Shown here piece by piece: positions 1 to 46,647 of a stretch of 46,647 nucleotides of DNA. Made by a program: the position numbers and the translations under genes. Position 1 is the first letter of the stretch. Each line of letters opens with the position of its first letter. Origin of the DNA: Acidimicrobiia bacterium (GTDB taxonomy: Bacteria; Actinomycetota; Acidimicrobiia; IMCC26256; DASPTH01); the NCBI GenBank assembly GCA_040880805.1, contig JBBDHW010000009.1, positions 1-46,647 on the forward strand, written 5' to 3'. The notes below the pieces were generated by a model. That model ran no database searches. It was not told the DNA's origin and saw nothing but the letters and a program-made list of their open reading frames with translations.

Positions 1-204
1 CGTGAACAGGAAGATCGTGCAGGCAATCACCGTCAACCGGTCGAGGTTCCGCTCTACCACCGTGGAGCCCGCCATGGAGCCGCCCAGCGAGCCGCCTCCG
101 AACATGTCCGAGAGGCCCCCGCCACGGCCTGAGTGCAGCAGGATCAGGAAGATCAGCATCAGTGCGACGGCGACGTCGATGACGACCAGGAGCGTATTGA
201 GCAT
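1..204 (-). CDS. secG: Protein translocase subunit SecG (C-terminus beyond window edge)
   Basis: Small membrane subunit of the SecYEG preprotein channel. The 68 codons present start at ATG 204 with a hydrophobic segment (about residues 4-23), then the Gly-rich cytoplasmic loop GRGGGLSDMFGGG characteristic of SecG, and the beginning of the second membrane helix, which runs off the window. A GGAG about 13 nt upstream is a possible ribosome site. It is the last visible gene of the gap-pgk-tpiA-secG string, where SecG is expected in Actinobacteria. The 154 nt between tpiA and secG hold no gene but contain one copy of a palindromic repeat. Confidence 0.88.
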   Translation of the reverse strand, partial: MLNTLLVVIDVAVALMLIFLILLHSGRGGGLSDMFGGGSLGGSMAGSTVVERNLDRLTVIACTIFLFT

Positions 205-291
205 CGTGTCCCGTTTCTCCGGTTTTCGGCCTACTCGGGAGCAACCAGTGTACCCCCCACGCACCCACATTCCCGCTCACGGTGCTGCGCA

Positions 292-337
292 CCGGGCCGC
301 TGGGCCACCCCTCGCTGCGCCCGCAGGATACCTGCGG
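292..337 (-). repeat. Dispersed palindromic repeat, copy A
   Basis: Perfect 7-bp arms (321-327 and 331-337) close an ATA loop. The flank at 292-318 matches the flank of the copy at 46568-46612 almost base for base (CCGGGCCGCTG, GGCCAC, TCGCTGC). It lies between tpiA and secG, in the sense orientation of the operon. A third, more diverged copy lies inside uvrA (18905-18929). Confidence 0.6.
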
Positions 338-358
338 CGCCGACGCTCGGGCCTGCTG

Positions 359-1147
359 TCAGCGGCGGTACTGCACGATGCGCGCGAAGTCGTCGGGGTC
401 GAGGGAGGCGCCGCCCACCAGCGCCCCGTCGATCTCTGGCATGGCCATCAGATCGGCGGCGTTGCCGGGCTTCACGCTCCCCCCGTACTGGATGCGGACG
501 GCCTGTGCAGTCGTGTCCCCGTAGAGATCGCGGAGCGCGCCACGGACCACGCCACAGGTCTCGTTCGCGTCGTCGGGCGTTGCGTTGCGACCTGTCCCGA
601 TCGCCCAGATCGGCTCGTACGCGACGACGCACTCGGCGGCCTCCGCGGCCTTCACCCCGGCGAACGCGGCACGCGCCTGCGAGCTCACGCGCTCCGAGGT
701 CGCGCCGGCTTCTCGCTCGTCGAGCGTCTCGCCGACACAGACGATCGGCGTCATCCCGTGCTTCATCACCGCGCGCAGTTTCCGGTTGACCACCTCGTCG
801 GTCTCCCCGAATAGCTGTCGTCGCTCGGAGTGTCCGACGATCACGTACCGCACGTTGAGCTTGGCCAGCATCACGGGGCTCACCTCACCCGTGAACGCGC
901 CCTCGTTCTCCCAGTGGCAGTTCTGCGCGCCGAGCCGGATCGACAAGCGGTCGCTGTCGATCAACGTCTGGAGCGTGCGGAGGTCCGTGAACGGCGCGCA
1001 CACCACTACCTCGTTCGCCTCGTAGTCGGCTTTGTCGAGCCGGTAGGAGAGCTTCTGCACAACCTGGATCGCGACGAGGTGGTCGTGGTGCATCTTCCAG
1101 TTGCCGGCAATCACCGGCATGCGTCCGACCGTCGATGACTGGCCCAT
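359..1147 (-). CDS. tpiA: Triosephosphate isomerase
   Basis: Interconverts dihydroxyacetone phosphate and glyceraldehyde 3-phosphate in cytosolic glycolysis. The 262-aa product has the phosphate and active-site signatures of the TIM barrel: GNWKMH near the N-terminus (catalytic Lys), the catalytic His in YVIVGHSERR, the catalytic Glu in VAYEPIWAIGTG, and the late phosphate loop QYGGSVKPGN. ATG 1147 is chosen because it overlaps the pgk stop by one base and has a good GGAGAAGG ribosome site inside the end of pgk; an internal ATG just before PVIAGNWKM is an alternative. The overlap implies translational coupling to pgk. Confidence 0.96.
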   Translation of the reverse strand: MGQSSTVGRMPVIAGNWKMHHDHLVAIQVVQKLSYRLDKADYEANEVVVCAPFTDLRTLQTLIDSDRLSIRLGAQNCHWENEGAFTGEVSPVMLAKLNVRYVIVGHSERRQLFGETDEVVNRKLRAVMKHGMTPIVCVGETLDEREAGATSERVSSQARAAFAGVKAAEAAECVVAYEPIWAIGTGRNATPDDANETCGVVRGALRDLYGDTTAQAVRIQYGGSVKPGNAADLMAMPEIDGALVGGASLDPDDFARIVQYRR

Positions 1148-2331
1148 CAGTCGCGTTCCTTCTCCCGCAGCGCGGCAAGCCCCGGCAGATCGCCGTGCTC
1201 GATGAACTCGATCGACGCGCCACCCCCCGTGCTCACGTGATCGATCTTGTCGGCGAGGCCCATCTGACGAATCGCGGCTGCGCTGTCCCCGCCGCCGACC
1301 ACGGTGAAGCCGCGCGTCGCGGCGACCGCCTCGGCAACCGCGCGCGTCCCCGCCGCGAACGGGGCCACCTCGAACACTCCCATCGGTCCGTTCCAGAGCA
1401 CCGTGGCCGCGCCGGCCAGCTCGTCGGAGTAGATCGCCGCGGTCTCGGGCCCGATGTCGAGGCCTTTCCACCCATCCGGGATCGCGCCGGCAGGGACGAT
1501 GCGGATTTCGGCATCGGCGCTCGCGTCGCGGGCGATCACGATGTCGACGGGGATCCGCACGCGTCCGGTGTCGAGCACCCGACGACACTCGTCGACGAAC
1601 TGCGGTTCAACGAGTGAGTCACCGAACCGCTTCCCCTGCGCGAGCAGGAACGTGAACGCCATCGCGCCGCCGACGAGAACGGTGTCGCAGCGGTCGAGCA
1701 ACGCGTCGATCACGCCGAGCTTGTCACCTACCTTGGCTCCACCGAGCACCACTACGAAGGGGTGCTTTGCGCCGTCCAGCAGGCCCGACAGGACCTCCAC
1801 TTCGCGGACAAGCAGACGACCTCCTGCGTGCGGCAACACACGGGGCGGCCCCACGATCGACGCATGCTCCCGGTGCGAGGCCCCGAACGCCTCGTTCACG
1901 TACACATCGGCGAGCCCGGCGAGGTTGGTGCAGAACGCGGGGTCGCACGCAGTCTCGCCGGGATCGAAGCGCAGGTTCTCGAGCATGACGACGTCACCCG
2001 CCGCCGACGACGCCACCAACGGCTCGACGCGCGGGCCGGTCACCCCGGGCGCGAGCAGCACCTCACACCGCAGCAGCTCGCCGAGCCGCGCCGCGACCGG
2101 TGCCAGCGAAAGGCGCGGGTCGGGTTTGCCGCCCGGCCGGCCGAGGTGACCGCATGTCACCACCACCGCATGCCGGTCACGTAGCCACTCGATGGTCGGG
2201 AGTGCGGTGGCGATGCGCAGATCGTCGTCGATCTGACCGTCGGTCAACGGAACGTTGAAATCGACGCGCACCAGCACCCGCGTCCCCCGCTCGATCGTGA
2301 GGTCTTCGAGGCGCGGGAGGTCGACGGTCAC
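1147..2331 (-). CDS. pgk: Phosphoglycerate kinase
   Basis: Transfers phosphate from 1,3-bisphosphoglycerate to ADP. The 394-aa product has the N-terminal substrate motif VRVDFNVPL, the central GGAKVGDKLGVID stretch, and the C-terminal nucleotide-binding loop GGGDSAAAI. The GTG start at 2331 overlaps the gap stop in a GTGA arrangement, which fixes the start well and implies coupled translation. Length and motifs are normal for a bacterial PGK. Confidence 0.96.
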   Translation of the reverse strand: MTVDLPRLEDLTIERGTRVLVRVDFNVPLTDGQIDDDLRIATALPTIEWLRDRHAVVVTCGHLGRPGGKPDPRLSLAPVAARLGELLRCEVLLAPGVTGPRVEPLVASSAAGDVVMLENLRFDPGETACDPAFCTNLAGLADVYVNEAFGASHREHASIVGPPRVLPHAGGRLLVREVEVLSGLLDGAKHPFVVVLGGAKVGDKLGVIDALLDRCDTVLVGGAMAFTFLLAQGKRFGDSLVEPQFVDECRRVLDTGRVRIPVDIVIARDASADAEIRIVPAGAIPDGWKGLDIGPETAAIYSDELAGAATVLWNGPMGVFEVAPFAAGTRAVAEAVAATRGFTVVGGGDSAAAIRQMGLADKIDHVSTGGGASIEFIEHGDLPGLAALREKERD

Positions 2332-3356
2332 TCGCCGACGAAGGCGACGAGATCGACGAGTCGGTTCGAGTATCCCCACTCGTTGTCGTACCAACCGAGC
2401 ACCTTCACCATGCGACCGTTCGCCATAGTGTCGACCGCGGAGAAGATGCACGACGCAGGGTTGCCGACGATGTCGGCCGACACGAGCTGCTCCTCGGTGT
2501 ACTCGAGCACGCCACGGTACGACTTGTCGTTGGCCGCTTCCTCGAACGCGGCATTCACCGCATCGACCGATGCTTCCTCGGCGAGGTTCGCGGAGAGGTC
2601 GGTGATCGAGCCGGTGGGCGTGGGTACACGGAGTGCCGTGCCGTCGAGCCGCCCCTTGAGCTCCGGGAGCACGAGCCCGATCGCGCGCGCGGCGCCGGTG
2701 CTGCTCGGGATGATCGAGAGACCCGCGGCGCGCATGCGGCGCAGGTCGGGCTTGCCGCCTCCGCTCGGGCTGGCGAGGTCGACCAACGACTGGTCGCTCG
2801 TGTAGGCGTGGACCGTCGTCATGAGCCCCTGCTCGATCCCGAACTTGTCGTTCAGAACCTTGGCCAGCGGTGCGAGACAGTTCGTGGTGCACGACGCGTT
2901 CGAGATCACGACGTCTTTCGAGGGGTCGAACACGGCGTCGTTCACGCCCATGCAGATCGTCGCGTCGGCGTCACCGCTCGGCGCGGTGACGATCACGCGC
3001 TTCGCGCCACCCCTGAGGTGGCCTGCGGCTTTGTCCCGCGCTGTGAAATGGCGCGCCGACTCGATGACAACGTCCACGCCGTGCTCGGCCCACGGGATCT
3101 TGGTGGGATCGTCGTACTCGAGTTTGCGGACTTCGTGACCGCCGACGACGAAGCCGGTGCCGGTGACGGCGACTTCTTGAGCGAGGTTCCCGCCGATCGA
3201 GTCGTGCTTCAGGAGGAACGCCATGGTCTCGCTGTCACCGAACGGGTCGTTGACCGCGACGAGGTCGACGTTGGCGTCCGCTCGGCGGTCGAGCAGCGCC
3301 CGGTAAAACGAGCGTCCGATCCGCCCGAAGCCATTGATCCCGACACGAACCGCCAT
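2328..3356 (-). CDS. gap: Glyceraldehyde-3-phosphate dehydrogenase, type I
   Basis: NAD-dependent oxidation and phosphorylation of glyceraldehyde 3-phosphate. The 342-aa protein opens with the Rossmann motif INGFGRIGRSFYRALL and contains the catalytic cysteine in SNASCTTNCLAPLAKVL, plus the C-terminal WYDNEWGYSNR. Start ATG 3356 is preceded by a strong GGGAGG ribosome site 4-5 nt upstream. The gene begins only 25 nt after the end of yvcK, so there is no room for whiA, which is usually found here in Actinobacteria and Firmicutes. Confidence 0.96.
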   Translation of the reverse strand: MAVRVGINGFGRIGRSFYRALLDRRADANVDLVAVNDPFGDSETMAFLLKHDSIGGNLAQEVAVTGTGFVVGGHEVRKLEYDDPTKIPWAEHGVDVVIESARHFTARDKAAGHLRGGAKRVIVTAPSGDADATICMGVNDAVFDPSKDVVISNASCTTNCLAPLAKVLNDKFGIEQGLMTTVHAYTSDQSLVDLASPSGGGKPDLRRMRAAGLSIIPSSTGAARAIGLVLPELKGRLDGTALRVPTPTGSITDLSANLAEEASVDAVNAAFEEAANDKSYRGVLEYTEEQLVSADIVGNPASCIFSAVDTMANGRMVKVLGWYDNEWGYSNRLVDLVAFVGE

Positions 3357-3381
3357 TGGTCCTCCCTTGGGTTCCAACCGA

Positions 3382-4278
3382 CTACAGCAGAGCGTGCAGC
3401 GCCTGCGCCAACTGTCGCGGGCCGTGGGCGAGGCCATGGGGCCGCGCCACTCGGGCGCCAATCGGCTCGACACCGAGCGACCGCACCGCCTCGGTCGACA
3501 CCGCAAGCGCGCCGTCCTGCGCGTACAGGAAGGTGTCCACCCGCGCGCCGTGGTCGAGGACGGCGCGTAAGTGGTCGGTACCGTCGAGACCGGCGGTCTC
3601 CGGGAGCTGCGGCCGCAGGTTGGCCACCTGGACGACCCGCGCCGGCGTAGCCGCGATCGCGCGACGCAGGTCGTCGACGCAGAGCACGGGCAGCAGGCTG
3701 GTGTACAGCGAGCCGGGCGCGAGCACCACCTGATCGGCACGGGCGATCGCGCTCACGGCGTCGACCGGTGCCGCCGCGTCGGCGGGCACGAGCTCGACCC
3801 GACGGATGTTGCTGCTGTTCTGTACCGCAACCTGCCCCTCGACCTCGTGGCCGCCGACCTCGGCCTTCAGCACGACGGGTTCCGTGGTGGCCGGCAGAAC
3901 CCGGCCCACGGTGCGCAGCAGCCGGCCGGCCGCGTCGAGCGCGGCGGTGAAATCGCCGGTGGTGTCGGTGAGGCCGACGAGGACGAGATTGCCGAGCGCG
4001 TGACCGTCGAGCTCACCGGCGGCGAAGCGGTGCTCGAACGCGTTCGACCAGAGCTCGTCGTCCGCGAGGGCCACGAGGCACCGACGAAGGTCGCCCGGCG
4101 GAAGCACGCCCAAGTCGCGGCGCAGACGTCCCGACGAACCGCCGTCGTCGGCCACGCTCACGATCGCGGTGATCGACGACGCGTACTCGCGGATGCCGCG
4201 GAGCGCGGCCGCGAGTCCGTGCCCGCCTCCGAGCGCGACCACCGCAGGACCCCCCGAGTTGGTTGTGGTGTCAGTCAC
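3382..4278 (-). CDS. yvcK: YvcK/CofD-like UDP-sugar-binding protein
   Basis: Member of the YvcK (gluconeogenesis factor) family, cytosolic proteins that bind UDP-GlcNAc and link carbon flow to cell-envelope synthesis. The 298-aa product carries the family's N-terminal loop VVALGGGHGLAAALRG, then SVADDGGSSGRLRRDLG and PPGDLRRCL, the later GNLVLVGL and the VLAPGSLYTSLLPVL segment. GTG 4278 overlaps the rapZ stop by 8 nt. An in-frame ATG about 60 nt further upstream exists but would lie deeper within rapZ. The neighbours rapZ and uvrC are the usual partners. Confidence 0.92.
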   Translation of the reverse strand: MTDTTTNSGGPAVVALGGGHGLAAALRGIREYASSITAIVSVADDGGSSGRLRRDLGVLPPGDLRRCLVALADDELWSNAFEHRFAAGELDGHALGNLVLVGLTDTTGDFTAALDAAGRLLRTVGRVLPATTEPVVLKAEVGGHEVEGQVAVQNSSNIRRVELVPADAAAPVDAVSAIARADQVVLAPGSLYTSLLPVLCVDDLRRAIAATPARVVQVANLRPQLPETAGLDGTDHLRAVLDHGARVDTFLYAQDGALAVSTEAVRSLGVEPIGARVARPHGLAHGPRQLAQALHALL

Positions 4279-5140
4279 GATCGAGGTCCCGGTGATGGAC
4301 GGTCGCCGGGAAGCCCAACTGCTCGAGCACGTCGGCAAACTCCGCCGCGATCACGACGCTGCGGTGCCGCCCACCGGTGCAGCCGATTCCGATCGACACG
4401 TAGGACTTCCCCTCCCGCACGTACGCGGGCAGGAGCAGCCGCATCATGCGCTCGAGCTCGCCGAGGAACTCGCGAGCCTCGGGTGCCTGCAACACGTACT
4501 CGCGCACCTTCGGGTCCGTGCCGGGAAGCGGCCGTAGCTCGTCGACCCAGTGCGGGTTCGGCAGGAATCGGCAGTCGAACACGAGGTCGACGTCGACGGG
4601 AAGTCCATGCTTGTACCCGAACGACACGACACTCGTTTGGAGCAAGTCGCCGGTGTTCGTGGAGTCGGCGAACAACTCGCGCAGCCGGTCGCGCAGCTCG
4701 TGCACGTTGAAGTCCGATGTGTCGACGACGATGTCGGCCTGACCCTTCAGGTCTTCCAGGAGCCGGCGTTCCTGCGCGATGCCATCCGACACGCGCTCTT
4801 CGGCGGCGAGCGGATGCTTCCGTCGAGTCGAAACGTAGCGCCGCACGAGCACGTCGTCGGACGCGTCGAGGAAGAGCACGCGCGTCCGTGCGCCGCGCTT
4901 GCGCACCTTGGCGAGCGCGGCCTCGAGATCGGCGACGAACTCACCCGAACGCACGTCGACGACAAGCGCGAGCCGCTGGAGTTCCTCTTGCCCGCGCGCA
5001 AGCTCACGCACGTTGGCGATGAGTGCCGGCGGCAGGTTGTCGATGACGAAGAAGCCGAGGTCTTCGAGCACGTCACCCGCGGCCGACCGCCCCGCGCCCG
5101 ACATCCCCGTGATCACCGTGACGTCGAGCTGCTTCTTCAC
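4271..5140 (-). CDS. rapZ: RNase adapter RapZ/YvcJ family nucleotide-binding protein
   Basis: P-loop nucleotide-binding protein; in E. coli RapZ targets the sRNA GlmZ, while in Gram-positives (YvcJ) its role is less defined. The 289-aa product begins with a Walker A-like TGMSGAGRSAAGDVL, followed by FFVIDNLPP, FLDASDDVLVRRY and the C-terminal CTGGRHRSVVIAAEFAD, all RapZ hallmarks. GTG 5140 overlaps the uvrC stop as GTGA, so translation is probably coupled. In the Walker A the lysine before Ser is Arg (GAGRS), which is tolerated in this family. Confidence 0.93.
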   Translation of the reverse strand: MKKQLDVTVITGMSGAGRSAAGDVLEDLGFFVIDNLPPALIANVRELARGQEELQRLALVVDVRSGEFVADLEAALAKVRKRGARTRVLFLDASDDVLVRRYVSTRRKHPLAAEERVSDGIAQERRLLEDLKGQADIVVDTSDFNVHELRDRLRELFADSTNTGDLLQTSVVSFGYKHGLPVDVDLVFDCRFLPNPHWVDELRPLPGTDPKVREYVLQAPEAREFLGELERMMRLLLPAYVREGKSYVSIGIGCTGGRHRSVVIAAEFADVLEQLGFPATVHHRDLDRD

Positions 5141-6996
5141 CGAAAGCCACCGTGCAGATGTTCGTGTACCGCGCGCGCCACCGGCTCGGGGAGCCACGGG
5201 ATCGCGACGAGCTCGTCATCGGTGAGCTCGCGCAGCTTCTTCACGGACCCGAACTCTCTCAGCAACCGTGCCCGCCGCACCGGGCCGAGGCCAGGTACGT
5301 CGTCGAGCACCGACTTCGTCATCTTCTTGTCGCGGAGTTGGCGGTGGTACGTGATCGCGAACCGGTGTGCCTCGTCTCGGATCTGCTGGAGCAGGTAGAG
5401 CGCCTCCGAGTCGCGCGGGATGCGCACCGGCTCCGGCTCACCCGGCAGGTACACCTCTTCGAAGCGTTTCGCGAGCGACGCCACGCAGATGTCTTCCAGG
5501 CCGAGATCCTCGAGCACGCGGACCGCGACCCCGAGCTGCCCCTTCCCTCCGTCGACCAGCAGCAGGTTCGGTGGGTACGCGAACCGCTTGCCCGCACGCG
5601 CGCCTTCGTCGCGCTCGGCCAGGTAGCGGCGGAAACGCCGGCTGAGCGCTTCCTCCATGGCGGCGAAGTCGTCCTGGCCGGAAAGGTGGCGGATCTTGAA
5701 CCGCCGGTAGTCGGAACGCTTCGCCAGACCGTCTTCCATCACGACCATCGACGCCACGATCTCGCTGCCTTGGAGGTTTGACACGTCGAAGCACTCGATG
5801 CGCAGCGGTGCCTCGGGCAGGTGCAGGGCGTCCTGGAGCGCGAGGAGCGTGCGTGCACGGGCGTTATGGTCGGACGCACGGCGCAGCTTGTGGTGCAGGA
5901 ACGCCTCTTCGGCATTCTGCGTGACGGTCTGCAGCAGTTCGCGCTTCGCGCCGCGCTTCGGGACGCGGATCCGTACCTTCGCACGGCGCGCTTCCGTGAG
6001 GAACTGCTCGTACAGCGCCAGGTCGTCGGGCTCTACGGGGACGAGGACCTCGGGGGGGATGTCGGCCGGGTCGGCGCCACCGTAGAGCTGCTCCAGCAGG
6101 CGGCCGATCAACTCCGGCTGGCTGAGATCCTCGACCTTGTCGACGACGAGTCCCTTACGGCCGACCACCCGTCCCTTCCGCACGAGGAACACCTGCACCG
6201 AGGCTTCGAGCATGTCGTCGACCACGCCGATGGCGTCGTAGTCCTCTTCTTTGGCGTCGACCATCGTCTGGCGCTCGATGGCCTTGCGCACCGACACGAT
6301 CTGGTCGCGCACGCGTGCCGCTCGCTCGAACTCGAGCGCGTCGCTCGACTCGTGCATCTGCTTGTCGAGTCGGTCGAGGATCGGAGAGCTGTCGCCGTCG
6401 AGGAACTGGAGCAGTTCGCGCACCAGCCCCTCGTACTCCTCGTGGGTGACCGCGCCGACGCAGGGCGCCGCGCACTTCTCGATGTGCGCGTAGAGGCAGG
6501 GCCGGCCGAGGCGCTGGTACCGGTCGAACTTGCCCTTCGTGCACGTGCGGATCGGGAACGTGCGGAGGAGCAGGTCGAGGGTCTCCCGGATCGCGTAGGC
6601 GTGTGCGTACGGCCCGAAGTAGCGGACGCCCTTGCGCTTCGCACCGCGGAGCACCATTGCACGGGGCCACTCTTCGTCGAGGGTGACCGCGAGGTACGGG
6701 TACGACTTGTCGTCGTTGTACCGGATGTTGAAGCGGGGGTGGTGCTTCTGGATGAGGTTGAACTCGAGGAACAGCGCCTCGACCTCGTTGCGCACCTGGA
6801 TCCACTCGACGGCGTCGGCGGCGGCCACCATCTGCCGCGTGCGCTCCATGAGGCCGGTACCGAAGTACGACATCACCCGGCTCCGAAGACTCTTGGCCTT
6901 CCCGACGTAGAGCACGCGCCCGCGCTCGTCCTTGAACTGATAGGACCCCGGTGTTTCCGGGATCGTCGACGGTTCCGGCCGTTCCACGGGTCCCAT
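5137..6996 (-). CDS. uvrC: Excinuclease ABC subunit C
   Basis: Dual-incision nuclease of nucleotide excision repair. Domains seen in the 619-aa product: an N-terminal GIY-YIG nuclease in which the signature reads GSY (residues 17-19) and YVG (30-32); a UVR motif around residues 210-240 (LEFERAARVRDQI); the RNase H-like C-terminal nuclease (IECFDVSNLQGSEIVASMV, LLLVDGGKGQLG); and a terminal helix-hairpin-helix pair (VPGLGPVRRARLL). It heads the operon with rapZ and yvcK and is divergent from nadA. uvrA and uvrB lie 10-15 kb away on the same strand. Confidence 0.97.
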   Translation of the reverse strand: MGPVERPEPSTIPETPGSYQFKDERGRVLYVGKAKSLRSRVMSYFGTGLMERTRQMVAAADAVEWIQVRNEVEALFLEFNLIQKHHPRFNIRYNDDKSYPYLAVTLDEEWPRAMVLRGAKRKGVRYFGPYAHAYAIRETLDLLLRTFPIRTCTKGKFDRYQRLGRPCLYAHIEKCAAPCVGAVTHEEYEGLVRELLQFLDGDSSPILDRLDKQMHESSDALEFERAARVRDQIVSVRKAIERQTMVDAKEEDYDAIGVVDDMLEASVQVFLVRKGRVVGRKGLVVDKVEDLSQPELIGRLLEQLYGGADPADIPPEVLVPVEPDDLALYEQFLTEARRAKVRIRVPKRGAKRELLQTVTQNAEEAFLHHKLRRASDHNARARTLLALQDALHLPEAPLRIECFDVSNLQGSEIVASMVVMEDGLAKRSDYRRFKIRHLSGQDDFAAMEEALSRRFRRYLAERDEGARAGKRFAYPPNLLLVDGGKGQLGVAVRVLEDLGLEDICVASLAKRFEEVYLPGEPEPVRIPRDSEALYLLQQIRDEAHRFAITYHRQLRDKKMTKSVLDDVPGLGPVRRARLLREFGSVKKLRELTDDELVAIPWLPEPVARAVHEHLHGGFR

Positions 6997-7033
6997 TGTC
7001 GCAGGACACGCGCCGAGCGGCGTACAGTAGATA

Positions 7034-7148
7034 GGCCGGCCTGGAATTCCGGCGACATATCAAGCTCCGGGGCCGACAACCCCGCGGAGGGCGACCAGGC
7101 TGTCCCCGCCGGCCAACACCGGAGCCCATACCCCTCGGGGGAATCCAC
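7034..7148 (+). promoter_or_regulatory. Structured 5' leader of nadA (possible cis-regulatory RNA)
   Basis: The 150 nt between divergent uvrC and nadA contain nested complementary segments: GGCCGGC (7034-7040) with GCCGGCC (7108-7114), CCTGG (7040-7044) with CCAGG (7095-7099), and an inner hairpin CTCCG (7065-7069) with CGGAG (7085-7089) extended by GGG/CCC. Nearer the gene, CCCCTCGGGG (7131-7140) can fold on itself and would mask the GGGGGA ribosome site of nadA. This looks like a riboswitch-style layout, but I cannot assign a class. Confidence 0.35.
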
Positions 7149-8255
7149 ATGTTGCGAATGCAGGCCCCATTGCCGGACCGCTACACCCTCGCGTCCCCGG
7201 ACGAGCTCGACGGCTGGATCGCCGCCGCGAAATCCGAGTTGGGTGAGCACCTCCTGATCCTCGGTCACCACTACCAACGCGACGAGGTCATCAAGTGGGC
7301 GGATGCCCGTGGCGACTCGTTCAAGCTGGCGCGGTTCGCGGCGGACAGCCACCAGGCCACCGACATCGTCTTCTGCGGCGTCCACTTCATGGCCGAATCC
7401 GCGGACGTGCTCACCGGCCCGCACCAGCGGGTCATCCTCCCCGACCTCAACGCAGGGTGCTCCATGGCGGACATGGCCGACATCGACCAGGTCGAGGAGT
7501 GCTGGGAGGGCCTCGCGTCGGTCACCGACGTGAGCAAGGTGGTGCCCGTCACCTACATGAACTCGTCCGCGGCGCTCAAGGCGTTCGTCGGTGAGCACGG
7601 CGGAGCGGTGTGCACGTCGTCGAACGCGCGGGCGATCCTCGAGTGGGCGCTCGCGAAAGGCATCCCCGGGGACATCAAGGTGCTGTTCTTCCCCGACCAG
7701 CACCTCGGTCGCAACACCGCCTACGACATGGGCTACGCCGAGGACGCGATGCGGGTCTGGAACCCGCGCTTCGAGCTCGGTGGGCTCGAGGAGCGCGATC
7801 TCAAGGAGTCGTCCCTCCTGCTCTGGAAGGGCCACTGCTCGGTGCACCAGCGCTTCCGGCCCGAACACGTCGAGGCGTTCCGGGCCGAGTACCCGAATGG
7901 CGAGGTGATCGTGCACCCCGAGTGCGCGCACGACCTCGTCGAGCTGGCCGACCGCGTCGGCTCCACGGAGCGGATCCTCGCCTGGGTCGAAGCGGCTGAA
8001 CCGGGCTCGGTGATCGGCGTCGGTACCGAGATCCACATGGTGCAGCGCATGGCCGCCGAGCATCCGGACCTCACGGTGGTATCGCTCGATCCTTTGATCT
8101 GCCCGTGCTCCACGATGTTCCGCATCGACGGGCCGCATCTCGCGTGGGTGCTCGAGTCGCTCGTCGCGGGTGAGGTCGTGAATCAGATCACGGTCGACGA
8201 GCACACCGCCGAGTGGGCGCGAGTCGCGCTCCAGCGGATGCTCGACATCACTTGA
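7149..8255 (+). CDS. nadA: Quinolinate synthase
   Basis: Condenses iminoaspartate with dihydroxyacetone phosphate to quinolinate in de novo NAD synthesis, using a [4Fe-4S] cluster. The 368-aa product shows the family motifs LGHHYQRDEVIKWAD, GDSFKLA, VIFCGVHFM-like sequence, the cluster cysteine region NAGCSMADM, the VHPEC motif and the late ICPCSTM segment. ATG 7149 has GGGGGA six bases upstream. nadB and nadC, often in the same operon in other Actinobacteria, are not adjacent. The downstream methyltransferase overlaps its stop codon. Confidence 0.95.
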   Translation: MLRMQAPLPDRYTLASPDELDGWIAAAKSELGEHLLILGHHYQRDEVIKWADARGDSFKLARFAADSHQATDIVFCGVHFMAESADVLTGPHQRVILPDLNAGCSMADMADIDQVEECWEGLASVTDVSKVVPVTYMNSSAALKAFVGEHGGAVCTSSNARAILEWALAKGIPGDIKVLFFPDQHLGRNTAYDMGYAEDAMRVWNPRFELGGLEERDLKESSLLLWKGHCSVHQRFRPEHVEAFRAEYPNGEVIVHPECAHDLVELADRVGSTERILAWVEAAEPGSVIGVGTEIHMVQRMAAEHPDLTVVSLDPLICPCSTMFRIDGPHLAWVLESLVAGEVVNQITVDEHTAEWARVALQRMLDIT

Positions 8256-9166
8256 GGCCCTGCCGAATCTGCGACTCGACGCGGTCGGCGCGCGCGCATG
8301 TCGCGACCGAGCGGATGTTCGGCATGGGCGGCACGTTCGTCTACGACGAGTGTGCAGGCTGCGAGAGCCTGAGCCTCCGCAGCGTTCCCGACGACCTCTC
8401 GGAGTATTACCCGGCCGGGTACTACAGCTACGGGACGAAGCCCGAGCTCTCAGTTGGTCGGCGGTTCGCCTTGCGCGCGTTGCTGTTCCGGGCCGGAGGC
8501 CGGCACCTGGCACCGCTGGCACCGGGGCGCTACCGCGCACTGGCGCGGGGCGGCGTGCACCGCGACAGTCGGATCCTCGACGTCGGCGGCGGCGACGGTC
8601 GGCTCGTCGACGAGCTTCGGTCAGCGGGACTCGAAGGCGACTCCACCGTGGTGGATCCCTACGCCACCGCCGATCGAACCGCGCTCGGATCACCCATCGT
8701 GCGCGACGAGTTAACGTCGGTCACCGGAACGTTCGACATCGTGATGTTTCATCATTCCCTGGAGCATCACGACGATCCGCGTGCGACGCTTCGCGCGGCG
8801 CACGGCCTCCTCGCTCACGACGGTGCGCTCGTCGTCCGAATGCCCACGGTCTCCTCCGAGTGTTGGAGACGGTACGGCGTGCACTGGATCGAGCTCGACG
8901 CGCCGCGGCACCTCGTCGTGCCGAGTGAACAGGGCCTCACACGACTGCTCGGCGACGTCGGGTTCCGCGTCGAACGAAGCTGGCGCGATGGCGAGAGCTT
9001 CCAGCTCTGGGGCAGCGAGCTATACCGGCGCGGCGTCGCATACGTCGGTGCCGACCCTCGCACCTACTTTTCTCCCAAGGAGTTACGACGCTTCGCACGA
9101 GAGACGCGCCGGCTGAACCGCATCGGCGAGGGTGGCCGCCTCGCGCTCATTGCACGCAAGGCATGA
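8252..9166 (+). CDS. Class I SAM-dependent methyltransferase with N-terminal zinc-ribbon-like motif
   Basis: The 304-aa product has a CxxC pair at the N-terminus (CRIC) and a second CxxC (CAGC) about 30 residues later, a probable zinc-binding knuckle found in sugar-modifying methyltransferases. The SAM fold follows: motif I ILDVGGGDGRLVDEL, an acidic motif II region, and FDIVMFHHSLEHHDDP. The C-terminal half contains the RHLVVPSEQGL segment typical of Methyltransf_23 enzymes. TTG 8252 is proposed because it overlaps the nadA TGA (TTGA) and places the CRIC motif right at the N-terminus; downstream ATG starts would remove it. The substrate is unknown; proximity to the glycan cluster suggests a sugar. 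Confidence 0.75.
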   Translation: MRPCRICDSTRSARAHVATERMFGMGGTFVYDECAGCESLSLRSVPDDLSEYYPAGYYSYGTKPELSVGRRFALRALLFRAGGRHLAPLAPGRYRALARGGVHRDSRILDVGGGDGRLVDELRSAGLEGDSTVVDPYATADRTALGSPIVRDELTSVTGTFDIVMFHHSLEHHDDPRATLRAAHGLLAHDGALVVRMPTVSSECWRRYGVHWIELDAPRHLVVPSEQGLTRLLGDVGFRVERSWRDGESFQLWGSELYRRGVAYVGADPRTYFSPKELRRFARETRRLNRIGEGGRLALIARKA

Positions 9167-9180
9167 GCCTCGCTCAACCC

Positions 9181-10068
9181 TCAGTACGCGCGCTCGAGCA
9201 GCGTCCCTCGCGCCGCGCGCGCGACGACCGAAGGCGGTGCTCCGTCGCCCCACGCCCGGCGCACGATCGAGACGAGAGACGGGAGTGCCGCGACCCGTCG
9301 GAGAAGGGGACGGTGGACCGTTCGAAAGACGCGCCATCCGCATGCCAGATGGGTCTCGGCGAACAGCTCGACGCCCAGCCATCGGAGCAACTCCCGGGTT
9401 CCGCCGTCCATCTCGCTTCCCGCTGCGCCCGCGTGGGCCGCGACCACATCGGGTGCGAAAGCGTTGGAGTAGCCCGCGGCCCCGAGGCGATGCCACAAGT
9501 CCAGATCCTCTGCATACAGGAAGTAGCGCTCGTCGAAGCCGCCAATCGCGGCAAAGGCGTCGCGTGCGACGAGCAGCAGCGCCGCGGTGCCGAATCGACG
9601 GCCATGCCCGCGAACTCTTCGAGCCATGCCCTCAGAACCCAACGCGTTGTTTCGTGGCCCCCGACGGACAGACCGACGCGACAGGTATGCCTCCCGCGCG
9701 GGCGACGGGTAGTGAAAGCCGCGCTCACGGATGAAGCGACCGGTGGAGATGGCGGGCGCGAGCGCACCGGTACCGGGCGTCACGAGCTCGGCGAGGCTGA
9801 CAATCGCCTCGGGCTCGATGTCAACGTCGGGATTGTGCAGGCAGACGGTTCGGACGGTCGACGGCAGCGCGGCGACTGCACTGTTGCAGGCAGCGCCGAA
9901 GCCGACGTTGCCTCCGGTCGGAACACTCGGGACGTGTGGCGCGTGGAATTCGCCACTGTTGTCCGCGACCAAGACCGGTACGCCTTTCGCCAGCAGGCGC
10001 GCCGCGCGCGGTTCGATCATCTCGCGGCATCGGTAGTTGACGAACACGACCGCCACGTCGTCTCTCAT
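9181..10068 (-). CDS. Family 2 glycosyltransferase (rhamnosyltransferase-like)
   Basis: GT-A fold sugar transferase, probably acting on a lipid-linked glycan at the inner membrane face. The 295-aa product starts VAVVFVNYRC, has the nucleotide-sugar region VADNSG, GNVGFGAACN and HNPDVDIEP (acidic metal-binding site), and the late GGFDERYFLYAEDLDLWHR, typical of rhamnosyl- and galactofuranosyl-type GT2 enzymes. ATG 10068 overlaps the flippase stop (ATGA). It is the last gene of the cluster and converges with the methyltransferase gene, with only 14 nt between the stops. Confidence 0.87.
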   Translation of the reverse strand: MRDDVAVVFVNYRCREMIEPRAARLLAKGVPVLVADNSGEFHAPHVPSVPTGGNVGFGAACNSAVAALPSTVRTVCLHNPDVDIEPEAIVSLAELVTPGTGALAPAISTGRFIRERGFHYPSPAREAYLSRRSVRRGPRNNALGSEGMARRVRGHGRRFGTAALLLVARDAFAAIGGFDERYFLYAEDLDLWHRLGAAGYSNAFAPDVVAAHAGAAGSEMDGGTRELLRWLGVELFAETHLACGWRVFRTVHRPLLRRVAALPSLVSIVRRAWGDGAPPSVVARAARGTLLERAY

Positions 10069-11321
10069 GCGAGCACCTGCCAGAGTGCCGTCGCGGCGAC
10101 GGCAAGTACACACGCAAGGACGGCGGCCCGTTCGAGCCATGTCGGTGCAGCGATACCGTCGGTTCGCTCCGCGGTTCGGCGCAGCAACGTGATACCCACG
10201 ATCCACGCGATGCTCACGCTGGCGACGAATGCCGAGAAGCCGAACCAGGCTGCGATCGAGTAGGCGACGCTGAATCCGAGCAGCCGCTCCAGCTCCCAGC
10301 CCACGAGCCGACGTGTGTTCCCTCCGGTGATCGCGAGCGCGCCCGCCTGACCGGCGATCATCCGCCACGGCAGCGCGATGGCGAGCACGGCCGCGGTAGG
10401 TCCCACCTGGGCCCACTGCTGCCCGAGCAGGTTGGCGAGCACCGGGGCGCACACGGCCACGGCGAGCCCCGCCGCGGCGCCGAGCACGAACAGCGGCCTG
10501 ACATAGCGCCCGTAGCGCAGCTCCCGCGCGGCGGCGTCGTCAACACTTGCCAGTTCCGCGACCGCCGTTCGCGAAGCCACGTAGGCCACCGTCGCCGGTA
10601 CGCCGACGGCCAATCGATATGCAATCGAGTAGACGGAGAATGCGCTGGGCCCGAGCATGATGGCGACGAGGAGATAGTCGACGTTGGCGATGGCGAACGC
10701 GAGTGCCTGCGTGACCCACAGCGCGCCGATCTCGCCGGCAACGCCATCGCGAGCAAACACATCTTCATGGCTCCGCGCGATTAGTGCCTCGAGCACGTGC
10801 TTGGTGACGAGCCCGCCGCCGATGACGGCCAAGGCGAGCGAGCCGTGTGCAAACGCCACGGCCAAGCCGGCGAAGCAGACGGAGCCGACCAATTCCGCGC
10901 TCGCTGCACGCGCCCCTCTCCCCCGATTGATCGCCGACGCCTTCTCCACGAACGCTTCCGAAGAGCTCCACCAGATCGCCGCGCTCGCGGCGATCAGCAA
11001 TCCCGTGTCACCCGCAACTGCCGATCCGACGAGCACCCCGACGACGAGCACGACCCCGTTCAGCAATCGCATGCGGCGCCGAACCGCCGTTGCCACGTGC
11101 AGCTGAACCGGGCAACGCAGCGCGGCAAGCCCGACCCCGAAGTCCGACAGGGTCACTGCCGCCGAGTTGACGACGAACAGCACACCGATGGGCGCGAAGG
11201 CGAGCGTGCCGAGCCGCGCCGCGAGGAGCAGCGACACACCACCCAGTGCGCACTGCTCCACGACCCTGCTGACGAGAAGCGCGGGGAACCGCGTCGGGCG
11301 CGCGGCGGTCCGGGTCTTCAT
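10065..11321 (-). CDS. Polysaccharide flippase-like membrane protein (Wzx/MATE-like)
   Basis: A 418-aa multi-helix membrane protein with alternating hydrophobic helices over its whole length, including the internal segment YLLVAIMLGPSAFSVYSIAY seen in Wzx/O-antigen flippases of the MVF superfamily. Its predicted role is to flip undecaprenyl-linked oligosaccharide across the membrane. ATG 11321 lies one base after the stop of the upstream glycosyltransferase. It is placed between two glycosyltransferases, which supports the role, but the family is assigned from topology and context rather than catalytic residues. Confidence 0.75.
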   Translation of the reverse strand: MKTRTAARPTRFPALLVSRVVEQCALGGVSLLLAARLGTLAFAPIGVLFVVNSAAVTLSDFGVGLAALRCPVQLHVATAVRRRMRLLNGVVLVVGVLVGSAVAGDTGLLIAASAAIWWSSSEAFVEKASAINRGRGARAASAELVGSVCFAGLAVAFAHGSLALAVIGGGLVTKHVLEALIARSHEDVFARDGVAGEIGALWVTQALAFAIANVDYLLVAIMLGPSAFSVYSIAYRLAVGVPATVAYVASRTAVAELASVDDAAARELRYGRYVRPLFVLGAAAGLAVAVCAPVLANLLGQQWAQVGPTAAVLAIALPWRMIAGQAGALAITGGNTRRLVGWELERLLGFSVAYSIAAWFGFSAFVASVSIAWIVGITLLRRTAERTDGIAAPTWLERAAVLACVLAVAATALWQVLA

Positions 11322-11322
11322 C

Positions 11323-12321
11323 TCATCGACCACTGCGACGCGGCCGCACCGCTTCCGTCCAGGCGCCCACGAGCCAGCCGGCCGCGACCGCGCCCATCGC
11401 GGCCACTGCGCACGTCCGAACGCGCGGCCCACCCGACGGCCCGCTCGTGCCGACTTCCTCGACGAGAAACGCCGCCGCCACCGCGACTGCGGCCACGCCC
11501 AGGCGCCGGGGGACGACAGCCAGCGCCGTGAGACCGCCCACTGCGAGGATCGGCGCGCCGACCATGAGCACAGCTTGTCGAGGCCGCGGCCGATCGTGCG
11601 CGTGTCGCCAGTACTGCACCTTCGATCGCCCGAATCGCAGGTATTGACGGAACAGCCCGGCCAGCGATACGCGCGGTACGTACTCGACCGGGATCTCCGC
11701 GTCGAACCACACCATGCCGTGCTTCGCCAACCTGCGGTTGAGGTCGAAGTCCTGGTTGGTGGCGAAGCGCGGTGCCCACGATCCCAGCGAGCGAAGGTCG
11801 GCGGTCCGGAAGGCGCCGAGATAGACGGTGTCACTCTCACCGCTCCGCGCCCCCCTTCGATAGCGCGACCATCCCATCGCGTAGCGATTGTTGAGTGCGC
11901 GGGCGATACCTCTCGCGACGACGCTCTCGTCGGGCGGCACCGCGACCTGTGCGCCGCCGGCGACGATCACGTCGGACCGCTCGAGAATCGACACACACCG
12001 GCGCACGTAACCACGAGGGATCCGACTGCGCGCGTCGACCCGGCACAGCACCTCGCCACGAGCCAGCGAGAGTCCCGCGTTCAGGTTTCCGGGCGTGCCG
12101 CCGTGAGGACTCCGCACAACCTCGGTGCGCGCGAAGTCGGACCGATCGAGGAACTCCTTCGCGCGGACGTCGGTGGCATCGGCGCTCATGCCGTCGACCA
12201 CGACGATGACTTCGAGGAGATGGTGCGGATAGTCCTGCCCGAGGATCGACGCCAGGCAGTCGACGATCGAGCGCTCCTCGTCGCGCGCCGGAACGACAAC
12301 GGTGACGAACGACGCGGTCAT
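11323..12321 (-). CDS. Family 2 glycosyltransferase, ExoA-like, with C-terminal membrane segments
   Basis: The 332-aa product begins with the GT2 nucleotide-binding strand FVTVVVPARDEERSIVDCL, then EVIVVVDGMSADAT, the acidic site RVDARSRIP, and the acceptor-side motif ATNQDFDLNRRL. The last 80 residues are hydrophobic and form two to three membrane helices, as in ExoA-type enzymes that extend lipid-linked chains. ATG 12321 overlaps the stop of the glycosylphosphotransferase gene (ATGA). Upstream and downstream genes are the initiating transferase and the flippase. Confidence 0.87.
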   Translation of the reverse strand: MTASFVTVVVPARDEERSIVDCLASILGQDYPHHLLEVIVVVDGMSADATDVRAKEFLDRSDFARTEVVRSPHGGTPGNLNAGLSLARGEVLCRVDARSRIPRGYVRRCVSILERSDVIVAGGAQVAVPPDESVVARGIARALNNRYAMGWSRYRRGARSGESDTVYLGAFRTADLRSLGSWAPRFATNQDFDLNRRLAKHGMVWFDAEIPVEYVPRVSLAGLFRQYLRFGRSKVQYWRHAHDRPRPRQAVLMVGAPILAVGGLTALAVVPRRLGVAAVAVAAAFLVEEVGTSGPSGGPRVRTCAVAAMGAVAAGWLVGAWTEAVRPRRSGR

Positions 12322-13664
12322 CGCCCCTCCCTGCCGATGACCGACCGAAGCGTGCGCCCGACGATGCGCAGGTCGAGACTCAGGCTCTGGCGCCGGAGGT
12401 AATAGAACTCGTACTGGAGCTTCTCGAGCGTCTCTTCCTCGCTCCCTGCGTATCCCAACTTCACCTGGGCCCAGCCGGTGAGACCCGGCCGCACAAGATG
12501 GCGGAGCCGGTAGAAGGGAAGCTTGTCGGCAAGCTCGCTCACGAGCTGCGGTTGCTCCGGCCGCGGGCCGACAACCGACAATTCGCCGCGCAGCACGTTG
12601 ACGATCTGCGGGAGCTCGTCGAGGTGCGTTCGGCGCAGGACACGACCGAACGGCGTCACACGCGCGTCGTCCTCCGCGGTCCAGTTGCTGGCCTGCTCGT
12701 CGGGCACGCACCGCATCGTCCGAAATTTCAGGATCTCGAAGGTCGTCGCGTTGCGTCCCGTCCGCGGTTGCCGGAAGAGCAATGGCCCACGGTTGGCGAT
12801 GAGATCACCGACGAGCACGATCGGCGTGAGAACCGCGAGTGCCACGAGCCCCAGGGTCGCGAGCGCGACGTCGAGCAGACGCTTCACCCGTGCGTAGCGC
12901 GCCGCGTGCAGCTCGCCGATGTCGAAGAGAAGCGAAACGCGTTCGAGCTCGCCGATCGGGAGCTTGCCGAGCCACTGCTCGTAGAACAACGACAGCGTGC
13001 GGATGCGCACCCCGTCTTCGTGGAGGATCGATGCCTGGGTGACGATGTCGTCGTCGGCCTGCGCAGCTCGACTGAGCACGACGACCGTCGCGTCCTCGGC
13101 GCGCGCAGCCTCCAACAACGGCCGCCGCGGCGGCATGCTCGTCGACGCCGCCGCACCGACGGGCAGGCATCCCAGGAGCACCGCCGCGCGCTCGGGCGCG
13201 CGCTCGAGCTCGGCTTCGAGGGTACTGACCTCGTCGGGCTCCGCCACCACGACGACCCGATCGCGCGCGCTCGCGCGTGTGTGCGCGTCGCGAGCGAGAA
13301 AGGAACACAGCACGTACCAGGGAACGAGAATCACGGCACTACCGAGCACGACGAACCGAGGGAGCAGCGCGTCTCCCGCGAACAGCTGGACCACCGATAC
13401 CGTGATCGCCGCCGTCACGGTCGTGCCCACGGCCGCGACCAGCGCGGCCCGACGCGTGCGCGCCTGCTCGGGAAGACCGAACCCGTACGCGGTGATCGAC
13501 AGGAGAAGCACATACCCGAGCGACCACGCGAACCGCGACGAACCGGACCACGAGTACGCATGCGCGACCGCGTGCGCCTTGCTCAGACCGGCGACGCAGA
13601 CCGCCGTCCCGAGATAGAGCGCGATGCGTGCGGGTCGGCTCACCCCTGATTCATCGACGGCCAA
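12318..13664 (-). CDS. Polyprenyl glycosylphosphotransferase (initiating sugar transferase)
   Basis: Transfers sugar-1-phosphate to undecaprenyl phosphate, the first committed step of the cluster. The 448-aa product has about four N-terminal membrane helices, a CoA-binding-like middle domain, and a C-terminal PF02397 domain: the membrane re-entrant helix KRLLDVALATLGLVAL, then FRQPRTGRNATTFEILKFRTM, RRTHLDELPQIVNVLRGELS, VGPRPEQPQ and RPGLTGWAQVKLGY. Start TTG 13664 follows the previous stop by 5 nt; GTG 13643 is an alternative. The catalytic domain is complete. Confidence 0.93.
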   Translation of the reverse strand: MAVDESGVSRPARIALYLGTAVCVAGLSKAHAVAHAYSWSGSSRFAWSLGYVLLLSITAYGFGLPEQARTRRAALVAAVGTTVTAAITVSVVQLFAGDALLPRFVVLGSAVILVPWYVLCSFLARDAHTRASARDRVVVVAEPDEVSTLEAELERAPERAAVLLGCLPVGAAASTSMPPRRPLLEAARAEDATVVVLSRAAQADDDIVTQASILHEDGVRIRTLSLFYEQWLGKLPIGELERVSLLFDIGELHAARYARVKRLLDVALATLGLVALAVLTPIVLVGDLIANRGPLLFRQPRTGRNATTFEILKFRTMRCVPDEQASNWTAEDDARVTPFGRVLRRTHLDELPQIVNVLRGELSVVGPRPEQPQLVSELADKLPFYRLRHLVRPGLTGWAQVKLGYAGSEEETLEKLQYEFYYLRRQSLSLDLRIVGRTLRSVIGREGR

Positions 13665-13669
13665 GGCCT

Positions 13670-15418
13670 TCAGGGTGAGGTCAAATCGCGGTAGGTCACG
13701 ACCTGGAGCCGCAGGATCCGGCGTATCTCGAGCGGTTGGGTGTCGACCCGTGAGAACCGACCGAGGCGGCCCGGCAGTTTCCGCCCGGTCGGCGCAACCA
13801 CGGCCACCTCACGGTCACCCGCACCCTCGACGATGCGAGCGGCCCGGCGCAGTTGCTCGTCCGACACTGCCGTGAGCCAATGCCGGTTGGGCTCGTAGAA
13901 GGCGCCGCCTTCCCGGAGGAGATGTCCCTCGAGCGAGATCACCGCCTGGTCGTGCCGGTCGACCAACGTCTCGATCCCGTCGGCGACCGCATGCGACCTC
14001 TCGGAGAGCCAGCCGAGCCCAAATGCAGTGACCAGCACCGACATGGCGACGAGCGCCGCGAAGGCGAAACGGCTCCGAGCGACCACCACCGTCGCCACAA
14101 CGGCCAACAACGCACCTGACAAGAGCTCGTAGCGGCCTCCCCATTGAGGCGCCGCGCCTCCTGAGTACTGAAATGCCCACACGAGAGGAAGTGCCGCGCA
14201 CGCGACGACCATCGGAAATCCGCTGCGTCGTCGCCATCCGAGCGCGACACCGGCCGCGGCGAACGGTGACGCGGTCAGCACGCCCGGAACGAAGCCGAGC
14301 CCGGCACGGGCGCGCAGCAGCACGAATGCGCCCGCGACGGCAAGTGCAGCAATCCCGACCAGGTCGACGCGCTCGTTGCTGTTCAGCAGCCGCCACGCTC
14401 CGTACGCCACGAGCAGTACCACCAGCCCACCGATGATCCAGTCGAGCGGAGTGGCGAAGCCGTCGAGGCCAATGAGGGTCGTCAGTGCCTCGCGGCCTCG
14501 CGTGGCCAGTGCCCCCGCTGCTGCTCGAGCCGTGCCGGTCACTCGGTTCGAGCGGAGCCCGGTACCAATCGTCACGTGCTCGAGGATCTGGTTCAGGAGG
14601 AGTATGACCGCGGCACCTCCCACGATCGCGAACCCAAGCGCGGTACTCCGGGCTATCGAGCGACGACGCATCGCAACGGTCGCGCACGCGACGGCTGTGC
14701 CGACGCCCAGGTACACGAGGGCTTCGGTCCGCATCGTCGCGGCGGCGCCGAACAACGCTCCGGCGGCCAAAGCTCCCCAGCAGCCCGCACGCGCCTCGGT
14801 AATGTCGAAGAGCAGCACGACACCCCAGAGCATGAGCGCAAGACCGAGCGAATGCTCCCAGAAATCGAGCGCGTAGATCGCAACTGGGCTGGCGAGGCCG
14901 ATCACCCAGAACGCCGTCCACCCACTCCCGGCGCCGAGCCGACGCGCCAGGGCACGCGCCGCGAAGGCGCTGAACACCGCACCCAGCATCGGCAGGAGCA
15001 GGATGGCACGGTCTCCCCCGATCCGGTACAACGGATATGCGGCGTACAGCATCGGCAAGGTTGTGACATTCACCCACTTCCCGCCGGTGCGGAACGTGTA
15101 GTAGAGCGGATGGAGCACGCCTGCCGGGTTTTCTCGCTCGGCCCAGTACCCGACCGCCGGATCGAGACCACCATGGCGTTCCATCATGTGAAGCGTCGCG
15201 AGCTTCCCGCCCGTGTCGGTCCCGAGCGTGCCGCGGGGATCGTTGAGCGTCAGCGACAAGCCGGCGTACACGACCAGGAGCAGGAGGCCGGCGATCACAG
15301 GGCGCTGCAACCAGTGCATCGAGTCGGGCCGCGGACGCGCAGCCCCTGGGGTCGCGACGTGTAACTGCTCGTTGGCCGAGGCCTTGCTCCGCGGTGTCTC
15401 CACCGCGGCGCCGGTCAC
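13670..15418 (-). CDS. Large multi-pass membrane protein, GT-C-like, unknown function
   Basis: A 582-aa protein with roughly ten to twelve membrane helices and a soluble C-terminus of about 110 residues. After the first helix it has LGTDTGGKLATLHMMERHGG, an acidic first-loop arrangement reminiscent of GT-C glycosyltransferases, which use lipid-linked sugar donors on the outer membrane face. I do not recognise a named family. GTG 15418 overlaps the upstream methyltransferase stop (GTGA). By position it could be the polymerase or modifying enzyme of the glycan made by this cluster. Confidence 0.75.
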   Translation of the reverse strand: MTGAAVETPRSKASANEQLHVATPGAARPRPDSMHWLQRPVIAGLLLLVVYAGLSLTLNDPRGTLGTDTGGKLATLHMMERHGGLDPAVGYWAERENPAGVLHPLYYTFRTGGKWVNVTTLPMLYAAYPLYRIGGDRAILLLPMLGAVFSAFAARALARRLGAGSGWTAFWVIGLASPVAIYALDFWEHSLGLALMLWGVVLLFDITEARAGCWGALAAGALFGAAATMRTEALVYLGVGTAVACATVAMRRRSIARSTALGFAIVGGAAVILLLNQILEHVTIGTGLRSNRVTGTARAAAGALATRGREALTTLIGLDGFATPLDWIIGGLVVLLVAYGAWRLLNSNERVDLVGIAALAVAGAFVLLRARAGLGFVPGVLTASPFAAAGVALGWRRRSGFPMVVACAALPLVWAFQYSGGAAPQWGGRYELLSGALLAVVATVVVARSRFAFAALVAMSVLVTAFGLGWLSERSHAVADGIETLVDRHDQAVISLEGHLLREGGAFYEPNRHWLTAVSDEQLRRAARIVEGAGDREVAVVAPTGRKLPGRLGRFSRVDTQPLEIRRILRLQVVTYRDLTSP

Positions 15419-16146
15419 TCCACGCGACGGGCGCGGATCAACATCAGCCGCGGGATTGCGGCCGCGTCGCGGTACTCCTGCGCCGAAGCGAGGAAGCCCG
15501 GCGGAGGCGGTGGTTCGTCCATGTCTTCGATCAGCAGACCCACCTCACCCATCACGTGTACGTATCGGCCTAATGGGCGGTGCATGAAGGGCAGATCGAT
15601 TCCAGGAGCTACCTGCTCGAGGGTCCCGTCGTCATGGATGTACGGGCCCACCCGCCAGTACTGCTCCTCGAGGATGTGGTCGTCGATCCAGCCGCTGCCG
15701 GGGGTTTGGAGGAGCGGGTGGTTCAGCAGGAGGAGGAAACGGCCACCCGGGGCGAGAACCCGAGCGATCTCGTGGATGCAGGGTTCGATCGGATCGATGT
15801 GCTCGATCACGAGGCACATCACGACCGCGTCGAAGGCGCCCGACGGGCACGGCAGGTCGTCAGCGACGGCTCGGGCGTAGAAGGGCCCGCCCGCCCGTTG
15901 CTTGGCAACCGTGATCTGCGCGTGAGTGGGATCGACGCCGACGACCACCGCGCCGAGCGCCGCCGCGCGGCGCGCGACCTGTCCCTCACCACATCCGATG
16001 TCGAGCACCCGACGCGTGCCGGCCAGGTGCCGGTCGATCAGCGGGAGGATCTGCTCCTCGTACTCGGGGTCGGCGCCGTCGGTGAACTCGCGCTGCCACC
16101 ACTCCGCGTGCTGCTCCCAGAGGGACGGGTCATCCACGTTCACCAC
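15415..16146 (-). CDS. Class I SAM-dependent methyltransferase
   Basis: The 243-aa product has SAM motif I RVLDIGCGEGQVARRAAALG, the acidic VVGVDPTHAQI, motif II FDAVVMCLVIEHIDP and VLAPGGRFLLLLNHP, a Methyltransf_11 arrangement. Start is uncertain: GTG 16146, 16143 and 16137 are clustered just before DDPSLWEQHAEWW, and the frame stays open upstream to 16329. Starting near 16146 leaves the two inverted repeats upstream as an untranslated leader. It is the first gene of the glycan operon, so its substrate is probably a sugar or lipid-linked sugar (inference). Confidence 0.82.
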   Translation of the reverse strand: MVNVDDPSLWEQHAEWWQREFTDGADPEYEEQILPLIDRHLAGTRRVLDIGCGEGQVARRAAALGAVVVGVDPTHAQITVAKQRAGGPFYARAVADDLPCPSGAFDAVVMCLVIEHIDPIEPCIHEIARVLAPGGRFLLLLNHPLLQTPGSGWIDDHILEEQYWRVGPYIHDDGTLEQVAPGIDLPFMHRPLGRYVHVMGEVGLLIEDMDEPPPPPGFLASAQEYRDAAAIPRLMLIRARRVE

Positions 16147-16174
16147 GCCATTCTCATGCACGCAGGTACGGTTC

Positions 16175-16194
16175 ACGGAACTCCGCAGTTCCGT
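16175..16194 (-). promoter_or_regulatory. Perfect hairpin in leader of glycan operon
   Basis: ACGGAACT (16175-16182) and AGTTCCGT (16187-16194) form 8 perfect pairs around a CCGC loop, about 30 nt before the probable start of the first glycan-cluster gene. It is either an operator for a dimeric regulator or an RNA hairpin in the leader. Confidence 0.4.
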
Positions 16195-16207
16195 ACGCAG
16201 CGCGGCG

Positions 16208-16254
16208 TTCTTTTGGCCTTCAGTCGCCGCTGAGCACATTGACGGCCAAAAGAA
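16208..16254 (-). promoter_or_regulatory. 11-bp inverted repeat upstream of glycan operon
   Basis: TTCTTTTGGCC (16208-16218) and GGCCAAAAGAA (16244-16254) are perfect complements separated by 25 nt. The A/T-rich arms stand out from the GC-rich surroundings. It sits directly upstream of the 16175-16194 hairpin. It could act as an operator, an attenuator, or a bidirectional terminator insulating the operon; the sequence alone does not decide. Confidence 0.4.
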
Positions 16255-16364
16255 TCGAACCCGTCTGACCGAGCGGTTCTGGCGCGTGGTTCGGTGACCT
16301 ACGAGTCGTCTCCGCTCCGGCAATCGCATGAGATCGACGCCGCAAGATCGATCTCTTGCTGAGA

Positions 16365-16613
16365 TCAGATTGTCGCACCGCGGAATGAATCGGGTGAGGT
16401 CTGCGAGGTGAGCCTCGTTTCAGTCGCCGAGTTTCGCGACCACTCGGCTCGTGATCCATCCGGCAGCCGATACGTGCGTGTGACGATGGGCAAGTGGCCC
16501 GCGTAGCCATCGACTTCGCGAAGCAACTCCCATCGCGTGATAGCCCGTTCGCCGTCATCGGCCACGCGCACGTGATTGCCCGATCTGGAGCGGGCCTGCT
16601 GATCCACTGACAT
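16365..16613 (-). pseudogene. Possible truncated NUDIX-hydrolase N-terminal fragment
   Basis: Between the glycan operon and uvrA (16147-16780) there is no complete gene. One reading frame from ATG 16613 encodes 82 aa whose middle (TRWELLREVDGY, then RTYRLPDGSRAEW) resembles the N-terminal strand region of ADP-ribose pyrophosphatase-type NUDIX proteins. The NUDIX box itself is missing because the frame ends at 16365, so if real it is a decayed or truncated gene. A small GATCTC/GAGATC hairpin (16350-16366) overlaps its end. The family match is by eye and weak. Confidence 0.25.
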
Positions 16614-16780
16614 GGCGCTCCCGGGACGTCGGAGATTTGTGACGAAGGCGACGGTCGAGGTCGCGGAAGAGCGACTATGGAGGCGAACCTCACGCCGCCG
16701 CAGGCGGCCTTCTCGGCGAGCGGGACGACGTCGGAGCGATGAGGTGAGCTCGTGCCGGCGCCGTTGAGGCAGCAAGCGGG

Positions 16781-19708
16781 CTACGTGATCCCGAGCACCG
16801 GCGCGAGAAAACGGCCGGTGTGGCTCTCGGCCGTCTTCGCCACGTGCTCGGGGGTGCCCTCCACGACGACGGCGCCGCCGGCGTCGCCGCCTTCGGGGCC
16901 GAGATCGACGATCCAGTCGGCCGACTTCACCACGTCGAGGTTGTGCTCGATCACGATCACCGTGTTCCCCTGTTCGACGAGCCGTTGGAGAACACCGAGC
17001 AGCCGTCGAACGTCTTCGAAGTGCAACCCGGTGGTGGGCTCGTCGAGGATGTACAGCGTCCGCCCCGTCGCGCGCTTGCCCAACTCCGACGACAGCTTCA
17101 CGCGCTGCGCTTCACCACCCGAGAGGGTGGGTGCGGGTTGGCCGAGACGCACGTAGCCGAGCCCGACGTCGACCAGCGTCTGCAGGTGCCGCGCGATGGT
17201 GGGCTGGTTGGCAAAGAACTCGAGGCCCTCCTCGATCGAGAGATCGAGCACCTCGGCGATGTTCTTGCCCTTGAACGTGACGTCGAGCGTGTCGCGGTTG
17301 TAACGGGCGCCCTTGCACACCTCGCACGGCACGTACACATCCGGGAGAAAGTGCATCTCGATCTTGATCGTCCCGTCACCGGCACACGCCTCGCACCGGC
17401 CGCCCTTCACGTTGAACGAGAACCGGCCGGGGAGGTAGCCGCGGACCTTCGATTCCTGCGTGGATGCGAACAGGGTGCGGATCTTGTCGAAGACACCGGT
17501 ATACGTGGCGGGGTTCGAACGCGGCGTGCGACCGATCGGCGACTGGTCGATGTTGATGACCTTGTCGATGTGCTCGGTGCCCTCGATGCTCTTGTGCCGG
17601 CCCGGAACGTCACGCGAGCGGTAGATCTTCTGCATCAGCGACGGGTACAGGATGTCGCTCACGAGCGTGCTCTTGCCGCTGCCGCTCACACCGGTGACGG
17701 TAATGAAGCACCCGAGCGGGAACTCCACGTCGATGTGCTGGAGGTTGTGCTCGTGCGCGTCGCGCACGGTGATCCACGCGTCGCCCGGCGTGCGGCGGAT
17801 CTCGGGAATCGGAATCGTGCGCTTCTTCGCGAGGTACTGGCCCGTGATCGACCGCGGCTCGGCGAGCATCTTTTTCAACGTGCCTGCTACGACGATCTCA
17901 CCGCCGTGCTCGCCGGCGCCGGGGCCGATGTCGACGACGTGGTCGGCCACGCGGATCGTCTCTTCGTCGTGCTCGACGACGATCACGGTGTTGCCGATGT
18001 CGCGCAGCCGCACGAGCGTGTCGATGAGGCGCTGGTTGTCGCGCTGGTGGAGGCCGATCGACGGCTCGTCGAGCACGTAGAGCACACCGACGAGGCCGCT
18101 CCCGATCTGCGACGCCAAGCGGATGCGTTGTGCCTCACCCCCGGCGAGCGTGGCCGAGGAGCGGTTGAGCGTGAGGTAGTCGAGGCCGACGTCGAGCAGG
18201 AACCGCAGACGCTCGTTCACTTCCTTCTCGACGCGCTCGGCGATCATCCGATCGCGCTCGGACAGATCGAGCGAGCCCAGGAACTTCGAGGCCTTGCTGA
18301 TCGAGAGCTCGCCGACCTCGTAGATGTTCATGTCGCCGATGGTCACCGCGAGCGACGCGGGGCGGAGTCGGGCACCGTTGCACGCCGCGCACGGGACCTC
18401 GCGCATATAGCCCTCGATCTGCTCGCGTGCGCGATCACTCTCGGATTCCTGGTGGCGCCGCTCGAGCCACGGGACGACGCCCTCGAACTGGGTGGTGTAC
18501 GAGCGTTGCCGGCCGTAGCGATTGCGGTACGACACCTTGATCTGCGTGCCGCCGGTGCCGTGGAGCACTCCGTTCTTCGCGCTCTTCTTCAACTTCTTCC
18601 ACGGCGTGTCGAGCGAAAAGCTGCTCTCCGCCGCCACCGACTCGAGCACCCGCTCGAAGTAGTGACTCCGGAACCCCGCCCACGCCGCGATCGCGCCCTC
18701 ACTGATCGACAGGTCGTCGTTGGGCACGACGAGCTCCGGATCGACCTCGAAGCGCGTGCCCAGACCTGCGCACCGCTCGCACGCGCCGTACGGTGAGTTG
18801 AACGAGAAGTTGCGCGGCGCGAGCTCGTCGAAAGAGATCCCGCAGTGCGTGCACGCGAGATGCTCGGAGAACGTCATCCGCTCCTGCTCTTGGTCGCGCT
18901 CACTCGACGGGCGGGATACCCGCCCGTCGCCCTTCGGGCCGTTCGCTGCTCCGGCGAGCTCGTTCGCTTCCGCTCCCTCGCCGCTCTGCGTCGGGACGAT
19001 CTCCACTTCGGCGACGCCTTCGGCGAGGCGCAGCGCGGTCTCGAGCGAGTCGGTGAGCCGGCGCTCGATTCCCGGTCGTCGTACGAGACGGTCGACCACG
19101 ACCTCGATGGTGTGGTTCTCGTAACGGGCGAGGGGGCTGCCACTCCCGAGGTCGACGATCTCACCGTCGACGCGGGCGCGGGTGTAGCCCTGCTGCGCGA
19201 GCTCCTTGAGCATCCCTTCGTACTCGCCCTTGCGACCCCTCACCACCGGCGCGAGCACCTGGAACCTGGTGCCTTCGGGAAGTTGCAGCACGCGGTCGAC
19301 GATTTGCTGGGGCGTCTGGCGCGTGATCACCCGTCCACAGGTCGGACAATGCGGCACGCCGATGCGCGCGTAGAGGAGGCGGAGGTAGTCGTAGATCTCG
19401 GTGATCGTGCCGACGGTGGACCGCGGGTTGCGCGAGGCCGACTTCTGGTCGATCGAGATCGCCGGCGAGAGGCCTTCGATGAAATCGACGTCGGGCTTGT
19501 CCATCTGGCCGAGGAACTGCCGCGCGTATGCCGACAGCGACTCGACGTAGCGTCGCTGGCCCTCCGCGTAGATCGTGTCGAACGCGAGCGACGACTTCCC
19601 CGATCCCGAGAGACCGGTGAAGACGATCAGCTTGTCGCGCGGCAGCTCGACGTCGACATTGCGGAGGTTGTGCTCACGCGCTCCCCGGATCCGGATCGAC
19701 CCACCCAC
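16781..19708 (-). CDS. uvrA: Excinuclease ABC subunit A
   Basis: Damage-recognition ATPase of nucleotide excision repair, an ABC-type dimer loading UvrB. The 975-aa product has two Walker A motifs ([18 protein letters not shown] near residue 33 and [12 protein letters not shown] in the second half), two ABC signatures ([16 protein letters not shown] and [16 protein letters not shown]), two Walker B stretches ([20 protein letters not shown]) and the CxxC zinc modules (CTHCG...CERC; CEAC...CEVC). GTG 19708 starts just before the conserved [16 protein letters not shown]. Residues about 238-275, between the first signature region and the zinc module, are a polar insertion that contains a translated palindromic repeat. 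Confidence 0.97.
18905..18929 (-). repeat. Dispersed palindromic repeat, copy B, translated within uvrA
   Basis: Perfect 11-bp arms (18905-18915 and 18919-18929) close an ATA loop. The core GGCGGGATACCCGCC equals the core of copy C (46568-46582). It is in frame and encodes about residues 260-268 of UvrA (GDGRVSRPS) inside a longer low-complexity insertion. Flanking bases on one side (GGTCGCGCTCACTC) are loosely similar to the flank of copy A. Confidence 0.55.
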
Positions 19709-19736
19709 AGGCCGTCACAGTACCCGCTCCGGCAGC

Positions 19737-20236
19737 TCATCGAACGGATGTTCGGAGGCAGAGAAGCCACCCGTCGGTCCAGGTCGGCGCGCAACGTTCG
19801 AGGTGCTCCGCCGACAGTCCGCGATCCATCCACACGAGGACCCAGACGCGGCCACCGAATCCCCGACCGACCACGAACGCATCAACATCGTGAAGGCCGC
19901 TCGCGTTCACTGCCGTCGCGGGATATTCGCCGCGCACTCCGATACGCCAATCGACCAGCGCACCGAACCGCGCCGGGTACGACGCGACCACGGCGATCAC
20001 CGCGAGCGTGACGCCAACGGGTCGCGTGTGCCCTGCGCACCGAGCTTGATCGGTAGCCGGCGGACCGCACCGGTCACTTCGAGAGGATGCGCCCGCCGGC
20101 GGAGACCCGGCTCGAAGAGCCGGCTTCCGACGCAGGAGGAAGCCGCAGGGGCTCCGCCGGATCCAAGGGCGCCCTCGAGAAGTGCAACCGGTGCGAGTGC
20201 GCCGGCGACAACCCCGACGAGGACACGCTCCGACAA
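19737..20236 (-). pseudogene. Small membrane or secreted protein, apparently frame-disrupted
   Basis: The 532 nt between uvrB and uvrA hold two adjoining minus-strand frames. From TTG 20236 comes [20 protein letters not shown], a signal-peptide or membrane-helix-like start, and that frame stops near 19997. A second frame, open upstream of its GTG 20000, encodes a hydrophobic stretch ([20 protein letters not shown]) and then [17 protein letters not shown] and a Trp-rich region ending at 19737, with GC-rich third positions as in real genes. The simplest reading is one gene broken by a frame change, with the structured element 20096-20160 lying inside it. No family recognised; it could also be two tiny genes or noise. 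Confidence 0.3.
20096..20160. repeat. Cloverleaf-like structured element between uvrB and uvrA
   Basis: An outer 9-bp stem CCGGCGGAG (20096-20104) with CTCCGCCGG (20152-20160) encloses two further hairpins: CCGGCTC/GAGCCGG (20107-20113, 20117-20123, GAA loop) and GGCTTCC/GGAAGCC (20122-20128, 20138-20144). Nearly all of the 65 nt can pair in a three-way junction (the two inner stems share two bases). It may be a REP-like mobile repeat or the uvrB terminator region, though it lacks a T tract. Confidence 0.5.
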
Positions 20237-20240
20237 GGAG

Positions 20241-22277
<2,037 letters not shown>

Positions 22278-22306
22278 GGGACGACTCTAAACGCGGGGTA
22301 CGACGC

Positions 22307-22921
22307 TCACTCCCCGTGCTGTTCCTCGCGCAGGCGCTCGAGGTCCGCCCACACCTCGTCGACCTGCCGGGCGAGCGCCTCGACATCGCCGGAATTGTCG
22401 AGCACGTACGTGGCGAACACCCGCCGTTCGTCGTCGCCTGCCTGCGCGGCCATCCGGCGTTCGCCGTCGTCGCGGGCGATGCCACGTTCCTCGAGTCGAG
22501 CGAGGCGGATGTCGCGCGGTGACTCAACCACGATGACGGCCGCGAACTCGCGCTCGCGCCCGGGGCCGCCCTCGGCCAAGAGCGGGGCGTCGCAGACGAC
22601 GATGGCGTCGGCGGGTGCCTCCGCGATGCGCTCCGAGAACTGTTCCACGATGGCCGGCCACGTGATCCCGTTGAGGGCGAGGCGGCTCTGCTCGTCGGTG
22701 AACGCGATCCGCGCGAGGCCGGCTCGGTCCAGACGACCGTCCAGGAGGAGGATCCCGCTGCCGAAGCGCTCGACCAGGGCCGCCAGGGCGGGCTGCCCGG
22801 GCTCTACGATCGCCCGGGCAGCCTCGTCGGCGTCCACCACCGTGGCGCCCTTGTCCTGCAGCATGCGGCCGACGGTCGACTTCCCGGACCCGATGCCCCC
22901 CGTCAGCCCCACCAGCAACAT
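22307..22921 (-). CDS. coaE: Dephospho-CoA kinase
   Basis: Last step of coenzyme A synthesis, phosphorylating the ribose 3'-OH of dephospho-CoA. The 204-aa protein starts with the P-loop VGLTGGIGSGKSTVGRML, continues with VVDADEAAR, and has the lid/substrate region ICDAPLLAEG-like sequence and the Arg-rich RLARLEERGIARDDGERR. In many Actinobacteria coaE directly follows rpsA; here about 10 kb carrying the pilin/Tad block separates the two. The start ATG 22921 is clear from the P-loop position. Confidence 0.94.
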   Translation of the reverse strand: MLLVGLTGGIGSGKSTVGRMLQDKGATVVDADEAARAIVEPGQPALAALVERFGSGILLLDGRLDRAGLARIAFTDEQSRLALNGITWPAIVEQFSERIAEAPADAIVVCDAPLLAEGGPGREREFAAVIVVESPRDIRLARLEERGIARDDGERRMAAQAGDDERRVFATYVLDNSGDVEALARQVDEVWADLERLREEQHGE

Positions 22922-23060
22922 GCTGTGACGGATGCTACTTGACCGCGATTCGCGCGCAGAGTGCTCAACCCTCGGCCCATCGGTGCCGATAGCTCTCTCC
23001 AGCGGGCAGCCAAGCCCGTTCCCAGACCCGTACGGGGTTGAGACAAGAAGGGGCCAGTAC

Positions 23061-23255
23061 ATGAATCTGTTCGTGTTGCGGACCTGGCTGCAGGCCAAGT
23101 TCACCAAGGACGAGCGTGGCGCAAGCATGGTGGAGTACATCCTGCTCGTCGCGTTGATCGCACTCGCCGTGATCGCGGCGGTTGTGTTCCTGCGTGGCCA
23201 GGTGTCAAGCAAGTTCGACGACGCCGGCAGCAAGATCAGCTCGAACGGTAGCTGA
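23061..23255 (+). CDS. flp1: Flp/Fap-type pilin, copy 1
   Basis: Major subunit of a Tad-type pilus. The 64-aa prepilin has a 20-residue charged leader ending in Gly20, the expected prepilin peptidase site G|ASMVEY with Glu at +5 and Tyr at +6, and one hydrophobic helix (residues 27-44). ATG 23061 has a GAAGGGG ribosome site. It differs from copy 2 at only four residues (3, 46, 50, 59), so the copies are recent duplicates or are kept alike by gene conversion. The assembly genes lie at 27141-32555 on the other strand. Confidence 0.93.
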   Translation: MNLFVLRTWLQAKFTKDERGASMVEYILLVALIALAVIAAVVFLRGQVSSKFDDAGSKISSNGS

Positions 23256-23283
23256 ACCGGCTACCAGCGAGACCGCTCTGCTT

Positions 23284-23332
23284 CGGCGGGATCCTTCCCA
23301 GGACTTTTTCAAGTCTCGGGAGGGTCCCGCCG
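23284..23332 (+). terminator. Long hairpin after flp copy 1
   Basis: CGGCGGGA (23284-23291) pairs perfectly with TCCCGCCG (23325-23332); the stem continues inward to GACTT/AAGTC around a TTTC tetraloop, about 20 pairs in all, and is followed by ATTCTTTG. It could be an intrinsic terminator or a partial attenuator or stabiliser, since more pilin genes follow. The hairpin after copy 2 has the same design. Confidence 0.6.
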
Positions 23333-23402
23333 ATTCTTTGTGTGACAGACACCACAGTCCAGCCCCGGGCATGGCCTCGAAACGATCGGAAGGGGTCGGT
23401 TG

Positions 23403-23597
23403 ATGAACATGTTCGTATTGCGGACCTGGCTGCAGGCCAAGTTCACCAAGGACGAGCGGGGCGCCAGCATGGTGGAGTACATCCTCCTGGTGGCCCTCAT
23501 CGCCCTCGCGGTGATTGCAGCAGTGGTCTTCCTCCGTGATCAGGTGAGCACCAAGTTCGACGACGCCGGCAGCAAGCTCAGCTCGAACGGCAGCTGA
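23403..23597 (+). CDS. flp2: Flp/Fap-type pilin, copy 2
   Basis: 64-aa Flp prepilin, 60 of 64 residues identical to copy 1, with the same Gly20 cleavage site and Glu+5/Tyr+6. ATG 23403 is preceded by GGAAGGGG; an adjacent TTG at 23400 would add one residue. It lies 147 nt after copy 1, the gap being filled by a long hairpin and a fresh ribosome site. The near identity covers leader and helix; most differences are in the C-terminal third. Confidence 0.93.
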   Translation: MNMFVLRTWLQAKFTKDERGASMVEYILLVALIALAVIAAVVFLRDQVSTKFDDAGSKLSSNGS

Positions 23598-23627
23598 ACA
23601 CCCGTCTTCGAAAAATGTGACGTTCGT

Positions 23628-23674
23628 CGGCGGATCCCAGCGGGGCTTCTTCAAGTCCCGACGGGATTCCGCCG
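23628..23674 (+). other. Long hairpin after flp copy 2, same fold as after copy 1
   Basis: CGGCGGA (23628-23634) pairs with TCCGCCG (23668-23674), TCCC with GGGA, and the inner stem CGGGGCTT/AAGTCCCG closes a CTTC tetraloop. The primary sequence differs from the hairpin at 23284-23332 but the pairing, size and terminal YTTC loop are kept. No T tract follows, so it is not an ordinary terminator. Confidence 0.5.
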
Positions 23675-23748
23675 ATGTACTTGTGGGGCAAGACCACGGT
23701 GATGGCCGGGCAGCCGACACCGTTGACACGAGAAGAGGGGCAAACCGA

Positions 23749-23946
23749 ATGGACCTGTTCGTAGTGCGGACTTGGCTTTCTGCCAGGTTTACGAAGAGTG
23801 AGCGCGGGGCCAGCATGGTCGAGTACATCCTGCTCGTCGCGTTGATCGCGCTCGCGGTCATCGCGGCGGTCGTGTTCCTCCGCGACCAGATGAGCACCAA
23901 GTTCGACGAGGCCGGCAGCACGGTCAGCCGGCTACCGAACCCGTAG
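23749..23946 (+). CDS. flp3: Flp/Fap-type pilin, copy 3 (diverged)
   Basis: 65-aa Flp prepilin with the same Gly20 cleavage context and identical hydrophobic helix, but a changed leader (DLFVVRTWLSARFTKSERG) and C-terminus (ending SRLPNP). It may be a minor pilin or a diverging copy. Its upstream region (GTTGACACGAGAAGAGGGGC) resembles the one before copy 1 (GTTGAGACAAGAAGGGGCC), which shows that the duplicated unit included the ribosome site. A 40-nt hairpin follows. Confidence 0.92.
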   Translation: MDLFVVRTWLSARFTKSERGASMVEYILLVALIALAVIAAVVFLRDQMSTKFDEAGSTVSRLPNP

Positions 23947-23966
23947 TTCGCAAAGAAGCCAGTCGA

Positions 23967-24006
23967 GACGGAGAGGGCTTCGGACTCGGTCCGGGGCCCT
24001 CTCGTC
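23967..24006 (+). terminator. Hairpin after flp copy 3
   Basis: GACG-GAGAGGGC (23967-23978) pairs with GCCCTCTC-GTC (23996-24006) with one bulged G, and the interior CGGAC/GTCCG closes a TCG loop. It is a strong stem at the end of the pilin array without a T tract. It ends 14 nt before the region encoding the acetyltransferase-like protein. Confidence 0.45.
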
Positions 24007-24019
24007 GCGTCCGGACGAA

Positions 24020-24865
24020 ATTCACGGCCGGCTGCTCGATGCCGAGCGCTGGCCAGATGATCCGCCGGTTCCGGCCGACGCAGTCATCGCCTTCCGACGC
24101 GCGCAGCCGGCGCGGGTCCGAGATCACGTCGTTCGGGCCCGGGATACGCGCGGCGAGCTCGTCGGGCACGCCTTCTGCCGGATCGATCCCGAAGACGACG
24201 AGACGCCCGATCTGCTCGGTGTCAGCGTGTGCGTGCACCCCGATCACCGTCGGCGAGGCGTGGGCACTTTGCTCCTCGAGCATCTCGTCGCCTTCGGGCG
24301 GGCGAACGGCCGCACGCGCCTGACGTCTTGGACCACGTCGCAGGTACCCGCGGGCTCGGCGTTCGCGGAGGCCCACGGCGCCCGGGCGGTCTCGCTCGGG
24401 CGCGTCAACCATCTGGCCGTAGCCGACGTCGACCGCGCCGAGCTCGAGCGCTGGGTCCGGGAGGGCCCCGCGCGTGCACCGGGCTACGAGCTCATCGGCT
24501 GGGACGGCCCGACCCCCGACGAACACCTCGCCGCGTTCGCCGATCTGTACCACGTCATGAACGACGCGCCACTGGACGACCTCGAGACCAACGACAGCAT
24601 CTTCACGCCGGCGCTGATCCGCGACTGGGAGCAAGGAGTGGCCGCGCTCGGCGGCGAGGTCTGGACCCTGGTGGCGCGCGCGCCCGATGGCGGGCTCGCG
24701 GGTATGCACAGCATCCGCATCATGCACGACTGGCCGGAGGTCACCGACATCCGAACCGGGAACGCCGACAGCAACGCCGCGATGATGGGTATCAACACCG
24801 CGATGGGCTACGTACCCCTCATGGCGACCACTACGTTCGAGCTCGTCGTCAAACCCGGGGTGTAG
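24020..24865 (+). CDS. Two-domain GNAT acetyltransferase, apparently degenerate
   Basis: Acyl-CoA-dependent N-acyltransferase fold; substrate unknown. The first GNAT domain has the CoA-binding motif VHPDHRRRGVGTLLLEHL (from about 24230). The second keeps the family's end (IRTGNADSNAAM, INTAMGY) but lacks the HRGxxLG motif: GGLAGM runs directly into HSIRIMHDWPEV, so about 45 residues seem deleted. The frame is open from upstream of 24020, yet no ATG, GTG or TTG occurs in it until GTG 24227, which is inside the first CoA motif. ATT 24020 is the best upstream candidate. Either a rare start codon is used or the 5' end is damaged. The reading is real (codon bias and motifs); function is doubtful. 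Confidence 0.6.
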   Translation: MHGRLLDAERWPDDPPVPADAVIAFRRAQPARVRDHVVRARDTRGELVGHAFCRIDPEDDETPDLLGVSVCVHPDHRRRGVGTLLLEHLVAFGRANGRTRLTSWTTSQVPAGSAFAEAHGARAVSLGRVNHLAVADVDRAELERWVREGPARAPGYELIGWDGPTPDEHLAAFADLYHVMNDAPLDDLETNDSIFTPALIRDWEQGVAALGGEVWTLVARAPDGGLAGMHSIRIMHDWPEVTDIRTGNADSNAAMMGINTAMGYVPLMATTTFELVVKPGV

Positions 24866-24870
24866 CAACC

Positions 24871-25641
24871 GTGGCCAAGGTTCTCTCCACCGACGACATC
24901 GAGCGGTTCCTCGACGACGGCTACGTCGTGGTGCGCAACTGCTTCCCGCGTTCCGTCGCCGAAGCCGGACAGCAGGTCGTGTGGGATGCACTGGAGCTCG
25001 CTCTGGACCAACCCGAAGCCTGGACAGAGCCGACGGTCCATCTTCGCTACGGGTTCTCCGACGGACCCTTCGCGAGCGTCATGAACGATCGCCTCGTCGA
25101 CGCGTTCGACGACATCCTTGGCGCCGAGCGATGGTCGTTCGACGAGGGCTACGGCTGGTGGCCGGTGCTGTTCCCGGGATTCGCGGCCGGATGCGCGTTC
25201 GACCAACTCGGGTGGCACGTCGACGGCGAGGGGTTCCACCACACCCTCCGCGTCCCCGAGAAGGCCATGGTGAGCATCTTCATGTTCTCCGACATCGAGC
25301 GAGGCGACGGCGGGACTGCAATCTTTGCTGGGTCACACCGGCGCGTTGCCCGGATCATCGCCGAGGCGGAGCCCGACGGCATCGACCAGGCTGCCCTGAC
25401 CAGCGAGCTACCGCTCCCGCTGAGCGCGATCGAGGTCGTCGAGATCACCGGCCGAGCCGGCGACGTTGTGTTCATGCACCCGTTCATCGTCCACGCGAGC
25501 GGCGCCAACACCGGTTCTCACGTGCGCTTCGCGTGCAACCCCCACGTGGCACTGCTCCACCCCATGGATTTCGAGCGTCCGCCCGAACAACTGTCACTGA
25601 CCGAGCTGGCGATCGTGCGAGCGCTCGCGGAGTCGCAGTAA
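24871..25641 (+). CDS. Phytanoyl-CoA dioxygenase (PhyH) family oxygenase
   Basis: Fe(II)/2-oxoglutarate-dependent oxygenase fold of 256 aa. The metal-binding HxD is seen in GWHVDGEGF, the distal His in FMHPFIVHASGAN, and the 2-oxoglutarate Arg in HVRFACNPH. The substrate cannot be read from the sequence; PhyH relatives hydroxylate lipids, amino acids and natural products. GTG 24871 follows the acetyltransferase stop by 5 nt, so the two were probably co-transcribed. The downstream gene converges (stop 4 nt away). Confidence 0.85.
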   Translation: MAKVLSTDDIERFLDDGYVVVRNCFPRSVAEAGQQVVWDALELALDQPEAWTEPTVHLRYGFSDGPFASVMNDRLVDAFDDILGAERWSFDEGYGWWPVLFPGFAAGCAFDQLGWHVDGEGFHHTLRVPEKAMVSIFMFSDIERGDGGTAIFAGSHRRVARIIAEAEPDGIDQAALTSELPLPLSAIEVVEITGRAGDVVFMHPFIVHASGANTGSHVRFACNPHVALLHPMDFERPPEQLSLTELAIVRALAESQ

Positions 25642-25645
25642 GCGA

Positions 25646-27136
25646 TCAGCGGGATCGCACCCACACGGCGCGGGTCTTGTCGCGGTGGACGCGGCGCCAG
25701 TCGGGTGAGGCGTTGAGCTGCGCCGCGAATGAGCTGCCGCGGTTCCATACGACGGTCTCGACGTCGTAGCGGTCGAGGACCTTGCTCCACCCGGGCTTCC
25801 CATCGTCGACAGTGAAGTAGTCGTAGATCAGCTTGGTCGGGTACATGTCGTAGCGGTCGTCGATGAACACTCGCTGCTCCGGGTAGTACTCGAGGATCAC
25901 GTAACCCGAGTCGGAGTCGCTCGTGAGGAGTCGGGTCCCCAGCAGGCCGTTGTCCTTCACGTAGTCCATGGCCTTCACCGGATACGTCGCGAACGCGAAG
26001 TCGCGCTGCTGCGACGCTCGCAACCCGATGACGAGACCCAGGAACGCGATCAGCGAGAGCGCGCCCACGACAATCGTGCGACGCGTCCCGTCGGAACGCT
26101 CCTCGTCACGTGCGAACGCGCGCGCCACCACCGGTAGACCCACCAACGGTGCGATCGCGACGTTGCGCAGCGCCCACAGCGCGAGGAAGAGCATCGGCAG
26201 CGTGACGACGAGATCGCGCCGTGACACGCGGTTGCGACCACGGGCCAGCGCGCCGACGTACACCGCGATCCAGATTCCGAGTGCGAACCCGTAGATCTTG
26301 CGGAAGTCCGGCGACCGCCACTCGATGATGTGCGAGAGGATGTCGCCCCTCGACAGGAGCGAGATCGGGAAGGTCACCAGCTCGGCGCCGTACGGGTTCA
26401 CGAACGCCACCGCAAAGCCGACCGCCGCACCGGCGAGCAGCAGGCGCTCCCGCCCCTCCCACGGACGCGCGCCGTCGATCCAACGACCGAGGAGGTGCAG
26501 CCCGAGGTAGGTGAATCCGAGCGCGAAGCTTCCGTGCACGTTGGCCCACAACCAGAAGACGACGGGCAGCACGATCATCGGGTGTCGGCCGACGAGGCTG
26601 TCGGGTACCTCGACCGTCCAGAGCAGCACGAGGAAGAAGAGCACGCCGATCAGCAGCGGCCGCTCCGACCACAGCGCGTAGATCCCCGCGAGCGCGGCCA
26701 GCGTGATGCCGCACGCGACGGCCCGGTCGCGTACCAGCCGCAGCGCGAGGCGGTACGCGAGCACACCGATACACGCACCGACCAGCCCCACGAAGAGCCG
26801 CACGCCGAAGGCGCCGGAGATTCGGAACAAGGCGCCGTAGGTGACCTCGGCGAGCCACGACTGCGCGACCCATGGCGTGCCGGCTGCGGTGTAGGAGAAC
26901 ACGTCGTGATGCGGGATGCCGTGGTCGAGGATGTACTCGCCGGTGCGCAGGTGCCAGAAGAACGAGTTGTCGGACAGGCCCGAGATCCCGACCGCCCAGC
27001 CGAAGAGCCCGAACACCGCCGAGAACACCACGCCGAGTCCGAGGGTGTGCCGGTCTGGCGTCTGCTCGTCGACGTGCTCCGGGGAACGCGCCGGGGCAGC
27101 CGCCTTTGCTCGCGCGAGGGTGGGCGTTGCAGTCAT
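25646..27136 (-). CDS. Multi-pass membrane protein at the end of the tad operon, unknown function
   Basis: A 496-aa protein with a charged N-terminus, about ten membrane helices and a soluble C-terminal domain of about 110 residues. After the first helix it has NSFFWHLRTGEYILDHG and then HDVFSYTAAGTPW, QSWLAEV, conserved-looking first-loop motifs resembling those of GT-C type transferases, which act on polyprenyl-linked sugars. ATG 27136 starts 4 nt after the tadC stop. The position suggests a role linked to the pilus, for instance pilin glycosylation, but that is inference. Confidence 0.72.
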   Translation of the reverse strand: MTATPTLARAKAAAPARSPEHVDEQTPDRHTLGLGVVFSAVFGLFGWAVGISGLSDNSFFWHLRTGEYILDHGIPHHDVFSYTAAGTPWVAQSWLAEVTYGALFRISGAFGVRLFVGLVGACIGVLAYRLALRLVRDRAVACGITLAALAGIYALWSERPLLIGVLFFLVLLWTVEVPDSLVGRHPMIVLPVVFWLWANVHGSFALGFTYLGLHLLGRWIDGARPWEGRERLLLAGAAVGFAVAFVNPYGAELVTFPISLLSRGDILSHIIEWRSPDFRKIYGFALGIWIAVYVGALARGRNRVSRRDLVVTLPMLFLALWALRNVAIAPLVGLPVVARAFARDEERSDGTRRTIVVGALSLIAFLGLVIGLRASQQRDFAFATYPVKAMDYVKDNGLLGTRLLTSDSDSGYVILEYYPEQRVFIDDRYDMYPTKLIYDYFTVDDGKPGWSKVLDRYDVETVVWNRGSSFAAQLNASPDWRRVHRDKTRAVWVRSR

Positions 27137-27140
27137 GACC

Positions 27141-28052
27141 TCAGAGCGAGCGCGAGATCTGGATGAACGCGGGCCCGATGATCACGACGAAGATCGACGG
27201 GAAGATGCAGAACACCAGGGGGAACAGCATCTTGACCGGTGCCTTTTGCGCCTGCTCCTGCGCCCGGAGGCGGCGGCGGATGCGCATCTCGTCGGCCTGC
27301 GAGCGCAGCAGGCGGGAGATCGACACACCGAAGGTGTCGGCCTGGAGCATGCCGAGGATGAAGGCCCGCAACTCGCGGACGGCGGTGCGGTCGGCCATCG
27401 CGCGGAGCGCGTTGGCCCGCGACGAACCGATGCGGATCTCGTGCAGCATGCGGCGGAACTCGTCGGACAACGCGCCGGGCACCGCAGTACAGGTGCGATC
27501 CAGCGCCTGCTCGAAACCGAGACCGGCTTCCACAGAGATCACGAGCAGGTCGAGGACATCGGGAAGCTTGCGCGAGATCTCTTTCTGGCGCTCGTCGATC
27601 TTCCGGTTGATGAGCACGTCGGGATACAGGAACGACGCGCCCCAGAGCAGCGCGATCGCAACCAGTGCCACGAGACCCTTGAGGCCCAGCGCGAGGACGA
27701 GCGGCGCCCAGACCAGCACCGACACGATCCCGAGGAGCTTCATCACGAGGATCTTGTCGACGTTGAGGTTCGGCGGACTGCCCGCGAACACGAGCTTGCC
27801 GGCCACTCCCTCGCCGAACCCGGCGGGCGTGAACCGTCGCGCGACTCCGGTGAGACCCTCCAAGAGCGGCGTGAACACGCGCTCGCTGATCGGCGCCAGC
27901 ATCTCCTGGTCGCGCACGTCCTGGATCTGATAACCCTCGAGCCGGCGCAGCGACTCGCGCACGTCGGCGCGCTCGGCGGTGACCGACCCCACGACGAAGG
28001 TCAGCGCGGCGATCGACGTCGCCAGCACGAGCGAGATCATCACGGGAGTCAC
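27141..28052 (-). CDS. tadC: Tad pilus membrane platform protein TadC
   Basis: 303-aa inner-membrane T2SF-domain protein that with TadB forms the platform for Flp pilus assembly. It has one N-terminal helix, two central helices (about residues 100-145), the cytosolic T2SF region (RKLPDVLDLLVISVEAGLGF, DTFGVSISRLLRSQADEMR) and a C-terminal helix. GTG 28052 begins one base after the tadB stop. Order cpaB-tadZ-tadA-tadB-tadC is standard. Confidence 0.93.
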   Translation of the reverse strand: MTPVMISLVLATSIAALTFVVGSVTAERADVRESLRRLEGYQIQDVRDQEMLAPISERVFTPLLEGLTGVARRFTPAGFGEGVAGKLVFAGSPPNLNVDKILVMKLLGIVSVLVWAPLVLALGLKGLVALVAIALLWGASFLYPDVLINRKIDERQKEISRKLPDVLDLLVISVEAGLGFEQALDRTCTAVPGALSDEFRRMLHEIRIGSSRANALRAMADRTAVRELRAFILGMLQADTFGVSISRLLRSQADEMRIRRRLRAQEQAQKAPVKMLFPLVFCIFPSIFVVIIGPAFIQISRSL

Positions 28053-28053
28053 G

Positions 28054-29070
28054 TCACACCTCGATCGCCAGGATCTTGCGGAGCCACAGGAAGCCGAAGA
28101 ACGTCATCACGCCCGACGCGATGATCGCCATGATGCCGATCGAGTTGTGGAACAGCTCGCTGATGTAGTCGGGCTGCACCAGGTAGAGCACACCCGCGAA
28201 CGCGATCGGGAAGATCCCGAGGATGATTCCGGAGAAACGTCCCTCGGCGGTGAGGGCCTTGATCTCGTGACGGATCCGCTCGCGCTGCGTCATCGTGTCC
28301 GCCACGGTGTCGAGCAGCTCGGCGAGGTTCCCACCCACTTCCCGCTGGATGCGGATGGCCATGACCGCCCACATCAGGTCGACGCTCGTCATGCGGTTGG
28401 CCGAGTCTTCGAGCGCGTCCTCGATCGGCCGACCGAGGCGCGATTCGGTGAACACGCGCTGGAGCTCGCGCCGCGTGGGTTCGGTCGCCTCGTTCGCCAC
28501 CGACTCGAGGCCCTGCGCGAACGAGAAGCCGGCTCGCATCGACCCGGAGAGCAGGTTCAGCGTGTCGGGCAGCTGCACCTGGAACTCACGCAGGCGCTTC
28601 TTGCGGCGGCGGTGCAGCAGCGCGACCGGCACGATCGCGGCGGCAAACGCGAGGATCATCGCCAGACCGAGCGGGAAGACCATGATTCCGAACAACGCGA
28701 CGACGAACACTCCGGTGAAGTAGAAGAACAGCGCTTCGGGAGGCCGTAGCGGCAGGTCCGCCTGTTCGAGCGCGTCCTCGGTGCGACTCAGGAGCCCGGC
28801 ACGATCGGCGAGCCGTCCGGTGAGTCCGACCATGCGCTTGAGCACGGCCGTCTCCGCGAACACCTGGTCGGGTCGCTGGTGCGGGTTGAAGTCCTCGACC
28901 TCCTGCGACTGGTCGGGCACGAGCTCGCCGAGGCGCTCCTCGATACTCCCCCGCTTCGGCGGAGACATGAACAGGAGCGAGAGTGCGAATGCGAGTACCG
29001 CGACCGCGAGCAAGCCGGCGAAGACGACCTTCGTCGGGGCGGCGATCGCCAGTAGCTCGACAGTGGTCAC
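28054..29070 (-). CDS. tadB: Tad pilus membrane platform protein TadB
   Basis: 338-aa T2SF-domain membrane protein. It has an N-terminal helix (residues 15-35), a cytosolic stretch, two helices around 110-150, the T2SF core (QLPDTLNLLSGSMRAGFSF, IQREVGGNLAELLDTVADTM) and C-terminal helices. GTG 29070 overlaps the tadA stop (GTGA), pointing to coupled synthesis of ATPase and platform. Confidence 0.93.
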   Translation of the reverse strand: MTTVELLAIAAPTKVVFAGLLAVAVLAFALSLLFMSPPKRGSIEERLGELVPDQSQEVEDFNPHQRPDQVFAETAVLKRMVGLTGRLADRAGLLSRTEDALEQADLPLRPPEALFFYFTGVFVVALFGIMVFPLGLAMILAFAAAIVPVALLHRRRKKRLREFQVQLPDTLNLLSGSMRAGFSFAQGLESVANEATEPTRRELQRVFTESRLGRPIEDALEDSANRMTSVDLMWAVMAIRIQREVGGNLAELLDTVADTMTQRERIRHEIKALTAEGRFSGIILGIFPIAFAGVLYLVQPDYISELFHNSIGIMAIIASGVMTFFGFLWLRKILAIEV

Positions 29071-30572
29071 CGACCTCCTCCCGGCCTGCCCACGGACTGG
29101 CCTACGGACTGGCCCCCGGACTGGCCCCCGGACTGGCCCGCGGACTGGTTCGAGAAGAGCGACGGGTCGAGGGAGATGCCGTAGTCGGCGAGACGTTCCG
29201 AGAACGACGGGCGGATTCCGGTGCTCTTGAGGTGTCCGCGGAACTTGCCGTCCTCGTCGATCCCCATCGAGAAGTCGAACGTGTAGATGTCTTGGAGCAC
29301 GACGACGTCGCCCTCCATGCCCATCACTTCGCTCACCTGGGTGATCCGACGGGTGCCGTCCCGGAGGCGCGCGAGGTGGACGACGAGGTCGAGGGCGGAT
29401 GCCATCTGCTCACGGACGACTCGCACGGGCAGGTCCATGCCCGCCATGAGCGTCATCGTCTCGATCCGGGACAGCGTGTCGCGCGGTGAGTTCGAGTGGA
29501 CAGTCGTGATCGAACCGTCGTGACCGGTGTTCATGGCCTGGAGCATGTCGAGGGCCTCGCCGCCACGGACCTCACCGACCACGATGCGGTCGGGGCGCAT
29601 ACGGAGGGCGTTGCGCACGAGCTCACGGATCCGGACCTCGCCCGCGCCCTCGATGTTCGGTGGGCGCGCTTCCAGCGGGAGCACGTGCTCCTGGTGGAGC
29701 TGGAGCTCCTTGGCGTCCTCCACGGTCACGATGCGCTCCTCGGCGGGGATGAAGCTCGAGAGCACGTTCAGCAGCGTCGTCTTCCCGGTGCCGGTACCAC
29801 CGCTGACAACGGCGTTGAGACGACCGCGCACGCAGAGGTTGATGAAGTGCGCCACTTGTGGGGTGAGGGTTCCGAAGTTGATCAGATCGTCGACCATGTA
29901 GGGGTCCTTCGCGAACTTTCGGATCGTCATGAACGGCCCGCCGATTGCGAGCGGGTGCACGATGACGTTCACACGGGAACCGTCGGGGAGTCGCGCGTCG
30001 ACCATTGGATTCGCTTCGTCGACGCGGCGGCCAACCTGGCTCACGATCTTGTCGATGATTCGGCGGACGTGCACCTCGTCGACGAAGCGCACGCTCGACT
30101 GCTCGATGCGCCCCGCGCGTTCGACGTACACATGCGTCGGGCCGTTCACCATGACTTCGGTGATGTCCGGGTCACGGAGCAGCTGGTCGATGGGCCCGTA
30201 CCCGAGGACGTCGTCGGTGACCGACTGCACGAGCTGCTGGCGCTCCGCGCCCGTGAGGGCGAGCCGCTCCTGCGAGAGCGCGCGATGGAGCTGCTCGTCG
30301 ACCTGGCGCCGCAGGTCCGCCTCGCTGACCCGTTGGTCGTAGAGGAGCGGCCCCAGTTCGTGGATCACGAACTGGTGCATCTTCTGGCGCATCTCCTCGA
30401 GTGCCTGCTCGCGCTGCGAGCTGCCGGGGCCGCGGTCCGCCCACCGGTTGGGCGCCGGACGGTTGGGCGGCGGCTGCTGTGCCGGAGGCTGCTGTGCCGC
30501 AGGCGGCGGTTGGGCCGGCGGCGACTGCGGTGCTGCAGGCGGTTGCCCTTGTGGGTGCTGGGTCTGCGTCAT
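29067..30572 (-). CDS. tadA: Tad pilus secretion ATPase TadA/CpaF
   Basis: Hexameric ATPase powering Flp pilus extension. The 501-aa protein has a Gln/Pro-rich disordered N-terminus (residues 7-42), the CpaF N-terminal domain, Walker [10 protein letters not shown] at about 258-266, the Asp box and Walker B ([17 protein letters not shown]) and the His box region ([16 protein letters not shown]). The final 25 residues are a tandem repeat of Gly-Gln-Ser units encoded by 12-nt DNA repeats (29093-29150). The overlap with tadB at the 3' end fixes the operon. Confidence 0.95.
29093..29150 (-). repeat. 12-nt tandem repeat in the 3' end of tadA
   Basis: Four and a half copies of a 12-base unit (CGGACTGGCCCC on the plus strand) lie at 29093-29150. 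They encode a run of SGGQ/SVGQ-like units at the TadA C-terminus. Being a multiple of three, copy-number change by slippage would lengthen or shorten the tail without breaking the frame. Confidence 0.8.
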
Positions 30573-30591
30573 GGTGTGAGGTCCTCAGTCG

Positions 30592-31797
30592 TCACTTGCC
30601 GCGCCTTCCGCTTCCGTTCTTGCTCCGCGCCCCTGCTCCCAGCAGCGACTCGGCGATGCGGTCGAGCGCGCGCGCGACCGGCGCCTTCGGGTCGTCGAGC
30701 AGTACGGGCACGCCTGCGTTCACCGACATCGGGACGGCGAGGTCGTCGGGCACTGCGAAGTTCGCGCTCAGACCGAGCACGCGCTCGATCTCCTTCACGT
30801 CGAGCTTCACCTTCGCGTTCGCGTGGTTCAGCACGAGGCGGAGCTTCGAACCTGCGAGGGCGTTGAGGTCGAGCGTCTGCATCCCGATCTTGAGGTTCTT
30901 GATGCTCGGGATGTCCATGCTCCCGACCAGGAGCACCTCGTCGGCGGCTTCGATGAGTGCGAGCACGTACTCGTTGAAGACCGAGGGGAGGTCGACGATC
31001 ACGTGCCCCGCCATCGCTTGCAGCGCACCGCAGATGTTGACCATCTCGCCCGGCAACATCGCGTCGGTCGGCATCGGCTCGATGGGCGCGGGGAGCACGA
31101 GCAGACCGCTCTCGTGACGCGCCGCGAGGGTCTGCACGAGCTCCACGTCGCCGTACTGCGCGGCTGCTGCGGCATCGAGCACGGTGTGCTGCGGCGGGAG
31201 TCCGAGCATGACCGAGACGTCGCCGAACTGCAGGTCGGCGTCGACGAGCACCACCGGATTCGCCGATCGGATGGCCATCGCGACCGCGACGTTGATCGCG
31301 ATGCAAGTCTTCCCCACCCCACCCTTCGGTGAGAACACCACGATCAAGCGTCCCGGATCGCTCATGCGCGTCGCAGGTGTCTGCGACGTGCGCGTGACCG
31401 AGCCGGCGAGCAGCTCGCCCACGCGATCGACGGACTGGTGCAGACTCGCCTCGCCGCCGATCACGACTGCGTCCCGAGCGCCCGCGCGGAGCGCTTGCTG
31501 CAGCACGTCGGTCGAGAGCTCGTTCACCGCGAACACGGCGCCCACCTCGGGGTGCGCGCCGGTGAGCCGATGCACGTGCTGGAAGCCCATCGTGCTCACG
31601 AAGCTGGGCCCGAAGACCGCTACGACGGGTCGCGCGCCGCGCAGGTTCTGGACGAACTCTTCGATCGTCTCGAATTGCCCGGCCTCGGCCAGCTCGACCG
31701 CGAGTCTCGTCCGGAGCGTGTAGTCCGGTTCGATGACCGCGACGTCGAAGCCGGCAGTCTCGACGCCTACAGGCGCGACCGTGGCGAACGACTCCAC
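30592..31797 (-). CDS. tadZ: Tad pilus localisation ATPase TadZ/CpaE
   Basis: 401-aa protein with an N-terminal receiver-like domain (FDVAVIEPDYTLRTRLAVEL onwards) and a MinD/ParA-like ATPase: deviant Walker A FSPKGGVGKTCIAINVA, switch VVLVDADLQFGD, and VIVDLPSVFNEYV. TadZ proteins mark the pole or site of pilus assembly. Start GTG 31797 lies 5 nt after the cpaB stop; the frame is open further upstream but only by running over cpaB. Stop at 30592, 19 nt before tadA. Confidence 0.9.
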   Translation of the reverse strand: MESFATVAPVGVETAGFDVAVIEPDYTLRTRLAVELAEAGQFETIEEFVQNLRGARPVVAVFGPSFVSTMGFQHVHRLTGAHPEVGAVFAVNELSTDVLQQALRAGARDAVVIGGEASLHQSVDRVGELLAGSVTRTSQTPATRMSDPGRLIVVFSPKGGVGKTCIAINVAVAMAIRSANPVVLVDADLQFGDVSVMLGLPPQHTVLDAAAAAQYGDVELVQTLAARHESGLLVLPAPIEPMPTDAMLPGEMVNICGALQAMAGHVIVDLPSVFNEYVLALIEAADEVLLVGSMDIPSIKNLKIGMQTLDLNALAGSKLRLVLNHANAKVKLDVKEIERVLGLSANFAVPDDLAVPMSVNAGVPVLLDDPKAPVARALDRIAESLLGAGARSKNGSGRRGK

Positions 31798-31802
31798 CGC
31801 GT

Positions 31803-32555
31803 CTACCGAGAGCCGCTCGCCGGCGCCGCCGTACCACCGCTGCTCGAGCCGAGCTTCGGCGGCAGCAGCACCAGGTACATCTTGCTCTGCCCGTTGTTCG
31901 CGTCGATGACACTCAGCGCGTCTTCGGACGTGACCTCGAAGGTCAGCAGCCCGGACTGCACCGCGGGCGGCGCGGTCGCGCCGTCGCTCGTTTGCGCGAC
32001 CGGCTGCTGTTGCACGGTCAAGGCCCCGACCGCGAGCACCTTCACGTTCCGGAGGAACCACGTCGTGGTCGCGACGCCGTTCTCGTCAGTGGTGGTCGTG
32101 GCGATATCGACGTGATCGCCCGGGGCAATCTGGTTCGCGACGCCGCGCTCCGCGTCCACGTTGACGGTGACCGCGACAAGATCTTGTTTCGCGATCGCCT
32201 GCGCGAACGGCCCGCCGACACCCTCCTCCGCGGAGACGAACGTCTGCGCGGTGATGAACTGCTTCGTGTCGATACGGCCGGGCGTGACTTTGTCGACCAG
32301 GTCGTTGACGTTCGTGACGATCGACGACGGCACCGACCCACGCGCGACCTTCTCCTTCTGGATCAGGCCGGCTTGCAGCGCCTCTCGGCCGGTCGTGCCC
32401 TTCGCGATGTCGCTCGTCGCGACCAGCGCGTCGACAAAGCGCGCGTTGTCTTGCGCGCGCTTGTCGGCGTTCGAGGCGTACACGTACACCCCGATCCCCG
32501 CGACAGCGGCGAGGACGATGGCGGCGGCGGCCATCAGCGTTCGGCGATTCGACAC
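31803..32555 (-). CDS. cpaB: Pilus assembly protein CpaB (SAF domain)
   Basis: 250-aa protein with one N-terminal membrane helix (LMAAAAIVLAAVAGIGVYVY) and an extracytoplasmic SAF-type domain (VATSDIAKGTTGREALQAGL; later NQIAPGDHVDIATT). In Gram-negatives CpaB/RcpC works with the outer-membrane secretin; here no secretin is seen, as in other Actinobacteria. GTG 32555 has a strong GAGGGGAG ribosome site 5 nt upstream, so it is the first gene of the tad operon. The 103 nt to rpsA hold no other gene. Confidence 0.9.
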   Translation of the reverse strand: MSNRRTLMAAAAIVLAAVAGIGVYVYASNADKRAQDNARFVDALVATSDIAKGTTGREALQAGLIQKEKVARGSVPSSIVTNVNDLVDKVTPGRIDTKQFITAQTFVSAEEGVGGPFAQAIAKQDLVAVTVNVDAERGVANQIAPGDHVDIATTTTDENGVATTTWFLRNVKVLAVGALTVQQQPVAQTSDGATAPPAVQSGLLTFEVTSEDALSVIDANNGQSKMYLVLLPPKLGSSSGGTAAPASGSR

Positions 32556-32658
32556 CGCGACTCCCCTCGAAGAAAACCTTCTCTCGCAAAGGAATCGTCG
32601 GCCTGACCGCAGCCGGTCTTGAGTCGGATGTGAGGCGGGGACGGGAGTCCCGGGGCAA

Positions 32659-34107
32659 TTAGGGCCCTTCGACCTCGTTGTCGCCGCTCGGAGCGCCTTC
32701 CGCGACCTCGGTAGCGACCGCGACCTCGGTGGCCACCGAGTCCTCGGGTGCGACGGTGGTCGCTCCGGCCTCTGGCGATCCGGCCTCGGGGCCTTCCTCG
32801 TAGACCGGGCCGATGTAGTTGCCCTGCTCGTCGTAGGCGTGCTCACCGAAGTGGTCCTGGTACTCCGCGGCGACGACACCGCCCTCGGCAGCCTGCTTGA
32901 TCGACAGCGAGATGCGGCGCCGATCGAGGTCGATGTCGATGATCTTCACCCAGAGCTCCTCACCCGGGGTCACGACCTGCTCGGGCGCCTCGACGTGATG
33001 CACCGCCATCTCCGAGATGTGCACGAGACCTTCGATCCCCTCGCCCACCTGCACGAAAGCGCCGAACGGGACGAGCTTGGTGACGCGGCCGTACACGAGC
33101 TCGCCGACCCCGTGACCGCCGGCGAACTCCTGCCATGGATCCTGCTGCGTGGCCTTCAAGGACAGGGAGATGCGCTCTCGTGACAGATCGACGTCGAGCA
33201 CTTGCACTGTGACTTCGTCGCCGACCTGCACGACGGAGCTGGGGTGATCGACGTGCTTCCACGACAGCTCGGACACGTGGACGAGACCGTCCATGCCACC
33301 GAGGTCGACGAAAGCACCGAAGTTCACCACCGACGACACCACGCCCTCGCGGATCTCGCCGGGCTTCAGGTTGGTGAGGAATTCGTCGCGCTGCTCGCGC
33401 TGGGTCTCTTCGAGATACGCGCGCCGCGAGAGCACGACGTTGTTGCGGTTCTTGTCGAGCTCGATGATCTTGCACTCGATCTCGCGGCCGACGTAGGGCT
33501 GCAGATCGCGCACGCGGCGAAGGTCGACGAGCGATGCGGGCAGGAAGCCACGCAGGCCGATGTCGAGAATGAGGCCACCCTTGACGACTTCGATGACCGG
33601 CCCCTTGACGATGCCGTCCTTCTCTTTGATCTCCTCGATCGTCCCCCACGCGCGCTCGTACTGCGCCCGCTTCTTCGAGAGGATGAGTCGGCCGTCCTTG
33701 TCTTCCTTCTGCAACACGAGCGCTTCGAGCTCGTCGTCGAGCGAGACGATCTCGTGGGGGTCGACGTCGTTGCGGATCGAGAGCTCGCGCGACGGGATGA
33801 CCCCTTCGGACTTGAAACCGATGTCGAGCAGCACTTCGTCGCTGTCGATCTTGACGACACGCCCGGTGACGATGTCGCCGTCGTCGAACTCGACGATCGT
33901 CGCGTCGACGGCGTCGGCAAACGAGAGCCCGCCGAGGTCGTCGAGCACGACGAGACCGTTCGGCTCCGGCTGTTCCTCGGAATCGGCTTCGCCGGTGTCG
34001 ATGTGGGCGGCTGTATCGGTTGTTTCGGGGGTGGGCGTCTCCGCCGTGGCCCCGCTGTCCTCGGGGACGGAGGCTTCCGATGCCTCCGTCGCGTCCTGCT
34101 GCGACAA
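32659..34107 (-). CDS. rpsA: 30S ribosomal protein S1
   Basis: RNA-binding ribosomal protein that helps recruit mRNA. The 482-aa product has an acidic N-terminal tail (about 65 residues), four S1 OB-fold domains, and an acidic, repetitive C-terminal tail (EVAVATEVAEGA). The third and fourth S1 domains are the most canonical (VNFGAFVDLGGMDGLVHVSE, VPFGAFVQVGEGIEGLVHIS). Four domains is the usual actinobacterial form. TTG 34107 is chosen for its GAGGAG ribosome site 5-6 nt upstream; there is no better start within 45 nt. The next gene inward would ordinarily be coaE, but the tad operon intervenes. Confidence 0.95.
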   Translation of the reverse strand: MSQQDATEASEASVPEDSGATAETPTPETTDTAAHIDTGEADSEEQPEPNGLVVLDDLGGLSFADAVDATIVEFDDGDIVTGRVVKIDSDEVLLDIGFKSEGVIPSRELSIRNDVDPHEIVSLDDELEALVLQKEDKDGRLILSKKRAQYERAWGTIEEIKEKDGIVKGPVIEVVKGGLILDIGLRGFLPASLVDLRRVRDLQPYVGREIECKIIELDKNRNNVVLSRRAYLEETQREQRDEFLTNLKPGEIREGVVSSVVNFGAFVDLGGMDGLVHVSELSWKHVDHPSSVVQVGDEVTVQVLDVDLSRERISLSLKATQQDPWQEFAGGHGVGELVYGRVTKLVPFGAFVQVGEGIEGLVHISEMAVHHVEAPEQVVTPGEELWVKIIDIDLDRRRISLSIKQAAEGGVVAAEYQDHFGEHAYDEQGNYIGPVYEEGPEAGSPEAGATTVAPEDSVATEVAVATEVAEGAPSGDNEVEGP

Positions 34108-34215
34108 CTGTGCTCCTCGAAACGGATGAATGCTCGGGCGCCGGCATACAACCAAGCGCGAGTGACGGGCCCCGGAACGAGGCCCAACGCGCCAGGCTAC
34201 AGCTTGGAGCCCCTA

Positions 34216-34245
34216 TTCCGAAAGCGCAGGTTCCGAAAGTGCAGG
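34216..34245. repeat. Tandem 15-nt repeat upstream of rpsA
   Basis: Two head-to-tail copies of TTCCGAAAGYGCAGG (34216-34230 and 34231-34245) differ at one base. They lie 109 nt upstream of the rpsA start, within the 278-nt polA-rpsA gap, which otherwise holds nothing I can identify. They may be binding sites for a regulator of rpsA or chance. Confidence 0.4.
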
Positions 34246-34385
34246 TCGCCGCGCGAGGAGCAGCAACGGTGACGGCGAGGCATTCGGCCTCCGCCACCTC
34301 ACGCGCGAGCTGCAGGAAGTCAACCGAACGACCCACGCCCACGTGCCCTTCGTGAACGCGTTGCGGAGGTACGCACCGGGCGCCC

Positions 34386-37064
34386 TTACTTCGCTTCGGC
34401 CCAGGTGGGGCCGAAGCCGATGTCGACGACGAGCGGCACGCGCAGTTCGGTGACGTTCTCCATCACCTCGCGCACGATCGACTCGGTGCGCTCGCGCTCG
34501 TCGACCGGGACTTCGAGCACCAGCTCGTCGTGCACCGTGAGGAGCATCTGCGCGTTCGACCCGGTTTCTTCCAGCGCGTGGTCGAGCTGGATCATGGCGA
34601 GCTTGAACACGTCGGCAGCCGATCCCTGGACCGGTGCGTTCTGCGCCATGCGCTCCCCCATCTGGCGGATGCGGAAGTTGTCGGACGCGAGCTCGGTGAT
34701 CTGACGCCGGCGACCGAAGATCGTGGTGGTGTAGCCGCGCTCGTGCGCCTCCCGCACGGTCTCCTGCATGTAGGTCTTCACGTTGGGGAAGCCCTCGAAG
34801 TAGGCCTCGAGAATCTTGGCGGCTTCCCCGGTGGGGATGTCGAGGCGCTGGCCGAGCCCATACGCCTCCATGCCGTACGCGAGCCCGTAGTTGACGACCT
34901 TGGCGAACCGACGCTGCGCGTCGTCGACCTTCGACTCGGGTACATGGAACACCGCGGCCGCGGTGGCGGTGTGCACATCGGCGCCGCGCTCGAACGCGTC
35001 GATCAGCCCGGGATCTTCCGCCAGGTGCGCGAGCACCCGCAGCTCGATCTGCGAGTAGTCGGCGGTGAGCAGGCCGTTGCCCTCCTCGGCGATGAACGCT
35101 CGGCGCATCTCTCGCCCGTCAGCGGTGCGTACCGGGACGTTTTGGAGGTTGGGCGCCTCACTCGAGATGCGGCCCGTGGTGGTGTCGGTCTGCTTGAAGG
35201 TCGCGTGGATTCGGCCGTCGGCGCGGATGAGCGGCGGGAGCGCGTCGGCGTAGGTGCTGCGCAGCTTCTCGACTTCGCGGTAGCGGAGCAGGTCTTCGAC
35301 GATCGGGTGCTCGTCGGCCATCTTCTGCAGCGAATCGGCATCCGTCGACGGGCCGGTCTTGGTCTTCTTCACCGGGACGAGACCGAGCCGCTCGAAGAGG
35401 ATCGCGCGGAGCTGCGGCGTGGAGTTCACGTTGAACTCCTCCCCCGCGTGCGCGTGAATGCGCCGAACCAACACTTCGCACTGCTGGGACAAATCGGCTC
35501 GGAGCGCGTCGAGGAACTCGCGGTCGATACGGATTCCCGCCGTTTCCATCTTCGCGAGGACGCGCACGAGGGGAAGCTCGAAGCGCTCGTAGAGGTCGGT
35601 GAGCTCGCGCGCGTCGAGCGCAGACGCGAGCGCGTCGGCGAGGCGAAGTACCGCGACGGCGCGACGCCCGGTTTGCTCCGTCTCCACGTCGCCGTCGAGG
35701 TCGAGCGTTCCCGGCTCGGCGTCGGCCGAGCGGACTTCGAGCGACAGGTAGCGAAGCGCGAGGTCGTCGAGGACGTACTTCCCCTCCGCGGGATCGAGCA
35801 GGTACGCCATCACCGCGGTGTCGTGACCGAGCGAACGGACGTCGAGGTCGAGGCCGTGCATCAGCTCCTTGGCGCGGTGCGCGATCAGCGGCGGGCCACT
35901 CAGTGACACGAGCCGGGCGAGGGACTCGCGGACCGACGGGTCGGTGAGCAGCTCGGCGTCGACATACGCGGCGCGGTTCCCGTGCGCGACGCCAAGCGCG
36001 CGCAGAGCGCTCGTGACCGGCGCACCGTCCCAGCGCGGCTCCAGCGCGTAGGGCTCGCTGCTCACCGCGAGCTCGTCGAACCGCGACACGACGGCCGCGG
36101 CGTCGCGCAGCACCTCCACCTCGACGTCGAGCGTGTTGGCCCCGGCTTCCACCGCGGCGGCGGTCTCACCCAGGCCAACGAGGAGGCGCGGCATCAACGT
36201 GCGGAACGCGAGTTGGTCGAACAGGACCCGCACCTGCTCGCGGTCCCACGGGCCTTGCCGCAGCTCGCCGGGTGTGACGTCGAGGGGCACGTCGCGCACG
36301 AGGAGCGACATCTCGCGGTTCAGGAACACGCGCTCACGCGCCTCGCCGAGGTTCTGGCGTTGCTTGGGCGGCAGCTCCTCGAGGTGCTCGAAGATCCCTT
36401 CGAGGCTGCCGTAGGTGCACACGAGCTTCGCTGCCGTCTTCTCACCGATCCCCGCGACGCCGGGCAGGTTGTCGCTCGGGTCCCCGCGCAACGCCGCGTA
36501 CTCGGGATACTGCGAAGCCGTGACCCCGGTGCGCTCGACGATCCCGGCTTCGTCGTAGAGCACGTAGTCGGACACGCCGCGGCGGTTGTAGAGGACCTTG
36601 ACGTGCGGATCGTGCACGAGTTGGTAGGCGTCGCGGTCGCCGGTGACGACGATCACATCAGTTCCGGCTTCCGCCGCGCGCGTTGCCAACGTGGCGATCA
36701 CGTCGTCGGCCTCCACCCCGTCGATCTCGAGGGTCGGGATGCGGAGCGCGTCGACCACTTCGTGGATGAGGGGAAGCTGCGGCACGAAGAGATCGGGCGT
36801 CGCTGTACGGCCCGCCTTGTAGTCGGCGTCGAGATCGTCGCGGAAGGTGCGACCCGGCGCGTCGAATACCACCACGATCTCGTCGGGACGCTCGTCGGTG
36901 AGCACCTTCACGAGCATCGACGTGAAGCCGTAGACCGCGTTCGTGACCGTGCCGTTCGGAGTGGCGAGGTCGGTAGGGAGCGCGTAGAACGCCCGGAACG
37001 CGAGCGACAGGCCGTCGATCAACAGGAGCTTCGGTGCGTCTTCCGCCGGAGTCTTCCGCGCCAT
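34386..37064 (-). CDS. polA: DNA polymerase I
   Basis: Repair and Okazaki-fragment polymerase, 892 aa. The N-terminal 5' nuclease is intact (VVFDAPGRTFRDDLDADYKA, VEADDVIATLA, VVTGDRDAYQLV, GDPSDNLPGVAGIGEKTAAK). The middle 3'-5' exonuclease-like domain lacks recognisable catalytic Asp/Glu motifs, so proofreading is probably absent, as in mycobacterial PolA. The polymerase domain has motif A DYSQIELRVLAHLAEDP, motif B RRFAKVVNYGLAYGM and motif C VHDELVLEV. ATG 37064 is preferred over extension to 37112. Neighbours rpsA and the ANTAR regulator match the mycobacterial order. Confidence 0.96.
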   Translation of the reverse strand: MARKTPAEDAPKLLLIDGLSLAFRAFYALPTDLATPNGTVTNAVYGFTSMLVKVLTDERPDEIVVVFDAPGRTFRDDLDADYKAGRTATPDLFVPQLPLIHEVVDALRIPTLEIDGVEADDVIATLATRAAEAGTDVIVVTGDRDAYQLVHDPHVKVLYNRRGVSDYVLYDEAGIVERTGVTASQYPEYAALRGDPSDNLPGVAGIGEKTAAKLVCTYGSLEGIFEHLEELPPKQRQNLGEARERVFLNREMSLLVRDVPLDVTPGELRQGPWDREQVRVLFDQLAFRTLMPRLLVGLGETAAAVEAGANTLDVEVEVLRDAAAVVSRFDELAVSSEPYALEPRWDGAPVTSALRALGVAHGNRAAYVDAELLTDPSVRESLARLVSLSGPPLIAHRAKELMHGLDLDVRSLGHDTAVMAYLLDPAEGKYVLDDLALRYLSLEVRSADAEPGTLDLDGDVETEQTGRRAVAVLRLADALASALDARELTDLYERFELPLVRVLAKMETAGIRIDREFLDALRADLSQQCEVLVRRIHAHAGEEFNVNSTPQLRAILFERLGLVPVKKTKTGPSTDADSLQKMADEHPIVEDLLRYREVEKLRSTYADALPPLIRADGRIHATFKQTDTTTGRISSEAPNLQNVPVRTADGREMRRAFIAEEGNGLLTADYSQIELRVLAHLAEDPGLIDAFERGADVHTATAAAVFHVPESKVDDAQRRFAKVVNYGLAYGMEAYGLGQRLDIPTGEAAKILEAYFEGFPNVKTYMQETVREAHERGYTTTIFGRRRQITELASDNFRIRQMGERMAQNAPVQGSAADVFKLAMIQLDHALEETGSNAQMLLTVHDELVLEVPVDERERTESIVREVMENVTELRVPLVVDIGFGPTWAEAK

Positions 37065-37095
37065 GCGCGCAGCGTACGCCCGGCGTACGACCGTT

Positions 37096-37692
37096 TCAGG
37101 GTGTGAGCTCACCCTCGACGACTTGCCGCGCGATCTCGCCGATCTGCACCCGGTTGCTCATCGCCTGCTGCTGGAGGAAGCGCCACGCCTCCTGCTCGGT
37201 CATGCGGTGTTCGTCCATCAGCCGCCCCTTCGCGCGGTCGGCGGTCTTGCGCGCCTCGAGCCGGCCCTGGAGGTCCCCCACTTCCTGTTCGAGCAGGGCG
37301 AGCTCCGCGAATCGGCCGAGCGCGATCTCGATGGCGGGCACGAGGTCGGTCTTCTGGAACGGCTTGACCAGATAGGCCAGTGCGCCGGCGTCGCGTGCCT
37401 GCTCCACAAGGTCGCGCTGCGAGAACGCGGTGAGGATCAGCACGGCGGCGAGACGCTCGCCCGCGATCTGCCGGGCCGCGGAGAGCCCGTCGAGACCGGG
37501 CATCTTGATGTCGAGGATCGCCAGCTCCGGCCGAAGCTCCCGAACCAGATCGATGGCTTCGTCGCCCCGACCGGTCTCGCCCGCGATCTCGTAGCCCTCT
37601 TCCTCGAGCAGCTCCCGCAGATCGAGGCGGATGATCGCCTCGTCCTCGGCGATGACGACGCGCGTGGGCCGAGAGGCCCGGTCCGCCGCCAC
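37096..37692 (-). CDS. pdtaR: ANTAR-domain response regulator (PdtaR-like)
   Basis: 198-aa regulator with an N-terminal receiver domain (VVIAEDEAIIRLDLRELL; phospho-acceptor Asp in AILDIKMPGLDG; VKPFQKTDL) and a C-terminal ANTAR domain (ADRAKGRLMDEHRMTEQEAW) that binds paired RNA hairpins to prevent termination. No partner histidine kinase is in the window. In Mycobacterium the homologue pdtaR also lies next to polA. GTG 37692 is chosen close to the receiver; upstream in-frame starts would overlap the small coiled-coil gene. Confidence 0.88.
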   Translation of the reverse strand: MAADRASRPTRVVIAEDEAIIRLDLRELLEEEGYEIAGETGRGDEAIDLVRELRPELAILDIKMPGLDGLSAARQIAGERLAAVLILTAFSQRDLVEQARDAGALAYLVKPFQKTDLVPAIEIALGRFAELALLEQEVGDLQGRLEARKTADRAKGRLMDEHRMTEQEAWRFLQQQAMSNRVQIGEIARQVVEGELTP

Positions 37693-37702
37693 TCGGTCGC
37701 CG

Positions 37703-38002
37703 TCAGCGAGCCGACAGCTCGGCCGAGATGCGATCGAGGAGCTGGTCCTGCTCCCCCTCGAGCTCCTGCACCGTCTTGCGCAGCGAGTCCCGGTGCCGCG
37801 CGAGCGCATCGGCGTGACGGCGTGCGTCGCGAGCCTCGACATCGGCCAGGGGGGTCTCGGCCACGAGGGCACGCAGGCGGACGTCGTCTGCCTCCTCCTC
37901 GAGGAACACGAGCTGCTCCTCGGTGACGCCGAGCTCGGCGCGGATGCGCTTGAGCCGTTCGCTGACGTCGACGAGGCGCCGTTGCAGGATCGACTGCGAC
38001 AT
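37703..38002 (-). CDS. Small coiled-coil protein, unknown function
   Basis: 99-aa, highly charged protein dominated by heptad-like Leu/Glu/Arg helices (SERLKRIRAELGVTEEQL, RHRDSLRKTVQELEGEQDQL). No signal peptide or membrane helix. ATG 38002 begins SQSILQRRLVDV. It ends 10 nt before the probable start of the ANTAR regulator, so the two are likely co-transcribed. I do not recognise a characterised family. Confidence 0.7.
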   Translation of the reverse strand: MSQSILQRRLVDVSERLKRIRAELGVTEEQLVFLEEEADDVRLRALVAETPLADVEARDARRHADALARHRDSLRKTVQELEGEQDQLLDRISAELSAR

Positions 38003-38135
38003 GGGCCGGGAGTCTACGACCCGGCCCCGCCACCCGTCGGGCCGCGGACTACCAGCCTTCAGTGGAACCGGCAACTTGGTCGATAGGTGGTCGCGGGCCG
38101 GGCGCCACTGCTTTTCGGAAATGAGAGCGGACGAC

Positions 38136-39173
38136 ATGAACCGGCGACGCCGACGGATGCTCATGGCACTCGTCGTCTTCGCGACGGCCTCGGGCGCGGT
38201 CGCGCCAAATCGGGTGACCGCCGACGATCAGCAGAAGCGCGACGCGCTCTCTCTCGCGCGCGATCGGCTGGAGGCCGCCCGCGCGCAGGCCACCGAGCTC
38301 TCCGACAAGATCTCGGCCGCTCAGTCAGAGCAGGCGAAGCTCGAGGACGAGATCGCCGACGCCGAGCGGACCATCCCCGCACTCAGGGACAGGGCCGACC
38401 TCCTGCGCCTCGCGATGAAGCAGCGGGCGGTCCAGCTGTACGTGGGGCACGACCAGCGGATCGACGCGCTCCTCCAGACCGACAGCGTCGTCGACGGTGC
38501 GCGCGCTGCCCTTCTGACCGGCAGCATCGCCACCCGCGATCGCGATCTCGCGGCGGAACTACGCACGACGGCGCACGAGCTCGAAGCACGCGAGGAGCAG
38601 CTCCGCTCCCGACGAGCCGACCTGGCCCGCACGATCGACAGCTTGGCTCCGCTCCAAGACCTGCTGCAGAAGCGGCTCACGGTCGCCGGCGCCGCGTACG
38701 AGAAGGTGAAGCAAGTGGTCGACGACCAGCGCCGACGCGGCGCGACCTCGGACATACCGACGGGTGCCACGCGATGCCCGGTCGACGGATTCGTCGTCTT
38801 CGCCGACGACTTCGGTGAGCCCCGCCCCGGTGACATGGTGCACGAAGGCATCGACATGCCCGCGGTCACCGACACGCCGGTTGTCGCGGTGGTCGACGGG
38901 ATCGTGCGTCACGACGACGGTGGCCCCGGTGGGCACGGCGCGTGGCTCATCGGCACTGACCAGGTCGCGTACTACTCCGCGCACTTCTCGCACTACGAGG
39001 GCGACGACCGCCTCGTGGCCGCGGGTGACGTCATCGGCTATGTGGGCATGACCGGCGACGCGACCGGTCCGCACCTCCACTTCGAGGTGCATCCCGGTGG
39101 GGGGCCGGCGATCGACGGGTATCCGCTGCTCCTCAGCCTTTGCGCGGAGGAGACCGCCAGGCCACTCGGGTAA
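38136..39173 (+). CDS. Secreted M23-family (LytM) peptidase with N-terminal coiled coil
   Basis: 345-aa envelope protein of the EnvC/NlpD-like layout: signal peptide (RRMLMALVVFATASGAVA), a long coiled coil (about residues 25-200), then a LytM/M23 domain. The zinc ligands appear present: HxxxD in VHEGIDMPAV and HxH in GPHLHFEVHP. M23 enzymes cut peptidoglycan cross-bridges or activate amidases. ATG 38121, in frame 15 nt upstream, is an alternative start. It is divergent from the coiled-coil gene and followed 11 nt later by tRNA-Leu. Confidence 0.87.
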   Translation: MNRRRRRMLMALVVFATASGAVAPNRVTADDQQKRDALSLARDRLEAARAQATELSDKISAAQSEQAKLEDEIADAERTIPALRDRADLLRLAMKQRAVQLYVGHDQRIDALLQTDSVVDGARAALLTGSIATRDRDLAAELRTTAHELEAREEQLRSRRADLARTIDSLAPLQDLLQKRLTVAGAAYEKVKQVVDDQRRRGATSDIPTGATRCPVDGFVVFADDFGEPRPGDMVHEGIDMPAVTDTPVVAVVDGIVRHDDGGPGGHGAWLIGTDQVAYYSAHFSHYEGDDRLVAAGDVIGYVGMTGDATGPHLHFEVHPGGGPAIDGYPLLLSLCAEETARPLG

Positions 39174-39184
39174 CGTCACCGGAG

Positions 39185-39268
39185 GCCCGGGTGGCGCAAT
39201 TGGCTGACGCGAGCGGCTCAAAACCGCTTGTCCTTCGGGACGTGTGGGTTCGAGTCCCACCCCGGGCA
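39185..39268 (+). tRNA. tRNA-Leu (CAA)
   Basis: 84-nt class II tRNA. Acceptor stem GCCCGGG (39185-39191) pairs with CCCGGGC (39261-39267), discriminator A 39268. The anticodon stem AGCGG/CCGCT encloses the loop CTCAAAA with anticodon CAA at 39219-39221. A long variable arm (TGTCC-TTC-GGGACG) and T arm GTGGG-TTCGAGT-CCCAC complete the fold. CCA is not encoded. Confidence 0.95.
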
Positions 39269-39281
39269 CGCGAGCGGCTCA
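39268..39281 (+). repeat. 14-nt duplicate of the tRNA-Leu anticodon-arm sequence
   Basis: ACGCGAGCGGCTCA at 39268-39281, starting at the last base of the tRNA, exactly repeats 39207-39220 (end of the D arm to the anticodon loop). A direct repeat spanning a tRNA and its 3' flank is what integration, excision or slippage at a tRNA can leave. Confidence 0.6.
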
Positions 39282-39318
39282 CCAAGGCGCCACGTCACTG
39301 CAACCTCGGAAGCATCGT

Positions 39319-39585
39319 CTGCACTACTCGGTGATCACACGCGCCGAGCTGCTGGCCGGAACAACGGCGAGCAGCACGATCGCGACGCTGCTCGCGCCGT
39401 CTCGAGAACTCGTCGTAGACCGAGCCGTCGCCGATCGCGCCGGCCGTCTCCGCCGCGAGTCGGACATTCGCCTTCCCGATGCCCTGATCGCGGCAACGGC
39501 GATCGAACACGGGCTCGGCTTGGTCACCCGAAACCGACGCGACTTCGCACCCGTGCGCGGCCTGCGGCTTCGGGCGTTGTCGTAG
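39319..39585 (+). pseudogene. PIN-domain (VapC-type) toxin, 5'-truncated
   Basis: The 88 residues from CTG 39319 match the C-terminal two thirds of a VapC ribonuclease: YSVITRAELLAG, then VDRAVADRAGRLRRE, IRLPDALIAATAIEHGLGLV, TRNRRDF, including the conserved acidic residues of these motifs. The N-terminal strand with the first catalytic Asp (LLDTSVL-like) is absent, and the reading frame upstream runs into the tRNA-Leu gene. No antitoxin precedes it. It is therefore a remnant whose 5' half was lost at the tRNA 3' flank. Confidence 0.7.
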
Positions 39586-39597
39586 CGGACGTCGGGA

Positions 39598-40533
39598 CTA
39601 CGTGGAGAGGCTGCCGTTCTCCAACCAGGCGCGGAGTGCGGGATCGAGCGGCGCGACGACCTGCTCGTACAGCGTGAGGTCTTCTGAAGTGAGCACGTCG
39701 CGCCAACGGCCGTTCGTGCCTTTGAAGAAGAAGGCCTCGGCGCCGCCCTTCCAGAGCATGGGCAGCATCGACCTGCCCGATGAATCGTGTTCGAGGGCTT
39801 CCTGCTTCATCGACTCGAAGCGCGCCCCCTCGACCAGCGACGGCCAGTCGTCTTCCGGGACGTCGATGCCGGTGAACGCGGCCACCCGCCGCATCTGTCC
39901 TTCGAGATCGGCGGTGAGGTCGTTGTAGTGCACCGCCAGCACGTTCGGAAGGTCTCGGAACGGCCAGAACGACTCGGCGTGGTAGTGGTGTGACCAGTAC
40001 GGCCAGCCGTCGCGCTCCCACGGGAAGGACGCGCGCGTCATCCACGGCGCCCAGAACTCGCGCGGGTCCTCGGGACAGCGCGGCAAGGGCCCGCCCTCCG
40101 GGTCGCCGCTGGCGAACATCTCGTATGCCTCGTCCGTGTGCGAGTGGTAGTGGTTGAAGATCGACATGAACACGTCGCGCGTGTCGCGTGCGACCCAGAT
40201 GTACCGGACGTCGGGGTAGTACGGCAGCGCGTCGAGCGGCAGGTGGCTCTTGACGAAGCGCTGGTGCTCTTGTGCCTCGATCCCGGCGATCACGCCGTCG
40301 AGTGGGGTCACGCGAAGGTCGATCCACGGCGACAGCGCACCGAGATCCTCGGTGAGCGGAGCGGCACCGAACACGAGAAGGCTCATGATGCGCTGCATCC
40401 ACGTGGTACCCGACTTGTACGACGTGGAGATGATGACGTCGCCCGCTCGCGGCCGGTAGCTGTCCCAGCGCGTGCTGTCGAGATGGTGGTGGCGGTATGT
40501 GCGTACCCTCTGCGGGAGCTCTGTGCCGGCCAC
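39598..40533 (-). CDS. Sulfotransferase family protein
   Basis: 311-aa cytosolic-type sulfotransferase using PAPS. The 5'-phosphosulfate loop is TSYKSGTTWMQRI, the probable catalytic His lies in KSHLPLDALPYYP, the 3'-phosphate site is VARDTRDVFMSIFNHY, and the late FFFKGTNGRWRD matches the conserved RKGxxGDW-type motif. The acceptor is unknown. GTG 40533 begins 11 nt after the MarR stop, so the regulator and enzyme appear to form an operon. Confidence 0.87.
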   Translation of the reverse strand: MAGTELPQRVRTYRHHHLDSTRWDSYRPRAGDVIISTSYKSGTTWMQRIMSLLVFGAAPLTEDLGALSPWIDLRVTPLDGVIAGIEAQEHQRFVKSHLPLDALPYYPDVRYIWVARDTRDVFMSIFNHYHSHTDEAYEMFASGDPEGGPLPRCPEDPREFWAPWMTRASFPWERDGWPYWSHHYHAESFWPFRDLPNVLAVHYNDLTADLEGQMRRVAAFTGIDVPEDDWPSLVEGARFESMKQEALEHDSSGRSMLPMLWKGGAEAFFFKGTNGRWRDVLTSEDLTLYEQVVAPLDPALRAWLENGSLST

Positions 40534-40544
40534 CGGGGTTCGCG

Positions 40545-41027
40545 CTACGGCGCCGGGGGCTCCACGATGCGGTCGAGCAGGTCGAGCAACTGCCGCTGCT
40601 CATCGGCATCGAGCCGGTCGAACACCGTGCCCCCGGCAAAGACCGCGTCGATGATCTCTTCGCTCAAGTGCACGCCCTTCGGAGTGATCACCAAGCGCTT
40701 GACGCGACGGTCGTCGGCGTCCGCCTGGCGCTCGACGAGGCCGAGGTCTTCCAGTCGGTCGACGAGCGCGGTGAGATTCGAGGGGTCGAGGTACAGGCGC
40801 TCTGCGAGCTCACGCATCGACGACGGTTCGCGCAGCGCGTACAGCGCCCGCACCTGAGTGATCGACATGTCCCACTGGGCTGCCCGGCGCGCGGTGTCTT
40901 GCTTGATGCACTGCACCACGCCGAACAGGGTGGCCGTGAGCGCGCGGGCGAGATCTTCACGCGCCTCGACCGGCATCGCCATGGCCCGCGAGTGTAGTTG
41001 GTCCCCGAGATAGTTGGCGAGTACCAT
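40545..41027 (-). CDS. MarR-family transcriptional regulator
   Basis: 160-aa winged-helix regulator: dimerisation helices at both ends, recognition region MRELAERLYLDPSNLTALVDRLEDLGLVER followed by the wing DADDRRVKRLVITPKG. MarR proteins usually repress their own operon and are released by small ligands. Start ATG 41027 has GGTGAG upstream; ATG 40982 is an alternative, in which case two TAGTTGG direct repeats (40995-41001, 41011-41017) would lie in the promoter as possible operator half-sites. Confidence 0.88.
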   Translation of the reverse strand: MVLANYLGDQLHSRAMAMPVEAREDLARALTATLFGVVQCIKQDTARRAAQWDMSITQVRALYALREPSSMRELAERLYLDPSNLTALVDRLEDLGLVERQADADDRRVKRLVITPKGVHLSEEIIDAVFAGGTVFDRLDADEQRQLLDLLDRIVEPPAP

Positions 41028-41074
41028 GGTCGTTGCTCACCGGCATTCGACCGGCCAATCACGGGCTGCGTCCG

Positions 41075-41530
41075 CTACAGGCCGAGGGTCGACTCCACGC
41101 CCGCGTGACGCTCGATCGTGCGCATCCGAGCGCCCACCACCGCAAGCAGCTTCGGCGCGACCGACGGCATTGCGATCTCGAGCATCTCGTTGAACTCGTG
41201 ACGTCCGAGCACCAGCAGGCTCATCGCGCTCGCCGCGGTGACAGTGGCCACGCGCTCTCCGCCGTCGAGCAGCGCCATCTCCCCGAAGAATCCGCCGGCG
41301 ACAATCCGCCCGACCTCATCACCGTCGATGGTCGCGATCGCGTCGCCGGCAACCACCACGAAGAACTCGAGTCCCGGATCGCCCTCACGTGCCACCTCGG
41401 TGCCGGCCTCGACGGCTCGCGGCTTGGCCATCGCCGCGATCCGCTCGATCTCGCCTTCGTCGCACGCCGAGAACAGCCACACGCCCCGCAGCAGCGCGAT
41501 CCGGTGCTCGAGGTCGACCGTGTCGCTCAT
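41075..41530 (-). CDS. Stand-alone cyclic nucleotide-binding domain protein
   Basis: 151-aa protein consisting of one CAP-ED (cNMP-binding) domain: GDPGLEFFVVVAGDAIATIDG, then the phosphate-binding cassette region GGFFGEMALLDGGERVATVTA, whose Gly-Glu and Arg match ligand-binding positions. No DNA-binding or kinase domain is present, so it probably acts through a partner. ATG 41530 lies 13 nt after the FecR-gene stop; it is the last gene of an operon that includes an adenylate cyclase, which makes cAMP the likely ligand (inference). Confidence 0.85.
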   Translation of the reverse strand: MSDTVDLEHRIALLRGVWLFSACDEGEIERIAAMAKPRAVEAGTEVAREGDPGLEFFVVVAGDAIATIDGDEVGRIVAGGFFGEMALLDGGERVATVTAASAMSLLVLGRHEFNEMLEIAMPSVAPKLLAVVGARMRTIERHAGVESTLGL

Positions 41531-41543
41531 GGTGAGCCGAGGC

Positions 41544-42797
41544 TCATGCCGACGGCCGTCGAGCCCCCCGGCGCATCGAACCCGAGTGGCGACGCCGTGA
41601 GCCGAGCACGAACGCGCTCCCGATGACGACCGCCGCAGCGCCGGCGAGGACGTAGGTGGACGTATGGCTGGAAGCGCCGGTGAATGCAAGGGCGGCCGCG
41701 CCGAGCACGTTGATGACCGCGTTGAGCTCACAGGACGCGCCCCGCACGGTCAGCAAGTGCTGACCGGGTGTGGTGCCCCGCGGGATCGTGATCGTGCCCG
41801 CGAAGCTGCCCGTGCTGTCGGTGGGCAGCGTGCCCACTTGCACACCGTCGAACAGCACGGCGACGGTCTCGCTCGGCTTACAGCCCGAACCGCGGAAGGA
41901 CTCCTGGCCGCCGACCTCGATGTTCGGGTCGTCGACGGTGAGCTCGCCGTCGGGCGGGTACTGCGATATCTCGATGTCGTCGGCCTGGACGACCGGCTCC
42001 GGTGGCGGCGGGGGTGGTGGCGGCGGGACCGGCACGGTCTGCGGCTCCGGGTTCGGAGGGGGCTCGCTCGGGGGCGGCAATTCGGAGAAGCCCCCGAGCT
42101 CGAGGAGGTCGTCGAGGAACAGGTTTCCCGCAATGAAGAGGTTGCCGGTGAGGTCTTCGTACGTGAGCTGCTTCAGTTCGCTGAACTGGCCCTGGTCGAG
42201 CGTGACGTTCGTGGCCGAATCGAGCTGCACCGGCGGGGCGTTGCCGAGCTGCACGGTGATGGGGTCCTTGATGTCGATGAACTGACACGAGACCTGCGTG
42301 CCCAGTTGCGTGCAGATCACGACGAACACGGTGCCCTCGACGGCAGCGGTTGCGCCGCCCGCTTTGATCTCGAACGCCCCGGTCTCGGAGACCTTGGCGG
42401 CGCGGTTGAACGCAGAACCGACCGTCAGCGACCCTTGGGTCTGGCGCGCCCCCTGCTTGTTGGTGAGCTTGGAGATCGAGAACTCGGTACTCGGACCGAG
42501 GCGCGTATAGGAGCCGTCGGTATAGCTGATCTCGGCCAGGCCGGCGACGTCGGTGCGGAGCGCGTCGCCCTGGCGCAACGTCTGGCCGTTCTTCCCGGCC
42601 TTGTAGGAAGGCTTGCCCTTTGCCTTGACCGCGACGTTCGGCGTCCGGATCGTGAGCGTCGCCAGCACGGTCGCGGTGGAGGTGGCCTGCTTCGGCTTCG
42701 CAGGCTTCGCGGCGAGCGCGGGCGAGGCCAACGCGAGCAGGCACACCGATACGCCCAGCAGGGAGAGCGCGGCCTTACCCGCCTGCTTCCCCAGCAC
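41544..42797 (-). CDS. Secreted FecR-domain protein with sortase-like C-terminal tail
   Basis: 417-aa exported protein: signal peptide (ALSLLGVSVCLLALASPALA), FecR domain (LRQGDALRTDVAGLAEISY, TRLGPSTEFSI, AVEGTVFVV), a Pro-rich spacer (nine consecutive Pro), a bacterial Ig-like module, and at about residues 370-374 LAFTG followed by a membrane helix and an Arg-rich tail. That end matches a LAXTG/LPXTG cell-wall sorting signal. GTG 42797 has GGGGGAG upstream; the frame is open to 42878, overlapping the cyclase gene, and GTG 42821 is possible. FecR domains often sense or transmit envelope signals. Confidence 0.82.
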   Translation of the reverse strand: MLGKQAGKAALSLLGVSVCLLALASPALAAKPAKPKQATSTATVLATLTIRTPNVAVKAKGKPSYKAGKNGQTLRQGDALRTDVAGLAEISYTDGSYTRLGPSTEFSISKLTNKQGARQTQGSLTVGSAFNRAAKVSETGAFEIKAGGATAAVEGTVFVVICTQLGTQVSCQFIDIKDPITVQLGNAPPVQLDSATNVTLDQGQFSELKQLTYEDLTGNLFIAGNLFLDDLLELGGFSELPPPSEPPPNPEPQTVPVPPPPPPPPPEPVVQADDIEISQYPPDGELTVDDPNIEVGGQESFRGSGCKPSETVAVLFDGVQVGTLPTDSTGSFAGTITIPRGTTPGQHLLTVRGASCELNAVINVLGAAALAFTGASSHTSTYVLAGAAAVVIGSAFVLGSRRRHSGSMRRGARRPSA

Positions 42798-44745
42798 CGA
42801 CCCGTGCTCCCCCAGGTTCACCGGTTGTCTCACCAGTTGTCTCACCGGGTCCTTCACTGGCCGAGTCCCGCACATCATCTGCGTCGTGTCCTGCCATGGT
42901 GTCGGCTGATTGGGCCAAGTTACCTGAATCAGAAGTCACTACTCGCCACAGTCGCAACTCCCGGCTCACGCCCTTCAGCTCCACGGGGCCGACCGGCTCG
43001 ACCGGCGGGGGCGACGGCACCCGGCGCAACACCTGGTCCGAGAGGATGATCTCGCCGCGGCCGGCCGTGGAGCACAACCGCGCGCCGATGTTCACCGTGT
43101 CGCCGACCACGTCGTACTGGCGGCGACGGCGCCCGCCGAAGTGCGCGGCAACGGCTTCGCCGGTGTTGAGGCCGATACCGAACGACACCTCGGGCGCACC
43201 ACGCTCGAGCAGCTCGCGGTTGAGCTGGGGCGTGAGCTCCTGGATTGCGATCGCGCACTCGAGTGCCTGCGCCGGATGGTCACTGGTCGGGATGGGCGCC
43301 CCCCAGACCGCGAAGACCTCGTCGCCGACGTACTTCATCAATGTGCCGCGCATCGCGAGCACGAGTTCGGTGACCCGGTCGTAGTAGTGGTCGAGCATCA
43401 CGCGGACGGTCGCCGGCGACAGGCTCTCCGACAGCGCGGTGAAACCTCTGAGGTCGCAGAACAACACCGTCATGTCGAGCCGTTGGCCCTCGGCCGCGGT
43501 CTCGGCACGATCCTCGTCGACGAGCCGCTTCGCGACGGTCTCGGGCACGTACTGCGAGAACAGCGCGGTGACACGACGCCGTTGCCGAGTCTCACCGAAG
43601 TACCGGAGGACCACAGCACCGAGGAACGCGAGCGCAACGGCAACGAGCGGGTAGATGATGTTGTTGATGGTGCCCGCGTCGAAGCGCGCGACAACCAGGA
43701 CGAGGCAGCCAAATACGAGCAGGAGTGTGACCACGGGCGAGAGCCACAACGGCAGCATGAGCACGAGCAGCCCGACCAGCATCGTGAGGAGCGCCACCCA
43801 CATCAACGTCGTGGTATCGCTTGCTGTCTGGAGATACGTGCCGGTGAGCATCGTGTTGGCCGCGTTGGCGTGCAGGAACACACCCGGGAGGCGCGACGAC
43901 TTGTTCGTCGGCACGAGCCGGACGTCACCCGACAGTGGATCGGTGGCACCGATGAACACGATCTTGCCCGCGACACGACTCGCATCGAGACTCCCGTCGA
44001 GCACGTCGAGTGCGGAGATCGCGCTCGTGGGCTCGGAGAGCTTGGCGGAGAAGTTGAGCACCATCGACGTCTCGGACCCCGTGGGGATGAAACGGTCCGC
44101 TGCGACGACGCCGCCAGGCCGAACGATCGCCGGTGCTGTGACGCCGCGCAGTTTCATCACCGCAACAAGCGCCAACGCGGGAAGGAAGGCGCCCTTCTTG
44201 GTGTCGAAGACGAGCGAGACGCTCCGAACCACACCGTCGGCGGGATCCTGGTTCACCTGGACATGCCCGATCCCGGCGGCGTTCTCCGCGAACTTGTCGT
44301 ACACATTCGTGCCCTCGAGTGCAAGCGGCGGCCGACCGTTCTTTCCGGAAATCGCGTTGGTCACGCCTTCCCCGAAGACCACGTTGCCCGCCTGCTTCAC
44401 AGCCGCCGCGAAGGCGTCGTCGCCGGCAGGATTGTCCGACTGCTGCGAGAACACGAGGTCGAACACAATGACCGCGGCACCCGCCTGCGACAGACGATCG
44501 GTAAGGTCGGCCATCCGCCCGCGCGGCCAGGGCAGCGGGTCGTCGAAGAAGTTGATCGCCTTGCGGTCGATCCCCACGACCACGACGCGCTTGTCGGTGG
44601 GCGCGCCGGGGAAGAGCGCATCGGTGGCGCGGCGCTGGAAGCCCCCGAGCACCTCGGCCGACAGCCCGGCCCAGGCGATACCGGTGACCACAACGGTGAG
44701 CAGGAGAACCGACACCAAGCGCCGGATCAGCACGTGTCGCTTCAC
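42775..44745 (-). CDS. CHASE2-domain class III adenylate/guanylate cyclase
   Basis: 656-aa membrane sensor enzyme. One N-terminal helix (residues 11-28), an extracytoplasmic CHASE2 domain (about 40-305: VVVVGIDRKAINFF, PWPRGRMADLTDRL, AAVIVFDLVFSQ, PGVFLHANAANTML), three helices (about 312-382), then the cyclase. Catalytic residues look intact: metal Asp in FCDLRGFTALSE (D431) and KYVGDE (D475), substrate Lys K471 and Asp D545 favouring ATP, and transition-state N552/R556. The C-terminal 45 residues are a low-complexity tail with a GETTGETTGE repeat. It starts 10 nt after the protease-like gene and its end overlaps the FecR gene start. Confidence 0.92.
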   Translation of the reverse strand: MKRHVLIRRLVSVLLLTVVVTGIAWAGLSAEVLGGFQRRATDALFPGAPTDKRVVVVGIDRKAINFFDDPLPWPRGRMADLTDRLSQAGAAVIVFDLVFSQQSDNPAGDDAFAAAVKQAGNVVFGEGVTNAISGKNGRPPLALEGTNVYDKFAENAAGIGHVQVNQDPADGVVRSVSLVFDTKKGAFLPALALVAVMKLRGVTAPAIVRPGGVVAADRFIPTGSETSMVLNFSAKLSEPTSAISALDVLDGSLDASRVAGKIVFIGATDPLSGDVRLVPTNKSSRLPGVFLHANAANTMLTGTYLQTASDTTTLMWVALLTMLVGLLVLMLPLWLSPVVTLLLVFGCLVLVVARFDAGTINNIIYPLVAVALAFLGAVVLRYFGETRQRRRVTALFSQYVPETVAKRLVDEDRAETAAEGQRLDMTVLFCDLRGFTALSESLSPATVRVMLDHYYDRVTELVLAMRGTLMKYVGDEVFAVWGAPIPTSDHPAQALECAIAIQELTPQLNRELLERGAPEVSFGIGLNTGEAVAAHFGGRRRRQYDVVGDTVNIGARLCSTAGRGEIILSDQVLRRVPSPPPVEPVGPVELKGVSRELRLWRVVTSDSGNLAQSADTMAGHDADDVRDSASEGPGETTGETTGEPGGARVGAGEAGG

Positions 44746-44755
44746 TCGCGCGACC

Positions 44756-46156
44756 TTAGGGCTCGCGGCTTCTGGGATTGGTCCGCCCGCCCCGCGGTCC
44801 CTGTGGGCGGAACACGGCGGTCACCGCCGGACGCTTCGCGCTGAGCGAGACCGCGATGGTGCACGTGAGCTTCGTACCGGCGCAGAGACCACGCCAACCA
44901 GCGAAGCGCGCGCCCGGCCCCGGAGTCGCCACGACACGAACTTGCGAGCCCGGAATCAGGTCCCACGAGCAGTTCCCCTGACACGGCCCGCCCTCTAGCC
45001 GGGAGATGCTCCCTTGGCCAACAGCCGACGCAACGAGCTTCACGGCAGGGCCGAAGGTCGCGGTGACCGTCGTGCCGTCCTCGTTCACGGTCGTGTCGCA
45101 GGAGTCGCTGCTCCCGGAGCACGCCCCACCCCACCTGAGGAGTCGATAGCCCGCCTGCACCACCGCTATGAGCCGCACCGGAGTTCCGCCGTCGTAGCGC
45201 TGCGCGCACTCGTCCGGGCACACCCTCAGGAAGGGAGCGATCGAGACCTGGCCTCCGGGCCCTGCGGCTACCACCGAGAGCACACCCGGGGGGCTCTCCA
45301 GGTGCATGAGCCAGGGCGAATCGCGCACGTCCCACCATGTGCCGGGATGGTGGTAGTAGTCGTCGTTCCCCACGTCGAGGGTCGAATCCGACAGCCGCGG
45401 TCCCGGGTGGATGGACCCGGTGGAGAGGATGTCCGCGGTGCTCTCGCACACGTGCCCGCGGTCCTCGCACGCGTTCGGCGCTCCTCCGGCAGTGAAGAAG
45501 TCGTTGAACGCGTGGATGAGCTCGTGGGCCACGGTACGCGCGGGCCACCCGTTGCCGGCGCCGTATCCGCCGACCGCGCACCCCGAGGCACCCTGCAGGA
45601 AGACAAACGAGACCAACCGGGGCCCACCGCGCACCGAGCTGCTCGCCGACCGACCGCAGAAGTTCTCGGGTGCCGGACCGTCGTAGAACACGAGGTACTT
45701 CTTCGTCGCATCCGTGAAACCGGCGTTCATGAGGTCGTCACCGACCGAGTCTGCGAGGTCGACTCCGTTCTCGACGTCGAGCGCGCTGCTGTCCTGAGTG
45801 AGCGCGAGGCTCGACAGGTCGAGCGCGCCGAATTCCGAGTCGCAGCCGGCGAAATCCGCGAAGTCGAAGCGGGGAGCGCGAGCGGGATCCTGCGATCGCC
45901 ACCACGTGTCGACACCCGCCAGGTCGCGGACGATCGCCCGCGACAGGTCCCCGAATCGGTCAGCGGTGTCGGTCGGGTAGGCGTAGATCACGTGGACCTG
46001 CCTCGGCGCCACGACATCAGGACGATCGCCCGCGAGCTCGCCGGGGCCACACCAGCCACCCGGGAGCGGTGCCGCGGCGGCGTGCGGGATCGGAACGAGC
46101 AGGCATGTGACGGCGGTCACGAGGGCGAGAGCCAGGCGTCGCTTCGTCTCCACCAC
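44756..46156 (-). CDS. Secreted metalloprotease-like protein with InlB-type repeats
   Basis: 466-aa exported protein. A signal peptide (LALALVTAVTCLLVPIPHAAAA) precedes a domain with many Cys and a zincin-like HExxH in TVAHELIHAFNDF (about residue 215), with later possible ligands. From about residue 310 there are two divergent InlB B-repeat modules (GGQVSIAPFLRVCPDECAQRYDGG, cut short here; QVRVVATPGPGARFAGWRG), which are extracellular binding domains. GTG 46156 or 46153 is the start. It is the first gene of the operon with the CHASE2 cyclase. The protease assignment rests on the HExxH motif and secretion only. Confidence 0.78.
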   Translation of the reverse strand: MVETKRRLALALVTAVTCLLVPIPHAAAAPLPGGWCGPGELAGDRPDVVAPRQVHVIYAYPTDTADRFGDLSRAIVRDLAGVDTWWRSQDPARAPRFDFADFAGCDSEFGALDLSSLALTQDSSALDVENGVDLADSVGDDLMNAGFTDATKKYLVFYDGPAPENFCGRSASSSVRGGPRLVSFVFLQGASGCAVGGYGAGNGWPARTVAHELIHAFNDFFTAGGAPNACEDRGHVCESTADILSTGSIHPGPRLSDSTLDVGNDDYYHHPGTWWDVRDSPWLMHLESPPGVLSVVAAGPGGQVSIAPFLRVCPDECAQRYDGGTPVRLIAVVQAGYRLLRWGGACSGSSDSCDTTVNEDGTTVTATFGPAVKLVASAVGQGSISRLEGGPCQGNCSWDLIPGSQVRVVATPGPGARFAGWRGLCAGTKLTCTIAVSLSAKRPAVTAVFRPQGPRGGRTNPRSREP

Positions 46157-46227
46157 TCGAACGGTAGGGGTGCGGCAGACCCGGAGACGCGCGCGAATAC
46201 CGTCGCCGGACGCGCGCAGCGGCGATA

Positions 46228-46551
46228 ATGCGGAGGATGTCCGCTCCCCTCGCGCTCGAGTTCACCACCACAGTGCTCGTGATCATTGCGATCGCGTCGG
46301 TGCTCATCCTGGTGCTCATCGTCGTCGCGCCGTGGCGACGCGTCCGCGAGGAGCCTCCGCTCGATCCTGACGTCGAGACGCGGTTGCTCCTCCACCGTCC
46401 CAACCCCGAAGAGGAGACGGGCGAGATTCCCACGGGGCGCGTCACCGATCTCACCGACGCCGGTGAACCGGCCAATGATCGTGCCAATGATCGTGCAGGC
46501 GGCGAGCCCGAATCGGGAGACTTCGCCGAGCTCCACGACCTCGACGACTAG
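46228..46551 (+). CDS. Small single-span membrane protein, unknown function
   Basis: 107-aa protein with one strongly hydrophobic helix (TTTVLVIIAIASVLILVLIVV) followed by a basic patch (PWRRVR) and an acidic soluble tail of about 65 residues that includes a 4-residue tandem repeat (NDRANDRA). ATG 46228 is used; ATG 46237 is possible but has its GGAGG directly abutting. Divergent from the protease-like gene (71 nt). No family recognised. Confidence 0.65.
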   Translation: MRRMSAPLALEFTTTVLVIIAIASVLILVLIVVAPWRRVREEPPLDPDVETRLLLHRPNPEEETGEIPTGRVTDLTDAGEPANDRANDRAGGEPESGDFAELHDLDD

Positions 46552-46567
46552 AGCTGAGCGCCCGCGA

Positions 46568-46612
46568 GGCGGGTATCCCGCCGAGCAGCGAAGCGTGGCC
46601 TCAGCGGCCCGG
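46568..46612 (+). repeat. Dispersed palindromic repeat, copy C
   Basis: GGCGGG (46568-46573) and CCCGCC (46577-46582) close a TAT loop, followed by GAGCAGCGAAGCGTGGCC and TCAGCGGCCCGG. The same order of palindrome then flank is found, reverse-complemented, at 292-337. It lies just downstream of the small membrane protein gene. The remaining bases to the window end show no gene. Confidence 0.6.
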
Positions 46613-46647
46613 CAATCCTGCAGATATCGTCCTACTGGCGGCCGGGA

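Follow-up and report, generated by a model that had tools for sequence, protein, structure and literature searches.

A gene cluster of Campylobacterota combines a CHASE2 adenylate cyclase with a FecR protein, a phosphodiesterase, and a TPR protein (PMC9239204), and in S. meliloti CHASE2 cyclases relay a signal from the outer surface to the CRP-family regulator Clr (PMC13001267). The sensing target of CHASE2 has been described as unknown (PMC5192318). The window analyzed here, a 46,647-nucleotide stretch of an Acidimicrobiia genome (G000), encodes side by side an exported HExxH protein with InlB repeats, a CHASE2 class III cyclase, an exported FecR protein with a C-terminal tail, and a lone CNB protein; these protein types, named in the original prediction, were all confirmed. 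With moderate confidence, we interpret the operon as a FecR–CHASE2 adenylate cyclase sensor with a local CNB receptor, and we hold its core, the FecR–CHASE2 pair alone, with high confidence.

All four ORFs were confirmed at the positions given for them on the minus strand, running from 46156 to 41075, and the junctions were as described earlier, with 10 nt between the first two genes, an overlap between the second and third, and 13 nt before the last. The gene for the HExxH protein (44756..46156; 466 aa, GTG start) was followed after the 10-nt gap by the CHASE2 cyclase gene (42775..44745; 656 aa, GTG start), the FecR gene (41544..42797), and, after the 13-nt gap, the lone CNB gene (41075..41530; 151 aa). 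A search of relatives found homologs elsewhere for every one of the four ORFs, and all four are therefore supported as coding. The FecR gene could start at GTG 42797 or at ATG 42878, the latter giving a reading of 444 aa. The GTG codon is the likelier start, because a Shine-Dalgarno-like sequence, GGGGGAG, was present upstream at a fitting distance and because this reading overlaps the end of the cyclase gene, including its stop, by 23 nt as compared with 104 nt for the ATG codon. A divergent gene for a 107-aa membrane protein started at 46228. The module had been thought to end at 41075, but the same-strand run goes on through two genes omitted earlier, one for a MarR-family regulator (40545..41027, minus strand; PF12802, 1.7e-13), 47 nt downstream of the CNB gene, and one for a sulfotransferase (39598..40533, minus strand; PF00685, 2.7e-36), 11 nt past the MarR gene. 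The MarR gene is a possible extension of the operon, with uncertain membership, and the sulfotransferase is probably outside the signalling unit. Two terminator-like sites were seen, a number equal to chance, with none above chance between the CNB and MarR genes, and a sigma-70 promoter scan found no promoter. Beyond the sulfotransferase gene, an island-like spot at 39185-39585 contained a tRNA gene (Rfam, 52.5 bits) and then a PIN-domain toxin-like ORF (39244-39585); an M23 peptidase gene (37923-39173) lay just before it.

The cyclase joined an external CHASE2 domain (PF05226, 6.2e-47, 160.8 bits), transmembrane segments, and a class III cyclase domain (Guanylate_cyc, PF00211, 6.7e-22, 78.4 bits) in one membrane protein. 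Its catalytic residues, which had been predicted to be intact, were complete, with all six of the expected positions present: the metal-binding pair D431 and D475, the adenine-type pair K471 and D545, and the transition-state residues N552 and R556. From these residues, the product is predicted to be cAMP, not cGMP. That the enzyme instead yields cGMP or is inactive, so that the CNB protein would not serve as its receptor, seems very improbable to us: the window cyclase keeps both the adenine-type and the metal-binding residues, and its closest relatives among solved structures in the PDB were adenylate cyclases, although the absence of the base-specifying Asp in 3 of the 8 aligned cyclases of its group means that specificity may drift within the group. 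In one ortholog of the CHASE2 cyclase (L033:8374-9915, G042:C6), an in-frame TGA indicated either a broken gene or an assembly error.

The FecR protein matched PF04773 (1e-10; 42.3 bits against a gathering score of 24) and consisted of an exported chain with a proline-rich linker, an Ig-like stretch, and a C-terminal sorting signal. Its gene adjoined that of a CHASE2 cyclase in G000, G054, G058, and G281, and probably also in G143, in which the contig end truncates a gene with a FecR-like C-terminal part. Among 61 genomes sampled from the order and class, including G000, CHASE2 occurred in 8 and FecR in 9, the FecR genes of G035 and G042 being scored by homology to the window protein. FecR was present in 7 of the 8 CHASE2 genomes as compared with 2 of the 53 others (7/1/2/51; p=6e-7); the association held without G000 (p=4e-6) and when counted by genus (p=6e-5), a procedure that takes away only part of the relatedness among genomes. 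The counts include genomes in which the two genes are unlinked, as in family f12, in which the cyclase has no FecR neighbour. Both genes were present in G035 and both absent from G039 of the same genus; likewise both occurred in G054 and neither in the same-genus genomes G052 and G027. FecR and CHASE2 have been gained or lost jointly within a genus. Across many phyla, a FecR gene was found in the flanks of 20 of 86 CHASE2-cyclase loci, at a distance of up to 2.4 kb in 19 of them, the loci being the best matches of one capped scan together with relatives, not a random sample. When 17 of the flank proteins were tested with Pfam, all matched FecR, 15 of them above the curated cut-off. In G355, G191, and G004, the exported proteins whose genes precede that of the cyclase gave no match to our own FecR profile, even with filters off. 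Because of the adjacency, the flank counts, and the co-occurrence, we conclude that FecR and CHASE2 form a genuine unit that is widespread; the pairing foreseen in the original prediction is thus borne out by these data and by the Campylobacterota cluster (PMC9239204). The co-occurrence suggests that CHASE2 often has a FecR protein as its partner, also where the genes are unlinked, in an actinobacterial class in which both are rare.

Classical FecR has the topology of an inner-membrane anti-sigma protein. It is extremely unlikely that the window FecR is such an anti-sigma or iron-uptake regulator with the cyclase as an incidental neighbour. The family takes its name from a regulator of this kind, and in G042 of family f12 an ORF judged by eye to be sigma-like comes after a FecR gene that is not linked to the cyclase (L056:2901-3476). 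Against this, the window operon is without a sigma factor or TonB-receptor gene, FecR co-occurs with CHASE2 across genomes, and the topology differs from the classical one, the protein being exported and ending in a wall signal. Assignment to the classical anti-sigma class, defined by an adjacent ECF sigma factor and a cytosolic N-terminal anti-sigma part, was rejected for the exported product of an operon with no sigma gene. Loci L053, L056, and L062 had a common upstream gene ending in NPNEGLLLERLVL.

The tail had been predicted to resemble a wall-sorting signal, and several observations supported this. An LAFTG motif (41676..41690, minus strand; residues 397-401 of the 444-aa reading) came before a hydrophobic helix and RRR, and the tail scored 17.7 bits with TIGR01167 against a cut-off of 15.9. 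The single sortase match in G000 (G000:C19) was of class E (NF033747, 186.9 against a curated cut-off of 160), and LAXTG signals mark substrates of class E sortases (PMC5148588). The FecR protein has the complete set of features of such a substrate, namely LAXTG, a hydrophobic stretch, a positive tail, and a class E sortase encoded by the same genome, and is probably anchored to the wall by this enzyme through LAFTG. A second protein with an LAXTG-like tail (G000:C22, L195:2622-3314) is a probable further substrate of the same sortase. The sorting motif was unique to the window FecR; elsewhere in the class, the exported proteins encoded next to a CHASE2 cyclase, whether FecR or not, had lipobox-like signals. 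Attachment to the surface or wall may be a common feature of CHASE2-linked exported proteins, and the sortase-type tail suggests that what matters is such attachment rather than an outer-membrane location.

The CNB protein matched PF00027 (Pfam, 2.7e-15), and its top PDB relative was a protein kinase A chain (1.6e-23). As predicted, it had no output domain. It carried a canonical, PKA-like cAMP-pocket motif, the phosphate-binding cassette FGEMALLDGGERVATV with E84 and R93, from which it would be expected to bind cAMP in vivo. The cAMP pool of G000 is probably shared, because the genome had further cyclase matches and seven CNB matches in all. Proteins with a CNB domain were found beside other CHASE2 cyclases: CRP-type proteins in G054, G355, and L160, a CNB-rhodanese in L161 and L164, a protein with a CNB and an NAD(P)/FAD-type domain at 3.9 kb in L112, and a lone CNB protein in G355. 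The CNB-rhodanese genes (L161:5480-6586 and L164:2385-3485), which occurred in proteobacterial loci, encode a possible cAMP-controlled sulfur-transfer effector. The literature searched did not contain a stand-alone CNB protein combined with an adenylate cyclase in Actinobacteria.

The HExxH protein consisted of a signal peptide, a metzincin-like domain, and two C-terminal InlB-B repeats (Flg_new_2, 1.1e-16); neither a lipobox nor a sorting motif was found in it. Its N-terminal half had no Pfam or NCBIfam match, and the whole protein had no sequence match in the PDB. The motif residues were H211-E212-L-I-H215, a conserved G-H235, D242, and LDxGxDDYY. When 396 genomes of the phylum were searched, the family was recovered, and an alignment of window positions 45275-46156 with loci L040, L199, and L211-L222 showed conservation of C167, E212, H215, H235, D242, D261, D266, and Y267. 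The aligned proteins form a phylum-wide exported family with the signature HExxH...GH...LDxGRDDYY. Because H211 was replaced by Gln in 2 of the 12 members, some members of the family may be inactive. An alignment-based AF2 model reached a pLDDT of 78 and a pTM of 0.80, as compared with a pLDDT of 31 for the single-sequence model. Its Foldseek matches were mostly metzincins (best E 8e-5), with modest query TM-scores of 0.3-0.46, so that the model combined a metzincin-like fold with HExxH, in support of the proposed surface protease candidate. The HExxHxxGxxH/D spacing and the Met-turn were absent from the protein, H235 being the candidate third ligand and the turn reading D-I-L, and we therefore call it only metzincin-like. 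No homologs of the protease were found in viral contigs.

The original prediction described the four genes as one module and made conservation of their order in relatives its test. None of the 60 relatives of the order and class had this order, which on those terms refutes the module as a unit. Nor were the protease and CNB homologs conserved together with the cyclase: close protease homologs were not found near CHASE2 cyclases, the closest relative in the order (G045) lying among unrelated neighbours, the CNB orthologs (60-62%) likewise stood apart from these cyclases, with two in genomes lacking CHASE2, and across the 61 genomes neither the protease homologs (p=1) nor the CNB orthologs (p=0.32) co-occurred with CHASE2. 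These results speak for a reading in which only the FecR–CHASE2 pair is functional, while the CNB protein draws on the cell's general pool of cAMP and the metzincin-like protein takes no part, both having entered the operon by chance or for shared expression; lone CNB proteins are common, with seven matches in G000 and matches in 58 of the 61 genomes, which points the same way. We regard it as a substantial possibility, if a less probable one than a local receptor, in view of the 10- and 13-nt gaps on one shared strand, the chance of only about 0.8% that any of the seven CNB genes would lie within 2 kb of the cyclase, and the nearest parallel, in G355 of the same class, whose CHASE2 cyclase gene shares a tightly spaced run with genes for a GAF-S8 protease and a lone CNB protein. 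This locus (L208:4783-9942, G355:C39) encodes on one strand a GAF-S8 subtilase, after a 13-nt gap a lone CNB protein, an exported lipoprotein, and after a 1-nt gap the CHASE2 cyclase. It shares with the window a protease, a lone CNB protein, an exported protein, and a CHASE2 cyclase in one run, whereas the gene order is different, the protease has no evident signal peptide, the lipoprotein is not FecR by Pfam, and a convergent CRP gene follows. The two lone CNB proteins were only 32% identical, and the G355 run therefore looks like an independent assembly or an old one that has changed much. The parallel is suggestive of a meaningful operon composition without establishing it; the four-gene combination and the wall anchoring of FecR look local to the lineage of the window.

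For the sensor with a local CNB receptor, the gene packing, domains, key residues, sorting motif with its sortase, and FecR–CHASE2 linkage and co-occurrence are read from sequence, and they suggest the following mechanism. A wall-anchored FecR protein would lie outside the cell next to the CHASE2 domain and, by a contact that we infer, set the activity of the cytosolic cyclase. The cAMP that the enzyme would make would be bound by the co-transcribed CNB protein, which, since it has no output domain, would exert its effect by contacting a partner protein, perhaps in feedback on the cyclase. The metzincin-like protein, as a lineage-specific addition, could shorten the anchored FecR protein, or trim some other substrate at the surface, and in this way provide input to the sensor, which would give the complete outside-to-inside path of the original prediction. 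A more elaborate version is a Gram-positive wall sensor, in which the sortase-E-anchored FecR tethers the wall to CHASE2, the protease releases or remodels FecR, and the lone CNB protein is a dedicated reader of cAMP; we consider this version unlikely. If it were true, the anchoring of FecR, whether by LysM, as a lipoprotein, or by a sortase signal, would be an exchangeable part of a general FecR–CHASE2 sensor.

Among described systems, the Campylobacterota cluster likewise groups the genes for a CHASE2 adenylate cyclase and an exported protein with a FecR domain, but in a Gram-negative envelope and with a phosphodiesterase and TPR protein (PMC9239204), where the operon in the window has a metzincin-like protein, a lone CNB protein, and a FecR tail of the sortase type. 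In the BiofilmReg operon of Burkholderia, a wall-associated FecR-domain protein with LysM is encoded directly beside a CHASE2 membrane sensor, whereas the output there runs through a histidine kinase and a response regulator instead of a cyclase (PMC5192318). The CyaD1/CyaD2/CyaK–NsrA–Clr pathway of S. meliloti also leads from an extracellular signal through CHASE2 cyclases and cAMP to a CNB protein, and differs in its beta-barrel surface partner and in a receptor that is a CRP-type transcription factor (PMC13001267, PMC5498481). The FecR–CHASE2 pair is therefore already known elsewhere, and the four-gene combination and the sortase-type tail of FecR are a new variation on it.
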